NCBI GenBank assembly: GCA_017516005.1
Contig: JAFWDU010000007.1
Span: 1 to 64,000, forward strand
Reading direction: 5' to 3'
DNA from: Oscillospiraceae bacterium
Lineage (GTDB): Bacteria > Bacillota > Clostridia > Oscillospirales > Oscillospiraceae
Length of the DNA: 64,000 nt
The notes under the pieces are model-generated. The model made no database searches. It worked only from the letters and a program-made list of their open reading frames with translations, and had not been told where the DNA came from. Positions 1 to 64,000 of this stretch are shown here, piece after piece (positions within the stretch are counted from its first letter, which is position 1; each line of letters starts with the position of its first letter). Made by a program: the position numbers and the translations under genes.

Positions 1-147
1 ACGGACTCCTGTGCGGGCGTGTCAGCCCAAGGTCTTAACTGTCAGGCCATTTACTCTCTCATTCTAACAGCTTCGGCTTTGAGATGGAAAAAGACGCGGC
101 TGGCTGCCGCGCCTTAAACCGTAATTATTATTGTAGGAGGTCTAGAC
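1..147 (+). other. leader region upstream of gltX
   Basis: This stretch holds no gene that I can support. A GC-rich inverted repeat (CGCGGC, loop of five bases, GCCGCG) lies near positions 95-111 and is not followed by a T tract, so it is not a normal terminator. The conserved T-box antiterminator sequence is not visible. AGGAGG at 135-140 is the ribosome binding site for gltX, seven bases before its ATG. Confidence 0.4.
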
Positions 148-1617
148 ATGGATTTTTTTGCGGAAATGGAACAGCGGATTCCCCACGGCGAGGTCCGCAC
201 CCGCTTTGCGCCCAGCCCGACAGGCTATATGCATGTTGGAAATCTTCGCACCGCTTTATATACCTATCTGATTGCCCGCCACGCCGGTGGCAAATTCATT
301 CTGAGAATTGAGGACACGGATCAGAGCCGCCTTGTGGAAGGCGCTGTGGATGTCATCTATAAGACCATGACGGAATGCGGTCTGGATCATGATGAGGGAC
401 CGGATGTCGGCGGCCCGGTTGGTCCCTATGTACAGACGGAACGCAGGGGGCTTTACGGAAAGTACGCGGAACTTCTTGTTCAGCGCGGAGGCGCATACTA
501 TTGCTTCTGCGGGAAAGAAGAGAGCGATGATAGCGAGGAAACAGAGATCCGCAAGCATGTATGTGCATGCCGCGACGCCTCTCTGGAAGATGCGCTTGCG
601 CGTATCTCTGCCGGCGAACCCTATGTGATCCGCCAGAAAATCCCCCAGGAAGGAACGACAACCTTCTCTGATGTCACGTTTGGAGACATCACCGTTCCAA
701 ATGAAGATCTGGACGACCAGGTGCTTCTCAAATCGGACGGACTTCCCACCTATAATTTTGCGAACGTCATTGATGACCATCTGATGGGAATCACCCACGT
801 GGTACGCGGAAGCGAATACCTCTCCTCCGCTCCGAAATACAATCTTCTCTACCGGAGTTTCGGCTGGGATGTGCCGGAATATATTCACTGCTCACCGGTC
901 ATGCGTGATGCACAGCACAAAATGTCCAAGCGTCACGGAGATCCCTCCTACGAGGATCTGATTGCAGAGGGTTATCTTACGGAAGCCGTCGTCAATTATG
1001 TCGCGCTTCTGGGCTGGAGTCCTTCGGGAGAGCAGGAGATCTTCACGCTTCCGGAATTGATCCAAGCCTTCGACCTGCGCGGCATCTCCAAATCTCCCGC
1101 GATTTTCGATAAGGTCAAGCTTACCTGGATGAACGCGGAGTATATCAAAGCACTGACGCCGGAGGCTTTCTTCGAGAAGGCGGAGCCCTACCTCCGGTCC
1201 GCGGTTCACGCTCCTCAGATTGATCTGTTTGCCCTTTCAAGACTCCTGCAGCAGCGCTGTGAAATTCTCACGGATATCCCCGGCAAGGTAGACTTTTTCG
1301 ATGCGGTTCCTGATTACGAACTGGAACTGTACACAAACAAGAAGATGAAGACCGATCCCGAAAAGGCGCTCTCTGTTCTGCAGTCAGTGCTTCCGGTTCT
1401 GGAAGCTTTGGATGTCTGGGACAATGACAGTCTCTATACTCGACTTGTCTCCCTTGCAGAAGAACTGGGCATGAAGAACGGCACCCTGCTCTGGCCTCTG
1501 CGTGTTGCCGTATCCGGTAAAATGTCCACGCCCGGCGGTGCAACGGAACTGTGCGCCCTGCTCGGCAAAGAGGAGTCCCTTTCCCGGATCCGCGCTGCGA
1601 TCGACAGGCTTTCCTGA
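148..1617 (+). CDS. gltX: glutamyl-tRNA synthetase
   Basis: Class I aminoacyl-tRNA synthetase that charges tRNA-Glu (and in organisms with GatCAB often tRNA-Gln as well) in the cytoplasm. The HIGH-type motif is seen as PSPTGYMHVGN near residue 24-34 and the second signature as KMSKRHGDPS near residue 257-266. A CxC...CxC cluster around residues 119-141 could bind zinc, as in several bacterial GluRS. At 489 residues the length is normal. The start is fixed by AGGAGG seven bases upstream. It stands alone, followed by a strong bidirectional terminator that separates it from the convergent marR gene. Family assignment is secure; whether it is discriminating or non-discriminating cannot be told from the sequence. 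Confidence 0.97.
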   Translation: MDFFAEMEQRIPHGEVRTRFAPSPTGYMHVGNLRTALYTYLIARHAGGKFILRIEDTDQSRLVEGAVDVIYKTMTECGLDHDEGPDVGGPVGPYVQTERRGLYGKYAELLVQRGGAYYCFCGKEESDDSEETEIRKHVCACRDASLEDALARISAGEPYVIRQKIPQEGTTTFSDVTFGDITVPNEDLDDQVLLKSDGLPTYNFANVIDDHLMGITHVVRGSEYLSSAPKYNLLYRSFGWDVPEYIHCSPVMRDAQHKMSKRHGDPSYEDLIAEGYLTEAVVNYVALLGWSPSGEQEIFTLPELIQAFDLRGISKSPAIFDKVKLTWMNAEYIKALTPEAFFEKAEPYLRSAVHAPQIDLFALSRLLQQRCEILTDIPGKVDFFDAVPDYELELYTNKKMKTDPEKALSVLQSVLPVLEALDVWDNDSLYTRLVSLAEELGMKNGTLLWPLRVAVSGKMSTPGGATELCALLGKEESLSRIRAAIDRLS

Positions 1618-1644
1618 CGTTCTCAGACGCACCTGTCTGAACCG

Positions 1645-1696
1645 AAAAAACTCTGGATTCGAAGCTTTCTTCCAGCTCCGGATCCAGAGTTTTTTT
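1645..1696. terminator. bidirectional rho-independent terminator
   Basis: An A run, the arm CTCTGGAT, a loop, the matching arm ATCCAGAG and a T run of seven. It is symmetrical, so it can end both gltX (rightward) and marR (leftward), which converge here. Confidence 0.9.
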
Positions 1697-1742
1697 GTTC
1701 GCATCGCATTGACAGGCCGTTCGTTCTTCCTGTTGCTGATTC

Positions 1743-2228
1743 TCAGTCGTCGAACACTTTATTATTCAGTTCCTGCATGTTGTCCAGCATAATTTCAAGT
1801 GACGCAATTGCGATCTCACGCTGCTCCTGAGGGATTCCACGAAGAAGATATTCTTCAATTCGCTCCTTGTTGTGCCGGGAACGGTAATGCACCATTTTTG
1901 CTTGATCGGTGACGCAAACGGATTTGTATCGGTGATCCTTCTCGCTTTCCTGTTTGATCACAAACCCTTTCTGTTCCAGACGCTTCAGAATGCCTGTCAC
2001 AGTCGGGTTGGAAAGATGCATTTCCCGTTCAATATCCACCTGGTTGATCTCAACACCGCGTGATTGGGCAAAATTGACATACTGCAGCACATCTGTCTGA
2101 ACTGCTGTCAGTCCATATTCTGCCAGGTAACGGTTGCGTTCCTTCTCAATTGCAAGATTGATGCTTTTCGTGAGAAGTCCGACTTTTTCCGCCTGGGTCA
2201 TTGTCTGATATCCGGAAACCTGATTCAT
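1743..2228 (-). CDS. MarR family transcriptional regulator
   Basis: A 161-residue winged-helix DNA-binding protein. The central segment shows the MarR pattern: a helix-turn-helix (VDIEREMHLSNPTVTGILKR) followed by the wing (LEQKGFVIKQESEKDHRYKSV). MarR proteins are usually dimeric repressors that respond to phenolic or other small ligands. The start was placed at the ATG at 2228 because GGAGG lies seven bases before it; a longer frame upstream has no such site. A good promoter (TTGCGT, 17 bases, TATAAT) lies at 2285-2313. No neighbour is an obvious target: gltX converges and the oxidoreductase diverges 0.48 kb away. The ligand is unknown. Confidence 0.9.
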   Translation of the reverse strand: MNQVSGYQTMTQAEKVGLLTKSINLAIEKERNRYLAEYGLTAVQTDVLQYVNFAQSRGVEINQVDIEREMHLSNPTVTGILKRLEQKGFVIKQESEKDHRYKSVCVTDQAKMVHYRSRHNKERIEEYLLRGIPQEQREIAIASLEIMLDNMQELNNKVFDD

Positions 2229-2284
2229 CGCAATTCCTCCACAATCTCCAGCGAATAAACACATTGTCCATTTAAGTATTGATT

Positions 2285-2313
2285 ATTATACATTCAAACC
2301 GAAAAAAACGCAA
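2285..2313 (-). promoter_or_regulatory. promoter of the MarR gene
   Basis: Read on the minus strand: -35 TTGCGT (2313-2308), a 17-base spacer and -10 TATAAT (2290-2285). Transcription would start near 2278, giving a leader of about 50 bases before the marR ATG. Confidence 0.65.
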
Positions 2314-2612
2314 TCAACAAAAACACATTAATCCACATTCTGTCTTTCGTTCGGAAGAATTGCGGCAAATGTCAGCTACATAAGGAACACGCAGGATATT
2401 CCTTCCCACTTGTCTATCCGCAAAATAACGGAATACAGCGCCGCATCAACTGCTGAAACTCCCGCATGTATTGTCGAACTGACCGTCCGGCAAATCAACG
2501 CAGAGAAAGCCCGCAGAATGCGGGTGTGCAAAGTGTTTGCGTGCTGTCTGCTTCCATTTTTCTTGAAAAAATGCTGAAACCCTGATTGAGACAACGAGAT
2601 CAGAATCCACAA

Positions 2613-2642
2613 ATTGTCCATCTGAATCTTCATATTCTCTGT
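2613..2642 (+). promoter_or_regulatory. putative AraC-type activator site at gfo promoter
   Basis: Two related nonamers, ATTGTCCAT at 2613 and ATTCTCTGT at 2634, begin 21 bases apart, and the second shares its last base with the -35 box. The araC promoter 1.6 kb to the right has the same arrangement (TTTATCCAT and TTTGTCCAT). This spacing of two helical turns is typical of direct-repeat sites for AraC family activators. Binding is inferred. Confidence 0.45.
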
Positions 2643-2670
2643 TGCATGGATTTACCGCATCATCTATACT
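2642..2670 (+). promoter_or_regulatory. promoter of the Gfo/Idh/MocA gene
   Basis: -35 TTGCAT (2642-2647), a 17-base spacer, -10 TATACT (2665-2670). A second -10-like TATAAT lies at 2680. The leader is short, about 28 bases. Confidence 0.6.
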
Positions 2671-2704
2671 GATACTATCTATAATTGTAGAAAGGATGAA
2701 CACC

Positions 2705-3964
2705 ATGCAAGAATTACGTGTCGCAATCATTGGTACTGGCACGATTTCCAACCGCCACATGAAGGTGTGGGGAAATATCCCTCAGGTGAAGGTCGTCGCC
2801 GCTGCCGAAATCAATGAGCCCAAGCTGAAGGCATGGGGCGAGCGCTATCATTTCAACGAGAAGGATCTCTACACTGATTTCCGTGAGATGCTGAAGCGCG
2901 ATGACATTGACGCTGTGGATGTTTGCGTGCATAACAATCTGCACACTCCCGTGTCTATGTATGTCATGAAAGCAGGATATCCCTGCTACTCCGAGAAGCC
3001 CATGAGCGCCAGCTACTTCGACTCCAAGCTCCTGTATGACTGTGCGAAGGCCACCGGTCAGAAGCTGGCTATCCAGATCAGCTCCCTGTACTCTGCACAG
3101 ACCTACATCGCAAAGCAGGTTCTGAATGCCGGTAAACTGGGCAATGTCTACCATGCCCGTATGGCAACTGCCTCCCATCGCCGCAGAAATGCAGTGGACC
3201 GCGCCGCTCTGTTCTCCTCTCCCGACTTCCGTGATGCTTACATGGCGGGTCATGGACAGATTGTCGATCTGGGTATTTATCACTTCGGCCAGATGCTTTA
3301 TCTTCTGGGCCTGCCTGAACTGGACAGTGTTCTGGGCAAGCTGCACCAGGGTGTTGAAATGCCCAATGAGGAGTGGGCAAAGAGCCATCCCATGACTGTT
3401 GAGGATATGGGCGTCGGTTTTGCAACCTTTAAGAACGGCCTGTCTCTGGAACTTCAGGAGGCATCTGCCGTAAACAAAGACGATCACATGGATCATCACA
3501 TTCTGGGCTCCAAGGGCGGTCTGTACTGGGGCATGACCGACGACTTCGGCGGCGACTGGTCCATGGGCGGCGGCGGTGGCCCGATGGGCGGCGGCGGACT
3601 GCCCGGTCCTCTGCAGCCTCAGCTGTACTATCGCGGCCAGGACGAGTTCGGCTACGATGTTACGATTGACTACCACGCTTATGAGAATCAGCAGGATCTG
3701 AAAACCTACAAGCCCGAGATGATGCAGTGGTTCGATAATCAGCTTCACTGGTACAATTACCTGACCGGCAAGCTGACCGACGAAACCAGATACAATACGC
3801 CTCTCATCGGTCTGAACGTCAGCCTTCTCACCGACGGCCTGGTCCTCTCTGCTGAGATGGGCCGTGCTGTCACTGCGGACGAAATCAAAGTAAACTCCAA
3901 GTCTCTCGCCATCTGGAAGCAGGAGACTCCGTGGGGTGTCTTCGATTACGACGCGAGCCTGTAA
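2705..3964 (+). CDS. Gfo/Idh/MocA family oxidoreductase
   Basis: A 419-residue NAD(P)-dependent sugar or cyclitol dehydrogenase of the glucose-fructose oxidoreductase / inositol dehydrogenase family. The Rossmann fold begins at residue 5 (VAIIGTGTISNRH), the EKP signature is at 97-99 (SEKPMS), and the motif DLGIYHFGQ at 188-196 supplies the Asp and His expected in the active site. Residues 282-302 form an unusual glycine-rich loop (SMGGGGGPMGGGG). The start at 2705 was chosen because AAAGGA lies eight bases upstream; the in-frame ATG at 2696 overlaps that site and a longer frame would start inside the promoter. The substrate is not known. It is a single-gene unit followed by a terminator, and its promoter shares repeat elements with the downstream araC gene, so the two are probably functionally linked. 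Confidence 0.93.
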   Translation: MQELRVAIIGTGTISNRHMKVWGNIPQVKVVAAAEINEPKLKAWGERYHFNEKDLYTDFREMLKRDDIDAVDVCVHNNLHTPVSMYVMKAGYPCYSEKPMSASYFDSKLLYDCAKATGQKLAIQISSLYSAQTYIAKQVLNAGKLGNVYHARMATASHRRRNAVDRAALFSSPDFRDAYMAGHGQIVDLGIYHFGQMLYLLGLPELDSVLGKLHQGVEMPNEEWAKSHPMTVEDMGVGFATFKNGLSLELQEASAVNKDDHMDHHILGSKGGLYWGMTDDFGGDWSMGGGGGPMGGGGLPGPLQPQLYYRGQDEFGYDVTIDYHAYENQQDLKTYKPEMMQWFDNQLHWYNYLTGKLTDETRYNTPLIGLNVSLLTDGLVLSAEMGRAVTADEIKVNSKSLAIWKQETPWGVFDYDASL

Positions 3965-3980
3965 GCTTTCCTAGTCTCCT

Positions 3981-4012
3981 GGCACCCTGGCAGCCCGCCG
4001 GGGTGCCTTTTT
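3981..4012 (+). terminator. rho-independent terminator after gfo
   Basis: GGCACCC, a 13-base loop, GGGTGCC and TTTTT, 16 bases after the gfo stop codon. Confidence 0.88.
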
Positions 4013-4200
4013 CATACCACCTGCGTTTTGTTTAGCTTCTCTCTTTTTCTTGCGCCATCATGAACGCCGATCTGTATTCTATTCATGCTAAGCATAGTTG
4101 ATATATTTCCATTTTTATAGACATTTTTCGGACAGATACAGTGAATAAAGCATGCGAATATTTCTCGTATCATTCCACTTTGCATCATTCAATTCTGCGA

Positions 4201-4250
4201 ATTCTCCATGTTATCTTCATTTTATCCATCACAATCATCGTTTTGTCCAT
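4201..4250 (+). promoter_or_regulatory. phased direct repeats upstream of araC promoter
   Basis: Three related nonamers, ATTCTCCAT (4201), TTTATCCAT (4221) and TTTGTCCAT (4242), lie 20 and 21 bases apart on the same face of the helix. The last one overlaps the -35 box by one base. This is the layout of an AraC family activator site and matches the one at the gfo promoter. The simplest reading is that the AraC protein encoded just downstream activates its own gene and gfo. Confidence 0.5.
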
Positions 4251-4278
4251 TGTGCCGTTTTCTGCTGTAGGATATTGT
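4250..4278 (+). promoter_or_regulatory. promoter of the AraC gene
   Basis: -35 TTGTGC (4250-4255), 17-base spacer, -10 TATTGT (4273-4278). The boxes are imperfect, as expected for a promoter that needs an activator. Confidence 0.5.
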
Positions 4279-4323
4279 AAATGAAAGGTAAATGGAACGC
4301 AAACCGCAATGGGAGGCATTGGA

Positions 4324-5106
4324 ATGAAAATCACAACTCTGAACGGGCCGAAGGGTATGTACTTTCAGCCGGAAGAGATTCACGATCATTGTGAAATCCT
4401 TCTTCGCAAAGAGGGCAGCGGCATCCTGACCATCGAGGGACAGGAAACTGTTGTCAGTGCCGGAAGTATCGCGTACATTCCCGCTGGCGTCCGTCATTCT
4501 GATCAGGCGCTTGAACCCTCCCGTAACGGGCACCTGACATTCGCTCCTGTTTCCAGTCTTCCATCTTCCTTCCGGCTCCTCCACGATGAGGATCATCGGT
4601 TTGAGCAGGTATTCGATCTGGCTGCCGACGCAATGCTTCAGGCTGGTTTGAACAGTCATTATCTCCAATCGGACAACGCTTCTCCCGAAGGCAGAAACCA
4701 CCTGGCTTTTGCCTACTCACTGGGAGATACCCTGTTTCTTCTTCTGCAAAACTGGTGTGACACGCTTCAGCCGGAAGCCAACAGTGCAGTTGAAACGATC
4801 GATCGGCAGATCCGCCTTCGCTTTGCGGAGGCTGACTTTGATCTGACTGCAGAGATCGCCAGAACCGGATACTCGGTCGGCTATTTCCGTTCCATTTTCC
4901 GTGATCAGATCGGCCGTCCTCCACAGGCGCAGCTGAATCACATCCGAGTCGAATACGCCAAAAGCCAGATGCAGATTTATCAGGATGCAGTCCCCATCAA
5001 AATCATCAGCGCGAATGCCGGTTTTGTGGATCCCTATTACTTTTCCCGGCTGTTCAAACAGATGGTCGGTGTATCCCCCAGGGAATATCTCGCATCTCTT
5101 CACTAG
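4324..5106 (+). CDS. AraC family transcriptional regulator
   Basis: A 260-residue regulator with an N-terminal cupin-like sensor domain (residues 1-90, with the metal- or ligand-binding pattern HDHCEI at 20-25) and a C-terminal AraC-type double helix-turn-helix domain (about residues 160-258, ending in FKQMVGVSPREYL). Such proteins usually bind a sugar and activate catabolic genes. GGGAGG lies seven bases before the ATG at 4324; an ATG five codons upstream overlaps this site and was rejected. Because the same repeat elements precede this gene and the gfo oxidoreductase, I infer that it controls both. The ligand is unknown. Confidence 0.93.
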   Translation: MKITTLNGPKGMYFQPEEIHDHCEILLRKEGSGILTIEGQETVVSAGSIAYIPAGVRHSDQALEPSRNGHLTFAPVSSLPSSFRLLHDEDHRFEQVFDLAADAMLQAGLNSHYLQSDNASPEGRNHLAFAYSLGDTLFLLLQNWCDTLQPEANSAVETIDRQIRLRFAEADFDLTAEIARTGYSVGYFRSIFRDQIGRPPQAQLNHIRVEYAKSQMQIYQDAVPIKIISANAGFVDPYYFSRLFKQMVGVSPREYLASLH

Positions 5107-5223
5107 CTTTCATTGCATGGACCTAAACAAGCTGGCTGCTCTCTCTTCTATGAGCTCCGCTCTTTCCGTTTTATGTTAACTTATCATTTCTGTCTTTGGT
5201 GTTCATTGATTTGACCTGACAAA

Positions 5224-5261
5224 AAGAAGAATGCAGCCTGGTTTTCGGCTGCATTCTTCTT
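5224..5261. terminator. bidirectional terminator between araC and MATE
   Basis: A perfect 15-base stem (AAGAAGAATGCAGCC and its complement) around an eight-base loop. Flanking A and T runs are part of the stem, so it can work for both converging genes. Confidence 0.88.
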
Positions 5262-5277
5262 ATTCACCCGCTTAGTA

Positions 5278-6663
5278 TCACTGCGTCAGTTTTTTAATCC
5301 AGCGATATCGATTGCAGTGGATGCTCGCTGCACCGCATTTGAATACCTGATCCGCATTCAGGCAGATTACCACAGCAACCGGCGGCCAGTGAAACACAAA
5401 AGCCGCAAGCGCGGATACCGGCAGGACAATACCCCAGATGCTGATCAGATCGTTAATCAGAACAAATCGGGTATCTCCGCCGCCGCGGATAATGCCGGTC
5501 TGGGTCGGCATCTGGTAAGACATACCAAAGCCGGTCACGCAGAAGACAAGAAGGAAGGAATTTGCCAGCGCACGAGTCTCATCCGACAGGCGGTACAGGC
5601 TCAGGACAGGACCGCGCAGGAAGAACAGGCCAGCGGAGATCACTGCGCCGATACACAAAAACAGCACCTGAAGCGTCCTGGAATACTCCTTGATTTTCGG
5701 TAATCCCGCACCAGAGCCAATGGTCTTTCCGATCAGGATACTCGCAGCGGAAGCAGCTCCCACAGAGCCAACCTTAAGGGTAAGGTAAAGCGTAGAAGCC
5801 ATGGAATTGGCCGCGATTGCATTGGCTGTCATATGCCCCAGGATGACTGTCTGAAGTGCATTGGATGCGCCCCAAAGCCCCGCAGTGGCAATTGCGGGAA
5901 GTCCCACCTTGATATAGGTTTTTGCCAGTTCCCGGTTCCAGCCCAGCAGATCACGAAGCCGGAGTTTCAGTCTTTGATCCCAGAACACAAGATAGAAAAC
6001 AACGATTACCAATTCCACGCAGCGCGCGGTCAGTGTTCCAATTGCTGCGCCGACAACGCCCAGTTCTGGAGCTCCGAAGTGTCCGGAGATCAGCGTATAA
6101 TTGATGGAACAGTTTAGAATCAGTGTACTCAGAGAAATCAAAAGCGCAATCCGGACCGTCTCCACGCTGCGGAGCGTTGCAAGGAGTGCGGTTGTCAGGG
6201 CAAATACCGGATATGTAAAGCGGACAATCTTCAGATAGCGAACACCTTCCGCAACAATGGTCTCGTCGTTGGTAAAAATCCGAAGTGTTCCTTCCGGAAA
6301 GAAACTGACAAGTGTAAACAGGACCACCGCGATTCCGAGTGCGATCTTCGTGCCGATGGCGGAAATCTGGCGGATAGGTTCGAGTCGCTTTTGTCCCCAG
6401 TACTGGCTGGCCACGACAACAATCACATCTCCGACTCCGTTGACAACCTGCTGAAGGATAAACTGAATCTGATTCACCGCCGCAACACCGGAAAGTGAGA
6501 TCTCGGAGTAACCGCCGATCATCACATTGTCCGCCAGGTTGACGGAGAGCACAATGATATTCTGAAGGACCAGCGTACCGCACAGGATAAAAAAAGATTT
6601 ATAGAAAGATCTGTCTTTCGTCACGTTCATCACCCCAAAAGCAGGCGAAATAATCCGCTCCAT
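5278..6663 (-). CDS. MATE family efflux transporter
   Basis: An integral membrane cation/drug antiporter with about twelve hydrophobic helices, 461 residues with the chosen start. The N-terminal segment (VLQNIIVLSVNLADNVMIGG) and repeats such as GLWGASNALQTVILGHM are typical of the MATE fold. The frame is open as far as 6807, but the first 48 residues are polar and unlike the family. The start at 6663 (MERIISPAFG) is favoured by resemblance to other MATE starts, although no strong ribosome binding site precedes it; 6702 and 6630 are alternatives. The transported compound is unknown. It diverges from the histidine kinase gene, and might be its target. Confidence 0.88.
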   Translation of the reverse strand: MERIISPAFGVMNVTKDRSFYKSFFILCGTLVLQNIIVLSVNLADNVMIGGYSEISLSGVAAVNQIQFILQQVVNGVGDVIVVVASQYWGQKRLEPIRQISAIGTKIALGIAVVLFTLVSFFPEGTLRIFTNDETIVAEGVRYLKIVRFTYPVFALTTALLATLRSVETVRIALLISLSTLILNCSINYTLISGHFGAPELGVVGAAIGTLTARCVELVIVVFYLVFWDQRLKLRLRDLLGWNRELAKTYIKVGLPAIATAGLWGASNALQTVILGHMTANAIAANSMASTLYLTLKVGSVGAASAASILIGKTIGSGAGLPKIKEYSRTLQVLFLCIGAVISAGLFFLRGPVLSLYRLSDETRALANSFLLVFCVTGFGMSYQMPTQTGIIRGGGDTRFVLINDLISIWGIVLPVSALAAFVFHWPPVAVVICLNADQVFKCGAASIHCNRYRWIKKLTQ

Positions 6664-6759
6664 ATCATAGCGCCGGATCCAGAAAAAGTCAACGAACAGC
6701 ATTTGCTTTACCCGCTTTTTCAGTATTTCATGTGAATCTACGCATTTTTTTCGAAGCGC

Positions 6760-6788
6760 TTGAAAACAGGTTTGAATTGGGATAAGAT
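6760..6788 (+). promoter_or_regulatory. promoter of the two-component operon
   Basis: -35 TTGAAA (6760-6765), 17-base spacer, -10 TAAGAT (6783-6788), with the kinase ATG 63 bases downstream of the -10 box. Confidence 0.65.
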
Positions 6789-6851
6789 GACAAAAAGTGT
6801 CCCGCATTCCGCATAATACCGGATTTCAAAAGGGACTGGAGGGAGTATCAC

Positions 6852-8159
6852 ATGTTCCAGGTATTCAGCCGCGATCTGGTGCAGCTCACACCGCTTCTGC
6901 TGCAGCTTGCCGGATTGACCTTTGCCGTTCTGATCGATCCATACATTCAAAAAGCGCACAGACGGAATATGCTCCTGATTATTTTCGTAATGCTGACTCT
7001 GATTGCACAGAACGCACTGGACTATTATTTTACGGATTATGAGTTTCTCCGCCTTGCCAGAACGATTGTGGCTGTTTACGGATACAGCTTCCGTCCGCTG
7101 GTCATTGTGCTGTTTTTCCGCTGCACCACCGGCAAACGGGTACATTCTTCAGCCTGGGTTCTTTTGGGAATCAACGCAGCCGTTCATCTTACTGCCTTCT
7201 TTTCCGACATCTGTTTTTCTTTTTATTCCGATGGTACCTTTGTTCGAGGCCCGCTTGGTTTCACATCGCACATTGTCAGCGGAATTCTGCTCGTCCAGCT
7301 GGCGTACCGCAGCATTCAGGAACACCACCGAATCCGTCGATCCATCGCATGGATGCCACTGTTCTGCATTGTGTTAATTGTCGCCGGCATCATCGCTGAT
7401 ACCTTCATGCCAGTCTTCTATGACAGAAGCGTCAATGCATTGACCATGTCCACAGTTACCTGCTGCGTGTTTTACTACATCTGGCTTCACCTTCTTTTTG
7501 TTCTGAACCATGAGCAAGCATTGATTGAAGAACAGCACATCCAGATTATGATTTCCCAGATTCAGCCTCATTTTCTCTTTAATACACTTTCAACCATTCA
7601 GGCGCTCTGCCGGACCGACCCCGAACAGGCAGCGCAGGTCACGGAGAAGTTCGGCACTTATCTGCGGCAGAACATCAGTTCCTTGAATCAGCCAAACCTG
7701 ATTCCTCTGGAGAAAGAACTTCAGCACACCAAAGCCTACGCGGAAATTGAAATGATCCGCTTCCCAAACATTCAGGTGGAATATGACATTCAGGACAGTG
7801 ACTTTTCACTCCCCGCTCTGACGATTCAGCCCATGGTTGAAAACGCCATCCGCCACGGCGTACGCAGCAAAGAAGAAGGCATTGTACGCGTCTCAACACG
7901 TAAAACGGATCTCTGGCATGAGATTCTCATTTCAGACAACGGCGTCGGTTTTGACACCAGTCTTCCTATTCCCGCCACAAAAGATGCCCATATTGGTCTG
8001 CGTAATGTCCGGGAACGGATTAAAACTCTCTGCGGCGGATCGGTTGCAATCAGCAGTCGCCCGAACGAGGGCACTGACATTACCATTCGAATTCCGCTTG
8101 CAAAAGATCTGACCCGTCAAACGACTGGCGGCACTGCTCCTGAAAGGAGTGAGGCGTAA
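6852..8159 (+). CDS. sensor histidine kinase, LytS/YesM type
   Basis: A 435-residue membrane kinase. The first 215 residues hold about six to seven hydrophobic helices and no recognisable extracellular sensor. The His_kinase domain of the LytS/YesM group follows, with the phospho-accepting histidine at residue 240 in QIQPHFLFNTL. The ATPase domain shows the N box (PMVENAIRHGV) and the G1 box (ISDNGVGFD). GGAGGGAG lies just upstream of the ATG. The stop codon overlaps the start of the response regulator gene (TAATG), so the two are translationally coupled. The signal is unknown; quorum peptides, membrane state or small metabolites are typical for this class. Confidence 0.93.
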   Translation: MFQVFSRDLVQLTPLLLQLAGLTFAVLIDPYIQKAHRRNMLLIIFVMLTLIAQNALDYYFTDYEFLRLARTIVAVYGYSFRPLVIVLFFRCTTGKRVHSSAWVLLGINAAVHLTAFFSDICFSFYSDGTFVRGPLGFTSHIVSGILLVQLAYRSIQEHHRIRRSIAWMPLFCIVLIVAGIIADTFMPVFYDRSVNALTMSTVTCCVFYYIWLHLLFVLNHEQALIEEQHIQIMISQIQPHFLFNTLSTIQALCRTDPEQAAQVTEKFGTYLRQNISSLNQPNLIPLEKELQHTKAYAEIEMIRFPNIQVEYDIQDSDFSLPALTIQPMVENAIRHGVRSKEEGIVRVSTRKTDLWHEILISDNGVGFDTSLPIPATKDAHIGLRNVRERIKTLCGGSVAISSRPNEGTDITIRIPLAKDLTRQTTGGTAPERSEA

Positions 8160-8992
8160 TGACCATTCTATGTGTGGATGACGAACAGCTTGTTCTTGAT
8201 CATACACTTTCGCTCTGCCGAGAACTACCGCAGAAGCTGGATGCCGTCGGCTTTCTATCCGCTGAGGAAGCGCTTGTCTGGCTGGAGAACCACAAACCGG
8301 ACCTTGCTCTGTTGGATCTCAATCTGCCAAAAATGGACGGGCTTCTGCTCGCGTCGAAACTGAAAGAACACGATCCTGACACCCGGGTCATTTTTATGAC
8401 AGGTTATTCCCGATTTGTTGCACAATCCTCTCAGGTCCATGTTCCCGGTTATCTGCTCAAGCCAGTTGGATCCTCCCAACTGGAAGAGGCGATTGATTCC
8501 ACACTCTCCCATACAGGTCAGGAGAATCTACCATGTGCACATCTTTATTTCCGTACCTTCGGCTCGTTCGATTTATTAAAGGATGGTGTACCGGTATCGT
8601 TTCCCAGCGTACAGTCAAAAGAACTTTTAGCCCTTCTGATCCACCGGCTGGGCGGAAGCATATCCTACGCCGAAGCATTCCGTTTTCTCTTCCACACGGC
8701 CAATTACAGCGGACTGCTGCAGCATATACAACTGCGCAAGGTAATCCACAGCCTGCGCGCTGTTCTGAAAAGCTGCGGTGCCGGGAAGGCGCTTGAAGCT
8801 CCTGGCAACACACTCCGTATTCGGCCCTCTGATCTTTCCTGTGATCTGTTCCGATTTGTGGAGGGTGACGTTGCTGCAGTGAACTGCTATCGCGGCATCT
8901 ATATGGCGCCTTATCCCTGGGCGCATTTCGCGGAAGCATACGAGTACCGCAGAACAGGGATGGTTCGTTCTCCGCTGCGTGCTTCTTTGTAA
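8159..8992 (+). CDS. response regulator with SARP-type winged helix
   Basis: A 277-residue regulator. The receiver domain (1-120) has the acidic pair D7-D8, the phosphorylated aspartate D53 (LLDLNLPKMDG), T81 and K101. The C-terminal part starts at about residue 127 with the pattern LYFRTFGSFDLLKDG and KELLALLIHRLGG, which resembles the OmpR-like winged helix of SARP regulators. After that only some 55 residues remain, so the bacterial transcriptional activator (BTAD) domain usual in SARPs is short or missing. It is coupled to the LytS-like kinase; partners of such kinases normally carry a LytTR or AraC output domain, which makes this pair unusual. Target genes are unknown. Confidence 0.85.
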   Translation: MTILCVDDEQLVLDHTLSLCRELPQKLDAVGFLSAEEALVWLENHKPDLALLDLNLPKMDGLLLASKLKEHDPDTRVIFMTGYSRFVAQSSQVHVPGYLLKPVGSSQLEEAIDSTLSHTGQENLPCAHLYFRTFGSFDLLKDGVPVSFPSVQSKELLALLIHRLGGSISYAEAFRFLFHTANYSGLLQHIQLRKVIHSLRAVLKSCGAGKALEAPGNTLRIRPSDLSCDLFRFVEGDVAAVNCYRGIYMAPYPWAHFAEAYEYRRTGMVRSPLRASL

Positions 8993-9042
8993 GTGCCGCC
9001 ACTCGCGCATATCCCTGCCTCTGTCGGATGCATCGCAACCAT

Positions 9043-9093
9043 AAAAAAGTACCCTGAAGTCCATTGATGTCAATGGACTTCAGGGTACTTTTT
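9043..9093. terminator. bidirectional terminator after response regulator
   Basis: A very long stem (AAAGTACCCTGAAGTCCATTGA and its complement, two-base loop) ending in TTTTT. It separates the rightward two-component operon from the leftward rsgA operon end. Confidence 0.92.
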
Positions 9094-9158
9094 CCGGTTA
9101 ACTTCATTGTTTATTGCCGCAGAACCTGTGCCGCCAGTAGAAGCAAAGGTTGTTTCCC

Positions 9159-10034
9159 TTATGGCTGTTTTTTTCTCTCCCAGTCTGGAATTTTCGCTGC
9201 TTTTTCATACAGGCTCCTGTAGCTGGCATAGCGGGAAGGCTCAATCTCTCCCTGCTCCAACGCGGATCGCACAGCGCAGCCGGGCTCCTTTAAATGCGCA
9301 CAGTCATGGAACTGGCACCTGCCAAGGTACGGCGCGAAATCCGGAAAAGCATACTGCAGATTTTCCCGAAGTATGATTTCCATTTCGTCGGTATCAAACG
9401 CGGAAAAGCCGGGTGTATCGGCGCAGAGCGTGTCATCGCCCAGATCCAGCAGTTCCACATGTCTGGTTGTATGCCGTCCTCTTCCAAGTTTTTCCGAAAC
9501 CTCGCCGATCGGCAGCGCCAGTTCCGGGCGCAGGGCATTGAGGACGCTGGATTTTCCAACGCCGGAGTTTCCCGTCAGCGCGCAGGTCTTGCCGCTGATG
9601 GCGCTCCGAAGTTCCTCAATTCCCTCTCCGGTTTCAGCACTGGTCCGAATGACCCGGAACCCCGCGTGGCGGTAAATTGCACTCAGGCGGTCTTCCGATT
9701 CCAGATCCACCTTGTTGACACAGATCAGGACATCCACATTCTGATCTCCGGCAATTGCGGTTACGCGGTCTATGAGATACGGCTCTGTCACCGGGATCAC
9801 ATTTGCACAGAAAATGACCAGCAAATCCAGATTGGCGACTGGCGGACGCACAAATGCGTTTTTGCGCGGCAAAATCTCCGCAACCATCTGATTCTCAATC
9901 CGCACCCGATCCCCTGTCAGGGGGCTTAAGCTGCCCTGCCGCAGCTTACCGCGGATCTTGCAGGTCACAATGCCACTGTCCGTCTGGACATAGCAGAATC
10001 CGCTGAGTGCTTTACGAACAATTCCTTCTGTCAT
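9159..10034 (-). CDS. rsgA: small ribosomal subunit biogenesis GTPase
   Basis: A circularly permuted GTPase that matures the 30S subunit. Seen in the 291 residues are an N-terminal OB fold, the G4 motif NKVDL, the P loop GNSGVGKSS, the G3 motif DTPGF and a C-terminal zinc-binding cluster (CQFHDCAHLKEPGC). The start at 10034 follows the prkC stop by four bases. Weak GGAATG upstream and the tight spacing suggest coupled translation. This is the last gene of the long leftward cluster, and the order prpC-prkC-rsgA is widely conserved in Bacillota, where PrkC can phosphorylate RsgA. Confidence 0.96.
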   Translation of the reverse strand: MTEGIVRKALSGFCYVQTDSGIVTCKIRGKLRQGSLSPLTGDRVRIENQMVAEILPRKNAFVRPPVANLDLLVIFCANVIPVTEPYLIDRVTAIAGDQNVDVLICVNKVDLESEDRLSAIYRHAGFRVIRTSAETGEGIEELRSAISGKTCALTGNSGVGKSSVLNALRPELALPIGEVSEKLGRGRHTTRHVELLDLGDDTLCADTPGFSAFDTDEMEIILRENLQYAFPDFAPYLGRCQFHDCAHLKEPGCAVRSALEQGEIEPSRYASYRSLYEKAAKIPDWERKKQP

Positions 10035-10038
10035 ATCT

Positions 10039-12048
10039 TCATTCCGGGAACGTAATGCTTTCATGGAAGCATCGCTGACTGTTGACAAGCACATCGAAGG
10101 TCATGGTTCCGGTTCCGTATACTCTGATACTAACGTAGTCATCAGACAGGTCCGCAACGAAGCTTTCTCCGTACTGCATTCCGTCACAGAGAACACTCAC
10201 CATTACTGTTCCAACGCCTTTGGGAAGTGCAGCTTCTATCACCCGGCTGGTATATACACCGGGTTTGGGATTACCCTGATCCACAAAGAGGCCGGATTCC
10301 TCACTATGATCAGGCTGTGTCTGCTCGCCCGGATTGGTGTTTTCATTTTCCTCGTTTTCGTCGTTCTTATCTTTTTCGTTCTCTTCGTTCTTCTCAGTCT
10401 CCTCATCCGGTCCTTTGGAAACTGTCAGATTGATCACTGTATCCGGCTTGACCTGAGAGGATTCCGCGCCTGACTGGGCGATGACCGTATTCATCGGCTC
10501 CTCACTTGCCTTGAGTGTTACGGTTCCGCGCTGAAGGCCCGCTTTATCAATTGCCAGCAGTGCGTCTTCAATATCCATTCCAACCAGCCTAGGAACCGTC
10601 ACCATTTCCACCGCCACGCCGGAGGAGACATAAAGGATTACCTCTTCTCCCCTGTGCAGCGCTTCCCCATAGACCGGTCTGGAGCGAATGACCTGACCGG
10701 TCGGTATCACGCTGCTGTTCTCCCGTTCGACGGTCACTTTCAGCTCAAACTCCATAGCCTCCAGCGTCTGCTCTGCTGTTGACTGATTCATATCCGTCAC
10801 ACGGGGCATGAATTTTTCCTGGTCTCCCTGACTGACCGTGATCTGGATGGTAGACCCCTCCTTCACGGTTTTTTTCGCCGCAGGATTCTGGGAAATGACA
10901 TAACCGTAGGGAACACTCTCAGAGTATACCCATTTATCAACAGTAACCCGGAACTTCTCATACTCCTCGTCCAGATTCTCATAATACTGTCCGACCAGAT
11001 TCGGGGCGGAAACCTCCTCCGTATCCGAGAACAGGTCCTTCAGAATATAGCTGTAGAGGAAATAGGCAATGCCCACAAATGCAAGTATGATGAAGGACGT
11101 CACCAGAATAATGCCCACTTTGGAGCTTTCTCTCCCCGGCTGTTCCGGTTCGGGTTCTCTGGTCTCTTCCGTCGCGGCAGGCAGTTCTTCTGCCGCCGTA
11201 TGGGTGTATGGGAACAAAATTTTCTGATCCTGCCGGAACGCCTCCAGATCCTCCAGGATCTGTGTTGCAGACTCATAGCGTTCCTCCGTCTTCACACTCA
11301 TGGCGTGCATGACAATCTGCTCCAGTCCCTCCGGGATTTCCGGCTGGATTTCTCTTGGCTTCAGGCACTTTCCGCCGATGTGGGCAATCGCGATGGAAAC
11401 CGCACTGTCCCCGTCGTATGGCAGCCTGCCAGTCAGCATTTCATAGAAGACAACCCCGAGAGAGTACAGATCGGTTTTCTGGTCCACTTTCCCGCCCTTG
11501 GCCTGTTCCGGAGAGATATAATGAACCGACCCAAGGGTTTCCCTGGTCACCGTATTCTGGGAATCGAGCATACGGGCGATACCGAAGTCGGCCACCTTAA
11601 TGCTTCCGTCCTTGAGAACCATGATATTCTGAGGCTTGATGTCCCGATGAATAATATTCCGGCTGTGCGCATGTTCCAGTGCGCTGGCAATCTGCATGCC
11701 GAAATGCAGAGCTTCCTGCCAGGAGAGCTGGCCGCGCTGATGCATGTAATCTTTCAGTGTTATGCCGTCGATAAGTTCCATAACGATATAATCCAGATCT
11801 CCGGAACTGGATACATCGTAGACACTGACAATATTTGGATGGGAAAGCATGGCAACTGCCTGGGATTCCGTCAGGAACCGCCGGTGCAGTTCCGCGTCCC
11901 GTCCAATGTCCTGTTTCAGTATTTTTACCGCGACCAGCCTGTTCAGGCGGTGACACATTGCCTTGTATACGACAGCCATGCCGCCGCTGCCGATCACTTC
12001 CAGCAGTTCATAGCGGTCATCAAGGATTTTACCCAGATATGGATCCAT
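10039..12048 (-). CDS. prkC: Ser/Thr protein kinase with PASTA domains
   Basis: Membrane kinase that senses peptidoglycan fragments and lipid II. The N-terminal Hanks-type kinase (about 10-270) has the glycine loop IGSGGMAVVYKA, VAVKILK, the catalytic loop HRDIKPQNIM and DFGIA. One transmembrane helix lies near 312-335. Three PASTA domains follow (SAPNLVGQYYE, FMPRVTDMNQS, VTVPRLVGMDIED). After them comes a strongly acidic, Asn/Glu/Lys-rich linker of about 50 residues and a C-terminal beta-rich domain of about 85 residues. Total 669 residues. It is paired with the phosphatase prpC upstream and rsgA downstream. Confidence 0.96.
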   Translation of the reverse strand: MDPYLGKILDDRYELLEVIGSGGMAVVYKAMCHRLNRLVAVKILKQDIGRDAELHRRFLTESQAVAMLSHPNIVSVYDVSSSGDLDYIVMELIDGITLKDYMHQRGQLSWQEALHFGMQIASALEHAHSRNIIHRDIKPQNIMVLKDGSIKVADFGIARMLDSQNTVTRETLGSVHYISPEQAKGGKVDQKTDLYSLGVVFYEMLTGRLPYDGDSAVSIAIAHIGGKCLKPREIQPEIPEGLEQIVMHAMSVKTEERYESATQILEDLEAFRQDQKILFPYTHTAAEELPAATEETREPEPEQPGRESSKVGIILVTSFIILAFVGIAYFLYSYILKDLFSDTEEVSAPNLVGQYYENLDEEYEKFRVTVDKWVYSESVPYGYVISQNPAAKKTVKEGSTIQITVSQGDQEKFMPRVTDMNQSTAEQTLEAMEFELKVTVERENSSVIPTGQVIRSRPVYGEALHRGEEVILYVSSGVAVEMVTVPRLVGMDIEDALLAIDKAGLQRGTVTLKASEEPMNTVIAQSGAESSQVKPDTVINLTVSKGPDEETEKNEENEKDKNDENEENENTNPGEQTQPDHSEESGLFVDQGNPKPGVYTSRVIEAALPKGVGTVMVSVLCDGMQYGESFVADLSDDYVSIRVYGTGTMTFDVLVNSQRCFHESITFPE

Positions 12049-12081
12049 TGCCCTGCTCTCCTCCTTTCTGTAACAGTTTCA

Positions 12082-12801
12082 TCAGTCGCACACCAGTACG
12101 GCCGTCACGTTGTCCGGCGCGCCGCGATTCATCGCGATTTCCAGCAGCCTGCGGCAGCAGGTTTCCGGGTTCCCGCCGTGAACCATTTCAAAAAGCAGTT
12201 CCTGATCTCCCAGCAGATTGCTCAGGCCGTCAGAGCACAGCAGATACTGATCCGACGCGGATCTGCGGCTCTCAAAAACATCGCATTCCACTTCCGGATC
12301 CGTTCCCACTGCGCGGGTAATCATGTTTTTGCCTGGATAATGCTTCGCCTGCTCGCTGGATAGTTCGCCGCGCTGTACCATCCATTCCACAACAGAGTGG
12401 TCCTTTGTCATCATGCGGATTCCGTTCTCGTCTGCCGCATAGATTCTGCTGTCGCCCACATTGACCGCATATACGTCTCTGCCGCGAACACACAGTGCAG
12501 TCAGGGTTGTTCCCATTCCGCTGCAGGTAAGGTCTGACTGCGCCCGCTCGTATACCGCACGGTTTGCCTCCTCCACTGCGGCGCGCATGACGTCTTTTAT
12601 GTCAGCGCCGGCGTGAAGTTTCTCTTCACAGCAGGCCATAAAAACACTGCATGCGATATCACTGGCAGTCGCTCCGGCGGCAGCGCCGCCCATGCCGTCG
12701 CAGACGACGGCAAGAAGCAGGTCGGATTTGATCAGGATCCGGTAGCTGTCCTGGTTTTCCGGTCGGACCGCACCGCGGTCTGTCAGGCCAAACGCACGCA
12801 T
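12082..12801 (-). CDS. prpC: PP2C-type Ser/Thr protein phosphatase
   Basis: A 239-residue metal-dependent phosphatase that reverses the action of the neighbouring PrkC kinase. The metal-binding motifs are all visible: RPENQDS near the N-terminus, VCDGMGGAAAG, VNVGDSRIY and CSDGLSNLL, and the C-terminal GAPDNVTAVLV. The start at 12801 is preceded by GAGGAGGG; the frame extends further upstream into rlmN but without a ribosome site. Gene name also stp. Confidence 0.95.
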   Translation of the reverse strand: MRAFGLTDRGAVRPENQDSYRILIKSDLLLAVVCDGMGGAAAGATASDIACSVFMACCEEKLHAGADIKDVMRAAVEEANRAVYERAQSDLTCSGMGTTLTALCVRGRDVYAVNVGDSRIYAADENGIRMMTKDHSVVEWMVQRGELSSEQAKHYPGKNMITRAVGTDPEVECDVFESRRSASDQYLLCSDGLSNLLGDQELLFEMVHGGNPETCCRRLLEIAMNRGAPDNVTAVLVCD

Positions 12802-12814
12802 GTTGATTCCCTCC

Positions 12815-13849
12815 TCAGTTTGTTTCCAGTATCTGCTTTCTTCGGAGCTGTCCGCAGGACGCATCAATATCCCCGCCGAGGCTCCTCCGTACCGTTGCAG
12901 TCACACCGCGCTTCTCCAGTTCCCTCTGGAACGCAGCAATCCGGTCTCTCCCGCTGGGCTTCAGCGGAGATTCCTCTACATTGTTCAGCGGAATCAGGTT
13001 GACGTGCGCCGCCATTCCTTTCAGCCTGGAAGCCAGTTCCGCGGCATTTTCCGCCGAATCATTGACATCCCGGATCATGGCGTATTCAAAGCTGATCCGT
13101 CTGCCCGTAATCCGGAAATAATCCCGGCATGCTTCCAGCAGAGCTGCAATGTCATAAGCACGGTTGACAGGCATAATTCCGCTTCGGATTTCATCATTGG
13201 GCGCATGCAGGGAGATGGAAAGCGTCAGTTGAAGATTTTCCTCCGCCAGTTTCCAGATTCCCGGTACAACGCCGCAGGTGGAAAGGCTGATGTGGCGCAT
13301 GGAGAGATTCAGTCCTTCTGAGCTGGTAACCAGCCGGATAAATTTCAGAACATTGTCGTAGTTGTCCAGCGGTTCTCCGATCCCCATGAGTACAATATGA
13401 GAAACCGGCTCGCCTGAATCGAGTCCTGTGAAAAGTACCTGATCCAGTATCTCGGAGGGCTCCAGGGATCGCACCAGGCCTCCCAGCGTGGACGCACAGA
13501 ATTTACAGCCCATCCGGCAGCCGACCTGCGATGAGACGCAGACGGAATTGCCGTAGCGATAGCGCATGAGGACTGTCTCAACACAGTTTCCGTCCCCCAG
13601 ACGCCACAGGTATTTGATTGTGCCGTCTTTTGCCGAAATCTGACGTCGTTCCACTGCAGGAACCGTCAGGGTGTAGATCTCGGAAAGTCTGGCACGGAGA
13701 TCCTTCGGCAGATTGGTCATCTCATCGAAGGATCGAATGCCCCTGTGCAGCCATGTGTACACCTGTCCTGCCCGGAACGAGGGCTCTCCCAGTTCCGAGA
13801 ATGCCTCCTTCAGTTCCGGAAGAAGCATGGATTTGATATCCTGTTTCAT
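12815..13849 (-). CDS. rlmN: 23S rRNA (adenine2503-C2) methyltransferase RlmN
   Basis: Radical SAM enzyme that methylates A2503 of 23S rRNA and A37 of some tRNAs. The cluster-binding motif CRMGCKFCAST and the C-terminal catalytic cysteine (DIDASCGQLR) are visible in its 344 residues, together with the N-terminal accessory domain. It overlaps the end of rsmB by four bases (ATGA), which points to translational coupling within the long operon. The neighbouring tRNA formylation and rRNA methylation genes fit a translation module. Confidence 0.97.
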   Translation of the reverse strand: MKQDIKSMLLPELKEAFSELGEPSFRAGQVYTWLHRGIRSFDEMTNLPKDLRARLSEIYTLTVPAVERRQISAKDGTIKYLWRLGDGNCVETVLMRYRYGNSVCVSSQVGCRMGCKFCASTLGGLVRSLEPSEILDQVLFTGLDSGEPVSHIVLMGIGEPLDNYDNVLKFIRLVTSSEGLNLSMRHISLSTCGVVPGIWKLAEENLQLTLSISLHAPNDEIRSGIMPVNRAYDIAALLEACRDYFRITGRRISFEYAMIRDVNDSAENAAELASRLKGMAAHVNLIPLNNVEESPLKPSGRDRIAAFQRELEKRGVTATVRRSLGGDIDASCGQLRRKQILETN

Positions 13850-15150
13850 GTATCTTTCCTCATTCGGCAGATGAAAAAGCCGTCAGTTCCGTGCCGCTGC
13901 GGCCACAGCGTAAGCATGCCATCGCTGGTTCCGCCCAGTTCCTCCGGAACCAGAAAGCGCTCCAGATGGAAATCCTTCCGGCTTTCCAGAAAAGCGCGGA
14001 TAATCTCTTCATTTTCTCTGCGGAGCACCGTGCAGGTGGAGTAAAGAAGCACGCCTCCGGGTCGGACATGTTCCGCCTGCGCACAAAGGATCTTCATCTG
14101 CACCTCCGGAAGCCACGCCAGAGATGCGACATCCTTATAGCGGATATCCGGCTTTTTGCGGATCACGCCCAGCCCGGAACATGGCACGTCCGCGATGACA
14201 CAGTCGAATGCGCCGGCCCATGCTTCGCAGACTTTCGATGCATCCTGTACCTGTGCACGAATGCTCTGCAGGCCAAGCCGTTCCGCACCAGCCTCAATCA
14301 GGCGGATCTTATGGGGATGCAGATCGCAGCTGATTATACTTCCCTGATCTTCCATCTGCATGGCCGCTGCAAAGCTTTTGCCGCCGGGTGCGGCACAGCA
14401 GTCGAGCACACGCATCCCCGGCTCTACGCCGGCGGACAGCGCTGCCAGATGAGCCGCTGCATCCTGCACAAAGATTTTGCCCTCCCGGAACAGGCTGAGC
14501 TGCTCCACGCTTCCGGCGCCGGAGAGATAACAGCAGCCTTTCAGCCAGGGATGCGGCTGAACAGAAGCGCCGAGCGCTTCCAGCGCAGGCTGGAGCTCTT
14601 CCGCCGCCATGCGCAGGGGATTGACCTGCACGCAGGTTGGAAGGCTCTCATTATCCATGGCCAGGAATGCCGGAAGCTCCTCCGGCGGCAATTCCCCGGC
14701 AAGCAGGTCCACCAGCGCCTGGGGATGGGAATAACGCACCGCATCGGATGGAGGTTCAGGAAGCTTTGGTGCCCTAGTCACAGCGCGCAGCAGACCGTTT
14801 ACCAGTCCGGCAGCGCCGGCATTGACGTATTTTTTCGCCAGATTTACGGATTCGTTGACCGCAGCGGACGCGGGGATCCGGTCCATCATGGTCAGCTGGT
14901 AAACTCCCAGGCGCAGAATGTCCTCCGTCTGCGGCTGCAGTCTGCTCCTGGCAGTCGTAAGAAACGATTCAATATAGAAATCCAGCAGCATCCGGTTCTG
15001 CAGGACGCCGTAGCACAGTCTGGTTGCAAGCGCCGCATCTGCTGTGGAGAGTCTTCCCTTTGCGATCTCCTCTTTCAAAGCACCATCGGACCAGGCACCC
15101 TGCCTGCGGCAGGCGATCAGGGCGTTCAGTGCCGCCTCTCTCGCCGTCAT
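13846..15150 (-). CDS. rsmB: 16S rRNA (cytosine967-C5) methyltransferase RsmB
   Basis: A 434-residue SAM-dependent enzyme. The N-terminal 130 residues form a NusB-like RNA-binding domain. The Rossmann methyltransferase domain follows, with CCAAPGGKSFA for SAM binding, and two cysteine motifs: DVPCSGLGVIRKKPD, and the catalytic STCTVLRREN. It methylates C967 near the P site of 16S rRNA. Four-base overlaps with fmt upstream and rlmN downstream show a coupled operon. Confidence 0.96.
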   Translation of the reverse strand: MTAREAALNALIACRRQGAWSDGALKEEIAKGRLSTADAALATRLCYGVLQNRMLLDFYIESFLTTARSRLQPQTEDILRLGVYQLTMMDRIPASAAVNESVNLAKKYVNAGAAGLVNGLLRAVTRAPKLPEPPSDAVRYSHPQALVDLLAGELPPEELPAFLAMDNESLPTCVQVNPLRMAAEELQPALEALGASVQPHPWLKGCCYLSGAGSVEQLSLFREGKIFVQDAAAHLAALSAGVEPGMRVLDCCAAPGGKSFAAAMQMEDQGSIISCDLHPHKIRLIEAGAERLGLQSIRAQVQDASKVCEAWAGAFDCVIADVPCSGLGVIRKKPDIRYKDVASLAWLPEVQMKILCAQAEHVRPGGVLLYSTCTVLRRENEEIIRAFLESRKDFHLERFLVPEELGGTSDGMLTLWPQRHGTDGFFICRMRKDT

Positions 15151-16064
15151 GGGAGCGTAATGGGATGGCCGCGGAAATAATCCGGCGCGTTCATCCGCTT
15201 GCCGCCTTCCGCCTGAAGCTGGGTAATGCGCAGCGCACCGTCTCCGCAGGCGATGACTAGTCCGCGTTTATCCAGCGCGACGGGCGTGCCTGGTACAGCG
15301 TCTCCAGACAGTTCCGCCGGTTCCGCCCCAAAGATTTTGAAGCGTTTCCCATCCAGCTCGCAGCTGGCAACCGGCCAGGGAATCAGCCCGCGGATCTGAT
15401 CCAGAATCTGTCTTCTGGTTTTGGTCCAGTCAATGGGGCTCTGTTCTTTCGTGAGCATCGGCGCATAACTTGCCTGTTCCGGATCCTGCGGCGTTCTGTG
15501 AATAATTCCAGCAGCAATGTCCGCCACCGTTTTGCTCAGGAGCTCCGCACCGAGTTCCGCAAGTCTTGCGGTCAGTTCTTCCGAAGTCTCTGCGGGATCG
15601 ATCGGGGTGCGGACAATCTCAATGATATCCCCCGCATCCATTTCCTTTGCCATGTACATGGCAGTCACGCCGGTCTCTTCCAGACCGTTCAGGATGGCCC
15701 ATTGAATGGGGCCGGCGCCGCGGAGCGCAGGAAGAATGCTTGCATGGATATTCACGCATCCGAGCGTTGGAATGTCCAGCACACGCTGAGGCAGAATCTT
15801 TCCGTAGGCAACACAGGCAATCAGATCCGGTGCCAGACTGCGCAGCTCCTCCACCACGGCATCCTCCCGGAAGGTTTCCGGCTGAATCACGTGAAGGCCG
15901 TATTCCAGAGCGGCTTCTTTCACCTCGGAGGGAAGCATTTTCATTCCCCGGTTCTTCGGGGTGTCTGGTTTGGTATAGACGGCGACAATCTCATGACCGT
16001 CCTCCTGCAGCCGCCGCAGGCAGACCGCGGCAATGGCAGGCGTTCCCATGAACACAAGCCTCAC
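15147..16064 (-). CDS. fmt: methionyl-tRNA formyltransferase
   Basis: Formylates initiator Met-tRNA with 10-formyltetrahydrofolate. In the 305 residues the formyltransferase core carries VNIHASILPALRGAGP, including the conserved Asn-His pair and the SLLP-like motif, and a C-terminal OB-fold domain binds tRNA. It sits directly after def (four-base overlap), the usual def-fmt pairing in which one enzyme adds and the other removes the formyl group. Confidence 0.97.
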   Translation of the reverse strand: MRLVFMGTPAIAAVCLRRLQEDGHEIVAVYTKPDTPKNRGMKMLPSEVKEAALEYGLHVIQPETFREDAVVEELRSLAPDLIACVAYGKILPQRVLDIPTLGCVNIHASILPALRGAGPIQWAILNGLEETGVTAMYMAKEMDAGDIIEIVRTPIDPAETSEELTARLAELGAELLSKTVADIAAGIIHRTPQDPEQASYAPMLTKEQSPIDWTKTRRQILDQIRGLIPWPVASCELDGKRFKIFGAEPAELSGDAVPGTPVALDKRGLVIACGDGALRITQLQAEGGKRMNAPDYFRGHPITLP

Positions 16065-16567
16065 GCCTGTTCCTCCTCTTCTTCCTCTTCTGACTGGCGG
16101 AGTTCCTCCAGTTCCTCAGGCGTAAGCATCCGGTAGGCGCGGCTGCGGTAGAGGATGCCGTCCAGATGCTCAATCTCATGGCAGAAGCAGCGTGCAGTCA
16201 GGCCCTCTCCTTCCGTTTCATACCAGTTGCCATCCCGATCCTGGGCACGGACCTTGACATGCATTGGCCGCTTCACCAGGCCGTACTGTCCGGGGATGCT
16301 CAGACAGCCTTCCAGGCCATCCTGCTCCCCGTCCTGTTCCAGAATCTCCGGATTGATCAGTTCCAGCACCGTCTCCCCGTTATCCACCAGCACCGCCCTG
16401 CGCAGCACACCTACCTGAGGTGCGGCAAGGCCAACGCCTTCGGCCTGGGCAAGCGTCTCATGCATGTCGTCAAGCAGTTCATGCAGTCTTGCGTCAAATT
16501 TCTCCACTTTCCGGGAGACCTTGTTAAGGCTGGGCTCCCCCTCTGTCAGGATTGTTCTAAGTGCCAT
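16061..16567 (-). CDS. def: peptide deformylase
   Basis: A 168-residue iron/zinc hydrolase that removes the formyl group from new proteins. All three motifs are present: GVGLAAPQVG, EGCLSIPG and HEIEHLDGIL. The start at 16567 follows GGAG by eight bases; an ATG six codons upstream lacks such a site. The C-terminus ends in an acidic tail with a run of seven glutamates, which is longer than is common. Spaced 17 bases after priA. Confidence 0.96.
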   Translation of the reverse strand: MALRTILTEGEPSLNKVSRKVEKFDARLHELLDDMHETLAQAEGVGLAAPQVGVLRRAVLVDNGETVLELINPEILEQDGEQDGLEGCLSIPGQYGLVKRPMHVKVRAQDRDGNWYETEGEGLTARCFCHEIEHLDGILYRSRAYRMLTPEELEELRQSEEEEEEEQA

Positions 16568-16584
16568 GGATATTGCTCCTCTCA

Positions 16585-19044
16585 TCAGTCATATGGATTC
16601 AGGTCTGCATATACGGTGATCTCCCGGTTCTTGCGGTCTGCGGAGAAATCACGCAGCATTCCTGAAATCAGCTGCCGCGCAAGGCGGCTACCAGGTACAT
16701 TCAGGGTCAGTTGGTAGCGGTATAGATTGTTTACCCGCAGGATTGCGGCAGGTGCCGGACCCAGAATCTGCATCTGCACCGCTTCATAGGGCGGCTGCCC
16801 CAAAGCGGAGATCAGATTCTTCCGGAAAGTTTCCGCCCCGGCAGAAACGGTCTTCTCTTCCATTCCGGCAAAAGAGATGCAGATCAGGTCCGCAAAAGGC
16901 GGACAGCGCCGCAGCTCACGCAGGCGGATCTCCAGATCGAAGAACGCTTCGTAATCCTGCTCCGCGGCGAGGCGGATCACAGTGCTCTGGGGAGTCATGG
17001 TCTGCACAATCGCCAGGCCGGCGTCCGCTCCTCTTCCAGAACGGCCGACCACCTGGGTCAGCATGGAAAAGCATGTTTCCGAAGCGCGGAAGGATCCCAG
17101 GTACAGGCTGGTATCGGCGTCCAGAACCCCGACCAGGGTAACATTTTCAAAATTCAGTCCCTTTGCGACCATCTGGGTGCCGATCAGGATCGGAATCTTC
17201 TCCCTCTGGAACCGGCTCAGAATCGCCTCATGGGAATTGGTTGCGCTGATAGTGTCGGCGTCCATCCGCTCCGTCCGAATGCCGGGAAGAAGCTGTTCCA
17301 GCTCCATCTCCACGCTCTGCGTACCGGTTCCCACCATCTTATACGCGCCGCCGCATTTCGGGCATCGCATGGGAAGCGGTTCGGAGTGCCCGCAATAATG
17401 GCACATCAGGCGCCCGTTCGCCGCGTGATAGGTCAGATGGACGCTGCATCGCGGACATTCGGGAACATCCCCGCATTCCACGCACATTACCATACGGCTT
17501 GCCCCGCGTCGGTTGAGAAACAGGATCGCCTGGTGGCCCCCGTCCACGCATCTGCGAAGCTCGGAAAGCAGTTTTGCGCTGATCGCGCCAGCGTTCCCGT
17601 TTTTCAGTTCCTCCTTCATATCCACGATCTGGACAGGCGGCAGACTGCGGCCGTTGTAGCGTCCGGAAAGGGTTAGAAGGGTATACGCACCGGTTTTTGC
17701 CCGGTACATGCTCTCCACGCTGGGCGTTGCCGAGCCAAGAAGAACCAGTGCTCCGGATTGTCTTCCGCGATACTGGGCGACTTCCCGGGCGTGGTAGCGC
17801 GGTGAGTTTTCGGATTTATAGGAATGCTCCTGTTCTTCATCCACAATAATCAGGCCGAGATCCTCCGCGGGGGCAAAAACTGCCGAACGGGTCCCGATGA
17901 TTACCTTTGCCAGTCCGTCCCGGATGCGCTTCCATTCATCATAGCGCTCACCAATCCGAAGAGAGGAATGAAGCACTGCGACCTCATCCCCGAAGCGAGC
18001 GGAAACGGTGGAGAGGAGCTGCGGTGTAAGTGCGATTTCCGGAACCAGCAGCATGGCACGTTTGCCCTCCGCCAGAACCTGCTCCATCAGGCGAAGGTAG
18101 ACCATGGTTTTCCCGCTTCCGGTCACGCCGTACAGCAGAGCGCAGCCTGGTTCGGCCAAATGCATCTGTTCGCAGAGTGCGTCATACGCCCTGCGCTGTT
18201 CCGGAGAGAGCACAATCGGCGCCGCCTGTGCAGGATCCGGATGATAATCCGGTCTGCGGAAAGCTTCTTCCTGGCGGAAAGATAGAAAGCCAAGCTCTTC
18301 CAGCCGCTTCAGGGTTGAACTGCCCGCACCGGTATAATAGCAGAGTTCCTTTACGCTGCAGGTTCCAAGGACAGCAAGCAGTTCCAGAACGGAAGCCTGA
18401 AGAGCTGCGCCGCGTCGTTTCTTTGCAGCATAGCTCAGAGCCTCCTCCACACTGACGCTGAGTTCGGCCAGGCTTTCCGTTTTGTCCTTTACACGGCGTT
18501 CCAGATCCATCTGCGTGGACAGATACTTCCGGCGTATCAGAATCCGGAGAGCTTCCTGCAGTTCCTGCCGCTGGTAGATCTTCAGAAGCTGGCTGTCCGA
18601 TGCGCTGCCCCCCAGATCCAGTATGGATTGGAGAACTGCAGCAGCGGAGGGGGCCGTACTGAGCCTGTCCATCACATTCTCCGGCAAGTCATCTGTTATC
18701 TGGTAGTTTCCCTCGCGGGCAAACCACAGGCCTGCCGGCAGCATGGCACGCATAGCATCGTAAAAGGTGCAAAACGAGCGTTCCCGGACAAAGGCGGCCA
18801 GGCGCAGCATGTTTTCGCTCAGCACAGGCTCTTCATCCAGGATTCGCTCAATTGCTTTCAGATTTTCGGTTGGTCCTTCCCCGACTGTCAGGATCATTCC
18901 TTCCGTCTGCCGGTTTCCGCGTCCAAAAGGAACCATGACCCGTTTCCCGGGGCGAATCTGGTCTGCGAGAGATTCTGGCACCGCATAACTGTACGGTTTA
19001 TCCAGGACATAGAGTGCCGAGGACACCGCGATTTGACAGATCAT
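16585..19044 (-). CDS. priA: primosomal protein N' (replication restart helicase)
   Basis: An 819-residue superfamily 2 DNA helicase that reloads the replisome at stalled forks. The N-terminal 3' DNA-binding domain starts MICQIAVSSALYVLDKPYSY. Walker A is GVTGSGKTMVYL and Walker B is IIVDEEQEHSYK. Between the helicase motifs is the eight-cysteine zinc domain (CVECGDVPECPRC, then CHYCGHSEPLPMRCPKCGG). GGAGG six bases before the ATG sets the start. It lies between rpoZ and def as in many Clostridia. Confidence 0.97.
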   Translation of the reverse strand: MICQIAVSSALYVLDKPYSYAVPESLADQIRPGKRVMVPFGRGNRQTEGMILTVGEGPTENLKAIERILDEEPVLSENMLRLAAFVRERSFCTFYDAMRAMLPAGLWFAREGNYQITDDLPENVMDRLSTAPSAAAVLQSILDLGGSASDSQLLKIYQRQELQEALRILIRRKYLSTQMDLERRVKDKTESLAELSVSVEEALSYAAKKRRGAALQASVLELLAVLGTCSVKELCYYTGAGSSTLKRLEELGFLSFRQEEAFRRPDYHPDPAQAAPIVLSPEQRRAYDALCEQMHLAEPGCALLYGVTGSGKTMVYLRLMEQVLAEGKRAMLLVPEIALTPQLLSTVSARFGDEVAVLHSSLRIGERYDEWKRIRDGLAKVIIGTRSAVFAPAEDLGLIIVDEEQEHSYKSENSPRYHAREVAQYRGRQSGALVLLGSATPSVESMYRAKTGAYTLLTLSGRYNGRSLPPVQIVDMKEELKNGNAGAISAKLLSELRRCVDGGHQAILFLNRRGASRMVMCVECGDVPECPRCSVHLTYHAANGRLMCHYCGHSEPLPMRCPKCGGAYKMVGTGTQSVEMELEQLLPGIRTERMDADTISATNSHEAILSRFQREKIPILIGTQMVAKGLNFENVTLVGVLDADTSLYLGSFRASETCFSMLTQVVGRSGRGADAGLAIVQTMTPQSTVIRLAAEQDYEAFFDLEIRLRELRRCPPFADLICISFAGMEEKTVSAGAETFRKNLISALGQPPYEAVQMQILGPAPAAILRVNNLYRYQLTLNVPGSRLARQLISGMLRDFSADRKNREITVYADLNPYD

Positions 19045-19072
19045 GGCGTGCCTCCTCTCTTTCTTCTCGCGC

Positions 19073-19279
19073 TTACTTCAGATAGTCTTCCTTCACCTTT
19101 GCCATCAGTTCGCCGTCAGCAACCTCCTGAATGGCAAGTGTAACCGGCTTTTCCGTCAGCGGAGTCTGATTCTCTTCCGCTTCGATTGAGATCTGACGGG
19201 CTCTGTGTGCGACAACGTTCACAAGAAGATAGCGGCTGTCGACATTTTTCAAAAGTTTAGATACGGGCGGGTACAGCAT
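19073..19279 (-). CDS. rpoZ: RNA polymerase omega subunit
   Basis: A 68-residue protein with the omega core (RYLLVNVVAHRARQI and the C-terminal PVTLAIQEVADGEL). Omega helps to fold and hold the beta-prime subunit. It follows gmk by three bases; the gmk-rpoZ pair is found in most bacteria. Confidence 0.95.
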   Translation of the reverse strand: MLYPPVSKLLKNVDSRYLLVNVVAHRARQISIEAEENQTPLTEKPVTLAIQEVADGELMAKVKEDYLK

Positions 19280-19282
19280 GGT

Positions 19283-19879
19283 TTAGTCCTCCTTCAGCAG
19301 GTCGAGCTGCCGCTCGGCTCTGCACTTTTCAGCTTTCATAATGGATTCGATCCGGTCGGCGGTACGCTCCACCAGATCCGATACAACAATATAATCATAG
19401 GCGGGGGCCTGTGTATATTCCCACTTTGCCTTTTCCAGGCGGGACGCAATCTTATCCGGCGGTGTGTCGCCGCGGCCGGTCAGCCGCCGCTCCAGTTCCC
19501 CAAAAGAAGGGGCTGCAAGAAAAATCAGAATTGCTTCCGGGCGTTTTTCCTTCACCTGCATGGCTCCAACCGGCTCGATGTCAAGCAGGATATCCACGCC
19601 GGCATCCAGTGCCTCGTCCACGGGCGCAGCAGGCGTTCCGTAATAATTCCCCACATATTCCGCCCATTCCAGCAGTTCCCCGCCGTCGCGCAGTGTCTCA
19701 AAGCGGCTGCGGTCCATAAAGTAGTAACTCTTGCCCTCCGTCTCACCCGGACGCATTGGCCGGGTGGTAGCGGAGACGGAAAACTGAAGATTGGGCTGAT
19801 GTTTCATCACTTCCGCAACGGCAGTTGATTTTCCAACGCCGGACGGGCCGGAGAGTACGATGAGAAGTCCTCTTTTCAC
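19283..19879 (-). CDS. gmk: guanylate kinase
   Basis: Converts GMP to GDP with ATP. The P loop GPSGVGKST is at residues 10-18 and the GMP-binding segment contains [11 protein letters not shown] and GKSYYFMDR. At 198 residues it has the standard length. The start overlaps the end of remA by four bases. Confidence 0.97.
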
Positions 19880-20136
19880 GATTTCTCGTCCTCCTCTTCT
19901 CCTTTCTCCTGCATGCGTGCCGCGACTGTCTCGGGCAGTACAGCGGAAAGGATAATATGATCCGTATCCATAACGATCACTGCACGGGCGCGGCGTCCGT
20001 AGGTCGCATCAATAAGCATGCTTCTGTCACGCGCTTCCTGAATAATGCGCTTGATCGGCGCTGAGTTCGGACTGACAATTGCCAAAATACGCCCGGCGGA
20101 GACTACATTTCCAAAACCGATATTAATGAGTTTCAT
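19876..20136 (-). CDS. remA: RemA-like regulator (DUF370)
   Basis: An 86-residue protein of the DUF370 family ([19 protein letters not shown] and [15 protein letters not shown]). In Bacillus subtilis RemA is a DNA-binding activator of matrix and osmoprotection genes that forms ring-shaped oligomers. The order yicC-remA-gmk-rpoZ is conserved in Bacillota. The C-terminus ends with a charged tail ([10 protein letters not shown]) that is not part of the core. Its targets here are unknown. Confidence 0.93.
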
Positions 20137-20145
20137 CTGATCCCC

Positions 20146-21024
20146 TCATTCGATATTCTGCGCCTGTTCCCGGATCTTCTCCAGCTCTGCCTTGATCTCA
20201 ACCACAGTGCGTGCCTGTTCCAGGTCATTTCCCTTGGATCCGATGGTGTTTGCTTCCCGATTCAGTTCCTGCAGAAGGAAATCCAGTTTGCGTCCAATGG
20301 CGCCGCCGTCGCGGAGCATCTGTCCAAGCTGATCCAGATGGCTCTTCAGGCGGACGGTTTCCTCATCCACGGCGATCTTGTCCGCATAGATGGCGGCTTC
20401 CGTAAGAATTCTTGCCTCATCAATTGCGGTATTCTCCAGCACTTCTCGGATCTTGTTTTCAAGCCGGGTGCGGTATTCAGCAAGTGTCACCGGGGAGCGC
20501 TCCTCCACCCGTTCGGTCAGGGCAAGAATGGTTGCGGATCTCTTCTCCAGATCCGCCTGCAGTGCGGCGCCTTCCCTGGTCCGCATCTCGTTGAAGCGCT
20601 CCAGTGCCTGCGCGGTTACGCTCAGCAGGTCCGTCTTCATCTCATCCTCATCCTGCTCGCGGCTCTTGAGCGCGAACACGTCGGGAAGGGAGGCGAGTTT
20701 CATTACCGATATATCATCGATCACGCCGTAATCTTCGGAAACGGAACGAAGGGCATTCAGATAGGCCTCCAGTACCGGCCGGTTGAGGACTACTTCCTGG
20801 TCTGACTCCTCAGGAACGGAAACACTGACGTAGATGTCAACTTTTCCCCTGGAAATATAGCCCTTGACCTGCTGCTTCACTTCATCCTCGCAGAAGCTGT
20901 AGGCTCTGGGGAGACGGACGCCGCAGTCCAGATACCGGTTGTTGACGCTTTTGATCTCCACCGTAAATTCCCTGCCGTGGAGATTCTGCACTGCCCGGCC
21001 ATAGCCGGTCATGCTTTTGATCAT
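20146..21024 (-). CDS. yicC: YicC/YloC family endoribonuclease
   Basis: A 292-residue protein with the typical beginning MIKSMTGYGRA and EIKSVNNRYLD, and the C-terminal DUF1732 block (KLDFLLQELNREANTIGSK). Family members form hexameric endoribonucleases acting in RNA turnover. It begins the conserved yicC-remA-gmk-rpoZ block, ten bases upstream of remA. Confidence 0.94.
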   Translation of the reverse strand: MIKSMTGYGRAVQNLHGREFTVEIKSVNNRYLDCGVRLPRAYSFCEDEVKQQVKGYISRGKVDIYVSVSVPEESDQEVVLNRPVLEAYLNALRSVSEDYGVIDDISVMKLASLPDVFALKSREQDEDEMKTDLLSVTAQALERFNEMRTREGAALQADLEKRSATILALTERVEERSPVTLAEYRTRLENKIREVLENTAIDEARILTEAAIYADKIAVDEETVRLKSHLDQLGQMLRDGGAIGRKLDFLLQELNREANTIGSKGNDLEQARTVVEIKAELEKIREQAQNIE

Positions 21025-21041
21025 GGGAGATTCTTCCCCTT

Positions 21042-21563
21042 TCAGTCGAATTTGAAATGCTTCCCGATCCGCTCCTGATAAAAAGCGATCAGTCGGCTCA
21101 ATGCCCAGTCAAAAACCGCAAATACCACGCCGCCGAGGAGAAAGACCAGCACAGTCAGTCCGAACGGCGGGGAGAACAGTTCTGCAAACAGTTCCCGCAG
21201 CCCGAAATAGAGGCCGAACAGGATCAGGTAAAACAGCAGGAACTTGCAGATCCATTCTGCCAACCGGCTGTGCATCTGCTCGAAAAGACTTTTGCAGACC
21301 GGATAATGCCCCATCAGGCAATAAAGTACGGCGACGTTTTTGCCTGGCAGTATGAGAAGTGCCAGGATGCCCGCCGCCGCCCAGGCAAGCAGCGCCCAGA
21401 CACGGCCGCAGGAGAGCACAGCCGCTGCAATCAGCAGGCTGGCTGCCGCATACAGCCCCAGCTTCCCCCCCGGAGCAGCGGAAGCAAGGAACAGGATCCC
21501 CACCGTCACGGCTGCGATAGATGCGCAGAAGCTCAGCTTTCGCGTAGAGGGCTTCAGCAGCAT
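21042..21563 (-). CDS. hypothetical membrane protein
   Basis: I do not recognise this 173-residue protein. It has about five hydrophobic segments: two near residues 10-60, one at 58-80, a long one at 108-130 and one at 133-155. The C-terminus is basic ([12 protein letters not shown]) and probably cytoplasmic. It overlaps the end of the J-domain gene by ten bases and lies 17 bases before yicC, so it is co-transcribed with both. A role with the J protein is possible from context only. Confidence 0.75.
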
Positions 21564-22180
21564 GGGATCAGGTCACCGCCCATCATCTCGCAGCAGCAGT
21601 CCGCACAGAGGAGCGAACTGCAGACGGAACAGCCGTCCACATTGCCGCCTCCGTTGCCGCCCCGGTACATCCCAGAGCCGTTAATCACATTCAGCGCCTG
21701 ATGGTATTCCAGATTGCCCGGTGCCATCTGACAGGCGATCTCATAGTTCCGTCTTGCCTCGTCCATCCAGCCTTTCCGGTAGGCAATGGACCCGGAGAGG
21801 AAATACCATTCCGCGTCTCTTGTTGCGATGGCATTGAGCTGATCCTCTGCGACCTGGATCTTGCCCAGATTGATGTTCTGACGTACCTGGGCATAGGCGG
21901 GAGACGAGCCGTAGCTGTTCTGGCTTCCGCCAAATCCGCTTCTGCCGTAGCTCCCGCTCTGGCCGGTGCTGCCGTAACTGCTGTTCGCGCTTTGGCCGTT
22001 CTTGGTCAGAATATCATACGCTTCGTTGATTTCCTGCATTTTCTCCTGTGCAAGATCCGCCAGCGGGTTGTCCGTATAGTTGTCCGGGTGGTACTTTCTT
22101 GCAAGTTCCCGGTAGGCACGCTTGATTTCTTCGTCCGAAGCGCCGGGTTTGACGCCCAGAACCTCATAGGGATCTCTCAT
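21554..22180 (-). CDS. J-domain protein with cysteine-rich tail
   Basis: A 208-residue DnaJ-like protein. The J domain (1-68) has [20 protein letters not shown] and the DnaK-stimulating tripeptide HPD ([11 protein letters not shown]). A Gly/Ser/Tyr-rich linker follows (about 75-105), then a short helical, TPR-like part with [19 protein letters not shown], and a cysteine-rich C-terminus ([17 protein letters not shown] and a final CC). It is not full-length DnaJ because the classical zinc domain and peptide-binding domains are absent. It overlaps the DUF5685 gene by four bases. The cysteine tail suggests metal or Fe-S cluster binding, which is an inference. Confidence 0.88.
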
Positions 22181-23061
22181 TGCGTTCTCCTCATTTTCAT
22201 AACGCTGCTCCGGAAGCTTCCGTCCGCCACGCTTTGGAGCACAGCGGGAAGCCCGAGACAGATAATGTTGTGCAGCAGCTCGTCCGAGCCCTTCAGGGGC
22301 AGAAGATCCAGCGCAGCTTCCGCCCGGTTCAGTGACTGGAAAATGCTTTGCTTCAAATATGCCAGATCTTCCGGAGAAAGCATACCGTTCCTGACATCAA
22401 AGCGGTAAAGAAGCGGGTTGAATCTGCCTTTTGCTGCGTCTTTTTTCAGATCCTCCAGCGCATCCACCAGATACAGATAGCGGCCCACATGGAGCAGGAG
22501 TTCTTTCGCCGGCCGCTGCAGTGACGGTTCCCGGAAGTAGTCCGAACAGGCGCACAGCATCTGCGCAAAAGCATCTGCATGCCGATCCATAACCGGATCC
22601 CGGCTCTGCTCCAGTTCCCAGATTCTGTTCATCTGCTCTGCCGTCTTTTCTGCCAGTTCCGGTGCGATCCGGTCTGCTTTCCGTTTTGCTCCGCGCAGAA
22701 GGACTTTGCCGAGGCCGGCGGCAAGCTTCCGGAATCCCCGCTCGTCGTGCAGAGCGTCCGACAGTTTTTCGTATGTGAAGATGACATTGGCGGCAGCGGT
22801 GAAGGTCATGGCATCGCTTTCCGGCGCGCATGCCCGGCAGCGCCACGGCCTGGCTGGACAGCGGCAGCGGGTTCTCTGTGCCTCCGGTTCCATTCCGGAG
22901 AGGATGAGGTACAGCAGCAGCAGATCATAGCTGACTGTAAAACGGGCAGCGAAGCCGAACCGCTTTCCCAGACTTCTGCAAAGCCCGCAGTAGTCCGCCT
23001 GAAACTGTTCCAGGGTCCGAACCTTCAGTTCTCCCCGAAGCGGCCGGACATATCCGAACAT
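22177..23061 (-). CDS. DUF5685 family protein
   Basis: A 294-residue mostly helical protein beginning [14 protein letters not shown] with the motif [13 protein letters not shown], the mark of DUF5685. A second cysteine cluster lies near residues 84-98 ([13 protein letters not shown]). The function of the family is unknown; in Clostridia it is found beside J-domain proteins, as here, where the two genes overlap by four bases. The cysteines and helical bundle would fit a metal-binding role, but this is only inferred. Confidence 0.85.
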
Positions 23062-24359
23062 CAGCCGCTCTCCGCGGAATCAGGGCTTTCCCCGGATCCC
23101 GCTGCCTGCGATCCCTCTTCCCCGGTGTTTGCCTCGGAGCGGTCAACCAGACTGACAGAGATCGTCTTTTCCCCGATGATTCCCACATTGGGGAAGCCGT
23201 CGATATAGATGGTCACAGGCACTTCATAGGTGCCCGGCTTGTTGTAGTTCGTCAGATCTGCAACCGCGCGGACATTGTTGCTGCTGACCTGCTCCACATC
23301 TTCGGACGGTCCGCGGATGCTGACAAGGACCTGGCTGGTCAGGGGCTCTGTAATCAGGTCCTCGGATTCTCCGATAAACTCCACCGACCCGGCGCGGATT
23401 TTCTTGGTGCTCAGGCCGCGAAGTTCCACTGTCACGGTTGCCGTCTCCTCACCTGACACGTTCTTTGCCTGGTTCGGAATGATGATGGGGAATTCATAGG
23501 TGGCGACATCCTCGATTTCCGAGAGGTCGATATTCCCAAGCGGACTGTAGTTGAATCCGTCTACGACGGCCGCATCACCGGAAATCTTGATGGTAGACGG
23601 CTCAATGGTGACAAAGGCATTGGCTTCTGTCACGCCGCCCCCGTAAAGGAGATTGACATGCAGCGGCACCTCTTTCAGCTTGCTGACGGGGAGCGTCACC
23701 TGCACCTGATCCACACTGGTGCTGATCTCGTCACGCTCAGCCGGTGTATCGTCCTCTTTCATCAGCGTAAAATCCGCATACTCAATTACCGTATTCTGGA
23801 GATTGGTGCGGGAAATCGTGACAAGCGCGTAGGCAATGGGCGCAACATCCTCATCTGCGCCGGAGATTTCAATGCTCTCCTGGTCAAATGTCATGGTGCC
23901 CACTTCATAGCCTTCGGCCGGTGTTCCGTCAAAGCTGCCACGAACCTCAATCTCTTTCCTGGTCAGATTCACAACCGTATAGGAGATCGCGCCGGGTGAA
24001 CGTTCTGTAATGCTGATTTCGCTGGTGTTCACATTGGCCGGATAGGTCACGGAATAGTTGGAGGTATAAGACTTGGCGCGGCGCACCGTGCTCATATCTA
24101 CGGTAATGCCGATATTGGCCGCGGAGAGCTGACTCAGCTCCGAGCGCTTGCCGGTAAGCTTCAGGGTAACCGTGGAGTCCTGCCCGGAGGCAACAATCAG
24201 GCCATAGTCATCCCGGATAACATCCTGGCCGACAAAGTTGACCGGTATATCACGGATCTCCACGGTATCCTCCGGATTTACTACGGTCACAACATAAATC
24301 CAGAGAGCCAGCGCCACAATCAACGCCGTCAGTATGGATACGATTTGACTCTTTTGCAT
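23061..24359 (-). CDS. cdaR: YbbR-domain regulator of diadenylate cyclase
   Basis: A 432-residue protein with one N-terminal membrane helix (residues 7-27) followed by several extracellular YbbR repeats, each beginning with segments such as VEIRDIPVNFVGQ and EVPLHVNLLYGGG. CdaR binds and modulates CdaA at the membrane. The C-terminus ends in a Ser/Gly/Glu-rich tail. It lies four bases after cdaA. The usual third gene of this operon, glmM, does not follow. Confidence 0.92.
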   Translation of the reverse strand: MQKSQIVSILTALIVALALWIYVVTVVNPEDTVEIRDIPVNFVGQDVIRDDYGLIVASGQDSTVTLKLTGKRSELSQLSAANIGITVDMSTVRRAKSYTSNYSVTYPANVNTSEISITERSPGAISYTVVNLTRKEIEVRGSFDGTPAEGYEVGTMTFDQESIEISGADEDVAPIAYALVTISRTNLQNTVIEYADFTLMKEDDTPAERDEISTSVDQVQVTLPVSKLKEVPLHVNLLYGGGVTEANAFVTIEPSTIKISGDAAVVDGFNYSPLGNIDLSEIEDVATYEFPIIIPNQAKNVSGEETATVTVELRGLSTKKIRAGSVEFIGESEDLITEPLTSQVLVSIRGPSEDVEQVSSNNVRAVADLTNYNKPGTYEVPVTIYIDGFPNVGIIGEKTISVSLVDRSEANTGEEGSQAAGSGESPDSAESG

Positions 24360-24363
24360 GGGA

Positions 24364-25230
24364 TTAACCCTTCTTCCAATTCTTCAGGAACAGCCGATTG
24401 ATCCAGTCTCTGACTGTCTCCGGTCTCTTTTCCTCCTCCGTCACAAGCTCACTGGTCAGGAGGCGGGCAAGTGTCTCTTCGGTGAGGTTTCTCTTGAGCA
24501 TGCCGGCTTCCGCAACGGAGATCGTTCCGGATTCCTCTGAAACAATCACGACAACGCTGTCGTTCGCTTCACTCATTCCAATTCCCGCCCTGTGACGGGT
24601 GCCAAGATCCTTGCTCAGATTTGTCTTCTCCGTCAGAGGTAGTACGCACCCGGCTGCAGCAATGCGGGCGCCGGAGAGAATCACAGCGCCGTCATGGAGT
24701 GCGGAGTTGGGGAAAAAGATGCTGCGTAGGAGTGCATCAGAACAATCCGCCTGTATCACTGTACCGGTTTTGAAATAGTCATTCAGGGAATTGGCACGCT
24801 CAAATACAATCAGTGCACCCACCTTGTCACGGCTCATGCTTCCGCAGGCAGAGGCAACTGCACGGATGGTCTCCGCCATGCTCTCTTCGGACGGCCTGTC
24901 TGAGATGAGGTCCTGCAGGGTGCTTCCGCCCAGATGGTCCAGCATCCGGCGGAGCTCCGGCTGGAACATGACAACCAGTGCAACAACTCCGACTTCCATC
25001 ACTGCACGCAGAATCCAATTGATGGTATACATATGCAGCAGTCCGGTCAGGCCGGTTACTACGAAGAAGATGATAATCGCTTTCGCGATCCGAAACGCAC
25101 TGGTCGTGCGGATCAGACGGATCAGCCGATAGAGCAGATAGGCGACAACCAGTATATCAACAATATCCATAAATCCCGGCACCGGGATGGAGCTGAAAAT
25201 CTCAGAAAAAAAGTTCTTGATCTCACTCAA
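24364..25230 (-). CDS. cdaA: diadenylate cyclase CdaA
   Basis: Makes the second messenger c-di-AMP from two ATP. The 288-residue protein has three N-terminal membrane helices (within residues 15-85) and a DAC domain with the catalytic motifs LHDGAVIL and GTRHRAGIGMSE. c-di-AMP controls potassium and osmolyte transport and wall homeostasis in Bacillota. It heads the leftward operon behind its own promoter at 25275-25303 and diverges from moxR. Confidence 0.97.
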   Translation of the reverse strand: MSEIKNFFSEIFSSIPVPGFMDIVDILVVAYLLYRLIRLIRTTSAFRIAKAIIIFFVVTGLTGLLHMYTINWILRAVMEVGVVALVVMFQPELRRMLDHLGGSTLQDLISDRPSEESMAETIRAVASACGSMSRDKVGALIVFERANSLNDYFKTGTVIQADCSDALLRSIFFPNSALHDGAVILSGARIAAAGCVLPLTEKTNLSKDLGTRHRAGIGMSEANDSVVVIVSEESGTISVAEAGMLKRNLTEETLARLLTSELVTEEEKRPETVRDWINRLFLKNWKKG

Positions 25231-25274
25231 GGATGTTCACATCCCTTCCTGATAGGGGTAATCTAAATCAATTT

Positions 25275-25303
25275 ATTATAGCCGGAAAGCCACCTTCTGG
25301 CAA
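25275..25303 (-). promoter_or_regulatory. promoter of the cdaA operon
   Basis: Minus strand: -35 TTGCCA (25303-25298), 17-base spacer, -10 TATAAT (25280-25275). It is the only clear promoter seen before the 16-kb leftward gene run. Confidence 0.7.
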
Positions 25304-25450
25304 GTCAAAACCGGCGGAATTCATCCAAAATTCCGTTCGTTTTCAAAAGTTTTACATTTTCGTCTTTCCGGGCCCCCTTCATTCGGTCCCTTCCGTCACT
25401 TTTGACACAGACCTGTGCCCGCTGCACTGCTGAAAAGCTCCGGATAAAGC

Positions 25451-25479
25451 TTGCACTACTCATCATCAAAGGTTATAAT
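25451..25479 (+). promoter_or_regulatory. promoter of the moxR operon
   Basis: -35 TTGCAC (25451-25456), 17-base spacer, -10 TATAAT (25474-25479). Its position excludes translation starts before about 25486 and supports the GTG at 25514. Confidence 0.75.
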
Positions 25480-25513
25480 CAAAGCAAAATCAAGTTTCAG
25501 GGAGGAATTACCT

Positions 25514-26455
25514 GTGAATGATGTTCAGCGGCTCACCGCCGCCATTTCAGAAAATGTGGAGAAGGCCGTTGTCGGTAAAAAGGAAACCGTCAGTCTCATC
25601 CTGACCGCGCTGCTGGCGCAGGGCCATGTGCTTCTTGAGGATGTGCCCGGTCTCGGCAAAACCACCATTGTTTCCGCACTTGCGAAATCCATCGACTGCT
25701 CTTTCTCCAGAATTCAGTTTACCCCGGATGTGCTGCCCGGCGACATCACCGGCTACACCATGCCGAGCCTGACCACGGGAGAACGGAACGTGGTATTCGG
25801 CGCAGTCATGGCACAGATCGTTCTCGCCGACGAGATCAACCGCACCAGTCCCAAGACGCAGTCCGCGCTTCTGGAGGTCATGCAGGAAAATCAGCTGACC
25901 ATCGATGGTGTCAGTTATCCGGTTCCGCTTCCGTTCATGGTACTCGCCACGCAGAATCCCGTGAGCGCCATCGGCACCTATCCCCTTCCGGAAGCCCAGC
26001 TTGACCGTTTCCTGATGAAAATCTCCCTGGGTTACCCCACCCGCGCGGAAGAGGTGGAGATTCTCCGCCGTCACAGCACCGGCGCTCCCATTGAGCAGCT
26101 GAAGCCGGTCGCCACTGCGCAGGACATCCTCGACGCAATCGCCGCCCGCAGAGAGATCGTCTGCTCTCCCAAGGTTTCCGACTATATCGTTTCCATTGCG
26201 GAGGCGACCAGAAAGGATGAGCGGATTACGCTGGGCGTCAGTCCCAGAGGCTGCCTTGCTCTGATGGAATCCTGCCGTGCCAAAGCGCTCATGGAAGGCC
26301 GTGAATATGTCACGCCTGATGACGTTCAGGCGCTCTGCGTTCCGGTACTCGCCCACAGAATGGTCCTCAACAAGCAGAAGAACGTACGTCTGGAGAGCGC
26401 AGCTGTCATTCTCCAGGGCATCGTCCAGAATCTGCGGGTCCCCGGTCTGTCATGA
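25514..26455 (+). CDS. MoxR family AAA+ ATPase
   Basis: A 313-residue AAA+ chaperone-like ATPase. Walker A is DVPGLGKTTI, Walker B is LADEINRTSPKTQSALLEVM, and the sensor 1 segment is VLATQNPVSAIGTYPLPEAQ. The start is GTG at 25514 with GGAGG eight bases before it; the upstream in-frame part overlaps the promoter. MoxR proteins commonly act with DUF58 and transglutaminase partners encoded downstream, exactly as seen here, and are thought to help assemble or activate them. The three genes overlap by four bases each. Confidence 0.95.
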   Translation: MNDVQRLTAAISENVEKAVVGKKETVSLILTALLAQGHVLLEDVPGLGKTTIVSALAKSIDCSFSRIQFTPDVLPGDITGYTMPSLTTGERNVVFGAVMAQIVLADEINRTSPKTQSALLEVMQENQLTIDGVSYPVPLPFMVLATQNPVSAIGTYPLPEAQLDRFLMKISLGYPTRAEEVEILRRHSTGAPIEQLKPVATAQDILDAIAARREIVCSPKVSDYIVSIAEATRKDERITLGVSPRGCLALMESCRAKALMEGREYVTPDDVQALCVPVLAHRMVLNKQKNVRLESAAVILQGIVQNLRVPGLS

Positions 26456-27669
26456 AACTGCAGCGGATACTTTTCTATCTTGTACTTGCAGCCAGCATCA
26501 TTGCCGCTCTTTATACCGGCATCCGGCTGTTCTATATTATTTTCTTCGTTCAGCTTCTTCTGCTGGGCGTTGTTGTGCTGGTCAATTACTGGACACTGCA
26601 CAGCTTCCGTTTTGTTCAATCTCTGGACACGGAACAGGCGGTCAAGGGCAGCAGCGTCACGCTTTCCGTGCAGATCACCAATGAGACGGTGATTCCCCTG
26701 TCTCTTATGACGGTGGAGATTGCAGTGGCATCGCCGGGGAAACGGGAGCCGTTCTCTCTCTGCGTACCTCCTTATTCCCAGGTGCATTTTGATTTCCCCA
26801 TAGATCTGCCCTACCGCGGCGTCTATAAGATCGGAATTGAAAAGATTCAGATTACCGACGTCTTCGGACTGACTACACTGCGCTATGACATGCGGCATCT
26901 GCCCTGGTACCACATGCTGAATCTGACTGTCGTGCCCCGTTCCCCGGCCGTGGGGTATGCAGCAGAGGTCTTTGATGAAAAGCTCTTCAGTGATACCGGT
27001 CTGTCTCCCGCCTCCTCCGGCGAAAGCATCTCCACTGCGCGGCCCTACATGCAGGGTGATGCCATGAAGCGGATCAACTGGAAAGTGTCCGCCCGCTATG
27101 GAGAGCTCTATGTAAAGCAGTATGATACCCCAATCCGGGAGAGCGTCGTCATTCTCCTTGACAACAGTTCCCTGGAGCAGGAAGAGGAGCGCGGTTCCGT
27201 CTTCCTGCGTCGCAAAAAAACAGCAGATCTGCAGGAGAAAATTGCCGCCTGCGCGGATACTGCCTGTGAATGCGCCACCCTGGTTGCCAGGATGAGCCTG
27301 ATGCACGGGCAGACCGCTCAGATTCACGCGCTTGGCATCCTGGGCAGGACGGTCAGCCTGGAAGTACCCAACGAGACATGTCTGGATGAGCTGCTGCTCT
27401 GGCTTGCAAATCTGAATTTTGAACGTTTCGGTGCCATTACGAAGATCCTGCCGGATCTTGTCGGCCTGGGCGCCTCCCTGGTGGTAATCAGTTCCAAACC
27501 CACAGACGAACTGATCACGGCTCTGGAAGGCTGTACGGATCTCTTTGAATCCGTCGGTCTCATTGCCATCGGCGACCTGCCGGAACAGCACGGACGCGTC
27601 GGCGTCATTCCGGTTCCCGTGGGAGCGGATGTCTTCTCCCAGTTCTCGGAGGAGGTGAGGCAGTCATGA
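26452..27669 (+). CDS. DUF58 domain protein
   Basis: A 405-residue protein with two N-terminal membrane helices (about 5-45) and a DUF58 domain. The characteristic motif is seen near residue 195-215 (RPYMQGDAMKRINWKVSAR), followed by VILLDNSS, which resembles a von Willebrand A-type metal site. Function is unknown; partner of MoxR ATPases. Located between moxR and the transglutaminase gene with four-base overlaps on both sides. Confidence 0.93.
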   Translation: MKLQRILFYLVLAASIIAALYTGIRLFYIIFFVQLLLLGVVVLVNYWTLHSFRFVQSLDTEQAVKGSSVTLSVQITNETVIPLSLMTVEIAVASPGKREPFSLCVPPYSQVHFDFPIDLPYRGVYKIGIEKIQITDVFGLTTLRYDMRHLPWYHMLNLTVVPRSPAVGYAAEVFDEKLFSDTGLSPASSGESISTARPYMQGDAMKRINWKVSARYGELYVKQYDTPIRESVVILLDNSSLEQEEERGSVFLRRKKTADLQEKIAACADTACECATLVARMSLMHGQTAQIHALGILGRTVSLEVPNETCLDELLLWLANLNFERFGAITKILPDLVGLGASLVVISSKPTDELITALEGCTDLFESVGLIAIGDLPEQHGRVGVIPVPVGADVFSQFSEEVRQS

Positions 27670-30059
27670 AACGGGCCTATACCAGATTCCTGGACCGGGC
27701 AGGCAACCTGACGCTGGATATTCTCTGTACGCTTCTACTGTGCTTCAGTCTGTCCATGGTGCTCTTCCACCTGATCGGGGAGGAAGTCAGTCTGACAGAG
27801 TGCGCTTTGTGTACGCTCTCGGCGGTTGCACTGTGTGTCCTTGTCTCGGCCGAACGGCTTACGATCCCCATGCTGATCGGGATTCCTGTCCTCCTTCTCA
27901 TCGGCGCCGGCATTGCCGCCGCGCTTGGCTTCCCTGTCGTTCCCTATCTGCGCGGCTTCTCCGTCTGGGTTCTGGACGGCATTCCCCGGACAGATCCCTA
28001 TTCCTATGATTTCAGCCTGCATGTGGTGCACGCCGCCATGCTGGTCCCTGCAGCCGCTGTAATCTATCTCTACTACCGCAAGCTGTTTTTCCTTCCCGTC
28101 CTGATTCTTTTCAGCGCGGCGCTCATGGTTTACGCCCAGTTCAACGAGCTGGAGGGACGCTATATTCTTCTTGCGGTACTGCTGGTTGTCTGCCTGACGG
28201 GCCTTGCACACACCACACACCGGGCGGTGCAGAAGGCGCTGCGCGGCAAGACCATTCTCCCCGAGGCGGCCATGCGCGGCGCTGCCCTGCTCTTCAGTAT
28301 TTTGGTTGCCGTCCCATCTCTGTACATTGCAAAAGCGCCGGACGGTGTCTGGACCTCCAAGATTCTGCACCAGATTACAGAGGATATCAGCGACTTCGTC
28401 AGCTATCATCTCTACGGCAGCGGCGGCAGTTCCGGTTTCTCCATCGCCTGGTCCGGTTTCTCCCCCGACGGCAACCAGCTGGGCGGTGACATTCATCCGG
28501 ATACAGATATTGTCATCCGTGTGAAGACAGAAACGCCCGGTCTGCTGACCGGCAGCATCTATGACACCTATGACGGACAGCGCTGGTATGACAGCTATTC
28601 CTACGGCAGTTTCCGGCTGGACAGCATACTCTGGAACTCCCAGCAGAGGGAGGCTTTTGCGGAATCCAATCCCCAGGGCGGCCGGAAGGCGAAACGGGCA
28701 TATGACGCCCTTGTGACCCACTCCTCCATGTATCTGGTTCCCGGTCTTCTGTATCAGAACTATTTCTATTCCGGCCAGCCCACTGTCTGGGAATTCGGGC
28801 CTGGCTGTCCGGAGCCGCATTTCAACTCCCAGGGCGAAATTTTCATGTCAGAAGCGCCGGAAAGCGGCGTCAGCTATACCGTTCAGTCGCTGAGCTTTGA
28901 TGTCTACGCATCTGATTTTCAGGAGCGGCTTCTGGATCTGGAATCCCTGACACTGGACGCGAAAGATCCTCTGTATTCCATCTTCTGTGAGTCGTATCTG
29001 GATCTGCCGGACGATCTTCCGCAGAGTGTCTATGACATGGCCGATGAGATTACCGCGGAAGCGGAGACGCCGGCCGAAATTGCATTCGCTCTGGAGCACT
29101 GGCTGACAGACAACTGTACCTATACCACCACGCCGGGATCTCCGGATCCGAAGAAGGACTTTGTCGCGCAGTTCCTGGAGAGCCGGGAAGGCTACTGCAC
29201 CTATTACGCCACCGCTCTGACGGTAATGGCGCGGTGCAAGGGACTTCCGGCCAGATATGTGACCGGCTTCGGCATGAAACAGAATCCGGAACCCGCAAAG
29301 CGCGGCTACGTGAACTATAATTATCTGGTCACCAATTCCTGCGCACATGCATGGACAGAGGTTTACCTCTCCGGCATCGGATGGGTTCCCTTTGATCCTT
29401 CCGAATTCCAGCTTTTTGAGCTGGCGACGGTTCCTGTTGCTCCAAAGCCGGTCGAAGGCGATGGCGGCACCGGCAGCATGGAGGATTATCTTACTGCCGA
29501 TGATGTGATGAAATCTTTGGAGGAGCAGTTGAGCGAGCTGACTCCGGAGCCGGAGCTGCCCGAACCGGAACCGGAAATCTTCGTCATTCCCTGGGGCAAA
29601 ATCGCCGCAGCGGCAGCGGTCCTTGTTCTCCTTCTGATACTGATTCTCATCCGTTCCCGTTCTCTGAAGGTGACGGAAGAGGCTCTCATCCGGCGGATTC
29701 AGCGGCGTCACTCCGGCCGGAGCGACGTGGCAAATCTCCTCTTTGACCGGATTCTGGATCAGCTGGGGTATCTCGGCATCTCCTTCCTCCCCGGCGAAAC
29801 ACTGCGGGGATTCCGGGAACGGCTCTGCCGGCATTTTGAATCCGATGCCCAGCGCATTTCCGCAGCCTTCCAGGTGATAGAGCGTATGGATTACGGCCTG
29901 ATTCCTCCCAGCGGACAGGATCTGAGTCATCTTGCCTGGGTGAGTGTACGTCTGGAGCAGGCGCTTCGGGATGAGCTGGGACGCAGAACCTACTTCTGGC
30001 GCCGCGTTGTGTTCTCCTACTACCCCGGCCGCCGTCAGCGCATCACCCGAAAGTACTGA
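27666..30059 (+). CDS. membrane transglutaminase-like protein
   Basis: A 797-residue TgpA-like protein. About six N-terminal membrane helices (15-225) precede an extracellular transglutaminase-like domain whose triad is visible: Cys near 510 (SREGYCTYYATALTVMAR), His near 561 (CAHAWTEVYL) and Asp in WVPFDPS. A further helix lies near 640-660 and a cytoplasmic C-terminal part resembles DUF4129. Such proteins may crosslink or cleave wall-associated proteins. It is the last gene of the moxR-DUF58 operon and is followed by a terminator. Confidence 0.93.
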   Translation: MKRAYTRFLDRAGNLTLDILCTLLLCFSLSMVLFHLIGEEVSLTECALCTLSAVALCVLVSAERLTIPMLIGIPVLLLIGAGIAAALGFPVVPYLRGFSVWVLDGIPRTDPYSYDFSLHVVHAAMLVPAAAVIYLYYRKLFFLPVLILFSAALMVYAQFNELEGRYILLAVLLVVCLTGLAHTTHRAVQKALRGKTILPEAAMRGAALLFSILVAVPSLYIAKAPDGVWTSKILHQITEDISDFVSYHLYGSGGSSGFSIAWSGFSPDGNQLGGDIHPDTDIVIRVKTETPGLLTGSIYDTYDGQRWYDSYSYGSFRLDSILWNSQQREAFAESNPQGGRKAKRAYDALVTHSSMYLVPGLLYQNYFYSGQPTVWEFGPGCPEPHFNSQGEIFMSEAPESGVSYTVQSLSFDVYASDFQERLLDLESLTLDAKDPLYSIFCESYLDLPDDLPQSVYDMADEITAEAETPAEIAFALEHWLTDNCTYTTTPGSPDPKKDFVAQFLESREGYCTYYATALTVMARCKGLPARYVTGFGMKQNPEPAKRGYVNYNYLVTNSCAHAWTEVYLSGIGWVPFDPSEFQLFELATVPVAPKPVEGDGGTGSMEDYLTADDVMKSLEEQLSELTPEPELPEPEPEIFVIPWGKIAAAAAVLVLLLILILIRSRSLKVTEEALIRRIQRRHSGRSDVANLLFDRILDQLGYLGISFLPGETLRGFRERLCRHFESDAQRISAAFQVIERMDYGLIPPSGQDLSHLAWVSVRLEQALRDELGRRTYFWRRVVFSYYPGRRQRITRKY

Positions 30060-30070
30060 TTATGACAGAA

Positions 30071-30115
30071 GCAGCAGGACATAACGCCTTCAAGGCATTG
30101 TGTCCTGCTGTTTTT
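30071..30115. terminator. terminator after transglutaminase operon
   Basis: CAGCAGGACA with its complement TGTCCTGCTG around an inner GCC/GGC-type loop, then TTTTT. It lies between the convergent transglutaminase and ogt genes. Confidence 0.87.
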
Positions 30116-30119
30116 GTTC

Positions 30120-30614
30120 TTATTCGGTCATTTTCTTTTCCAGCTGAAGCAGTTTCGCCTTCCGTGCAATTCCGCCGCCGGAATAGCCTGTGAGGCTCCC
30201 GTTCTTCCCCACCACTCTGTGGCACGGAACAATCAGAACTATGGGATTTCTTCCGCAGGCACCTCCGACCGCCTGTGCGGCAACAGGGGCTCCGCCTCTG
30301 CGCATGCTCAGCCTGTTCGCGATTTCTCCGTAAGTCATGGTGCTTCCGCAGGGGATTGTGAGCATGATTTCCCACACCGCTCTGCTGAAAGCAGAACCTG
30401 CGGGACGGATCGGCGGCCGCCATGCGGGGCATCGCCCGGAAAAGTAAAGATCCAGCCATTTGACTGTACTTGCAATCGGAGCCGGAATCGCTCCGGCCTC
30501 TTCCTGAGGCTGCCGCTCCCCTCCATCGTCAAACCGGAGTTCTGTCAGCGCCTCATCATTCCCGGAAAGGAAGAGCCTTCCCAGCGGTGAATCATAATAC
30601 AGATGAGAATCCAT
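30120..30614 (-). CDS. ogt: methylated-DNA-[protein]-cysteine S-methyltransferase
   Basis: Suicide repair protein that takes the methyl group from O6-methylguanine in DNA. The acceptor is Cys131 in IVPCHRVVGKNG; the DNA-binding helix-turn-helix is seen in IPCGSTMTYGEIA. The N-terminal part matches the ogt type (SPLGRLFLSGNDEALTEL). It has 164 residues and a ribosome site AAAGGA. It follows ispF by 45 bases and ends the local leftward cluster. Confidence 0.95.
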   Translation of the reverse strand: MDSHLYYDSPLGRLFLSGNDEALTELRFDDGGERQPQEEAGAIPAPIASTVKWLDLYFSGRCPAWRPPIRPAGSAFSRAVWEIMLTIPCGSTMTYGEIANRLSMRRGGAPVAAQAVGGACGRNPIVLIVPCHRVVGKNGSLTGYSGGGIARKAKLLQLEKKMTE

Positions 30615-30659
30615 TGCCTGCTTCCTTTCGATTTCTGGATCCGGAGCCCGGCAGGGTTT

Positions 30660-31130
30660 TCAGCCGATCTCCTCAAGCAGAACCACCGCATGCGCAGCGA
30701 TTCCCTCGCCGCTGCCAGTAAAGCCAAGTCCTTCCTCCGTTGTTGCCTTCACATTAACCTGTTCCGGCGCAACACGCATGGCAGCGGCAAGATTCCGCAC
30801 CATCTGAGGCAGGAACGGCATCAGCTTCGGTCTCTGTGCAAGAATCGTCACATCCGCATTTCCCACGCGGTAGGATGGAATCATCTCCATGACTCTTCCC
30901 AGCAGTTCCATACTGTCCGCCCCTGAATAAGCGGGATCTGTATCCGGAAAATGCCTTCCGATATCCCCCAGTGCCGCCGCGCCGAGGATTGCATCCATCA
31001 GAGCGTGAACCGCGACATCGGCGTCGGAATGGCCGTCAAGGCCAAGTGTATACGGTACCTCCACGCCGCAGAGAATCAGCCTGCGGCCCTGCACCAGCCG
31101 GTGCACATCATATCCATGTCCGATTCTCAT
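30660..31130 (-). CDS. ispF: 2-C-methyl-D-erythritol 2,4-cyclodiphosphate synthase
   Basis: Fifth enzyme of the MEP isoprenoid route. The 156-residue protein begins [12 protein letters not shown], with the zinc-binding Asp and His, and contains [19 protein letters not shown] and the [12 protein letters not shown] end. The start at 31130 follows AAGGA and overlaps the stop of ispD (ATGA); a start five codons earlier is possible but less likely. Paired with ispD as in many bacteria. Confidence 0.97.
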
Positions 31131-31846
31131 TGCCGTTCCTTCCAAATCAGTTCCGCAAGCCGGAGATCCAGCGGAGTAGTCACCTTCAGATTCTCTTCGC
31201 TGCCGGCTGTCAGATGGACTTTCATTCCGAGTCTTTCCGCTGCCGAACAGTCATCGGTCAGCTTCCATCCATCCTGAACCGCCTGGAACAGCGCAGCGCG
31301 GATGAAATCCATATCAAATACCTGCGGTGTCTGAACCGCAAAGAGTTCTTCCCGGTCAGGCGTTGTAATGACAACAGCATTCTTGTCCGCCTGCTTGATG
31401 GTGTCCTTTACCGGTACCGCCGGTGCTGCTGCGCCGGTGATTGCCGCTCTGTTCACCGCGTCCGTAATCACCTGCTGGGACACCAGCGGCCTGGCCGCAT
31501 CATGAATCGCCGCAAGCTGCGTCCGCTTTCCTGCGGCATTCAGCCCGTTCAGGACGGACTCCGTCCGGGTCTTTCCCCCGGCGACGATTGCCGTCAGCTT
31601 TGTCAGCTCAGCATGATCGGTCAGCTTCCGGACCGGCTCCAGAAGATCCTCCCGGGTGACAATGACGATCTCCGTGATGAGGGGATTCTCCTCAAAGGCT
31701 CTTGCCGTCCGGAGTATCATGGGTTCTCCGCCCAGATCCGCCATCACCTTGTCAATGCCTTCCATGCGTCTGGCGGAGCCTGCCGCAACCAGGACGGCGG
31801 CGCAGGTTTTGTTCTTCTCTTTTTTCTTTCCTGAAAACAGGCTCAC
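31127..31846 (-). CDS. ispD: 2-C-methyl-D-erythritol 4-phosphate cytidylyltransferase
   Basis: Third enzyme of the MEP route, which joins CTP with methylerythritol phosphate. The 239-residue protein has the nucleotide-binding start [20 protein letters not shown], with a slightly unusual GSARRM loop, then HDAARPLVS and VKDTIKQAD. The N-terminal dozen residues ([13 protein letters not shown]) form a basic extension. It overlaps the upstream PLP enzyme gene and the downstream ispF by four bases each. Confidence 0.96.
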
Positions 31847-33084
31847 TGGATCAGCTCCTCTGCTGCTAGCAGTATTCCCAATCTTCCTGATTCATAGGTC
31901 AGTCCGCCCTGCACATAGGCAAGATACGGCTCGCGCATAGGCCCGTCTGCAGACAGCTCAATCGACGCGCCGTTGACGAAAGCGCCGGCTGCCATGACAA
32001 CCTTGTCCGTATATCCCGGCATCTCCCAGGCTTCCGGTATCACAAAGGAGTCCACCGGAGAGGCTTTCTGGATGCCCAGGCAGAAACGAAGGAGCGCATC
32101 CCCCGAGCCGAGGGCGACCGTCTGAACAATATCCGAACGTTCCGCGTTCCAGGCGGGATGGGATTCATAGCCGAGCAGCTCCATCATTTTTGCACAGAAC
32201 ACCGCTGTTTTCAGTGCCTGGGCAACCGTGTGCGGCGCCGTAAAGAAGCCCTGATAAAGCAGCCGGTTCTGACCCAGTGTGGCTCCCTGTTCTCCGCCGA
32301 TACCCGGTGATGTCAGTCTGGAGGCAGCCGCCTCCACCAACTCATGGCGTCCGGCGATATAACCGCCCATAGGTGCCAAACCGCCGCCTGGATTCTTGAT
32401 CAGGCTGCCGGCCATCAGATCAGCCCCCACCTGGGTGGGCTCGAGCGTATCTGTAAACTCTCCGTAGCAGTTGTCCACAAAGATAACGGTTTCCGGACTT
32501 GCTTTCCGTACAGCGGCGCAAAGCGTCTGGATCTGCTGAATGGTAAGCGCCGCACGGGTTGAGTAGCCCCTGCTTCTCTGAATCAGCACCAGTTTTGGCT
32601 TCCGTTCCGCGCATATTCTTCGGATTTCTGGTATATCCGGCTCATTTTCGGCGTTCGGATCCACCTGGGCATACCGGATGCCAAAGTCCAGAAGCGTACC
32701 CTTTGCGTCTCCGGTAATGCCGATTGCGGTCTGAAGGGTGTCATAGGGCGGTCCGAAGAGTGAGATCATCTCATCTCCCGGCCGCAGAACGCCGAACAGC
32801 GCACAGATCAGGGTGTGGGTCCCGCTGACCATCTGGATGCGTACCAGCGCGTCTTCTGTTTCAAACACGTCCGCAAAGATCCGGTCAAGGGTATCTCTTC
32901 CCCGGTCACCGCTTCCGTAACCGGTTGAGCCAAAGAACAGGGCCTCGGCAACCCGGTTTTTCTGAAAAGCGGCAAGTACTTTCTCCGTATTGATCTGCGC
33001 AGTCTCATCGATCTTCCGAAGGACCGGTTCAATTGATTGATCCGCCTCCCTTGCCAGGGCGCGGACTCGATCCGATAGTATCAT
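31843..33084 (-). CDS. methionine gamma-lyase family PLP protein
   Basis: A 413-residue fold type I pyridoxal-phosphate enzyme of the family named after methionine gamma-lyase and formerly annotated as aluminium resistance protein. K230 in AGSLIKNPGGG is the likely Schiff-base lysine; FVDNCYGEF contains the PLP-binding aspartate, and GSTGYGSGDRGRD lies near the N-terminus. The real substrate is not established for most members. It sits between murD (ten bases upstream) and ispD (overlap). Confidence 0.92.
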   Translation of the reverse strand: MILSDRVRALAREADQSIEPVLRKIDETAQINTEKVLAAFQKNRVAEALFFGSTGYGSGDRGRDTLDRIFADVFETEDALVRIQMVSGTHTLICALFGVLRPGDEMISLFGPPYDTLQTAIGITGDAKGTLLDFGIRYAQVDPNAENEPDIPEIRRICAERKPKLVLIQRSRGYSTRAALTIQQIQTLCAAVRKASPETVIFVDNCYGEFTDTLEPTQVGADLMAGSLIKNPGGGLAPMGGYIAGRHELVEAAASRLTSPGIGGEQGATLGQNRLLYQGFFTAPHTVAQALKTAVFCAKMMELLGYESHPAWNAERSDIVQTVALGSGDALLRFCLGIQKASPVDSFVIPEAWEMPGYTDKVVMAAGAFVNGASIELSADGPMREPYLAYVQGGLTYESGRLGILLAAEELIQ

Positions 33085-33094
33085 TTTCTATTCC

Positions 33095-34444
33095 TCACAG
33101 GCTGTTTACAATAGCTTTAAATGCCGCGCCGCGCACCATGAAGTTTTTAAACTGATCAAAAGATGCGCTGGCAGGCGAAAGAATCACCACATCTCCGGGC
33201 TGAGCGGCTGATGCGGCAGCCCGCACTGCGGCGTCCAGCGCCGAATACTCCTCAATCTCCGGCTGCCCGGGCGCGTAATCCGGCGCCGCGGTCGTTGCTT
33301 CCCGGATCTTCTGTGCGGTAGCGCCGCAGAGAATCAGGCGTTTGACATGTGCCGTGATTTCCGGTCCGAGCACGTCATAGGGGATGTGCTTGTCATAGCC
33401 TCCCGCAATCAGGATTACTTTCTGATCAAAGCTTCGCAGGCCTGCGATAGTCCGGCTGGGCGAAGATGCAATGGAATCGTTGTAATAGCGTACTCCGTTC
33501 CGTTCCCGCACCAGCTCGATCCGGTGCTCCACGCCCCCGAAAGAAGCCGCCACAGCCCGGATCTGTTCGTCCGATACAAAGTCAGATACGGCAAGAATTG
33601 CCGCCATATAATTCTCGTAGTTGTGTACACCGGGAAGCAGGATGTCGGTATGGGGAAGCAGTACTTCCTCTCCACGCCGGATCGCGCTGCCGTCGTCCCA
33701 GAGATCTGCTCGCTCTCTGCGGGAGAACCAGCGCACCTTTCCTTTCGCCTCCGGTTCAAAGCTTCTTGTGATTTCATTGTCCCGATTCAGAACGAGGACA
33801 TTCTCGCGGTTCTGATATCGGAAAATGTTCTTCTTCGCATCCACGTATTCCTGCATATCCTTATGGATGTCCAGATGGTTCGGCGCAAGATTGGTAACAA
33901 CAGCGATCTCCGGACTGCGGCGCATGGTCATCAGCTGGAAGGAGGAAAGCTCCAGTACTGCGAAGTCCTCCGGTCTCATTTCATCCGCCTGATCCAGGAG
34001 CGGTGTGCCGATGTTTCCTCCCACATGGACACGATATCCCGCCTGCTTCAGCAGTTCTGAAATCAGGGTTGTCGTCGTTGTTTTGCCGTCAGAGCCCGTA
34101 ACCGCAATGATCCGGCAGGGGCAGACTTCAAAAAAAGCCTCCATTTCGGAGGTAATGATTGCGCCGCTTTCCCGAAGAGCCTGAAGCGCCGGCTGATCCG
34201 GGTGCATTCCCGGCGTCCGGAAAACCACATCGGCGGACAGATTGTCCAGGTAGTGTTCTCCCAGCTGAAGCTTGACACCCACCTTCTCATATTCACGCAG
34301 TTCCGGTGTGTCCGCCTTGTCACAGGCGGTTATGTCCAGTCCTCTCGCGAGGAGCAGATCCAGCAGAGGGCGGTTGCTGACGCCCATTCCGATGACCAGA
34401 ATGCGTTTGCCAACAAGGGAATCCAGATATTCCTTTAAATTCAT
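33095..34444 (-). CDS. murD: UDP-N-acetylmuramoyl-L-alanine--D-glutamate ligase
   Basis: Adds D-glutamate to the peptidoglycan precursor in the cytoplasm. Seen in its 449 residues are the N-terminal nucleotide fold (RILVIGMGVSNRPLLDLL), the ATP-binding loop AVTGSDGKTTTTTLI, NLAPNHLDIH and YNDSIASSPS. The start at 34444 was preferred over codons seven earlier because of the spacing from AGGA. It is not in a dcw cluster; it stands alone beside rnpB and the PLP gene. Confidence 0.95.
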   Translation of the reverse strand: MNLKEYLDSLVGKRILVIGMGVSNRPLLDLLLARGLDITACDKADTPELREYEKVGVKLQLGEHYLDNLSADVVFRTPGMHPDQPALQALRESGAIITSEMEAFFEVCPCRIIAVTGSDGKTTTTTLISELLKQAGYRVHVGGNIGTPLLDQADEMRPEDFAVLELSSFQLMTMRRSPEIAVVTNLAPNHLDIHKDMQEYVDAKKNIFRYQNRENVLVLNRDNEITRSFEPEAKGKVRWFSRRERADLWDDGSAIRRGEEVLLPHTDILLPGVHNYENYMAAILAVSDFVSDEQIRAVAASFGGVEHRIELVRERNGVRYYNDSIASSPSRTIAGLRSFDQKVILIAGGYDKHIPYDVLGPEITAHVKRLILCGATAQKIREATTAAPDYAPGQPEIEEYSALDAAVRAAASAAQPGDVVILSPASASFDQFKNFMVRGAAFKAIVNSL

Positions 34445-34468
34445 AGCCTTCATCCTAACATTCAAAAG

Positions 34469-34818
34469 GTTGCGACCGGGTCTGTAAGCCGGGTTCTGTA
34501 ATCGACAGCCATCTATCTAGGCGCAGCGTTGCCGCTGCGCTCAAGCCACCTCCGGGACAGCCGGGCCGGCCTAATGTCCCTTATGCGGTGTTGCTCCGGA
34601 TAGAGTTTACAGCATCGGACGCTTCCACGCCGATGGGTGAGCTCTTACCTCGCCTTTCCACCCTTACCTTCCAAAGGAAGGCGGTATCTCTCTGTTGCAC
34701 TTTTCCTGAAGTCGCCTTCGGCGGGCGTTACCCGTTATCCTTGCCCTGTGGAGCCCGGACTTTCCTCACTGCTTCCCTTTCGATTCCGCAGCGCGGCTGT
34801 CCGACCCGGTCGCGACCA
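34469..34818 (-). ncRNA. rnpB: RNase P RNA, class A
   Basis: The catalytic RNA that trims the 5' ends of tRNA precursors. On the minus strand the 5' end (GGTCGCGACCGGGTC) pairs with the 3' end (GACCCGGTCGCAACC) to form helix P1. The universal block GAGGAAAGTCCGGGCTCCAC is at about 34768-34749, and the 3' conserved block ACAGAACCCGGCTTACAGAC is near 34502-34483. At 350 bases and with this core it fits the ancestral A type. The ends are estimated from P1 pairing to within a few bases. Confidence 0.95.
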
Positions 34819-34820
34819 CT

Positions 34821-34849
34821 ATTGTACCAATCCGGAAAAGCAAAGTCAA
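34821..34849 (-). promoter_or_regulatory. promoter of rnpB
   Basis: Minus strand: -35 TTGACT (34849-34844), 17-base spacer, -10 TACAAT (34826-34821), with the RNA 5' end just downstream. Confidence 0.8.
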
Positions 34850-34988
34850 ACAAAAGCAGCAGTTATTCCCCTGCCACTGAACTTCGCAGCATTGCTTTCA
34901 GACATTTTGCGAAGAAACAAATTCTGCTTTCAGTATGGCATGTCAGAACCTTTTCACTCTGAACAGCGTGTGAAGTTTGAAAAATAAA
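34850..34988. other. spacer between rnpB and lipoprotein terminator
   Basis: No gene or further signal is seen here. Together with the terminator and the trailer up to 35154 it makes up a 0.3 kb gene-free stretch. Confidence 0.5.
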
Positions 34989-35044
34989 ACAAGATGCATA
35001 CAGCCCGGTCACCGTACCGATTGCCAAGGCTGCATGCATCTTTT
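34989..35044 (-). terminator. terminator after lipoprotein gene
   Basis: On the minus strand GATGCATGCAGCC pairs with GGCTGTATGCATC (one mismatch), followed by TTGTTTTATTTTT. It lies 110 bases after the stop of the lipoprotein gene. Confidence 0.75.
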
Positions 35045-35154
35045 ACGAACGATTTCTCGATCTGAGTATTATATCTTATGTTCGCTGTGATGTCTCTCTT
35101 CCATTCTCGCTCTTCATCATCCGGAACATTTTTTGCTGCCGTTATTTACTGATT

Positions 35155-36213
35155 CTATTCATGATAAGCCGATAACGGAGGACCCCATTGCAGTTCAACC
35201 GGCAGTCCTTTGACAAGATCCCAAACCTGTGGTGCATACTCTGCTGCGCCGTGCAGATCGATGAAAACCCGGTTTTTTATTTCATCCACACCGATACCGT
35301 TGAGTGCATCACACGGCAGGCTTTCCATCAGTGCCTCCACAAGCAGTTCCAGTGCTTTCTTTGTGTATTGGCATGGCTGAATCACCGGTTCATAGGCATC
35401 AAACAGAGCCAACAAATCCTCTTTGCGCTCCATGTCTGAAAGAAGAATGACCAACTGCTCTCCATTCAGATATGCTCCACCGAGCAGGTCCTCCAGACCG
35501 GTCTGATCGGCCCTCAACGCCGGTAGAAAGGATCGGTATGCATTCAATGCCTCTTCCTGCGACTCCGGCGCAACGGGCCATGTACTTCTCAAAAACAGAA
35601 AGGAATCCGGATAATAAACGCCGTCTGTTTGCTCAAAAGACATGGAATGAAGTTCAGAGTCTGATGTTTTGATGCGTGTGCGCTGCACGCTTACTCTGGA
35701 TGCCGCTTCTGCTGTAACGGCAATCTCATCGTTGTAGCGAAAGTATTCCATACCTCCGGCAAAATAATAGGTATCCTCAATGGCGAACCATTCGGGCTCC
35801 TGAAAATCCGACAGCGGGTGGCCAAGCCGCAGCTGCAGCAGATCTGAAAGAGTCTGCTTCGTCACGCAGCGCAGAATATCCGGAGCAGCATACCCGGTGG
35901 TCTGTTCATAAACCTTCCGTTCCTGAGATGTCGCATCATGCGCGATACCACGCCCATCCGCAAAGGAATAGTCAAGCCGCAAGTCCGTAACCCGATCAAA
36001 CGGCATTCCAAGCATCAGCGCGTGATAGAACGGATCTCTGTACCAGTTCCCCTCCAATGATGTCAGAGGTTCTGAAGACCGCGTTCCACAGCCCGGCAGA
36101 AGCGCCAGCAGTGCGATCAGCAGGAGGCATCGTACGCTTTTGACGTGCAAACAATTCTTCTTTGTATTCTCTCTTCTCCAGAACCGCATCACTGGTTTCT
36201 TTCCTATCCGCAT
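35155..36213 (-). CDS. hypothetical lipoprotein
   Basis: A 352-residue protein I do not recognise. After a basic N-terminus, a hydrophobic helix (residues 28-40) ends in the lipobox LPGC with Cys42, so it should be a membrane-anchored lipoprotein facing outside. The mature part is acidic, with many Tyr and Phe, and has no known motif. GAGGGG before the ATG sets the start. TATAAT at 36251-36246 (minus) may be its -10 box, with a poor -35. It is a single-gene unit with its own terminator. Confidence 0.75.
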   Translation of the reverse strand: MRIGKKPVMRFWRRENTKKNCLHVKSVRCLLLIALLALLPGCGTRSSEPLTSLEGNWYRDPFYHALMLGMPFDRVTDLRLDYSFADGRGIAHDATSQERKVYEQTTGYAAPDILRCVTKQTLSDLLQLRLGHPLSDFQEPEWFAIEDTYYFAGGMEYFRYNDEIAVTAEAASRVSVQRTRIKTSDSELHSMSFEQTDGVYYPDSFLFLRSTWPVAPESQEEALNAYRSFLPALRADQTGLEDLLGGAYLNGEQLVILLSDMERKEDLLALFDAYEPVIQPCQYTKKALELLVEALMESLPCDALNGIGVDEIKNRVFIDLHGAAEYAPQVWDLVKGLPVELQWGPPLSAYHE

Positions 36214-36445
36214 CTGTTATCCCCTCTTTTCCTGATCCCTTTCATATTATAAGACGAAAAGGAGTGCCGAAACGCAACAGGAAAGCGAAAAATACTGATT
36301 TCTGGATGGGAGGATTGTCAGAGGAGCGCCCGCTTCTTTGGATTCTCAGCCCATAATCGAAGGCATGCATGCGCGGCAAAATCAGACTCGTTTACATTCG
36401 TATCTCAGTGGCGATTCCGGGCTATTTCCTGACCGGTATCGGAAG
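36214..36445. other. intergenic region, lipoprotein / isomerase
   Basis: Contains the likely promoter of the lipoprotein gene near 36246-36280. A nine-base inverted repeat (CCGGTATCG and CGATACCGG, 36433-36457) spans the stop codon of the isomerase gene but lacks a T tract. Confidence 0.45.
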
Positions 36446-37396
36446 TCACGATACCGGCTCAAACAGCATCACTTCCTGCAGGAACTGGATTGCCTTTTCC
36501 AGTCCCTCCTTTGATGTCATCAGTCCGTCTTCGTGTTCGATGGAAATCGGTCCGTCATAACCTGCCATCCGCAGTGATATCATGATATCCTTCCACACTT
36601 TTGCGTCATGTCCGTACCCAACCGTGCGGAATACCCACGCGCGCTTTGAGGGATCATCGAAGGGTTTCCAGTCCAGCACGCCATTTCTGGCAGTATTCAG
36701 GGCATCCAAAGCGGTGTCTTTGGCATGGAAGAAATGGATCGCCTCTCCAAGATAACGGATTACCTGCATAAGATCCATCCCCTGCCAGAACAGATGACTC
36801 GGATCCAGATTGGCGCCGATAACCGGACCGGCAGCGCCGCGAAGCTTCAGCAATGTCTCGGGATTATAAACACAGAAGCCGGGGTGCATTTCCAGCGCGA
36901 TCCGATCAACGCCGTGCGACTGGGCAAATTCCGCCGTTCTGCTCCAGTATGGGATCAGAACCTCATTCCACTGATAATCAAGGGTCTGCGTAAACTCCGG
37001 CGGCCAGGGGTAGACAACCCAGTTCGGCTGCCGGTCCACTGGGCTTCCGCCGGGGCAGCCGGAAAAGCCCACGACACGCCGGACTTCCAGTTGCTCTGCC
37101 AGGAATACCGCCTGCTCAAACTGCCTGTGAAACTCTGCAGCGGTATCCGGATCCGGATGCACCGGGTTTCCGTGGCAGGACAGCGCGCTGATTTTCAGTC
37201 CGTAATCCGCAAACGCAGATTTGAACTCTTTCAGCGCAGATGCATCCTTCAGCAGCAGATCCGGATCGCAGTGATCTTTTCCGGGGTAGCCGCCGCATCC
37301 GATCTCAATCTCCTGAACCCCGCGCTGGGAGAAAAACTCCAGCGCCTGGCGAAGGGGGAGATGTCCAAGGGAATTAGAAAGAACAGATAGTTTCAT
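36446..37396 (-). CDS. TIM-barrel sugar phosphate isomerase/epimerase
   Basis: A 316-residue xylose isomerase-like TIM-barrel protein. Metal and substrate residues are seen in EIEIGCGGYPG, ALEMHPGFCVY, NLDPSHLFWQG, HFFHAKD and SIEHED. Family members isomerise sugars or inositol derivatives, and often work with Gfo/Idh oxidoreductases. The start at 37396 (MKLSVLSNSLG) is the conserved family start but has no ribosome site; a GTG at 37423 has none either. The only good site, AAGGAG near 37455, is followed ten bases later by an in-frame ATA at 37441. Substrate unknown. Confidence 0.88.
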   Translation of the reverse strand: MKLSVLSNSLGHLPLRQALEFFSQRGVQEIEIGCGGYPGKDHCDPDLLLKDASALKEFKSAFADYGLKISALSCHGNPVHPDPDTAAEFHRQFEQAVFLAEQLEVRRVVGFSGCPGGSPVDRQPNWVVYPWPPEFTQTLDYQWNEVLIPYWSRTAEFAQSHGVDRIALEMHPGFCVYNPETLLKLRGAAGPVIGANLDPSHLFWQGMDLMQVIRYLGEAIHFFHAKDTALDALNTARNGVLDWKPFDDPSKRAWVFRTVGYGHDAKVWKDIMISLRMAGYDGPISIEHEDGLMTSKEGLEKAIQFLQEVMLFEPVS

Positions 37397-37507
37397 ATCA
37401 TTGACTGCAGAAAACAAAGACACCGCGATAAACGGGACTATGTTTCTGTCTCTCCTTTCCAGGAAGGTGTTTCAGCCTGCACATAGGATCTGTCTGACTG
37501 TCAGGTA

Positions 37508-37951
37508 TCATAAAGGAAACACATACACACGCACAAAGCGTCTTCCCCTTTCGAACATATCGCTGTCTGCGGGAACTTCCAGGACGTGTGTGAAAGTGCC
37601 GCCTGCCCATTCGCAGGTTTTTGCCGATGCCTGATTCTCCGGATCGCAGGTGATTCGGAGTTCTGTCATGCCATGACGTTTCGCCAGAGATTTCAAAAGA
37701 ATCACCGCTCTGCCAGCGTAATGATTCCCGCGAAAAGGGGGAAATACCGTATAGCCGATATTTCCCCCGATCGCTATTCTTCTGCTGCTTCCAATCCGGA
37801 GATCACAGGTGCCAACCCGTTCGCCGGACCGCAGAACGATGTCAAAATAATACGCAGGTGCCAGGTCCTGTTCCGGCTTTGCCTGCGCCGTTCCGGTCCG
37901 CTTCAGAAGCAGAACATCATCCTGCAGATCGGAGGTGTCCAGAAAAGTCAC
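37508..37951 (-). CDS. GNAT family N-acetyltransferase
   Basis: A 147-residue acetyl-CoA-dependent acyltransferase. The acetyl-CoA loop is seen in IGYTVFPPFRGNHYAGRAVILL, whose first part is shorter than in the archetype, and the C-terminal GNAT strand carries ITCDPENQASAKTCEWAGG. The acceptor is unknown. It overlaps the Dabb gene by four bases and precedes the isomerase gene by about 110 bases, so the three may form an operon. Confidence 0.85.
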   Translation of the reverse strand: MTFLDTSDLQDDVLLLKRTGTAQAKPEQDLAPAYYFDIVLRSGERVGTCDLRIGSSRRIAIGGNIGYTVFPPFRGNHYAGRAVILLKSLAKRHGMTELRITCDPENQASAKTCEWAGGTFTHVLEVPADSDMFERGRRFVRVYVFPL

Positions 37952-38235
37952 GCTGTCTCGTAGTCTGCACAGACGCGCTCCACCGCGTAGCTGTGTACGA
38001 TTTCCTTCGCTGCCACATGCATTGGATGCGTCTGATATGCTTTCTCCGCAGCCGCGTCATCAAATACGGAATCCAGTACCAGATCCCATTCACCCTGATA
38101 GGTGCGGCGGACCTGAATGGACTGCAGGCCGGGCACGTGTCCGGCAAGTCCCTCCAGCGCGGCGCGGATTTCCTCCGATGCAGCTGCTTTATCGCAGTCG
38201 GCTTTCAGCTTCCAGAATATCATGTGCTTTACCAT
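37948..38235 (-). CDS. Dabb family (stress-responsive A/B barrel) protein
   Basis: A 95-residue dimeric alpha-beta barrel protein. The start MVKHMIFWKLKADC and the internal PGLQSIQVRRTYQGEWDLVL and HPMHVAAKEIVHSYAVERVC are typical. AGGAGG lies eight bases before the ATG at 38235; a longer frame runs through the preceding hairpin and was rejected. Function of most family members is unknown. Confidence 0.88.
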   Translation of the reverse strand: MVKHMIFWKLKADCDKAAASEEIRAALEGLAGHVPGLQSIQVRRTYQGEWDLVLDSVFDDAAAEKAYQTHPMHVAAKEIVHSYAVERVCADYETA

Positions 38236-38304
38236 ATCTGTTTCCTCCTGACTTATATGCTCATTCTCTTTTCGGTTATGGCCGCCAATCGGCCAAATGG
38301 AGAT

Positions 38305-38336
38305 CGCAGCCAGAGACACTTCTGTCTCTGGCTGCG
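38305..38336. terminator. hairpin after ispH-rpsA
   Basis: A perfect 13-base stem (CGCAGCCAGAGAC and its complement) with a six-base loop, 14 bases after the ispH-rpsA stop. The T tract is poor, so it may be a weak terminator or an mRNA 3' stabiliser. Confidence 0.55.
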
Positions 38337-38350
38337 TTATCAGTGCTTTA

Positions 38351-40369
38351 TTATTCTGCAGCAGGCTCTTCTGCCTCAGAAGCATTCTCCGCAACTTCTG
38401 CTTCTTCTGCTTCGGGGATCTCTACTGCAACATCCGGCTCGGCGACATCGCTCTGGGGCTCGAGCAGGGCGCGGATGGAAAGGCTGATGCGCTTTCCTTC
38501 CGTATTGATGTCAATGATCTTGGCATCCACTTCCTGACCCTCGGTCAGAACATCACCGGGCTTGCCGATGCGGCGGTCCGCGATCTGGGAAATATGAATC
38601 AGGCCGTCAACGCCGGGGATGATCTCAGCGAATGCGCCGAAGGTCATCAGCTTGACGATCTTCACCTTGACCACGTCGCCCACCTTGTAGGTGTTCAGGA
38701 AGATGGTCCAGGGATTGTTCTCCTCGGTCTTGTAGCCCAGAGAGATCTTCTTCTCCGGCTCGAAAGCGATGACATAGACATCGATTTCGTCACCAACGGA
38801 AACGACTTCCGCGGGATTCTTGATCCGGTTCCAGCTCAGCTCTGAGATGTGAACCATGCCGTCCACGCCGCCGATATCCACAAAGGCGCCGTAGGAAGTC
38901 AGACTCTTCACCACGCCGTGGTACTTCTTGCCGACCTCGATCTCGGACCAGATCTTCTCCTGTGCAGCCTTGCGGGCTTCCGCCTGCAGGGCACGGATGG
39001 AACCGACCACTCTGCGGCGGGCGCGGTTCACTTCGGTAATACGCATTTTGACCGTCTGCTTAATCAGCGTAGACAGATCGCCGTCCTTGGGAATGCCGGT
39101 GGCGGATGCAGGGACAAAGACGCGGATGCCCATCACATTGGCGACAACGCCGCCCTTGTTCTGCTCAGTCACAACGCCTTCCACAGGAGTCTTCTCCTCG
39201 CAGGCCTTCTCGATGTCAATCCAGTTCTTTTCGGCATCCAGACGCTTCTTGCTCAGCACAGCAGTGCCTTCCACGTCATTGACGCGAACAACATAAGCCT
39301 CAATCTCATCGCCCACTTTGAAGAGGGTCTGAGGATCCACGGAGGGATCTGCAGTCAGTTCGCTGTAGGGAATGTAGCCCGCATGCTTGGTGCCCATTTC
39401 CACACAGACATCTGTGGGGGTGATGGCTGTTACAACGCCAACGACCTTGTCTCCTGTATTTAAAGTCTTGAAGGACTGCTCGAGCATTTCCTCAAAGCTT
39501 TCCTCCTGCACAGTTTCGTTTCTGATCTCGTCGCTCATAATGTTGTCTACCTCCTTAATTATCCACGGCGGTGTAGAGGCACCAGCCGTGATGCCAACGG
39601 TAGACGTACTCTGAAAAAGCGCAGGGACCAATTCATCGGCGTTGTCTACTAGAAATACCTGCGGACAGTGTTCCTTACAGATGGCGGCAAGCCGTTTTGT
39701 GTTCGAACTCATGGAGTCTCCCACAACGACCATCGCATCACATTGCTGAGAAAGCGTATACGCTTCCTTCTGACGTTTTTCCGTTGCACCACATATTGTA
39801 TCAAAGATCTTGCAGTTTGTACACACTTTTTTTGCGGTTTCTGAACACTTTTTTGCGGTTTCCTGGGTGCTTGTGGTCTGAAACACCATACATAGAGGCT
39901 CATTCCGCCGGTCCGGTTCCTCCGCAAGCCACTCCGAGAGCGCTTCGGCCGATTCCAGGATCACCGGGTTGGTGCACCAGCCTGCGATAGCCTGCACTTC
40001 CGGGTGGTTCTTTGTCCCGATAATCAGCTGGGTTGTGTCCTCTGACTCCGAGACAATGGTATGAATTCTCTTCACAAACGGGCAGGTTGCATCCAGCACC
40101 TCAACTCCCCGTTCTCGAAGCTGCTCCAGTATCGCACGGCTGACGCCGTGAGAGCGGATGATCACACTCGCGCCTTCAGGCACTTCCTCCACGGAATCCA
40201 CACTCCGGATTCCCTGATCTGCAAGAGCCTGAACCACATGGCGGTTGTGAATTATGGGTCCCAGTGTCACAGCAGAGATGCCCTTCTCGATGCACTCCTG
40301 TGCCAATCTCACCGCTCGGCTCACTCCGAAGCAGAAGCCGGCCGTTTCTGCTATAATAACCCGCTTCAT
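38351..40369 (-). CDS. ispH: fused IspH (HMBPP reductase) and S1 ribosomal protein
   Basis: A 672-residue fusion. Residues 1 to about 283 are the 4Fe-4S enzyme IspH, last step of the MEP route; its three cluster cysteines are C13, C96 and C193. Residues from about 295 on hold four S1 RNA-binding domains (for example VVGVVTAITPTDVCVEMG, VEGVVTEQNKGGVV, YHGVVKSLTSYGAFVDIG and VKVKIVKLMTFGAFAEI), as in ribosomal protein S1 (rpsA). The fusion is known in Clostridia. The tail is acidic (EAEEAEVAENASEAEE). It is the last gene in the murR-baiN-cmk-plsC run, overlapping plsC by four bases. Confidence 0.96.
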   Translation of the reverse strand: MKRVIIAETAGFCFGVSRAVRLAQECIEKGISAVTLGPIIHNRHVVQALADQGIRSVDSVEEVPEGASVIIRSHGVSRAILEQLRERGVEVLDATCPFVKRIHTIVSESEDTTQLIIGTKNHPEVQAIAGWCTNPVILESAEALSEWLAEEPDRRNEPLCMVFQTTSTQETAKKCSETAKKVCTNCKIFDTICGATEKRQKEAYTLSQQCDAMVVVGDSMSSNTKRLAAICKEHCPQVFLVDNADELVPALFQSTSTVGITAGASTPPWIIKEVDNIMSDEIRNETVQEESFEEMLEQSFKTLNTGDKVVGVVTAITPTDVCVEMGTKHAGYIPYSELTADPSVDPQTLFKVGDEIEAYVVRVNDVEGTAVLSKKRLDAEKNWIDIEKACEEKTPVEGVVTEQNKGGVVANVMGIRVFVPASATGIPKDGDLSTLIKQTVKMRITEVNRARRRVVGSIRALQAEARKAAQEKIWSEIEVGKKYHGVVKSLTSYGAFVDIGGVDGMVHISELSWNRIKNPAEVVSVGDEIDVYVIAFEPEKKISLGYKTEENNPWTIFLNTYKVGDVVKVKIVKLMTFGAFAEIIPGVDGLIHISQIADRRIGKPGDVLTEGQEVDAKIIDINTEGKRISLSIRALLEPQSDVAEPDVAVEIPEAEEAEVAENASEAEEPAAE

Positions 40370-40959
40370 GGCTCCTCCAATTCGTAGATTTTCTGCATCA
40401 GTTCATCCGTTGCGCTCTGCAGTTCCGAACCGGTCGCCTTGATGCCGGCCTTCTCTACCCGGAACGGTTCGCCGAACACGACGTGAATCGGATGAAGGAA
40501 CTTCTTGTTTTTCGTAATATACACGGGAATCAGAGGGGCATCCGTCCTTGAGGCAAGCAGCGCCGCCCCGGTATGGGCGTGAACCTCTTTGCCCGGCTTC
40601 ACTCTGGTGCCCTCCGGAAAGATCACAAGTGGCCGGTCTGCTTTCAGAACAGTCAGCGAGGATTTAATCGCCCCGACATCCGCACGGTCCCTGTCCACGT
40701 AGATGATACCCATGTATCCAAGGAACGGCCCGATTACCGGCACATGTGAGAGCTGAATCTTCGCCATGATATTGATCATCTGCTTCAGATGAAGCGCAAG
40801 CACCAGCCAGACGGGATCCGACAGTGCGCTGTGGTTCGGGCAGATCACACAGGCTCCCTCCGGGATCCGCTCCCGGCCTTTTACCTTGAGGACAGGGTGC
40901 ACCAGGAACATCACGCAGCGGAGAATGACAAAGATGATACGATAAAGAAATACTCTCAT
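40366..40959 (-). CDS. plsC: 1-acylglycerol-3-phosphate O-acyltransferase
   Basis: Membrane enzyme that makes phosphatidic acid. It has an N-terminal hydrophobic helix (2-22), the catalytic HX4D motif at 43-48 (NHSALSD), and FPEGTR near 118. Length 197 residues is normal. Between cmk and ispH-rpsA with four-base overlaps on both sides, an order seen in other Clostridia. Confidence 0.95.
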   Translation of the reverse strand: MRVFLYRIIFVILRCVMFLVHPVLKVKGRERIPEGACVICPNHSALSDPVWLVLALHLKQMINIMAKIQLSHVPVIGPFLGYMGIIYVDRDRADVGAIKSSLTVLKADRPLVIFPEGTRVKPGKEVHAHTGAALLASRTDAPLIPVYITKNKKFLHPIHVVFGEPFRVEKAGIKATGSELQSATDELMQKIYELEEP

Positions 40960-41624
40960 CTGATTTTCTCTTGTGCAAGCTTCAGGATCGCTTCTACGGA
41001 CTCTTCAATGGTAAGATTTGTTGTATCCAGTTCCACTGCATCGGATGCCTTGCGCAAAGGTGCGATTTTTCTGGTAGTATCCTGATGATCCCGCTGCAGC
41101 AGATCCTGATAGACCTTCTCATAACTGGTCTTGGGATTCTTCAGGCGCAGTTCCTCAAAACGGCGGCGGGCACGTTCCTCCGGCGTTGCGGTGAGGAATA
41201 TCTTTACTTCCGCATCCGGAAGAACCACAGTACCGATATCCCGCCCGTCCATGACCACATTGTGTTCCCTGGCAATCTGCCTCTGCATATCCAGAAGATA
41301 TTCCCGCACAACAGGAAACGCGGAGATTTTGGACGCGTAGTCGGAGATTTCGGGCGTCCGAAGCAGGCCGGTTACATCCTCTCCGTTGAGGAACATTCTC
41401 TGCTCACCCTGCTCCGTATAGCGTGCCTCAATATAGGCGTCCCCGATCAGGCGGGTAATGCCGTCTGCGTCTTTCGGCCCGATGCCCAGCATCTCATAAT
41501 GGCAGCCGAGTGTACGATAGATTGCGCCTGTGTCCACATAGACGTAGTTCAGCGCCTTCGCTACCGCTTTCGCCATGGTGCTCTTTCCCGCACCCGCGGG
41601 ACCGTCGATTGCAATTGCATGCAT
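40956..41624 (-). CDS. cmk: cytidylate kinase
   Basis: Phosphorylates CMP and dCMP. The P loop GPAGAGKST is at residues 8-16; DGRDIGTVVLPDAEVKIFL and the LID segment RARRRFEEL follow. At 222 residues it is of the standard length for the bacterial family. It follows the BaiN-like gene by three bases. Confidence 0.97.
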   Translation of the reverse strand: MHAIAIDGPAGAGKSTMAKAVAKALNYVYVDTGAIYRTLGCHYEMLGIGPKDADGITRLIGDAYIEARYTEQGEQRMFLNGEDVTGLLRTPEISDYASKISAFPVVREYLLDMQRQIAREHNVVMDGRDIGTVVLPDAEVKIFLTATPEERARRRFEELRLKNPKTSYEKVYQDLLQRDHQDTTRKIAPLRKASDAVELDTTNLTIEESVEAILKLAQEKIR

Positions 41625-41627
41625 GAA

Positions 41628-42857
41628 TTATTCTCCTTTCGCCGCCGCCCGGCCTGCCAGATAGGCGGTTGACCAGGCAATCTGCAGATTAAAGCCGCCG
41701 GTATATGCGTCTGCGTCAATGATTTCCCCCGCGAAATACAGACCGCTGCACAGTCTGGATTCCATGCTTCTGGGGTCAATTTCCCTGGGCTCCACGCCTC
41801 CAGTGGTGATAATTGCCTCTTCCACCGGGCGCTTGCCCAGAATGTCAATGGTGAATGCCTTGGTTTCTTTTTCCAGGGCAAGCCGCTCATTTCTGGTCAG
41901 GTCATGAATCCGCTTTTCCGGATCAAGGCCGCTTTTTTCGATGATTACGGGAATCATGGCGGATGGATACAGCCCTGAGACCGCATGAAGCAGAATCCGG
42001 TTCTGCTGGGAAGAAAAATCCCGCAGCACCCGGGTATCCAGCGCCGCTTCATCCAGTGCCGGCTTCAGATCGATCTGAACCTGGTAGGAGGCCTTTTCCC
42101 GCATATGGGCACTTGCGCTGAGAATGGTCGGTCCTGACAGGCCGAAATGGGTAAAGAGCAGTTCCCCGAAGTCCTCATAGACGGTCTTCCCGTCAGCAAG
42201 TAGCCGAAGTCCCACATTCCGGAGGGAGAGGCCCTGCATCCTGCGGCACCAGCCGCCGCGCTCCTCCAGCGGCACCAGGGATCCCTCGCATGGCGTAACC
42301 GTATGACCTGCCGAGATTGCCATCGCATACCCGTCGCCTGTGGATCCGGTCAGCGGGTAGGACAGCCCACCTGTCGCAAGAATGACTTTTGAGAAAGGAA
42401 GCCTGCTTCCGTCCTCCAGAAGCACGCCATGAACCGCTCCGTTTTCCACAAACAGTTTGGATGCTCTCCCCGTAACAATCCGGACATTCGATCTGTAAAG
42501 AGCGGTCTTCAGAGCTCCCACAATATCCCCCGCCTGATCCGATTCGGGAAAAACCCGGTTTCCCCGTTCCGTCTTCAGCGGTACGCCCTGCTGCTCAAAG
42601 AACGACTTAACCGATTCCGGCGGAAAGGCATACAGCGCAGAGGACAGGAATTTTCCGTTGCGCGGAATATTCTGGATTACCTCGCGCGGCGATACATCGT
42701 TGCACACATTGCAGCGGCCTTTTCCGGTAATGGAAAGCTTTCTTCCCAGACGGTTTCCCCGCTCCAGAAGGGTCACCTGTGCGCCTTCGCGCGCTGCTGT
42801 CACCGCAGCAAACATGCCGGCGGCACCACCGCCGATTACCAGTACTTCAGAGCTCAA
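41628..42857 (-). CDS. BaiN/HI0933-like FAD-dependent oxidoreductase
   Basis: A flavoprotein of about 409 residues. The FAD-binding dinucleotide fold is VLVIGGGAAGMFAAVTAA near the start, followed by LGRKLSITGKGRCNVCND, a signature of the HI0933/YhiN/BaiN family, and the end TGGVEPREIDPRSMESRLCSGLYFAGEIIDADAYTGG. The start is proposed to be TTG at 42857, overlapping the murR stop by 11 bases; the next ATG upstream would add 34 unrelated residues. The substrate is unknown for most members; BaiN acts in bile acid dehydroxylation in some gut Clostridia, but that is not implied here. Confidence 0.88.
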   Translation of the reverse strand: MSSEVLVIGGGAAGMFAAVTAAREGAQVTLLERGNRLGRKLSITGKGRCNVCNDVSPREVIQNIPRNGKFLSSALYAFPPESVKSFFEQQGVPLKTERGNRVFPESDQAGDIVGALKTALYRSNVRIVTGRASKLFVENGAVHGVLLEDGSRLPFSKVILATGGLSYPLTGSTGDGYAMAISAGHTVTPCEGSLVPLEERGGWCRRMQGLSLRNVGLRLLADGKTVYEDFGELLFTHFGLSGPTILSASAHMREKASYQVQIDLKPALDEAALDTRVLRDFSSQQNRILLHAVSGLYPSAMIPVIIEKSGLDPEKRIHDLTRNERLALEKETKAFTIDILGKRPVEEAIITTGGVEPREIDPRSMESRLCSGLYFAGEIIDADAYTGGFNLQIAWSTAYLAGRAAAKGE

Positions 42858-43710
42858 CTTTCTCGTAAACCTCGTATTCGTCCCAGATCCGTTCCAGCTT
42901 CTCAAAGGTCTGCTGGAGTTCTTCCTCCCGCTTGCGGGCAATTGCAACCAGCAGGGCATTGATCAGGCTCATTGGCGCGACAAGGGAGTCCACCAGAGAG
43001 ATCATGTCGCTCTCCGCCACCAGAACGTGATCCGCCATTTCCGCAATGGGAGACTGACGGGAATCCGTGAGTGCAATCACGGTCGCACCGGAATCATGGC
43101 AGAAACGCAACGCCTTGACTGTACGGCTGGAATAGCGCGGGAAGCTGATACCCAGCACGGCGTCTCCGGGGGCAACCCGGATAATCTGTTCGAACATTTC
43201 AGAGGAAGTGTTTGTGCTGACCAGGTGCACATGATCAAACATCAGATTCATATAAAATCCGAAGAAACTAGCCAGCGCGGCAGCGGAGCGGACACCGAGA
43301 ATATACAGATTGTTTGCGTTCAGGATGGCGTCCACAGCCGCGGAAAACGCATTTCGGTCTGTCTTGTCCAGTGTCTGGCGGATCTTGTCCACATCGGAAT
43401 GAAGCACGGCGGAGAGCACATCCCCCTGTCCGATCCGGTCATTGGCAACCTCAATGCGCTGTACGGATGTCAGCTTGTTGCGGATCATCTCCTGCAGAGC
43501 TCTCTGCATCTCAGGGTAGCCTTCGTATCCCAGTTCCACCGCAAAACGGACCACGGTTGATTCGCTGACATTGACAGTCTTGCCCAGCTTGCTCGCCGTC
43601 ATAAACGCCGCCTTGTCATAGTACTCCATAATGTAGTTCGCGATCAGCTTCTGTCCCTTTGAAAAACCGATCATATGATTCTGGATCTGATTCAAAACAT
43701 CTGTTGACAT
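42847..43710 (-). CDS. MurR/RpiR family transcriptional regulator
   Basis: A 287-residue regulator with an N-terminal helix-turn-helix (TASKLGKTVNVSESTVVRFA) and a C-terminal SIS domain (LYILGVRSAAALASFFGFYM and DAVLGISFPRYSSRTV) that binds phosphosugars. Usually controls amino sugar or sugar phosphate genes. Here the same transcript appears to carry housekeeping genes (baiN-like, cmk, plsC, ispH-rpsA), so its target is probably elsewhere. AAAGGA precedes the ATG. Confidence 0.92.
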   Translation of the reverse strand: MSTDVLNQIQNHMIGFSKGQKLIANYIMEYYDKAAFMTASKLGKTVNVSESTVVRFAVELGYEGYPEMQRALQEMIRNKLTSVQRIEVANDRIGQGDVLSAVLHSDVDKIRQTLDKTDRNAFSAAVDAILNANNLYILGVRSAAALASFFGFYMNLMFDHVHLVSTNTSSEMFEQIIRVAPGDAVLGISFPRYSSRTVKALRFCHDSGATVIALTDSRQSPIAEMADHVLVAESDMISLVDSLVAPMSLINALLVAIARKREEELQQTFEKLERIWDEYEVYEKVEL

Positions 43711-43733
43711 TTTCCCAGTTTCCTTTCAAATCA

Positions 43734-43792
43734 CAAAAAAATACGGTGCGCTGAGCGCACAAGGACATTGTAGCGCTGCACACCGTTTTTTG
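43734..43792. terminator. terminator between rluB and murR
   Basis: Inverted repeat ACGGTG / CACCGT with an inner GC-rich imperfect stem and T runs at both ends (A7 on the left, T6 on the right). On the minus strand it ends rluB transcripts; it could also act on the plus strand. Confidence 0.65.
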
Positions 43793-43824
43793 CAAGTCCA
43801 TAATGCATAACTTGCGGCATTTGA

Positions 43825-44544
43825 TCAAATTCCTGCTTCCGTCCGGAGCATCTGAATCTCATCCGGGCTCAAAAGTCTCCAACTTCCTGAGGGAAGATTT
43901 CCCAGTTTTACTCCGCTTTCTTCCACGCGAACCAAACGAATGACCTTCATATGCGCCATTGCGCACATACGACGGATCTGACGGTTCCGTCCTTCATGGA
44001 TGGTGATTTGAAGGACGCTATGCTCATTATTACGCAAGATTACCGTCACTTCCGCAGGCTGAATTCTGTATCCGTCCTGCATAACAAGCGGACTGCGGAG
44101 AACAGATAAGCCCTGTTCCGTTAGTCCGGTGACTGTCACTTCGTAGATCTTGTCCACGCGGTTTTTCGGATGCATCAAGCCGTTGCAGAGAGGGCCGTCG
44201 TTGGTAAACAGGAGCAGTCCTTCCGAGTCCCGATCCAGTCTGCCGATGGGAACGACCCGTTCCGGCGCATCGGCAACCAGTTCGCTCACATCGTGTCTGC
44301 CCTGCTCGTCATGCATGCTGGTCACAAAGCCCCGGGGCTTATGCAGCATAAGCACGACTGTCTCCGGTTTCCTACGAAGCACCTGACCGTCGAAGGTGAT
44401 AACGTCCTGCTCCGGATCAGCGCTCATGCCGACTTCGGCACAAACGCCATTCACCTGAACCCTGCCAGCCTCAATGAGTTTTTCCGCACCGCGGCGGGAA
44501 CTCACGCCGTATTCAGAAAGAATCTTCTGCAGTCGTTCTTTCAT
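43825..44544 (-). CDS. rluB: rRNA pseudouridine synthase, RluB/RsuA family
   Basis: A 239-residue enzyme with an N-terminal S4 RNA-binding domain (LQKILSEYGVSSRRGAEKLI) and the pseudouridine synthase core with the catalytic aspartate in PIGRLDRDSEGLLLFTNDG. Modifies a uridine in 23S (RluB) or 16S (RsuA) rRNA; which one cannot be decided here, but RluB is commoner in Bacillota beside scpAB. GGAGGG four bases upstream sets the start. It follows gerW by 51 bases. Confidence 0.93.
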   Translation of the reverse strand: MKERLQKILSEYGVSSRRGAEKLIEAGRVQVNGVCAEVGMSADPEQDVITFDGQVLRRKPETVVLMLHKPRGFVTSMHDEQGRHDVSELVADAPERVVPIGRLDRDSEGLLLFTNDGPLCNGLMHPKNRVDKIYEVTVTGLTEQGLSVLRSPLVMQDGYRIQPAEVTVILRNNEHSVLQITIHEGRNRQIRRMCAMAHMKVIRLVRVEESGVKLGNLPSGSWRLLSPDEIQMLRTEAGI

Positions 44545-44595
44545 ACTGCCCTCCGACAGATTGTCAGCCGCTCCCATGGAGGGCAGGCTGTACTC

Positions 44596-45015
44596 TTATT
44601 CCGGTATGAAACTCTCTTCCTCTTCAGACGGCTCTTCCGGCTTCTTCTTCCGATCTGAAATCATACCCGAAATCTTGTCCACCAGCTCCGGAAGCATCTC
44701 AAGGGCGCGGTCTACCGGTCCCGGCGCTCCGTCATAGATGGGAAGCGTGCGGACCATTCCTTCCTTGACAACCAGAAATGCTACCGGGGTGATGTTCACT
44801 CCGCCGCCACCGCCGCCGCCGAAGGGATTCTCTGAGGAGTTCTTGGATGCGAAATCGCTTCCGCCGCCGGCATAACCGAAACTAACCTTGGATACCGGGA
44901 TCAGCGTCACGCCGTCAGGCGTCGTGATAGGGGTCCCGACAATGGTATTGGCATCCACCAGCGTGCGGATTTTCTCTATACTGCTGGAAAGCATATCTGT
45001 AAGAGGATGACTCAT
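44596..45015 (-). CDS. gerW: GerW/YtfJ family protein
   Basis: A 139-residue protein with the family core TIVGTPITTPDGVTLIPVSKVSFGYAGGG, a seven-glycine stretch and ITPVAFLVV. In Bacillus GerW is a spore protein needed for germination, but the family is also found in species that do not sporulate. AAGGAG before the ATG at 45015 and a strong promoter at 45073-45102 show the true start, although the frame stays open for another 177 codons upstream. Confidence 0.92.
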   Translation of the reverse strand: MSHPLTDMLSSSIEKIRTLVDANTIVGTPITTPDGVTLIPVSKVSFGYAGGGSDFASKNSSENPFGGGGGGGVNITPVAFLVVKEGMVRTLPIYDGAPGPVDRALEMLPELVDKISGMISDRKKKPEEPSEEEESFIPE

Positions 45016-45072
45016 AATCTGGCGCTCCTTTTTTTCTGGGATTGTGTACCGGACAATACCGGTCTCTTCTTC

Positions 45073-45102
45073 AGTATATGAAATGACTGCGCCGTTTGTC
45101 AA
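45073..45102 (-). promoter_or_regulatory. promoter of gerW
   Basis: Minus strand: consensus -35 TTGACA (45102-45097), 18-base spacer, -10 TATACT (45078-45073). A strong vegetative-type promoter. Confidence 0.75.
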
Positions 45103-45142
45103 ACAAATCTTATTGAGCGGACCAACCGTCCAGAAGTCGTGT

Positions 45143-45173
45143 CCCGCGGCCATCCTGAAAGGACGTCCGCGGG
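45143..45173. other. GC-rich hairpin upstream of gerW
   Basis: CCCGCGG and CCGCGGG with a further six paired bases (one mismatch, one wobble) around a three-base loop. No T tract follows on either strand, so it is more likely an mRNA end or a structural element than a classical terminator. Confidence 0.4.
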
Positions 45174-45310
45174 ATGGATTCCGGCTCTTCTGCATGATCT
45201 GCAGGTTTTCATTATCGAAAGGCAAATAACAGATATCGCTTACCGTACATTCTCCAATACCTGTCATTTTGTACTTTGCGTCCTTTCTCTGCGCAGTCTT
45301 CAATCTGCAG

Positions 45311-45982
45311 TCACCCTTCAGGAGACTGCGGGTTCTCGTTTTCCTGTTTTTCCGGCTTGCCACCTTTTTTTGTTCTTTGGAAGCGAAGGAACTGCACGAG
45401 AATGCTGACTCCATAGTAAAGACCGATCCAGAGGATCTGTCCGAGAAGCAGTCTGGCCTGCAGATCCATCTCAAGGGAGAAGCCTTCCGCGTCCGGGTCG
45501 AACAGCGCCTGCAGATCTCTTTTTCGAATACGGAATACGGACTCAAGCGGAGGCGTCAGTATTCCAATCGCCGCCCACGCCCTGCCGTAATTGATACCTT
45601 TGGATGCTGCATCCTTTGCTCCGTATGTGACATGAATCATCATTCTCTGCAGCACAACGGATCTTCGTAAAGATCCGACCGCGCGGAGAGCAGTCCGGAT
45701 CATCGGCATGAAATAGGAAAGATCCGAAAGCTTGAATTTCTTCTTTGGCTTTTCCTCGCCGGTTTTTTTCGGTTTCTTCGGCTTCTTTGGCTTCTTTGGC
45801 TTTTTCTCCTTGGGTTTCTCCTCTTTTTTCGGCTTTGCTCCTTCTTTTTTCGGAAGAATCTGCATATGAAACGGGCCGATGAAGACACGGAGAATGGTAC
45901 CCTGATCGATCCGTACTCTGCACCCAAGCGGAACCAGGCAGATCAGTACAACTATCGTCAGGAAAATAAGCAGGCCCTTCAC
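45311..45982 (-). CDS. DUF2953 domain-containing protein
   Basis: A 223-residue protein with an N-terminal membrane helix (2-20). A lysine- and proline-rich stretch of about 45 residues follows (residues 47-85, KPKKPKK repeats), then the DUF2953 core (VVLQRMMIHVTYGAKDAA, INYGRAWAAIGIL) and a second hydrophobic helix near residue 180-195. DUF2953 proteins are often encoded beside gerW/ytfJ and scpAB in Bacillota, as here. Function unknown. It overlaps scpB by four bases. Confidence 0.87.
   Translation of the reverse strand: MKGLLIFLTIVVLICLVPLGCRVRIDQGTILRVFIGPFHMQILPKKEGAKPKKEEKPKEKKPKKPKKPKKPKKTGEEKPKKKFKLSDLSYFMPMIRTALRAVGSLRRSVVLQRMMIHVTYGAKDAASKGINYGRAWAAIGILTPPLESVFRIRKRDLQALFDPDAEGFSLEMDLQARLLLGQILWIGLYYGVSILVQFLRFQRTKKGGKPEKQENENPQSPEG
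45771..45805 (-). repeat. nine-base tandem repeat coding for Lys-Lys-Pro
   Basis: About four imperfect copies of GGCTTCTTT (read on the plus strand) in the DUF2953 gene, which code for the KKP repeats. In-frame gain or loss of units is possible. Confidence 0.6.
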
Positions 45983-46581
45983 GCCTGTACCTCCGCAGAC
46001 TGCTCTGCTTCGCCGGAAGCTGTCTGCTCTTCCGCCTCAGCTCGTGCCTGTTCGCTGACTCTGGCCAGATTCACCGTCTGAATCTCAGGCAGATCTTCCA
46101 GCGATTTCAGGCCGAAAGTCCGAAGGAAGTCCGGGGTCGTTCTGTAAAGGATCGGCTTGCCGGGAACATTCAGTCTTCCGCACTCTTCAATCAGTTTTTT
46201 ATTCAGCAGAGCGTTGACGGAATATGCACTGTCCACGCCACGAAGCTGCTCCACATAGGCACGGGTCGCAGGCTGGTAGTATGCAATAATGGTCAGTGTC
46301 TCCAGCTGAGCCCCGGAAAGACGCGGCGGCTTTCTGGTCTCCAGCGCACGCGTAACATAGTCCGCCATCTCCGGCGAAGAGCACATCTGATAGCTGTTCT
46401 CCAGTTCCAGCACGCGAATTCCACGGCGCTGAAAGGCCAGTTCATCGGAAAGCGCCTTTGCAGCTCGCCGCAGTTCGTCCTCTTCACAGCCGAAAGTCTC
46501 TGCAAGGCGTAAAGCCAATACCGGCTCCCCCGCGGCAAACAGCACCGCTTCCAGTGCCCGAATAATCTCTTCCTGTTCCAT
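45979..46581 (-). CDS. scpB: segregation and condensation protein B
   Basis: A 200-residue protein with two winged-helix domains (EEIIRALEAVLFAAGEPV, LETLTIIAYYQPATRAYVEQLRGVDS and ALLNKKLIEECGRLNVPGKPILYRTT). ScpB binds ScpA to build the SMC condensin. AAAGGAGG precedes the ATG at 46581. The C-terminal tail is rich in Glu and Ala. It lies 19 bases after scpA. Confidence 0.96.
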   Translation of the reverse strand: MEQEEIIRALEAVLFAAGEPVLALRLAETFGCEEDELRRAAKALSDELAFQRRGIRVLELENSYQMCSSPEMADYVTRALETRKPPRLSGAQLETLTIIAYYQPATRAYVEQLRGVDSAYSVNALLNKKLIEECGRLNVPGKPILYRTTPDFLRTFGLKSLEDLPEIQTVNLARVSEQARAEAEEQTASGEAEQSAEVQA

Positions 46582-46600
46582 ATTTCCGCAGTCCCTCCTT

Positions 46601-47377
46601 TCAGGATTCCTCGATCTGTTCTTCCGGCATCTGAACGAAACGGACATCCTGTCCGTCCAGTTCGATGGATTTCTGCCGGCACAGCTCCAGCACTGCCAGG
46701 AATGTGGCAACCAGCTCGGAGCGGGATTTTGCGCCGTAGAACAACTCCCGGAATCTGCGGATTCCTTTTGAAATCAGGCGCCGCAGGATCTCTGTTGACT
46801 TTCTGGATACCGAATACGGTTCCTGGGCGACCACCGCCTGAAAAGCGGATTTCGGAGGCGGAAGCATCCGTTCCGCCCGCTCCTCCAGAACCGCATAAGC
46901 GGAAAGAAGGTCCTCCGGGCTGTGCTGGTACCGGTATCCTGTAACCCTTCTCGCCGGCTCCGGCTGCTTGCAGAAATAACCGGCTCCGATATCGGAGCGT
47001 GGTTCCAGAAATGCTACCGCAATCCTGATCTGCTCAAATGCACTCTTTCTCTGTCTGTCTTCCAGAGAGCGGATCAGGAGTTCCATTTCGCTCAGTGCTT
47101 CCTCCCGCTCGGCGATGGACAGAAGCATCTTTGTCTTGATCAGCATCAGATAGCTGGCCATCTGGATAAACTCACTTGCAATTTCCATATCCATACGCCG
47201 CATCTGTTCCAGATGCTCCAGATACTGCTCGCATATGGCAGAAATGGAAAGATCTTCAATTGCGATTTTATTCTTGCTCAGCAGTTCCAGGATCAGGTCC
47301 AGCGGGCCATCAAAGTCGGCGAGGGTTTCCTCGCGGGATCTGACCACCTGCGCAAGATGATAACGCGGTTCGTCCAT
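46601..47377 (-). CDS. scpA: segregation and condensation protein A
   Basis: The kleisin subunit of the SMC condensin, 258 residues. The N-terminal DFDGPLDLILELLSKNKIAIEDLSI block, which binds the SMC neck, and the C-terminal winged helix (ATFLAVLELCRQKSIELDGQD) are visible. GGGAG precedes the ATG at 47377. Located between an M50 protease and scpB. Confidence 0.96.
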   Translation of the reverse strand: MDEPRYHLAQVVRSREETLADFDGPLDLILELLSKNKIAIEDLSISAICEQYLEHLEQMRRMDMEIASEFIQMASYLMLIKTKMLLSIAEREEALSEMELLIRSLEDRQRKSAFEQIRIAVAFLEPRSDIGAGYFCKQPEPARRVTGYRYQHSPEDLLSAYAVLEERAERMLPPPKSAFQAVVAQEPYSVSRKSTEILRRLISKGIRRFRELFYGAKSRSELVATFLAVLELCRQKSIELDGQDVRFVQMPEEQIEES

Positions 47378-47398
47378 AATTGCTCCCACAAAACCATT

Positions 47399-48082
47399 CT
47401 AGAGAATGGTTTGAATCAGATGAAAATACGGTTTCAGTAGAAACATCAGGCCATCGAGAAGTCCATTCAGCAGGAAACTCAGCGGTCCGTCCAGCACATT
47501 GCTGAAAAGGAGAATGACCAGTATGATCATGCCGTATCTTTCATACAGCATCAGTTTTGCGTATGCCCGATCTGGAAGCAGGGAAAACAGCACCTTCGAG
47601 CCGTCCAGCGGCGGGATCGGGAAAAAGTTGAAAATCGCCAGGCCTGCGGAAATGAGCACCATTTCCGACAGGAAGAAAACAACATAGAGCATGATCTTCG
47701 AGTTGCCGGCAAGATAATACACCGGATACCAGATCATGAGGCCAATCAGGCACAGCACAATATTGGATACCGGTCCTGCAAGCGCTGTGATTGCCATACC
47801 GGCTTTGGGATTTTTGAAACGGTACATATTGACCCGAACGGGTCTTGCCCATCCAAAATGGAAAAACACCATCATCAGCAGGCCGACAGGATCAATATGG
47901 CGAAGCGGGTTCAGGGAGAGTCTTCCTTCCCGTTTCGCGGTATCATCTCCAAGTGCGAGTGCCGCCAATCCATGGCAGGTTTCATGCACGGCGATGCAGA
48001 TCAGCGCGGCTGCAGCCCCGATCAGGTAATCAATCAGTTTGTCAAACCGCAGCTGCTGCAGCCAGGACGCAAACGTAAACAA
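47399..48082 (-). CDS. site-2 protease family (M50) membrane metalloprotease
   Basis: A 227-residue integral membrane protease with the zinc motif HETCH (HEXXH, near residue 33), the second metal-binding motif PIPPLDGSKVLF, and five to six membrane helices. The start is proposed as TTG at 48082, with GGGGG seven bases before it; the frame is open further upstream but this part overlaps the promoter. Members of this small S2P class cleave membrane proteins; targets are unknown. It heads the scpA-scpB run. Confidence 0.88.
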   Translation of the reverse strand: MFTFASWLQQLRFDKLIDYLIGAAAALICIAVHETCHGLAALALGDDTAKREGRLSLNPLRHIDPVGLLMMVFFHFGWARPVRVNMYRFKNPKAGMAITALAGPVSNIVLCLIGLMIWYPVYYLAGNSKIMLYVVFFLSEMVLISAGLAIFNFFPIPPLDGSKVLFSLLPDRAYAKLMLYERYGMIILVILLFSNVLDGPLSFLLNGLLDGLMFLLKPYFHLIQTIL

Positions 48083-48128
48083 CTGTGTTCCCCCTAATGC
48101 AGATAAATGTCCCCCCGATTTTGGAATC

Positions 48129-48157
48129 ATTGTATCATATTCTCCTGGAAATGAAAA
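48129..48157 (-). promoter_or_regulatory. promoter of the M50-scpAB operon
   Basis: Minus strand: -35 TTTTCA (48157-48152), 17-base spacer, -10 TACAAT (48134-48129). It diverges from the tRNA-Arg promoter. Confidence 0.5.
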
Positions 48158-48171
48158 CCGAAAAAAACATC

Positions 48172-48200
48172 TTGCTTTTTCCATCTGCCTATGCTATCAT
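48172..48200 (+). promoter_or_regulatory. promoter of tRNA-Arg
   Basis: -35 TTGCTT (48172-48177), 17-base spacer, -10 TATCAT (48195-48200), ending 23 bases before the tRNA. Confidence 0.65.
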
Positions 48201-48222
48201 ACTGGGGCACGCGAGTGCGCAT

Positions 48223-48299
48223 GCGGCAGTAGCTCAGTTGGATAGAGTGACTGACTACGAATCAGTAGGTCGGGGGTTCGAGTCCCTTCTGCCGTACCA
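48223..48299 (+). tRNA. tRNA-Arg (anticodon ACG)
   Basis: A complete cloverleaf: acceptor arm GCGGCAG with CTGCCGT, D arm with AGCTCAGTTGGATAGAGT, anticodon arm ACTGA-CTACGAA-TCAGT (anticodon ACG, reads CGT and, with inosine, CGC and CGA), T arm GGGTTCGAGTCCC, and an encoded CCA end. Confidence 0.97.
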
Positions 48300-48302
48300 T
48301 CA

Positions 48303-48345
48303 AAGAAACCTCTTTTGTCTACCAAGGCAAGAGAGGTTTCTTCTT
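48303..48345 (+). terminator. terminator after tRNA-Arg
   Basis: AGAAACCTCT and its complement AGAGGTTTCT around an 18-base loop, followed by a short T-rich run. Confidence 0.75.
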
Positions 48346-48392
48346 AAATTAATAATTGACTATGTTATAATAAAATAAGAGAAGTGATTTAG

Positions 48393-48806
48393 TTGACGAT
48401 TAAAAACGACATTACTTCGTTGTGGGATAACGGAACAGACAAGCTGTGTTTGTTTGCTGTTTCAGCCGACAGCCAGTACAAATATATAAGCGGCAAGCCG
48501 TGTATCACATTTGGTGTAGCTTATGAGAACGAGAAATACAAAGGTTGTGACGTCTTCACTCTTTTTGATCATTTCTATGATGAGATTCTCGATGCAATGA
48601 AGAATACCTTTCGTGAGCTGAATGGCTCGTTCAGATTGGATGATAATGGTGCAGATACCGACGGCTATGTTGGTTTTAAGATGAAAAACGGCAGATTACA
48701 CGTTGAAGGACGACTTGGAGCAACCTTCTCATCATATTCGTTAACATTTGAGTTTGAAGCCGATCAGACGCTGTTGGGACCTCTTATTCAAAACTTAGCT
48801 TTTTGA
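48393..48806 (+). CDS. small hypothetical protein, possible WapI-type immunity protein
   Basis: A 137-residue acidic protein with a TTG start at 48393 (a stop codon lies directly before it in frame, so no longer frame exists). The arrangement of an N-terminal beta-strand region, a helix around residues 57-75 (LFDHFYDEILDAMKNTFREL), and the ending FEFEADQTLLGPLI recalls the WapI family of immunity proteins, but I am not certain. The region is visibly richer in A+T than its neighbours. It is flanked by terminators on both sides and lies between tRNA-Arg and tex, a common place for acquired genes. No toxin gene is nearby. Confidence 0.65.
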   Translation: MTIKNDITSLWDNGTDKLCLFAVSADSQYKYISGKPCITFGVAYENEKYKGCDVFTLFDHFYDEILDAMKNTFRELNGSFRLDDNGADTDGYVGFKMKNGRLHVEGRLGATFSSYSLTFEFEADQTLLGPLIQNLAF

Positions 48807-48868
48807 TTCCTTGATGTACTTATAGGCGTTCTTTCTATGGTTTGGTGCGCTTTTACGCGCTCTTACAC

Positions 48869-48912
48869 AAAACAGGACGTCAACTGCAATGCGGTTGACG
48901 TCCTGTTTTTTG
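48869..48912. terminator. bidirectional terminator between immunity-like gene and tex
   Basis: A perfect 14-base stem (AACAGGACGTCAAC and its complement) with A and T runs on the outside, working for both converging genes. Confidence 0.9.
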
Positions 48913-49022
48913 GTCCCACGCTGTGAATTTTCTGAAGCAGGCAGAATACAATCTCTGCGATATCTCAATTAGCTGCTGATTTACAACCTGTACCCGGTTG
49001 TCTTCCGGCTGCAGCAGGTGTG

Positions 49023-51191
49023 CTACTGCGCGTTCTGCGCATCCTTTGCCTGCCGGATTGACAGGCTGATCCGTTTTTTCTTTTCATCCACATCCAGGAC
49101 AAGCACCTTTACGTCATCTCCAACGCTGAGTGCTTCGCTGGGATGCTTCAGATAGCGGTCCGCAATCTCGGAAATATGTACCAGACCATCCTGATGGACA
49201 CCCACGTCCACAAACGCGCCGAAATCCACAACATTGCGCACCGTTCCCGTGAGAATCATTCCCGGCTTGAGATCTTTGATTTCAAGCAGATCCGTACGGA
49301 AAATGGGGGGCGGAAGCTCCTCACGGGGATCACGTCCCGGCCGGAGCAGTTCCTTGACAATATCTTCGAGCGTCGGCTCACCCACGCCGCAGCGTCCGGC
49401 CAGGTTGCTCAGGCCAAGGCTTTTCACACGCTGCTCCAGCTCGCTGATTGCGCCGTTTTCTACGTCTTTCAGATCATAACCGCAGAGCATCAGAAGGGTT
49501 TTCGCCGCTTCATAACTTTCCGGATGCACCGCTGTGTGATCCAGCACGTTCTCGCTTTCCGGAACACGGAGGAAGCCCGCGCACTGCTCGAACGCCTTCG
49601 GTCCCAGTTTCGGAACCTTCAGAAGCTGTTTTCTGCTGCTGTACGCGCCGTTTTCCTCCCGGAATGCGACAATATTCTTCGCTGTCGCCGCTGTCAGGCC
49701 GGATACCCGGCGGAGCAGGGATGCTGATGCCGTATTCAGATCCACGCCGACCGCATTCACGCAGTCCTCCACAACCGCATCCAGGCTCTCGCTCAACCGC
49801 ACCTGAGGCATATCATGCTGATATTGCCCGACTCCAATTGCCTTTGGATCGATTTTGACCAATTCTGCAAGGGGATCCTGAAGACGTCTGGCGATAGAAA
49901 CGGCACTTCTGAGATTGACATCAAACTGAGGAAATTCCTCCGCTGCAAGCTTGGAAGCGGAATAGACGGAAGCACCAGCCTCGGACACCACCATATAGCT
50001 CACGCCTGGACAGCTTTTCAGCAGTTCCACTGTCATCTGCTCTGTCTCCCGGGACGCTGTTCCGTTTCCGATGGCGATATGGACAACGCCGTGTTTTTGA
50101 ATCAATTTTCGGAGACTCTGGATTGCCTCTTCCCGTCTGGCTGCTCCCTGTGTTGGATAAACCACCGCAGTGTCAAGCACTTTTCCCGTTGGATCCACAA
50201 CCGCCACCTTGCAGCCCATGCGGTAGCCGGGATCCAGTCCCATGGTTACTTTTCCCTTTGCCGGCGGCTGCATAAGGAGGGGCTTCAGATTCAGCGCAAA
50301 GTTATGAATCGCGCCCTCATTTGCCCGGTCTGTCAATGCTGCGCGAAGCTCGTTTTCCATGGACGGCTCCAGAAGGCGGTCATATCCGTCAGCAATGGCT
50401 GCGCGGAGGAACGCCTCGGATCTGGATCCCGGCCGGATGATCTCACGCACCAGAAGAGAGACCGCCTCCTCTCGATCCACCTGGATGGACGGTTTCAGGA
50501 AGCCTTCCTTCTCTCCCCGGTTGATTGCGAGGATCTGATGGTCCTGCATCCGGCTCAAACTCTGACTGAAATCATAGTACAGGCGATAAACAGAGTCCTC
50601 CTCCTTGGCTCCGATGCAGCCGAAGCTGCCCCTTCTCTGGATCAGGGCGCGGAGTCTTGCGCGAAGCGCGGCGGAATCGGAAACCATCTCGGCAACGATA
50701 TCGCTGGCACCTGCGAGCGCTTCCTCCGGTGTTTCCACACCCATTTCCGGATTGACGTAGTCTTTCGCCAGTTCCAGGGGATCCGGAAGGTCCTTTCTCT
50801 GTTCAAACAGAGCCTGCGCCAAAGGCTCCAGTCCTTTCTCCTTGGCAATGGATGCTCTTGTCCTGCGTTTCGGTTTGTAGGGCCGGTAGAGGTCCTCCAC
50901 CTCTGCAAGTGTCTTTGCCTTTTCAATGGAAGCGGCCAGTTCCTCCGTCATTTTCCCCTGCTCTTCAATTGATCTGCTGACTTCTTCCTTTCTCTGATTC
51001 AGGCCGCGCAGATATTTCAGGCGTTCTTCCAGCGTACGAAGAGTTGTGTCATCCATTGCTCCGTGCGCCTCTTTGCGGTATCTGGCAATAAAGGGAATGG
51101 TGTTTCCCTGATCAATCAGCTCTATCACCGCCTGCACATGTGCGGCGGGTTTCCCCAGTTCCTGTGCGATAATTGTCGTAATCTGATCCAT
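49023..51191 (-). CDS. tex: Tex-like RNA-binding transcriptional accessory protein
   Basis: A 722-residue protein related to Spt6. The N-terminal Tex domain, the YqgF-like RNase H fold (VTMGLDPGYRMGCKVAVVD), helix-hairpin-helix motifs (VDLNTASASLLRRVSGL) and the C-terminal S1 domain (GTVRNVVDFGAFVDVGVHQDG) are all present. Acts on nucleic acids in transcription or RNA decay. It precedes proX's stop by 11 bases, so the two form an operon. Confidence 0.96.
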   Translation of the reverse strand: MDQITTIIAQELGKPAAHVQAVIELIDQGNTIPFIARYRKEAHGAMDDTTLRTLEERLKYLRGLNQRKEEVSRSIEEQGKMTEELAASIEKAKTLAEVEDLYRPYKPKRRTRASIAKEKGLEPLAQALFEQRKDLPDPLELAKDYVNPEMGVETPEEALAGASDIVAEMVSDSAALRARLRALIQRRGSFGCIGAKEEDSVYRLYYDFSQSLSRMQDHQILAINRGEKEGFLKPSIQVDREEAVSLLVREIIRPGSRSEAFLRAAIADGYDRLLEPSMENELRAALTDRANEGAIHNFALNLKPLLMQPPAKGKVTMGLDPGYRMGCKVAVVDPTGKVLDTAVVYPTQGAARREEAIQSLRKLIQKHGVVHIAIGNGTASRETEQMTVELLKSCPGVSYMVVSEAGASVYSASKLAAEEFPQFDVNLRSAVSIARRLQDPLAELVKIDPKAIGVGQYQHDMPQVRLSESLDAVVEDCVNAVGVDLNTASASLLRRVSGLTAATAKNIVAFREENGAYSSRKQLLKVPKLGPKAFEQCAGFLRVPESENVLDHTAVHPESYEAAKTLLMLCGYDLKDVENGAISELEQRVKSLGLSNLAGRCGVGEPTLEDIVKELLRPGRDPREELPPPIFRTDLLEIKDLKPGMILTGTVRNVVDFGAFVDVGVHQDGLVHISEIADRYLKHPSEALSVGDDVKVLVLDVDEKKKRISLSIRQAKDAQNAQ

Positions 51192-51202
51192 GATTTCCTC
51201 CG

Positions 51203-51754
51203 TTATTCCGGCTGTTCCGGCAGATCAATAAATGTCGGATTGTGTCCGGACGCAATGACATACCGCATAAAATCCTGCTGTGAGATTTTAAGCGTCGAAG
51301 TAGATCTGCCCGGATGCGCGCAGATAACATCATCCGTAAGCAAATCTCTGTCTATAAGCAGCCGGACTTTTCCCTCCCGATCAAAAATCAGTTCCAGGGC
51401 GGATACCGATCCCGGGATTGTGTGCAGCAGTTCTTCCATGTGGTTCTCTCCTGCAAAACTCAGACGGGAACAGCCAAGCTGGCCAGAAAGGTATTTCGTT
51501 TTAAAGGGCTTTCCGGACGGCATCAGCAGAAGATAAAACTCCGTCTGCTGCCGATTGCAAAGGAACAGATTCTTGCAGATTTTCCCCTCCAGCAGTTTCT
51601 CAATCTGAAGGCAGTCCTCCATTGTATCCGCATAATCATGATCCACTCTGTCATACGGGATCCCCATCTCCGCAAGAACATCATAGATGGCTTCTTCCGG
51701 TTCTGATCTCCGATCTTCCGGACGTCCCGTAAAGCGCATTGGATTGATATACAT
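51203..51754 (-). CDS. proX: prolyl-tRNA editing protein (YbaK/ProX type)
   Basis: A 183-residue aminoacyl-tRNA deacylase that removes alanine or cysteine from mischarged tRNA-Pro. The YbaK fold is seen in KNLFLCNRQQTEFYLLLMPSG and the catalytic lysine region FKTKYLSGQLG, with the C-terminal block DLLTDDVICAHPGRSTSTLKI. Upstream of tex in one transcript from the promoter at 51835-51863. Confidence 0.9.
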   Translation of the reverse strand: MYINPMRFTGRPEDRRSEPEEAIYDVLAEMGIPYDRVDHDYADTMEDCLQIEKLLEGKICKNLFLCNRQQTEFYLLLMPSGKPFKTKYLSGQLGCSRLSFAGENHMEELLHTIPGSVSALELIFDREGKVRLLIDRDLLTDDVICAHPGRSTSTLKISQQDFMRYVIASGHNPTFIDLPEQPE

Positions 51755-51834
51755 AGCAGTGATGATCCTTTCTTCCGCGGCCTGTCAAGGCAGCGGTCAC
51801 TCACAAAGCCATTCTGGCGGCGTTTTTCCCTGAC

Positions 51835-51863
51835 AGTATATCACAGCTCGCAGGCAAAGCCAA
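51835..51863 (-). promoter_or_regulatory. promoter of proX-tex
   Basis: Minus strand: -35 TTGGCT (51863-51858), 17-base spacer, -10 TATACT (51840-51835). Confidence 0.65.
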
Positions 51864-51917
51864 GAAACCGATTTTCGGTTTTCATAATTTATTTATGTGA
51901 ACTATTTGGGTGTGAAG

Positions 51918-51953
51918 CAGCCCGGATCTCCTCATTCGGGATGATCCGGGCTG
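51918..51953 (-). terminator. hairpin after aminotransferase gene
   Basis: AGCCCGGATC and its complement around a 14-base loop, nine bases after the stop. The T tract is weak (GCTTCAC), so strength is uncertain. Confidence 0.55.
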
Positions 51954-51961
51954 ACTGCAGT

Positions 51962-53248
51962 TCAGGTTTCCAGAAGCTTCTCAACGGAAGCAAGCTTTAC
52001 GCAGAGGACGAAGACCTCGCAGGCCTTCTTCAATTCTTCCATTTTGGGGAATGAAGGCGCAATCCGGATATTTGCGTCATTCGGATCCTTTCCGTAGGGA
52101 TAGGTCGCTCCCGCAGCAGTCAGAATGACGCCCGCCTGTCTGCAGGCATCCACAATCCGCTTGGCGCAGCCCGGCATGGAATCAAAGGAGATAAAGTAGC
52201 CGCCCTTCGGATGCGTCCAAGTGCCGATCCCCAATCCGCCGAGTTCTTTTTCCAGAGACTGCTCTACCATTTCAAATTTCGGCCGGAGAATCTCCGCATG
52301 CTTCTTCATATGATTCGTAATGCCTTCCAGATTCTTGAAGAAACGAACATGACGCAGCTGATTGACTTTATCATGGCCGATGGTCTGAATTGACAGCTGC
52401 TTGCGGATATCCTTCAGGTTATTCTCGGACGCGGCAATTGCTGCGATGCCGGATCCGGGGAAACTGATCTTTGAGGTTGAAGTGAACTTGTATACCATAT
52501 CCGGATTTCCTGCTTTTGCACATTCGTCCAGGATTTCCAGAAGAATATCCTGATCATCCTCATACAGATGATGTACAGAGTAGGCATTATCCCAATAGAT
52601 GCGGAAATCTTCCGCAGCCGGTTTCAGGCGGGCAAAGCGGTGAACTGTCTCATCGGAATATGTGATGCCGTTGGGATTGGAATACTTCGGCACGCACCAG
52701 ATTCCCTTGATAGCAGGATCCTCCGATACAAGGCGTTCCACCATATCCATATCCGGTCCGTTCTCATTCATGGGAACCGGAATCATTTCTATGCCGAAAT
52801 ACTCCGTGATGGCAAAATGACGGTCGTACCCAGGAACCGGACACAAAAACTTGACTTCCGGCAGTTTGCACCAGGGTGTGGAACCCATCACGCCGTGAGT
52901 CATGGAGCGGGCAATGGTATCATACATGACATTCAGGCTGGAGTTCCCATAAATGATGATATTTTCCGGTGGAACTTCAATCATATCACCCAGCAGAGCC
53001 TTAGCCTCCTGAATGCCGTCAAGAACACCGTAATTGCGGCAGTCTGTGCCATCTTCGCAGTCCAGATCCATCTGGCTGGAAAGCACATCCATCATCTGCA
53101 TGGACAGATCCAGCTGCTCCCCGCAGGGCTTTCCCCGCGCCATATTCAATTTCAGGCCCAGTGCCTGGACTTCCGCATAGCGAGCCTTCAGCTCCTGCTG
53201 CAGCGCAAGCAGTTCCTCTTTGGAATACTGTTGATAGGTCTTTTCCAT
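51962..53248 (-). CDS. class I/II-fold aminotransferase
   Basis: A 428-residue PLP-dependent enzyme of the aspartate aminotransferase-like group (Asp_aminotransf, PF12897). Landmarks are NMARGKPCGEQLDL near the N-terminus, the PLP-binding YWDNAYSVHHLYE, and the Schiff-base lysine in TSTSKISFPGSG. The start at 53248 (MEKTYQQYSKEEL) follows AAAGGA. Known members act as aminotransferases or, with a regulator domain, as MocR proteins; the exact substrate here is unknown. It is a single-gene unit. Confidence 0.9.
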   Translation of the reverse strand: MEKTYQQYSKEELLALQQELKARYAEVQALGLKLNMARGKPCGEQLDLSMQMMDVLSSQMDLDCEDGTDCRNYGVLDGIQEAKALLGDMIEVPPENIIIYGNSSLNVMYDTIARSMTHGVMGSTPWCKLPEVKFLCPVPGYDRHFAITEYFGIEMIPVPMNENGPDMDMVERLVSEDPAIKGIWCVPKYSNPNGITYSDETVHRFARLKPAAEDFRIYWDNAYSVHHLYEDDQDILLEILDECAKAGNPDMVYKFTSTSKISFPGSGIAAIAASENNLKDIRKQLSIQTIGHDKVNQLRHVRFFKNLEGITNHMKKHAEILRPKFEMVEQSLEKELGGLGIGTWTHPKGGYFISFDSMPGCAKRIVDACRQAGVILTAAGATYPYGKDPNDANIRIAPSFPKMEELKKACEVFVLCVKLASVEKLLET

Positions 53249-53305
53249 GCCAGATTCTCTTCCTTTAAAAGATAACCGATTCGCCCGGAAACCGAGTGTG
53301 AAATG

Positions 53306-53334
53306 AATATAACACATCTCAACTTGCAAATCAA
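53306..53334 (-). promoter_or_regulatory. promoter of the aminotransferase gene
   Basis: Minus strand: -35 TTGATT (53334-53329), 17-base spacer, -10 TATATT (53311-53306). Confidence 0.6.
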
Positions 53335-53488
53335 TTTGAAAAAACCACGAAAATCCCCATTATTATCCCAATTCTTTCATCAATTTTGCAATTTTGCTGA
53401 ATCATATCTTGCATTACATTTCATTATAGTAATCATAATATATTTATCGTCTACTATTTCAAGCTGTGGAACCAAAACCGCCAAGGAT

Positions 53489-53525
53489 GGAAAAATGCCC
53501 CACCGACAGGCAGGGCATTTTTCCA
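53489..53525 (-). terminator. terminator after second MATE gene
   Basis: GAAAAATGCCC / GGGCATTTTTC stem with T runs, 19 bases after the MATE stop codon on the minus strand. Confidence 0.85.
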
Positions 53526-53543
53526 TATTATGCAGGTTGAAAA

Positions 53544-54938
53544 CTAGCCCGCAGCTGCTTTGTTTTTTTCCATTGGGTTCCATCTGCCGAAATGATAGTA
53601 CAGTCGGTAGATGATCAGCAGTGCCATATTATGGGCAATCATGCAGGCCCACGCGCTGACCAGTCCATACCCGAGGAAGCGCGTGCAGATCAGGGTTCCG
53701 ACAATCCGGATCAGCCACATGCAGGAGGTATTGAAAATGAACGGAGCGGTTGTCTGACCGGCACCCATGAGCATGCCCTCCGTCACGATTGTCGCGCCAT
53801 AGAAGGGCTCCGAAAGGGCAACCATCCGAAGCACCCGGCTTCCCAGCCGTATAACCTCGGGATCTTTTGAAAACAGTCCGACCAGCGCCGGCGCAAATGC
53901 AAACAGCAGGCCTCCTGAAACAATCATCAGCCCGATCTCAACCACCGTGATGGTGCCCGACAGGCGCCTGACGCGGTCTTTATCTTTTGCTCCGATTGCA
54001 TTTCCCACCAGAGTTGCAGCCGCCGTCATCATTCCGAATCCCGGAACATAGAAAAAGCTTTCCACCGTGTTCGCGATGGTATGCGCTGCTGTTGAAATAC
54101 TGCCGAGGGCATTGATCATGGAAGCGAACACCACATATCCCAGGGATGTGCAGAAACGCTGGAGCATATTGGGCATCGCAACTTTCAGGCAGGGCTTCAA
54201 AATGGTACTGTCTGGGCGGAATCGTCCACCCCGCGGGGAAATGGATGGATGCCGCCATAGTACAACTGCCATGATCGTACCGCCGAGCACAAAGGAGACT
54301 GCGCTGGCCGCCGCAGCGCCGAGCACGCCCCAGCCCGCGCCGGGAAGCAGAATGCCATGCCAGACACGAGTCGGATAGATCAGAAGGGCATTGAGGATAA
54401 CGTTGCAGATATTCATGGCTACTCCTGCACGCATAGGTGTCTTCGCATCGCCCGCTGCCCTGAGCACCGTGCCGAAAATCATGCTCATCGCCCGGAACAG
54501 CATGGGAGCGTAGAGAATCCGGAAATACCAGGCTGCAGTTTCACGGACTTCCTCCGCGACATGCATCCATTTCGGCACATTTCCGCTGACCAGAAGAGTA
54601 ACTGCCGTAGCAAGAAGCCCCACAATCAGGGTCATAGTGACAGCCTGTGAGGATGCGCGGGCTGCTCTGTCCTTCTCTTCCGCTCCGATCGCCTGGCTGA
54701 TATAGGCAAGAAAACCAACGCCAATCGCATTCACAACGCCGCCCACCAGCCAGCTCACCGTAGTAGTGGATCCAACTGCCGCCGTTGCCATGGTACCCAG
54801 GGTGCCAACCATCATCATATCAATATACTGCACGGCAGTCCCAAGAAGCTGGTCGAACATCGTCGGCCACGCCAGTGAGAAAATATCGGGCAGAAGCCGC
54901 CGGTCAAAATGCCTCTTCAGTACGGATTGCGTTTCCAT
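53544..54938 (-). CDS. MATE family efflux transporter
   Basis: A second MATE antiporter, 464 residues, with twelve hydrophobic helices and typical segments such as PTMFDQLLGTAVQYIDMMMVG and AGVAMNICNVILNALLIYP. It is not close to the MATE protein encoded at 5.3-6.7 kb and belongs to a different subgroup by its N-terminus. GGAGAG precedes the ATG. It is a single gene with its own terminator; the substrate is unknown. Confidence 0.93.
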   Translation of the reverse strand: METQSVLKRHFDRRLLPDIFSLAWPTMFDQLLGTAVQYIDMMMVGTLGTMATAAVGSTTTVSWLVGGVVNAIGVGFLAYISQAIGAEEKDRAARASSQAVTMTLIVGLLATAVTLLVSGNVPKWMHVAEEVRETAAWYFRILYAPMLFRAMSMIFGTVLRAAGDAKTPMRAGVAMNICNVILNALLIYPTRVWHGILLPGAGWGVLGAAAASAVSFVLGGTIMAVVLWRHPSISPRGGRFRPDSTILKPCLKVAMPNMLQRFCTSLGYVVFASMINALGSISTAAHTIANTVESFFYVPGFGMMTAAATLVGNAIGAKDKDRVRRLSGTITVVEIGLMIVSGGLLFAFAPALVGLFSKDPEVIRLGSRVLRMVALSEPFYGATIVTEGMLMGAGQTTAPFIFNTSCMWLIRIVGTLICTRFLGYGLVSAWACMIAHNMALLIIYRLYYHFGRWNPMEKNKAAAG

Positions 54939-55041
54939 CGTATTGATCTCTCCTGTTTTGTTCTGCTTTGCGTATCATAACGCAGGACACGCTGAATTTC
55001 CAGAAAAACTTGAATGATTCAAAATCGGCCAGAGGTGCAGA

Positions 55042-55068
55042 GAGCCGGCCCATATTTCGGGCCGGCTC
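55042..55068. other. GC-rich hairpin after esterase
   Basis: GAGCCGGCCC and its complement with a seven-base loop, 42 bases after the esterase stop codon. There is no T tract, so it may mark a transcript end without being a strong intrinsic terminator. Confidence 0.5.
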
Positions 55069-55109
55069 CAATGAATTCACGTTTCTCTCAATATCTGCGG
55101 TGACTGAGA

Positions 55110-56693
55110 TTAATAAACCCAGGCCTTTCCGGGCTCCTCATCCTCGTCATCTCCGAACGCGGAAAAATCAAAACGGAACGGCGGCTTGATCTCCTTCAGA
55201 AGCGCCTGCAGGGCGTCGTCATGATTGACGCGCTCCTCTGTCTTCTCATCAAACACCATGGTATACAGATCCTGCTCCGTGGACGGATGCCATTCCGGAA
55301 TGGTCGGATTGTTGGGATTGCCAGTCTTTGCAAACTGTACATATGCGGTAAAGTACTGCTCTTCCAGCCGCGGCGTTACGCCCTCAATCTGCGTGGCAGG
55401 AACAAGATCCGCATTGTGGAATGCATAGCCAATATCGGAGCAGTGTGTCGCAGCCGTACCACCTGCGTACGGGAAGCACGGCGCAAAGAGGTAGGAATAG
55501 GTCGGAGCGGTGGACTCAGCCGCTTTCCGGCGCAGATAGTTGAGTGTTCCAGGGCGGAACATGGTATCCACGTAATTCGCGTAGACAATGTTCTTTCCGG
55601 GATATGCCTTCTCGAATTCCGCAATCAGGCGATCCGTGTTTTCTCCATAGGTTTTTTCCAGAACCGCCCTGCGCTGTTCCGGAGAGAGGCTCTCCTTGTC
55701 TTCGCCCTGCGCCACCATGAAGAACTCACCGAGAACGGTGCCCACCATTGTTGGAACAGTCCGGTGATACGGCGTGAATCCAACTTCCAGGGGATCACCC
55801 AGATACCAGTCATTGGCAACCGGCGCCCAGCCGACACGCTTGCCCTCTTTCGCCAGTTTTTCTGTCGCTTTATTGACCGCTTCGATGAATTTGGATGTTG
55901 GAGCCTGTTCCAGAAGAGAAATGTCGTCCGAACCGGGGACCAGTTCCTCCAGGATGGCAAGGCCAAGATCATGTCCTGATATCTGAGAGGAAAGCATTCC
56001 GCCGGACATTACGCCGGACATGATAATCGCTCTGTGATACAAACCGTCAGCGCTTGGGCTCTGTCCAACAGATGTCACCTTCCCACCGCCGCCGGACTGG
56101 CCAAAGATAGTCACATTGTCCGGGTCGCCGCCGAACTGATCGATGTTCTCATGCACCCACTGAAGCGCTGCAACCAGATCCGCAATACCTGCATTGCCGG
56201 AATTCACATACTTCTCTCCAAAGGAGGACAGATCCAGGAAACCAAAGACGTTCAGGCGGTGATTCACGGTAACCGATACCACATCTCCGAGTCTTGCAAG
56301 ATTTGCTCCGTCATAGCTGCACTGTTCAATAGAGGATCCGTCGGAGAATCCGCCGCCGTGGAACCAGACCATAACCGGCTTCTTTGCCTTTGGATCCAGG
56401 CTGCTGGACCAGACATTCAAATACTGGCAGTTTTCGCTGGACGGCCAGAACCGGTGCGGCGTCAGCACCTCGCCAGTCGGACGTGGCTGGGAAAGCGTCG
56501 GGCATACGAAGCCGTAGCTGAGCGCATCCTTCACGCCCTCCCAGGGCTTCAGCGGCTGCGGCGGCAGGAACCGCTTCGCTTTTGCATAACGAATGCCGTG
56601 AAAGGTGTAGATTCCATCGTAAAGGAATCCGCGGATTTTCCCCCACTGGGTCTGAACGACAGGTTCCGTCAAGTTGCAAAGAAATTTCGACAT
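55110..56693 (-). CDS. carboxylesterase/lipase family (type B)
   Basis: A 527-residue alpha/beta hydrolase of the type B carboxylesterase family. The oxyanion loop is HGGGF at 112-116 and the nucleophile is Ser200 in FGQSGGGGK; an acid and a His follow in the C-terminal half (SDIGYAFHNADL). There is no signal peptide, so it is probably cytoplasmic. The start at 56693 (MSKFL) follows AAGGAG by seven bases. Substrate unknown; it has its own promoter. Confidence 0.93.
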   Translation of the reverse strand: MSKFLCNLTEPVVQTQWGKIRGFLYDGIYTFHGIRYAKAKRFLPPQPLKPWEGVKDALSYGFVCPTLSQPRPTGEVLTPHRFWPSSENCQYLNVWSSSLDPKAKKPVMVWFHGGGFSDGSSIEQCSYDGANLARLGDVVSVTVNHRLNVFGFLDLSSFGEKYVNSGNAGIADLVAALQWVHENIDQFGGDPDNVTIFGQSGGGGKVTSVGQSPSADGLYHRAIIMSGVMSGGMLSSQISGHDLGLAILEELVPGSDDISLLEQAPTSKFIEAVNKATEKLAKEGKRVGWAPVANDWYLGDPLEVGFTPYHRTVPTMVGTVLGEFFMVAQGEDKESLSPEQRRAVLEKTYGENTDRLIAEFEKAYPGKNIVYANYVDTMFRPGTLNYLRRKAAESTAPTYSYLFAPCFPYAGGTAATHCSDIGYAFHNADLVPATQIEGVTPRLEEQYFTAYVQFAKTGNPNNPTIPEWHPSTEQDLYTMVFDEKTEERVNHDDALQALLKEIKPPFRFDFSAFGDDEDEEPGKAWVY

Positions 56694-56762
56694 GATCATT
56701 CTCCTTCCTGTTTTCTGATTAAATTTTTTAAAGGAATTGCAGGATGATTCTCCTTTACAAAC

Positions 56763-56791
56763 ATCATATCAGGACATACAACTGTTTTCAA
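56763..56791 (-). promoter_or_regulatory. promoter of the esterase gene
   Basis: Minus strand: -35 TTGAAA (56791-56786), 17-base spacer, -10 TATGAT (56768-56763). Confidence 0.7.
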
Positions 56792-56886
56792 GCATCGGTA
56801 GAATTTCATGCTGCCAACATTGCAATTGTCTCCGAATTCGATACGAAAATTGTGGCAGAATGAGGTATAGCATATTGTAAATACGC

Positions 56887-56923
56887 GGATGCCGGTAAGC
56901 TGCTGCATAACTTACCGGCATCC
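56887..56923. terminator. hairpin between hlyIII and esterase promoter
   Basis: A perfect 13-base stem (GGATGCCGGTAAG and its complement). On the plus strand it is followed by GTTTTCTT; on the minus strand, where the hlyIII transcript would arrive, the following bases are less T-rich. Confidence 0.5.
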
Positions 56924-57068
56924 GTTTTCTTACGATTCAGCATGTTTTATGTAGAAGAACGGAGCCGTCCCCCTTCCATCTTTCCAACCCTGCGTTCTCC
57001 TTCCAAATCCCGTTTTGGTCTTCGGATGCTGTTTCGGAGCTTTATCAGTACCGCTGAATAACAGTCTT

Positions 57069-57740
57069 TCAAAGGACATAGCCGAATATGCATATGAACT
57101 GAAGAATGCTTCCCAGAAGGACAAACAGATGGAATACGGAGTGCATATACCGATGTTTCTTCCCGAGGCCGTAAAGAACAGCACCGACAGTATAGGCAAT
57201 TCCCCCGCTCAGTAGCCAGGCAAATCCCGCTTTTCCAATTGCACGGATCGTTGTCGGCAGAGCGAGGACGATGCACCAGCCCATACAGATATAGCAGATC
57301 ATGGAAAAGACGGAATACTTTCTCAGATCCACAGCGGTCAATGCAGCTGCAATAACAGCAAGGCCCCAGACAATTCCAAAAATCACCCATGCCCAAACCG
57401 GACTTTCCCTTCGAATTGCAGTCAGCAGAATCGGTGTATACGTACCTCCAATCAGGAAATAGATCGTGCAGTGATCAATCACCTGCATGACTTTTTTCCC
57501 GATGCTGATCCGGAGACCATGGTAAACGGAGGATACCGTATACAGAACGATCAGGCTGGCACCGTATATGGAACTGCCGGCAATTCCCCATAAATCATGA
57601 TGGATGGCAGATCTGACCACGCAGAGGATGAGTGCCAGAACGCCAAGTGCTCCTCCTACAATATGCGAAACCATATTAAACCGCTCTTCACCGACTGTAT
57701 ACGACGGAAGAATACGATCGGCAAGCTTGATTCTTTTCAT
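57069..57740 (-). CDS. hemolysin III (PAQR/YqfA-like) family membrane protein
   Basis: A 223-residue integral membrane protein with seven hydrophobic helices. The family marks are EERFNMVSHIVGGALG, YTVSSVYHGL and DHCTIYFLIGGTYTP, containing the conserved Ser, Asp and His residues that in related PAQR proteins bind zinc. Bacterial members are called hemolysin III, but a role in membrane homeostasis is more likely. AAGGAGGG precedes the ATG. A 21-base palindrome overlaps its promoter. Confidence 0.93.
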   Translation of the reverse strand: MKRIKLADRILPSYTVGEERFNMVSHIVGGALGVLALILCVVRSAIHHDLWGIAGSSIYGASLIVLYTVSSVYHGLRISIGKKVMQVIDHCTIYFLIGGTYTPILLTAIRRESPVWAWVIFGIVWGLAVIAAALTAVDLRKYSVFSMICYICMGWCIVLALPTTIRAIGKAGFAWLLSGGIAYTVGAVLYGLGKKHRYMHSVFHLFVLLGSILQFICIFGYVL

Positions 57741-57794
57741 GGATTTCCCTCCTTAATCCCACATTGTCGTCTAAAGCAATGTCAAATCTAGATG

Positions 57795-57815
57795 ATCTAA
57801 TATCGCATATTAGAT
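57795..57815. promoter_or_regulatory. palindromic operator at hlyIII promoter
   Basis: A perfect inverted repeat with nine-base arms ATCTAATAT and ATATTAGAT around CGC. It overlaps the -10 box and the expected start of transcription, so a dimeric repressor bound here would block the promoter. The repressor is not known. Confidence 0.6.
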
Positions 57816-57840
57816 TACACGAATTGGAACTAATTGTCAA
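57812..57840 (-). promoter_or_regulatory. promoter of hlyIII
   Basis: Minus strand: consensus -35 TTGACA (57840-57835), 17-base spacer, -10 TAATCT (57817-57812). Confidence 0.7.
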
Positions 57841-57888
57841 GAGGCTCCCTGGTTCTCGCGTAATCGATTCGTGATTGGATTGCTGTCC

Positions 57889-57932
57889 AAAAAAAGAATC
57901 CTCCGCTCCGATTGAAGCAGAGAATTCTTTCT
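57889..57932 (-). terminator. terminator after vanZ-like gene
   Basis: On the minus strand AAAGAATTCTCTGCT pairs imperfectly with AGCGGAGGATTCTTT and is followed by TTTT. It lies about 55 bases after the vanZ-like stop. Confidence 0.75.
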
Positions 57933-57987
57933 TGGGCAATGAATTGTATCATCATTCAGCACGCAGGATTCCGCATGCGCCGTGAAG

Positions 57988-58407
57988 CTAATCATTCTTC
58001 TTTCTCATAATTGCCTTCAGAACGATCCCGAAAAGGATACCGGCCAGCACCCCGCTGAGATCAAGCCATACGTCTGAGATTGCCGGTCCCCTGCTCGAGA
58101 AGATCTGGATCGTCTCATCCAGGAAGGCGCAACCGAACCCGATCAGTCCAGCAAAAATACAGCCCCATTTCCGTTTGCCATAGAGCCAAAAACTAACCGA
58201 GCCAAGCGCGGCAAACTCCGTGAAGTGGGCACACTTCCGCACAATACGGTTAACATAATCTACGTCATTGCCAAACCATTTTACCAGATAACTGGCAATC
58301 CATTGACTCTGGCTGTCAGACGCCCTGGGAGGAAGGATGGACTGTCCCCAAATAAATACCAGAATCAGGAAAAACATGGCAAATGGAAGGAATTTCCGCT
58401 GTTTCAC
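57988..58407 (-). CDS. VanZ family membrane protein
   Basis: A 139-residue protein with four hydrophobic helices and the VanZ pattern (RKCAHFTEFAALGSVSFWL, AFLDETIQIFSSRGPAISDVWLDLSGVLAG). VanZ of Enterococcus gives low teicoplanin resistance, but most relatives have no known function. The start is GTG at 58407, preceded by GGGGG six bases upstream. It follows the tRNA-Thr terminator directly and may be read in part from the tRNA promoter. Confidence 0.88.
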   Translation of the reverse strand: MKQRKFLPFAMFFLILVFIWGQSILPPRASDSQSQWIASYLVKWFGNDVDYVNRIVRKCAHFTEFAALGSVSFWLYGKRKWGCIFAGLIGFGCAFLDETIQIFSSRGPAISDVWLDLSGVLAGILFGIVLKAIMRKKND

Positions 58408-58422
58408 AGGGTTCCCCCTTTC

Positions 58423-58450
58423 AAAAAAAGAACCCCCGCCTAGGCGGGGG
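58423..58450 (-). terminator. terminator after tRNA-Thr
   Basis: On the minus strand CCCCCGCC and GGCGGGGG with a two-base loop, followed by TTCTTTTTTT, two bases after the tRNA CCA end. Confidence 0.9.
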
Positions 58451-58452
58451 AC

Positions 58453-58528
58453 TGGAGCTGGTGGCCGGACTTGAACCGGCGACCTGCTGATTACGAATCA
58501 GCTGCTCTACCGACTGAGCCACACCAGC
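58453..58528 (-). tRNA. tRNA-Thr (anticodon CGT)
   Basis: A complete cloverleaf on the minus strand: acceptor arm GCTGGTG with CACCAGC, D arm GCTCAGTCGGTAGAGC, anticodon arm GCTGA-TTCGTAA-TCAGC (anticodon CGT, reads ACG), T arm CCGGTTCAAGTCCGG, and an encoded CCA. Confidence 0.97.
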
Positions 58529-58544
58529 ACATCCAAGCCTGCTG

Positions 58545-58573
58545 ATTTTATCACAGCTTGACTCATTCGTCAA
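58545..58573 (-). promoter_or_regulatory. promoter of tRNA-Thr
   Basis: Minus strand: -35 TTGACG (58573-58568), 17-base spacer, -10 TAAAAT (58550-58545), some 17 bases before the tRNA. Confidence 0.8.
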
Positions 58574-58799
58574 GAACATTATCCTGCCTTATAAAAACTG
58601 TACTTTCTGAAAAAAATACGAAAAAACGCGCATTTTGCCACATAACGCCGATGTTTTATCCCGAATTGATCCAATCTTGCAAAATCACTATATCTTGTGG
58701 TATCTGCTGCATGAATTCCACCATATTCATGATTATTCCCAAAAAAATTGGAGCCTGTTGTTAACCGTAAAAGAATGAATCCGAACCCTTTCTCTTCAG

Positions 58800-58829
58800 T
58801 TATTCACACTGTCCACAAGTTTGTCCACA
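58800..58829 (+). promoter_or_regulatory. cluster of DnaA-box-like sites
   Basis: TTATTCACA at 58800 matches the DnaA box consensus TTATNCACA. CTGTCCACA at 58809 (two differences) and TTGTCCACA at 58821 (one difference) follow in the same direction with spacings of 9 and 12. Binding by DnaA is inferred. Confidence 0.4.
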
Positions 58830-58977
58830 AGCGGAAACAATTGATACTGCGTGATTTCTGCCGTCTTACCGCTCCTGTTTGGAAGGGCCGAAAATGCATT
58901 GCTTTCATGAATGAAAGAGCCGTTTTTGGTTTCCATAACTATTTTTCATTTATGTCTCCTCCCCAACTTTTTCGATT

Positions 58978-59018
58978 AAAAAAGATGCAGGTATCTGAGC
59001 ATATCCTGCATCTTTTTC
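58978..59018 (-). terminator. terminator of the polA-rimI-tsaD operon
   Basis: AAAAGATGCAGG and CCTGCATCTTTTT-type stem (AAAGATGCAGGTAT with ATATCCTGCATCTTT, six-base loop), T-rich on both sides. It is 170 bases beyond the tsaD stop. Confidence 0.8.
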
Positions 59019-59189
59019 CGTTTCACTTTTCTGCCTGCTTCATCTCGTCCCGCACAAGAGATCCAGTGTGAAAATCCGCTGCTCCCTCGGGGGACAGAGT
59101 TGGATCTGATCATTTCTTCCTATTCTTCTGCCGGAAGCCTGTTTCTGGTTGCAAATTGCTTCCTTTTCCGGTTTCCCAACGAAACGTGT

Positions 59190-60206
59190 TCAGAATCGTC
59201 TGTCGCAGACATCCATCGTTGCATATCCGTTCAGGCTCTGATCTGCGATATTGCCCGCCAGATATTCATAGTATCCCTGCGCACCGATCATCGCGGCATT
59301 ATCGCCGCACAGAGACAGGGGCGGCATGCACAGCTTCACGCCCCGCTTTGCCGTTTCCTCGGTAAACGCAGCCCGGATCACGCTGTTTGCTGCCACGCCT
59401 CCTGCGACAGCGAGTGTTTTCCTTCCGGTCAGTTCCAAGGCTCTGAGTGTTCTGGGAACCAGTGTCCGGCACACAGCCTTGGAGAAGCCTGCACACAGGG
59501 AGGGAACATCCAGTTCCTCCCCCTTCTGCTGCGCATTATGAATCCGATTGATCGCAGCGGTTTTCAAACCCGAAAAAGACATATCCAGTTCCGAACCTGC
59601 AACCACGGAATCCGGCATCGGATACTTTTCAGGGTCTCCGCCCTGTGCCGTGCGGTCGAGAGCTGCACCGCCCGGATAAGGCATATCCAGCACTCTGGCT
59701 ACTTTGTCAAAGCATTCACCGGCTGCGTCATCTCTGGTAGAGCCAAGGATTTCCAGATCCGTATAGTCTTTCACATCCGCAATCAGGGTATGCCCTCCGG
59801 ACACTACCAGAGCGAGGAACGGGGGTTTCAGTTCCGGGTCTGCAAGATAATTTGCCGCGATATGACCCCGGATGTGGTGCACAGGCACGAGCGGCTTTCC
59901 CAGTGCAAGCGCCGCTCCCTTTGCGAAATTCACGCCTACCAGCACCGCGCCGATCAGGCCAGGTGCATAGGTGACTGCCACTGCGTCTATCTGGGCGCGC
60001 CGCAAGCCAGCCTCCTTGAGTGCCTGGTCTGCCAGACCGCAGACAGCTTCCACATGTTTCCTTGAGGCAATTTCCGGAACAACGCCGCCGTAAATCCGGT
60101 GCAGCGCCACCTGAGATGCAATGCAGTCTGCAAGGACCGTTCTTCCGTCCTCCACCAGTGCAACTGCAGTCTCATCACAGGAGGATTCCACAGCCATCAG
60201 AATCAT
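59190..60206 (-). CDS. tsaD: tRNA N6-threonylcarbamoyladenosine transferase
   Basis: Kae1/YgjD family enzyme that transfers threonylcarbamoyl to A37 of ANN-decoding tRNAs together with TsaB and TsaE. The 338-residue protein has the ASKHA ATP-binding fold, the metal motif HHIRGH near 110-115, and SSCDETAVALVEDG at the start. It overlaps rimI by four bases. The order polA-rimI-tsaD links it to the usual tsa-rimI block, although tsaB and tsaE are not in this window. Confidence 0.96.
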   Translation of the reverse strand: MILMAVESSCDETAVALVEDGRTVLADCIASQVALHRIYGGVVPEIASRKHVEAVCGLADQALKEAGLRRAQIDAVAVTYAPGLIGAVLVGVNFAKGAALALGKPLVPVHHIRGHIAANYLADPELKPPFLALVVSGGHTLIADVKDYTDLEILGSTRDDAAGECFDKVARVLDMPYPGGAALDRTAQGGDPEKYPMPDSVVAGSELDMSFSGLKTAAINRIHNAQQKGEELDVPSLCAGFSKAVCRTLVPRTLRALELTGRKTLAVAGGVAANSVIRAAFTEETAKRGVKLCMPPLSLCGDNAAMIGAQGYYEYLAGNIADQSLNGYATMDVCDRRF

Positions 60207-60661
60207 TCCAATTCTCCCTTCAGCTCTCTGCGAAAAATATAAGCGTCTTCTTTTGGCTTTTCATAGTAGTTTTTCCTTCGGCCGGCTACTTCAAATCCAA
60301 GAGACCGGTACAAGGCAACCGCCGGCACATTCCCGACTCTCGCATCCAGAGTCAGGCTTCTTGCTCCCCGGTCATACAGGCGAAGCATCAGGGATGTAAG
60401 AAGCGCTTTCGCAACCCCATGTCTGCGCAGCTCCGGATGAACCGCCAGATTCATCAGATCCGCTTCATCCAGGACCGTCTGTGCGCCGACATAGCCTGCA
60501 ATGGTTCCATCCAGGTCCGCTACCAGCCAGTCAGCAAGTTCATTGTCCAATTCTCCCTCAAGGGAGGCCGCGCTCCAGGGTACGGAAAAACACATCTCAT
60601 CCAGTTCTGCCACTTCTGGAATATCCTCCCGGCACATGGGCCGGATCTTCAGTCTGATCAT
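60203..60661 (-). CDS. rimI: ribosomal protein S18-alanine N-acetyltransferase
   Basis: A 152-residue GNAT acetyltransferase. The acetyl-CoA loop is LAVHPELRRHGVAKALL and the C-terminal end has LDARVGNVPAVALYRSLGFEVAGRRKNYY, the usual RimI signature. RimI acetylates the N-terminus of ribosomal protein S18. Between polA and tsaD with four-base overlaps on both sides. Confidence 0.93.
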   Translation of the reverse strand: MIRLKIRPMCREDIPEVAELDEMCFSVPWSAASLEGELDNELADWLVADLDGTIAGYVGAQTVLDEADLMNLAVHPELRRHGVAKALLTSLMLRLYDRGARSLTLDARVGNVPAVALYRSLGFEVAGRRKNYYEKPKEDAYIFRRELKGELE

Positions 60662-63180
60662 TTGGCATCATACCAGCTTTCCGCCGCTTTCGCCTGTGCG
60701 GTCAGGGGAACCTTCAGAGAAGCAACTTTCTGCATCTGCTCTGTCACAATCCGGCAGACCTGATCCGCTTCCTCTCTGGGTGCTTCCACAATCAGCTCGT
60801 CATGAACCTGCAGAATCAGGCGGGCACGAAGGCCTGCCTCCTCCAATGCGCGGTCCACGGCGATCATGGCCAGTTTGATGATGTCCGCGGCAGATCCCTG
60901 AACGGGCGCGTTCAGGGCAATCCGTTCCGCTCCGGAGCGGACGTTGAAATTGGAACTGTGAAGGTCCGGTATCCAGCGTCGTCTGCCATAGATTGTGCTG
61001 ACATAACCGTCCTTTTTCGCCTGTTCCACCACATTTTTCATAAAATCCCGGACTTTGCTGTATTTCTGGAGGTAGGCATCCATGTAAGCTTTCGCCTCAT
61101 TGCGGCTCACACCGATGTCCTCCGCAAGAGAGAATTCGGAGATTCCGTAGACAATCCCGAAATTCACCGCCTTGGCATTGCGGCGCATGAGCGGCGTCAC
61201 TTCCGACAGCGGCACGCCGAACACCTGAGACGCCGTTACCGCATGCACGTCTTCTCCGGCGAGGAAGGCCTGCTGGAGATTCGGGTCATCCGCCATATGA
61301 GAGAGTACGCGAAGTTCAATCTGGCTGTAATCGGCATCCACCAGAACCCAGCCTGCCGGCGCGATAAACATACGCCGAAGCTCGCTTCCCAGTTCCGTCC
61401 GGACAGGGATGTTCTGAAGGTTGGGATCCGTGGAGGACAGTCTTCCGGTTGCGGTCACCGTGTTCTGGAAGGTGGTGTGGATCCGTCCATCCTCCGCAAT
61501 ATAGCCGAGCAGGCCGTCAGCATAAGTACTCTTCAGCTTTGTCAGCATGCGGTAGTCCAGCACGCACTGCACGATCGGATGCTTCCTGCGAAGCTTTTCA
61601 AGAACATCCGCTGAGGTGGAATATCCCGTTTTGGTCTTTTTCTGCGCAGGCAGCTGCAGACGCTCAAAAAGGACCTCTCCCAGCTGTTTGGGAGACAGAA
61701 TGTTGAATTCTCCTCCTGCGAGTGTGTAGATCATTTCCTGTGTTTGCTCGATCCGTTCCTGAAGCATCTCACCAAAGGCGATCAGTGCGGGTCTGTCAAC
61801 CAGGACACCAGCTCGTTCCATACGGGCAAGAACAGGGCAGAGCGGAAGGTCAATCTCCGTATAGACTCTCATGAGATTCTGCTCTTCCATCCGCTTCATC
61901 ATGGGTTCCCTGAGTGCGAACAACGCCGAAGCCTGTGCAGCAGGTGTGTCATCCGGCTGCTGCTGCAGATACGCAGCGGAAAGCTTCCGAAGAGAATATT
62001 CCGCAGCAGATGGATCCAGTACATAGGCTGCAACCAGGGCATCAAAATCGAATCCGCTTGCTTCTGTATTCCACTTCTGTGCCAGATGATGCAGTTCCTT
62101 GGCATCCCAGCAGCACTTCTGCGTGCCGTTGGATAAAAACGCTTTCAATTCCGGCAGATGTTCCTGTATATCCAGCTCTGCCGTTCCGCCGTCCCATGCA
62201 ACAGCCACGCGCGTACCGTCCTCTGAGAAGATCAGTGCGCATGGCACACCGGGATCCGGGAGACGATCCGACAGTGTCACTTCCGTCTTCACCGCCGCAG
62301 CGGGTGCAGGCTTCCGAAGCTGATACCGGTCGATCAGGCGGACAAACTCCAGTTTCAGGAACAGTTCATACAGCCTCTGCCGGTCCGGATCCTGCACAAG
62401 ATTGTCCTGAGGCGTAAATGCAACCGGGGCATCTGTCCGGATGGTCGCCAGCTCGTAGCTGAGATAGGCTGACTCCTTCCCTTCCTCCAGCTTCTTCCGG
62501 ACTGCGGGGCGCAGACTTTCCTGCTCCAGATTCGCATATACGCCATCCAGAGAACCGAAGGATCGGATCAGTTCTTTTCCGGTCTTTTCGCCCACGCCCG
62601 GAACGCCGGGAATATTATCCGAGGAATCTCCCATGAGCGCCTTCAGATCCACCAGGCGCTTCGGTGCAAATCCGTACTCTTCCTCAAACCGTTCCGGGGT
62701 ATAATCCACAGAGGTGGTCTGACCGCTTCTGGTGGTAACCAGTTTTACCGTTACACCCGGCTCTACCAGCTGAAGGCTGTCCCGGTCTCCCGTCACAATC
62801 AGGCATTCCCAGCCGGACTGCGCGCAGATACGCGCGGCCGTACCCAGAATATCATCTGCTTCCCAGCCGTCCATTTCATAATATGGGATCCGCATGGCAT
62901 CCAGCACTTCCCGCATCAGGGGCAGCTGCTGTGCAAGCTCCTCCGGCATGGGTTTCCGGGTTCCTTTGTATGCCTCATAGCGCAGATGACGGAATGTCTT
63001 CGCCTTCCGGTCGAAAGCGACACACACCGCGTCCGGTTTCACCTCTGTCTGAAGGGAGGAGAGAATATTCAGAAAACCGTAGACTGCGTTGGTGAAGAGT
63101 CCGTCCTTGGTGGAAAGCAGCCGCACACCGTAGAACGCACGGTTGATTACGCTGTTTCCATCCAGAATCATCAGTCTCAT
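60658..63180 (-). CDS. polA: DNA polymerase I
   Basis: An 840-residue family A polymerase for repair and Okazaki fragment processing. The 5' nuclease domain (1-290) shows DGNSVINRAFYGV, EADDILGTAA and GDRDSLQLVEPG. The middle 3' exonuclease domain keeps the fold but lacks the acidic D-x-E catalytic pattern, so it probably has no proofreading. The polymerase domain has ATGRLSSTDPNLQNIPVR, VDADYSQIELRVLSH, the O helix RRNAKAVNFGIVYG and the catalytic QVHDELIVEAP. It is first in the polA-rimI-tsaD operon. Confidence 0.97.
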   Translation of the reverse strand: MRLMILDGNSVINRAFYGVRLLSTKDGLFTNAVYGFLNILSSLQTEVKPDAVCVAFDRKAKTFRHLRYEAYKGTRKPMPEELAQQLPLMREVLDAMRIPYYEMDGWEADDILGTAARICAQSGWECLIVTGDRDSLQLVEPGVTVKLVTTRSGQTTSVDYTPERFEEEYGFAPKRLVDLKALMGDSSDNIPGVPGVGEKTGKELIRSFGSLDGVYANLEQESLRPAVRKKLEEGKESAYLSYELATIRTDAPVAFTPQDNLVQDPDRQRLYELFLKLEFVRLIDRYQLRKPAPAAAVKTEVTLSDRLPDPGVPCALIFSEDGTRVAVAWDGGTAELDIQEHLPELKAFLSNGTQKCCWDAKELHHLAQKWNTEASGFDFDALVAAYVLDPSAAEYSLRKLSAAYLQQQPDDTPAAQASALFALREPMMKRMEEQNLMRVYTEIDLPLCPVLARMERAGVLVDRPALIAFGEMLQERIEQTQEMIYTLAGGEFNILSPKQLGEVLFERLQLPAQKKTKTGYSTSADVLEKLRRKHPIVQCVLDYRMLTKLKSTYADGLLGYIAEDGRIHTTFQNTVTATGRLSSTDPNLQNIPVRTELGSELRRMFIAPAGWVLVDADYSQIELRVLSHMADDPNLQQAFLAGEDVHAVTASQVFGVPLSEVTPLMRRNAKAVNFGIVYGISEFSLAEDIGVSRNEAKAYMDAYLQKYSKVRDFMKNVVEQAKKDGYVSTIYGRRRWIPDLHSSNFNVRSGAERIALNAPVQGSAADIIKLAMIAVDRALEEAGLRARLILQVHDELIVEAPREEADQVCRIVTEQMQKVASLKVPLTAQAKAAESWYDAK

Positions 63181-63205
63181 GATTGGAAACTCCTTCGATT
63201 CAAAA

Positions 63206-64000
63206 TCATGCTCTATGCCACTTCGGTCCCTGCGGTGTATCCTCGATGATAATGCCTTTGGCTTTCAGCTCATCCCGGATCCGGTCCGCTTCAGCCCAGT
63301 TCTTTTCCTTCTTTGCCTGCGTGCGCAGTGCAAGCATCTGTTCAATCTGCTCTGCATCCTCATCCTCGGATGGCGCGGAAAGTGCCTCCGCCTTTGCAAT
63401 CAGATCCAGTCCGAGCACCTGATCGAAATCGGCAATCAGTGCGCGCTTGGTGGCGTCGTTGGTATCCGCCTTAAGCACATCGTAGAGTGCCGTCACTGCG
63501 AGGGACGTGTTCAGATCGTTGTCCAGTGCCTCACGGAACTTAGCCTGCAGCTGTGCAAACACCTCTTCATCCACGGGCTGCTGCTCATTGGACAAAGCAG
63601 CCACACGGGCAATCAGCTTCTGGTACGCGCTCTGGGCGTTGTCCAGATTTTCATAGGAGAAGACAAGGGATTTGCGGTAGTGGCTCTGCAGGCAGAAGAA
63701 CCGGTAAGCCAGCGGATCGTAGCCTTCCTCCTCCAGTACGGACACCGTGAGGATCTGTCCCTTGGATTTTGACATCTTGCCGGAATCGGTGTTCAGGTGA
63801 AGCACATGGAACCACTGCGGGCACCAGGGATGGCCGAGATAGGCTTCCGACTGGGCAATCTCATTGGTGTGATGGGGGAACATATTGTCAACTCCGCCGC
63901 AGTGCAGGTCCAGATACTCGCCCAGATGCTTGATGCTGATGCCGGAGCATTCAATGTGCCAGCCGGGGTAGCCGAGGCCCCAGGGCGATTCCCACTTCAG
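63206..64000 (-). CDS. cysS: cysteinyl-tRNA synthetase (5' part outside window)
   Basis: Class I aminoacyl-tRNA synthetase for cysteine. The window holds the C-terminal 264 codons; the gene runs past position 64000, where the frame reads LKWESPWGLGYPGWHIECS. The zinc-binding residues around ECSG and GGVDNMFPHHTNEIAQSEA and the KMSKSKGQ signature are present, followed by the helical DALR anticodon domain and a C-terminal zinc-free tail ending GPKWHRA. It precedes polA by 25 bases. Confidence 0.96.
   Translation of the reverse strand: MKWESPWGLGYPGWHIECSGISIKHLGEYLDLHCGGVDNMFPHHTNEIAQSEAYLGHPWCPQWFHVLHLNTDSGKMSKSKGQILTVSVLEEEGYDPLAYRFFCLQSHYRKSLVFSYENLDNAQSAYQKLIARVAALSNEQQPVDEEVFAQLQAKFREALDNDLNTSLAVTALYDVLKADTNDATKRALIADFDQVLGLDLIAKAEALSAPSEDEDAEQIEQMLALRTQAKKEKNWAEADRIRDELKAKGIIIEDTPQGPKWHRA

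Follow-up and report, generated by a model that had tools for sequence, protein, structure and literature searches.

Tandem repeats in front of a putative glycoside oxidase gene and the neighbouring araC-family gene as candidate operators of the AraC-family protein

Two neighbouring genes, encoding a Gfo/Idh/MocA oxidoreductase (gfo) and an AraC-family regulator (araC), are preceded by the same repeated sequence in the same position relative to the promoter. Which protein is likely to read these repeats, and with what effect on the two genes? We consider it about 80% probable that the AraC-family protein itself uses the repeats as its operators, i.e. that it is a local, self-regulating activator of gfo and of glycoside oxidation, where binding, activation and the inducer are what we infer. 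The analysis covers a window of 64,000 nt (the whole stretch of DNA studied here), the 945,943-base assembly that contains it, and genomes of relatives.

The repeat arrays in front of gfo and araC

The genes and their core promoters are arranged as follows.
2642..2670, plus strand: gfo core promoter, TTGCAT (2642-2647), 17 bp, TATACT (2665-2670); assigned by eye and scored, -35 3/6, -10 5/6
2705..3964, plus strand: gfo, Gfo/Idh/MocA oxidoreductase, 419 aa
3981..4007, plus strand: terminator-like hairpin between gfo and araC
4250..4278, plus strand: araC core promoter, TTGTGC (4250-4255), 17 bp, TATTGT (4273-4278); assigned by eye and scored, -35 3/6, -10 4/6
4324..5106, plus strand: araC-family regulator, 260 aa, with a cupin/AraC_binding N-terminal domain and a double helix-turn-helix (HTH)

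The hairpin separates gfo and araC, so that araC needs a promoter of its own. In front of gfo the 9-mers ATTGTCCAT (2613-2621) and ATTCTCTGT (2634-2642) lie head-to-tail with a start-to-start spacing of 21 bp. The araC gene has three, ATTCTCCAT (4201-4209), TTTATCCAT (4221-4229) and TTTGTCCAT (4242-4250), with spacings of 20 and then 21 bp. At both genes the -35 box starts 29 nt after the start of the distal 9-mer and 8 nt after that of the proximal one, and the predicted -35 box begins on the final base of the proximal copy. An earlier, sequence-only reading had claimed these repeats, their coordinates and spacings, and a common register at the two promoters; all of this is confirmed in the letters.

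The 9-mer is the downstream half of a longer element. On alignment of six copies, nine further conserved columns are seen on its 5′ side (two A/T, T, mostly C, two free, C in 6/6, a purine and one free), giving a full element of 18 bp that is roughly WWTC-NNC-R-N-WTTNTCCAT. The half-sites at the two promoters are:
2604..2621, plus strand: gfo distal half-site AATCCACAAATTGTCCAT; leave-one-out rank 5 of 127,966, match to the exact 18-bp pattern
2625..2642, plus strand: gfo proximal half-site AATCTTCATATTCTCTGT; leave-one-out rank 6, 21 bp 3′ of the distal copy
4192..4209, plus strand: araC third, most upstream half-site ATTCTGCGAATTCTCCAT; spacing 20, found by the matrix and the exact 18-bp pattern
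4212..4229, plus strand: araC distal half-site TATCTTCATTTTATCCAT; found by the matrix and the exact 18-bp pattern
4233..4250, plus strand: araC proximal half-site AATCATCGTTTTGTCCAT; last base common to the -35 box, found by the matrix and the exact 18-bp pattern

Thus two-box half-sites in direct repeat with a period of about 21 bp are present at gfo and araC, and in each case the proximal half-site lies at or over the predicted -35 box of the target.

The 9-mer WTTNTCCAT occurs 14 times in the window compared with 5.65 expected, a number reached in 0/100 shuffles, and five of the 14 matches are sites named in this study. The sequence-only reading had suggested a genome scan for pairs spaced by 21 bp. 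With the second copy relaxed to end in YRT (fitted to gfo), the pair has two matches in the whole 945,943-base assembly, at the gfo and araC promoters, and none elsewhere in the 946 kb. The reversed pair has no match in the assembly. An 18-column matrix was trained on the five gfo and araC sites, leaving a further copy in the marR leader out of training. The five training sites are its top five in the window, and on leaving out each in turn they rank 5 to 7 among 127,966 window positions. The nine upstream columns contain 9.93 bits, compared with 3.95 ± 0.96 in random intergenic sets, of which 0/20000 reach 9.93. The exact 18-bp pattern has seven matches in 946 kb, five of them inside the 2-kb marR-gfo-araC stretch; since it was derived from these sites this demonstrates their rarity only and is no independent support.

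When one mismatch is allowed there are 46 matches in the own genome and 62 in that of a congener (G001), most of them without a promoter in register, and we do not claim a genome-wide regulon from this pattern. Three of the 46 are in register, two being the discovery sites and the third, at an rpmG-secE-like promoter, probably a chance match. In this assembly, which is 70% complete, we see a regulon of gfo and araC, with marR as a possible third member.

The similarity between the regions upstream of gfo and araC is limited to the array and core promoter, so that it is not the leftover of a recent promoter duplication. We have rejected such a duplication as the cause of the likeness; the flanks outside the array are unrelated.

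The regulator and the proposed switch

The regulator has the two domains of an AraC-family protein. The C-terminal double HTH scores 54.1 bits with HTH_18 (cut-off 33.6) and 45.8 bits with HTH_AraC (cut-off 26.6), and the N-terminal effector domain scores 30.1 bits with AraC_binding (cut-off 21.1) and 32.4 bits with Cupin_2 (cut-off 27.2). Its best match among solved proteins is the DNA-binding domain of E. coli AraC. The NCBIfam equivalog cut-offs are not reached for RhaS (47.8 of 288 bits), AraC (40.8 of 208 bits) or RhaR (36.6 of 363 bits). No closer relatives were found in the contigs of the genome or, at E 1e-20, in 390 other genomes of the class; homologues are present in 5/299 other genomes of the family at E 1e-15.

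In the mechanism that we propose, each helix-turn-helix of a DNA-binding domain would read one of the two boxes of an 18-bp half-site (approximately WWTC and TCCAT, roughly one turn apart), and an AraC dimer would read two half-sites in 21-bp direct repeat. As the proximal half-site directly adjoins a weak -35 box, the dimer would be placed to touch RNA polymerase. With the cupin domain in its active state the dimer would switch on gfo and araC itself, the inducing signal perhaps being a glycoside or a 3-oxo-sugar. The repeat design fits AraC-family dimers and recurs beside araC homologues and a gfo orthologue (see below), so that co-regulation of gfo and araC by the AraC protein is well supported by the sequence. 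The sequence-only reading had the protein activating both its own gene and gfo. The co-regulation in that claim stands; for activation rather than repression we infer from position, the weak -35 boxes and precedent.

The -35 hexamers of gfo and araC both match TTGACA at only 3/6 positions, and neither promoter was listed by a generic promoter scan of the window. This bears on whether the same protein might instead bind the repeats mainly as a repressor of both promoters until an inducer lifts the repression. Autorepression is common for regulators, a proximal half-site abutting the -35 box could block polymerase, and the site in the marR leader is downstream of the presumed marR start (by eye), a repressor-like place. 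Against this, such poor -35 boxes are expected of activator-dependent promoters, and AraC-family proteins with tandem sites upstream of a promoter are read as activators in the available excerpt of PMC8579813. We regard a mainly repressive role as improbable, and activation of gfo and araC by the AraC protein is the reading that we prefer.

The sequence-only reading had also extended the regulon to the marR-family gene on the other side of gfo, where the following features were noted.
1743..2228, minus strand: marR-family gene, possible third target; start by eye, the open reading frame extends to 2264
2254..2271, plus strand: candidate single half-site in the marR leader, AATAAACACATTGTCCAT; held-out rank 7 of 127,966, p 0.005 per 300 bp
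2330..2347, plus strand: weak candidate half-site in the same marR-gfo intergenic region, AATCCACATTCTGTCTTT; score 13.8, p 0.016 per 300 bp, may be chance

The 9-mer in the leader (2263-2271) is ATTGTCCAT, identical to the gfo distal 9-mer. The half-site has the same orientation as the gfo distal copy and precedes it by 350 bp. It is just downstream of a TATAAT on the minus strand (2284-2289, by eye). The extension to marR is plausible from the held-out rank of the copy, but this is a lone half-site, in a position unsuited to activating marR. By its place the copy would be a downstream or remote site with a repressor or looping role, if it is functional at all.

Occurrence of the site in related genomes

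If the AraC protein reads these repeats, the site might be expected to travel with the regulator. Comparison within the genus rests on the one genome G001, which has an AraC homologue (35% identical) and a gfo orthologue (83% identical). The 300 bp upstream of the AraC homologue contain a matrix site, AATGAGCGATTTGTCCAT, with a score of 18.5 that is reached by 0/372 window stretches. The site faces a divergent gene on the side away from araC, whose product has a CGDB (C-glycoside deglycosidase beta subunit, PF19906) domain, and the TTGCAA-17-TATACT promoter of that gene follows the site at exactly 29 nt; the site may serve this gene rather than the araC homologue. The gfo orthologue has a site with a score of 15.7 (p 0.011), and here too the -35 box of the gene follows at 29 nt. 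In both of these sites the distal half-site is good and the proximal one weak. A promoter at offset 29 is found for three of the 62 one-mismatch matches in G001, compared with a mean of 0.72; this is equalled at 7/180 other offsets, so that the register alone is not strong there. One of the three precedes a MarR-type gene. A second CGDB gene of G001 (contig C26) has TTTCTCCAG 29 nt before a strong promoter; its matrix score is only 7.2 and it was not counted.

No matrix site was found at the gfo orthologue of a sheep metagenome-assembled genome (L024, 82% identical) or at the gfo homologue of L026 (62%), and neither genome has an AraC homologue at E 1e-12. The joint absence of site and regulator in the L024 genome fits a shared operator, in a comparison with a single congener as the positive case. 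Homologues of gfo with 62%, 70% and 47-48% identity have no site by the matrix. In L024 the sequence ATTATCCTT is in the register of the proximal copy by eye; the matrix gives nothing there and it was not counted. Upstream of orthologous genes the site is thus seen at gfo and in the araC-homologue region of G001, the one such relative with the regulator, and in the L024 genome it is absent together with the regulator; the remoter gfo homologues are without it.

A shorter box, TTTGTCYAT, is found 65-86 bp before the araC start in the own genome, G001, G180 and G171, i.e. in 4/6 genomes with a homologue. With the own genome left out this is 3/5, each at a chance of about 0.2-1.2%, for a box that was picked after inspecting the same upstream regions. 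Of the four more distant homologues, two (G180 and G171) have the box upstream, forming an inverted pair in G171, and it is absent upstream of those in G267 and G077. The full matrix gives p 0.06-0.95 on these four upstream regions, which is not significant, and TTTGTCYAT is all that is common. We also note an inverted pair, TTTTGTCTAT and TTTTGTCCAT, that precedes the araC homologue of L006 by about 71-86 bp, adjoining ABC-transport ATPase and unsaturated-glycuronyl-hydrolase-like genes (names by eye). Elsewhere in G001 (L021:5806-8178, contig C44) an AraC-type regulator (cupin and HTH_18) is fused to a family 39 glycoside hydrolase domain.

Some response regulators and SARPs also typically bind tandem repeats that overlap the -35 box, and another regulator of this kind might bind here. 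The window has a response regulator gene at 8159-8992, 3 kb away; its product has a receiver domain and, by eye, a SARP-like C-terminal part, and the gene adjoins a sensor-kinase-like gene at 6852-8159. Yet G001, which has the sites, matches this protein in its receiver region only (residues 25-120, E 1.9e-6), and the box accompanies araC homologues in other genera as well, making this very unlikely. That the arrays are functionless, short AT-rich repeats that happen to lie near promoters is very improbable, the sequence-only reading likewise having judged chance unlikely: single 9-mers are not very rare, but the pair is unique to the two promoters, the leave-one-out ranks are high, the upstream box is matched by no random set and the sites recur in the congener. 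We retain the AraC-family protein as the probable reader of the repeats.

Relation to known pathways and operators

The nearest solved relatives of Gfo are the C-glycoside oxidases DgpA1 and DgpA (E 1e-22 and 1e-21), the match to DgpA extending over residues 1-263 only. In the excerpt of PMC8563793, DgpA oxidises the sugar at C3 and the CGD complex then cuts the C-glycoside. From its sequence relationship Gfo is a putative DgpA-like oxidase of glycosides, and the site-bearing divergent gene of the congener has a CGDB domain. By contrast, Gfo is longer (419 compared with 367 aa), and gfo is not beside CGD genes in the region read. A second gfo paralogue of the own genome (G000:C6:11834-13087, 48% identical) is without the operator.

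There are 14 copies of CGDB in the own 946 kb assembly, nine of them on one contig (C22), and 25 in G001. In 147 other relatives searched there is at most one copy each, with a match in 7/147. The genus of these two genomes looks like a specialist for glycoside deglycosylation. On scanning upstream of all 14 own CGDB genes (one region, L173, being of only 112 bases at a contig end) no strong site was found, the best scoring 14.3 on the opposite strand. A literature search returned no transcriptional regulator described for the C-glycoside deglycosylation pathway. It is tempting to join these observations, such that no regulator of glycoside 3-oxidation and C-deglycosylation would have been described before this AraC protein, from a genus with multiplied CGDB (14 and 25 copies), and the lone marR-leader half-site would be an araO2-like remote looping site through which marR, gfo and araC form a single switch. 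We think this combination unlikely.

The gfo and araC arrays resemble the sites of E. coli AraC in their weaker proximal copy and in the autoregulation that we propose. The E. coli operator, TAGC-N7-TCCATA, likewise consists of directly repeated half-sites of two boxes next to a weak -35 box, with the TCCAT box in common (PMC4514859, in excerpt), and it is to the AraC DNA-binding domain that the window regulator is closest among solved proteins. By contrast, the upstream box here is WWTC and not TAGC, the overlap with the -35 box at gfo and araC is one base, the target is a Gfo/Idh/MocA oxidoreductase and not the arabinose enzymes, and the regulator is below the AraC equivalog cut-off (40.8 compared with 208 bits).

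Other members of the family provide further comparisons. In the same excerpt (PMC4514859) the printed repeat motifs of XylS and MekR add up to a 21-bp period, and the MtlR site, upstream of the -35 box, is at least 37 bp long. These share the direct repeats with gfo and araC, but have other box sequences and belong to other pathways. The AraC-family rhamnose regulators of Bacillales, Bacteroides and Enterococcus have direct repeats with 21-bp periodicity (excerpt of PMC3870299), with a different motif and pathway; no rhamnose genes were seen beside the gfo-araC locus. AraC-family tandem repeats upstream of promoter elements have been interpreted as activator sites (excerpt of PMC8579813). The statement of the sequence-only reading that AraC-family proteins bind such repeats beside the -35 box therefore agrees with these published operators.

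For an uncharacterised branch of the AraC family in uncultured gut and rumen clostridia, the finding provides a concrete operator with its sequence and spacing, and it would tie this branch to DgpA-like oxidases and C-glycoside deglycosidase genes. The link to C-glycoside metabolism is mildly interesting. As an operator the design is textbook, and the finding, ordinary in kind, adds a new and well-behaved case to a type of switch that is already well known.
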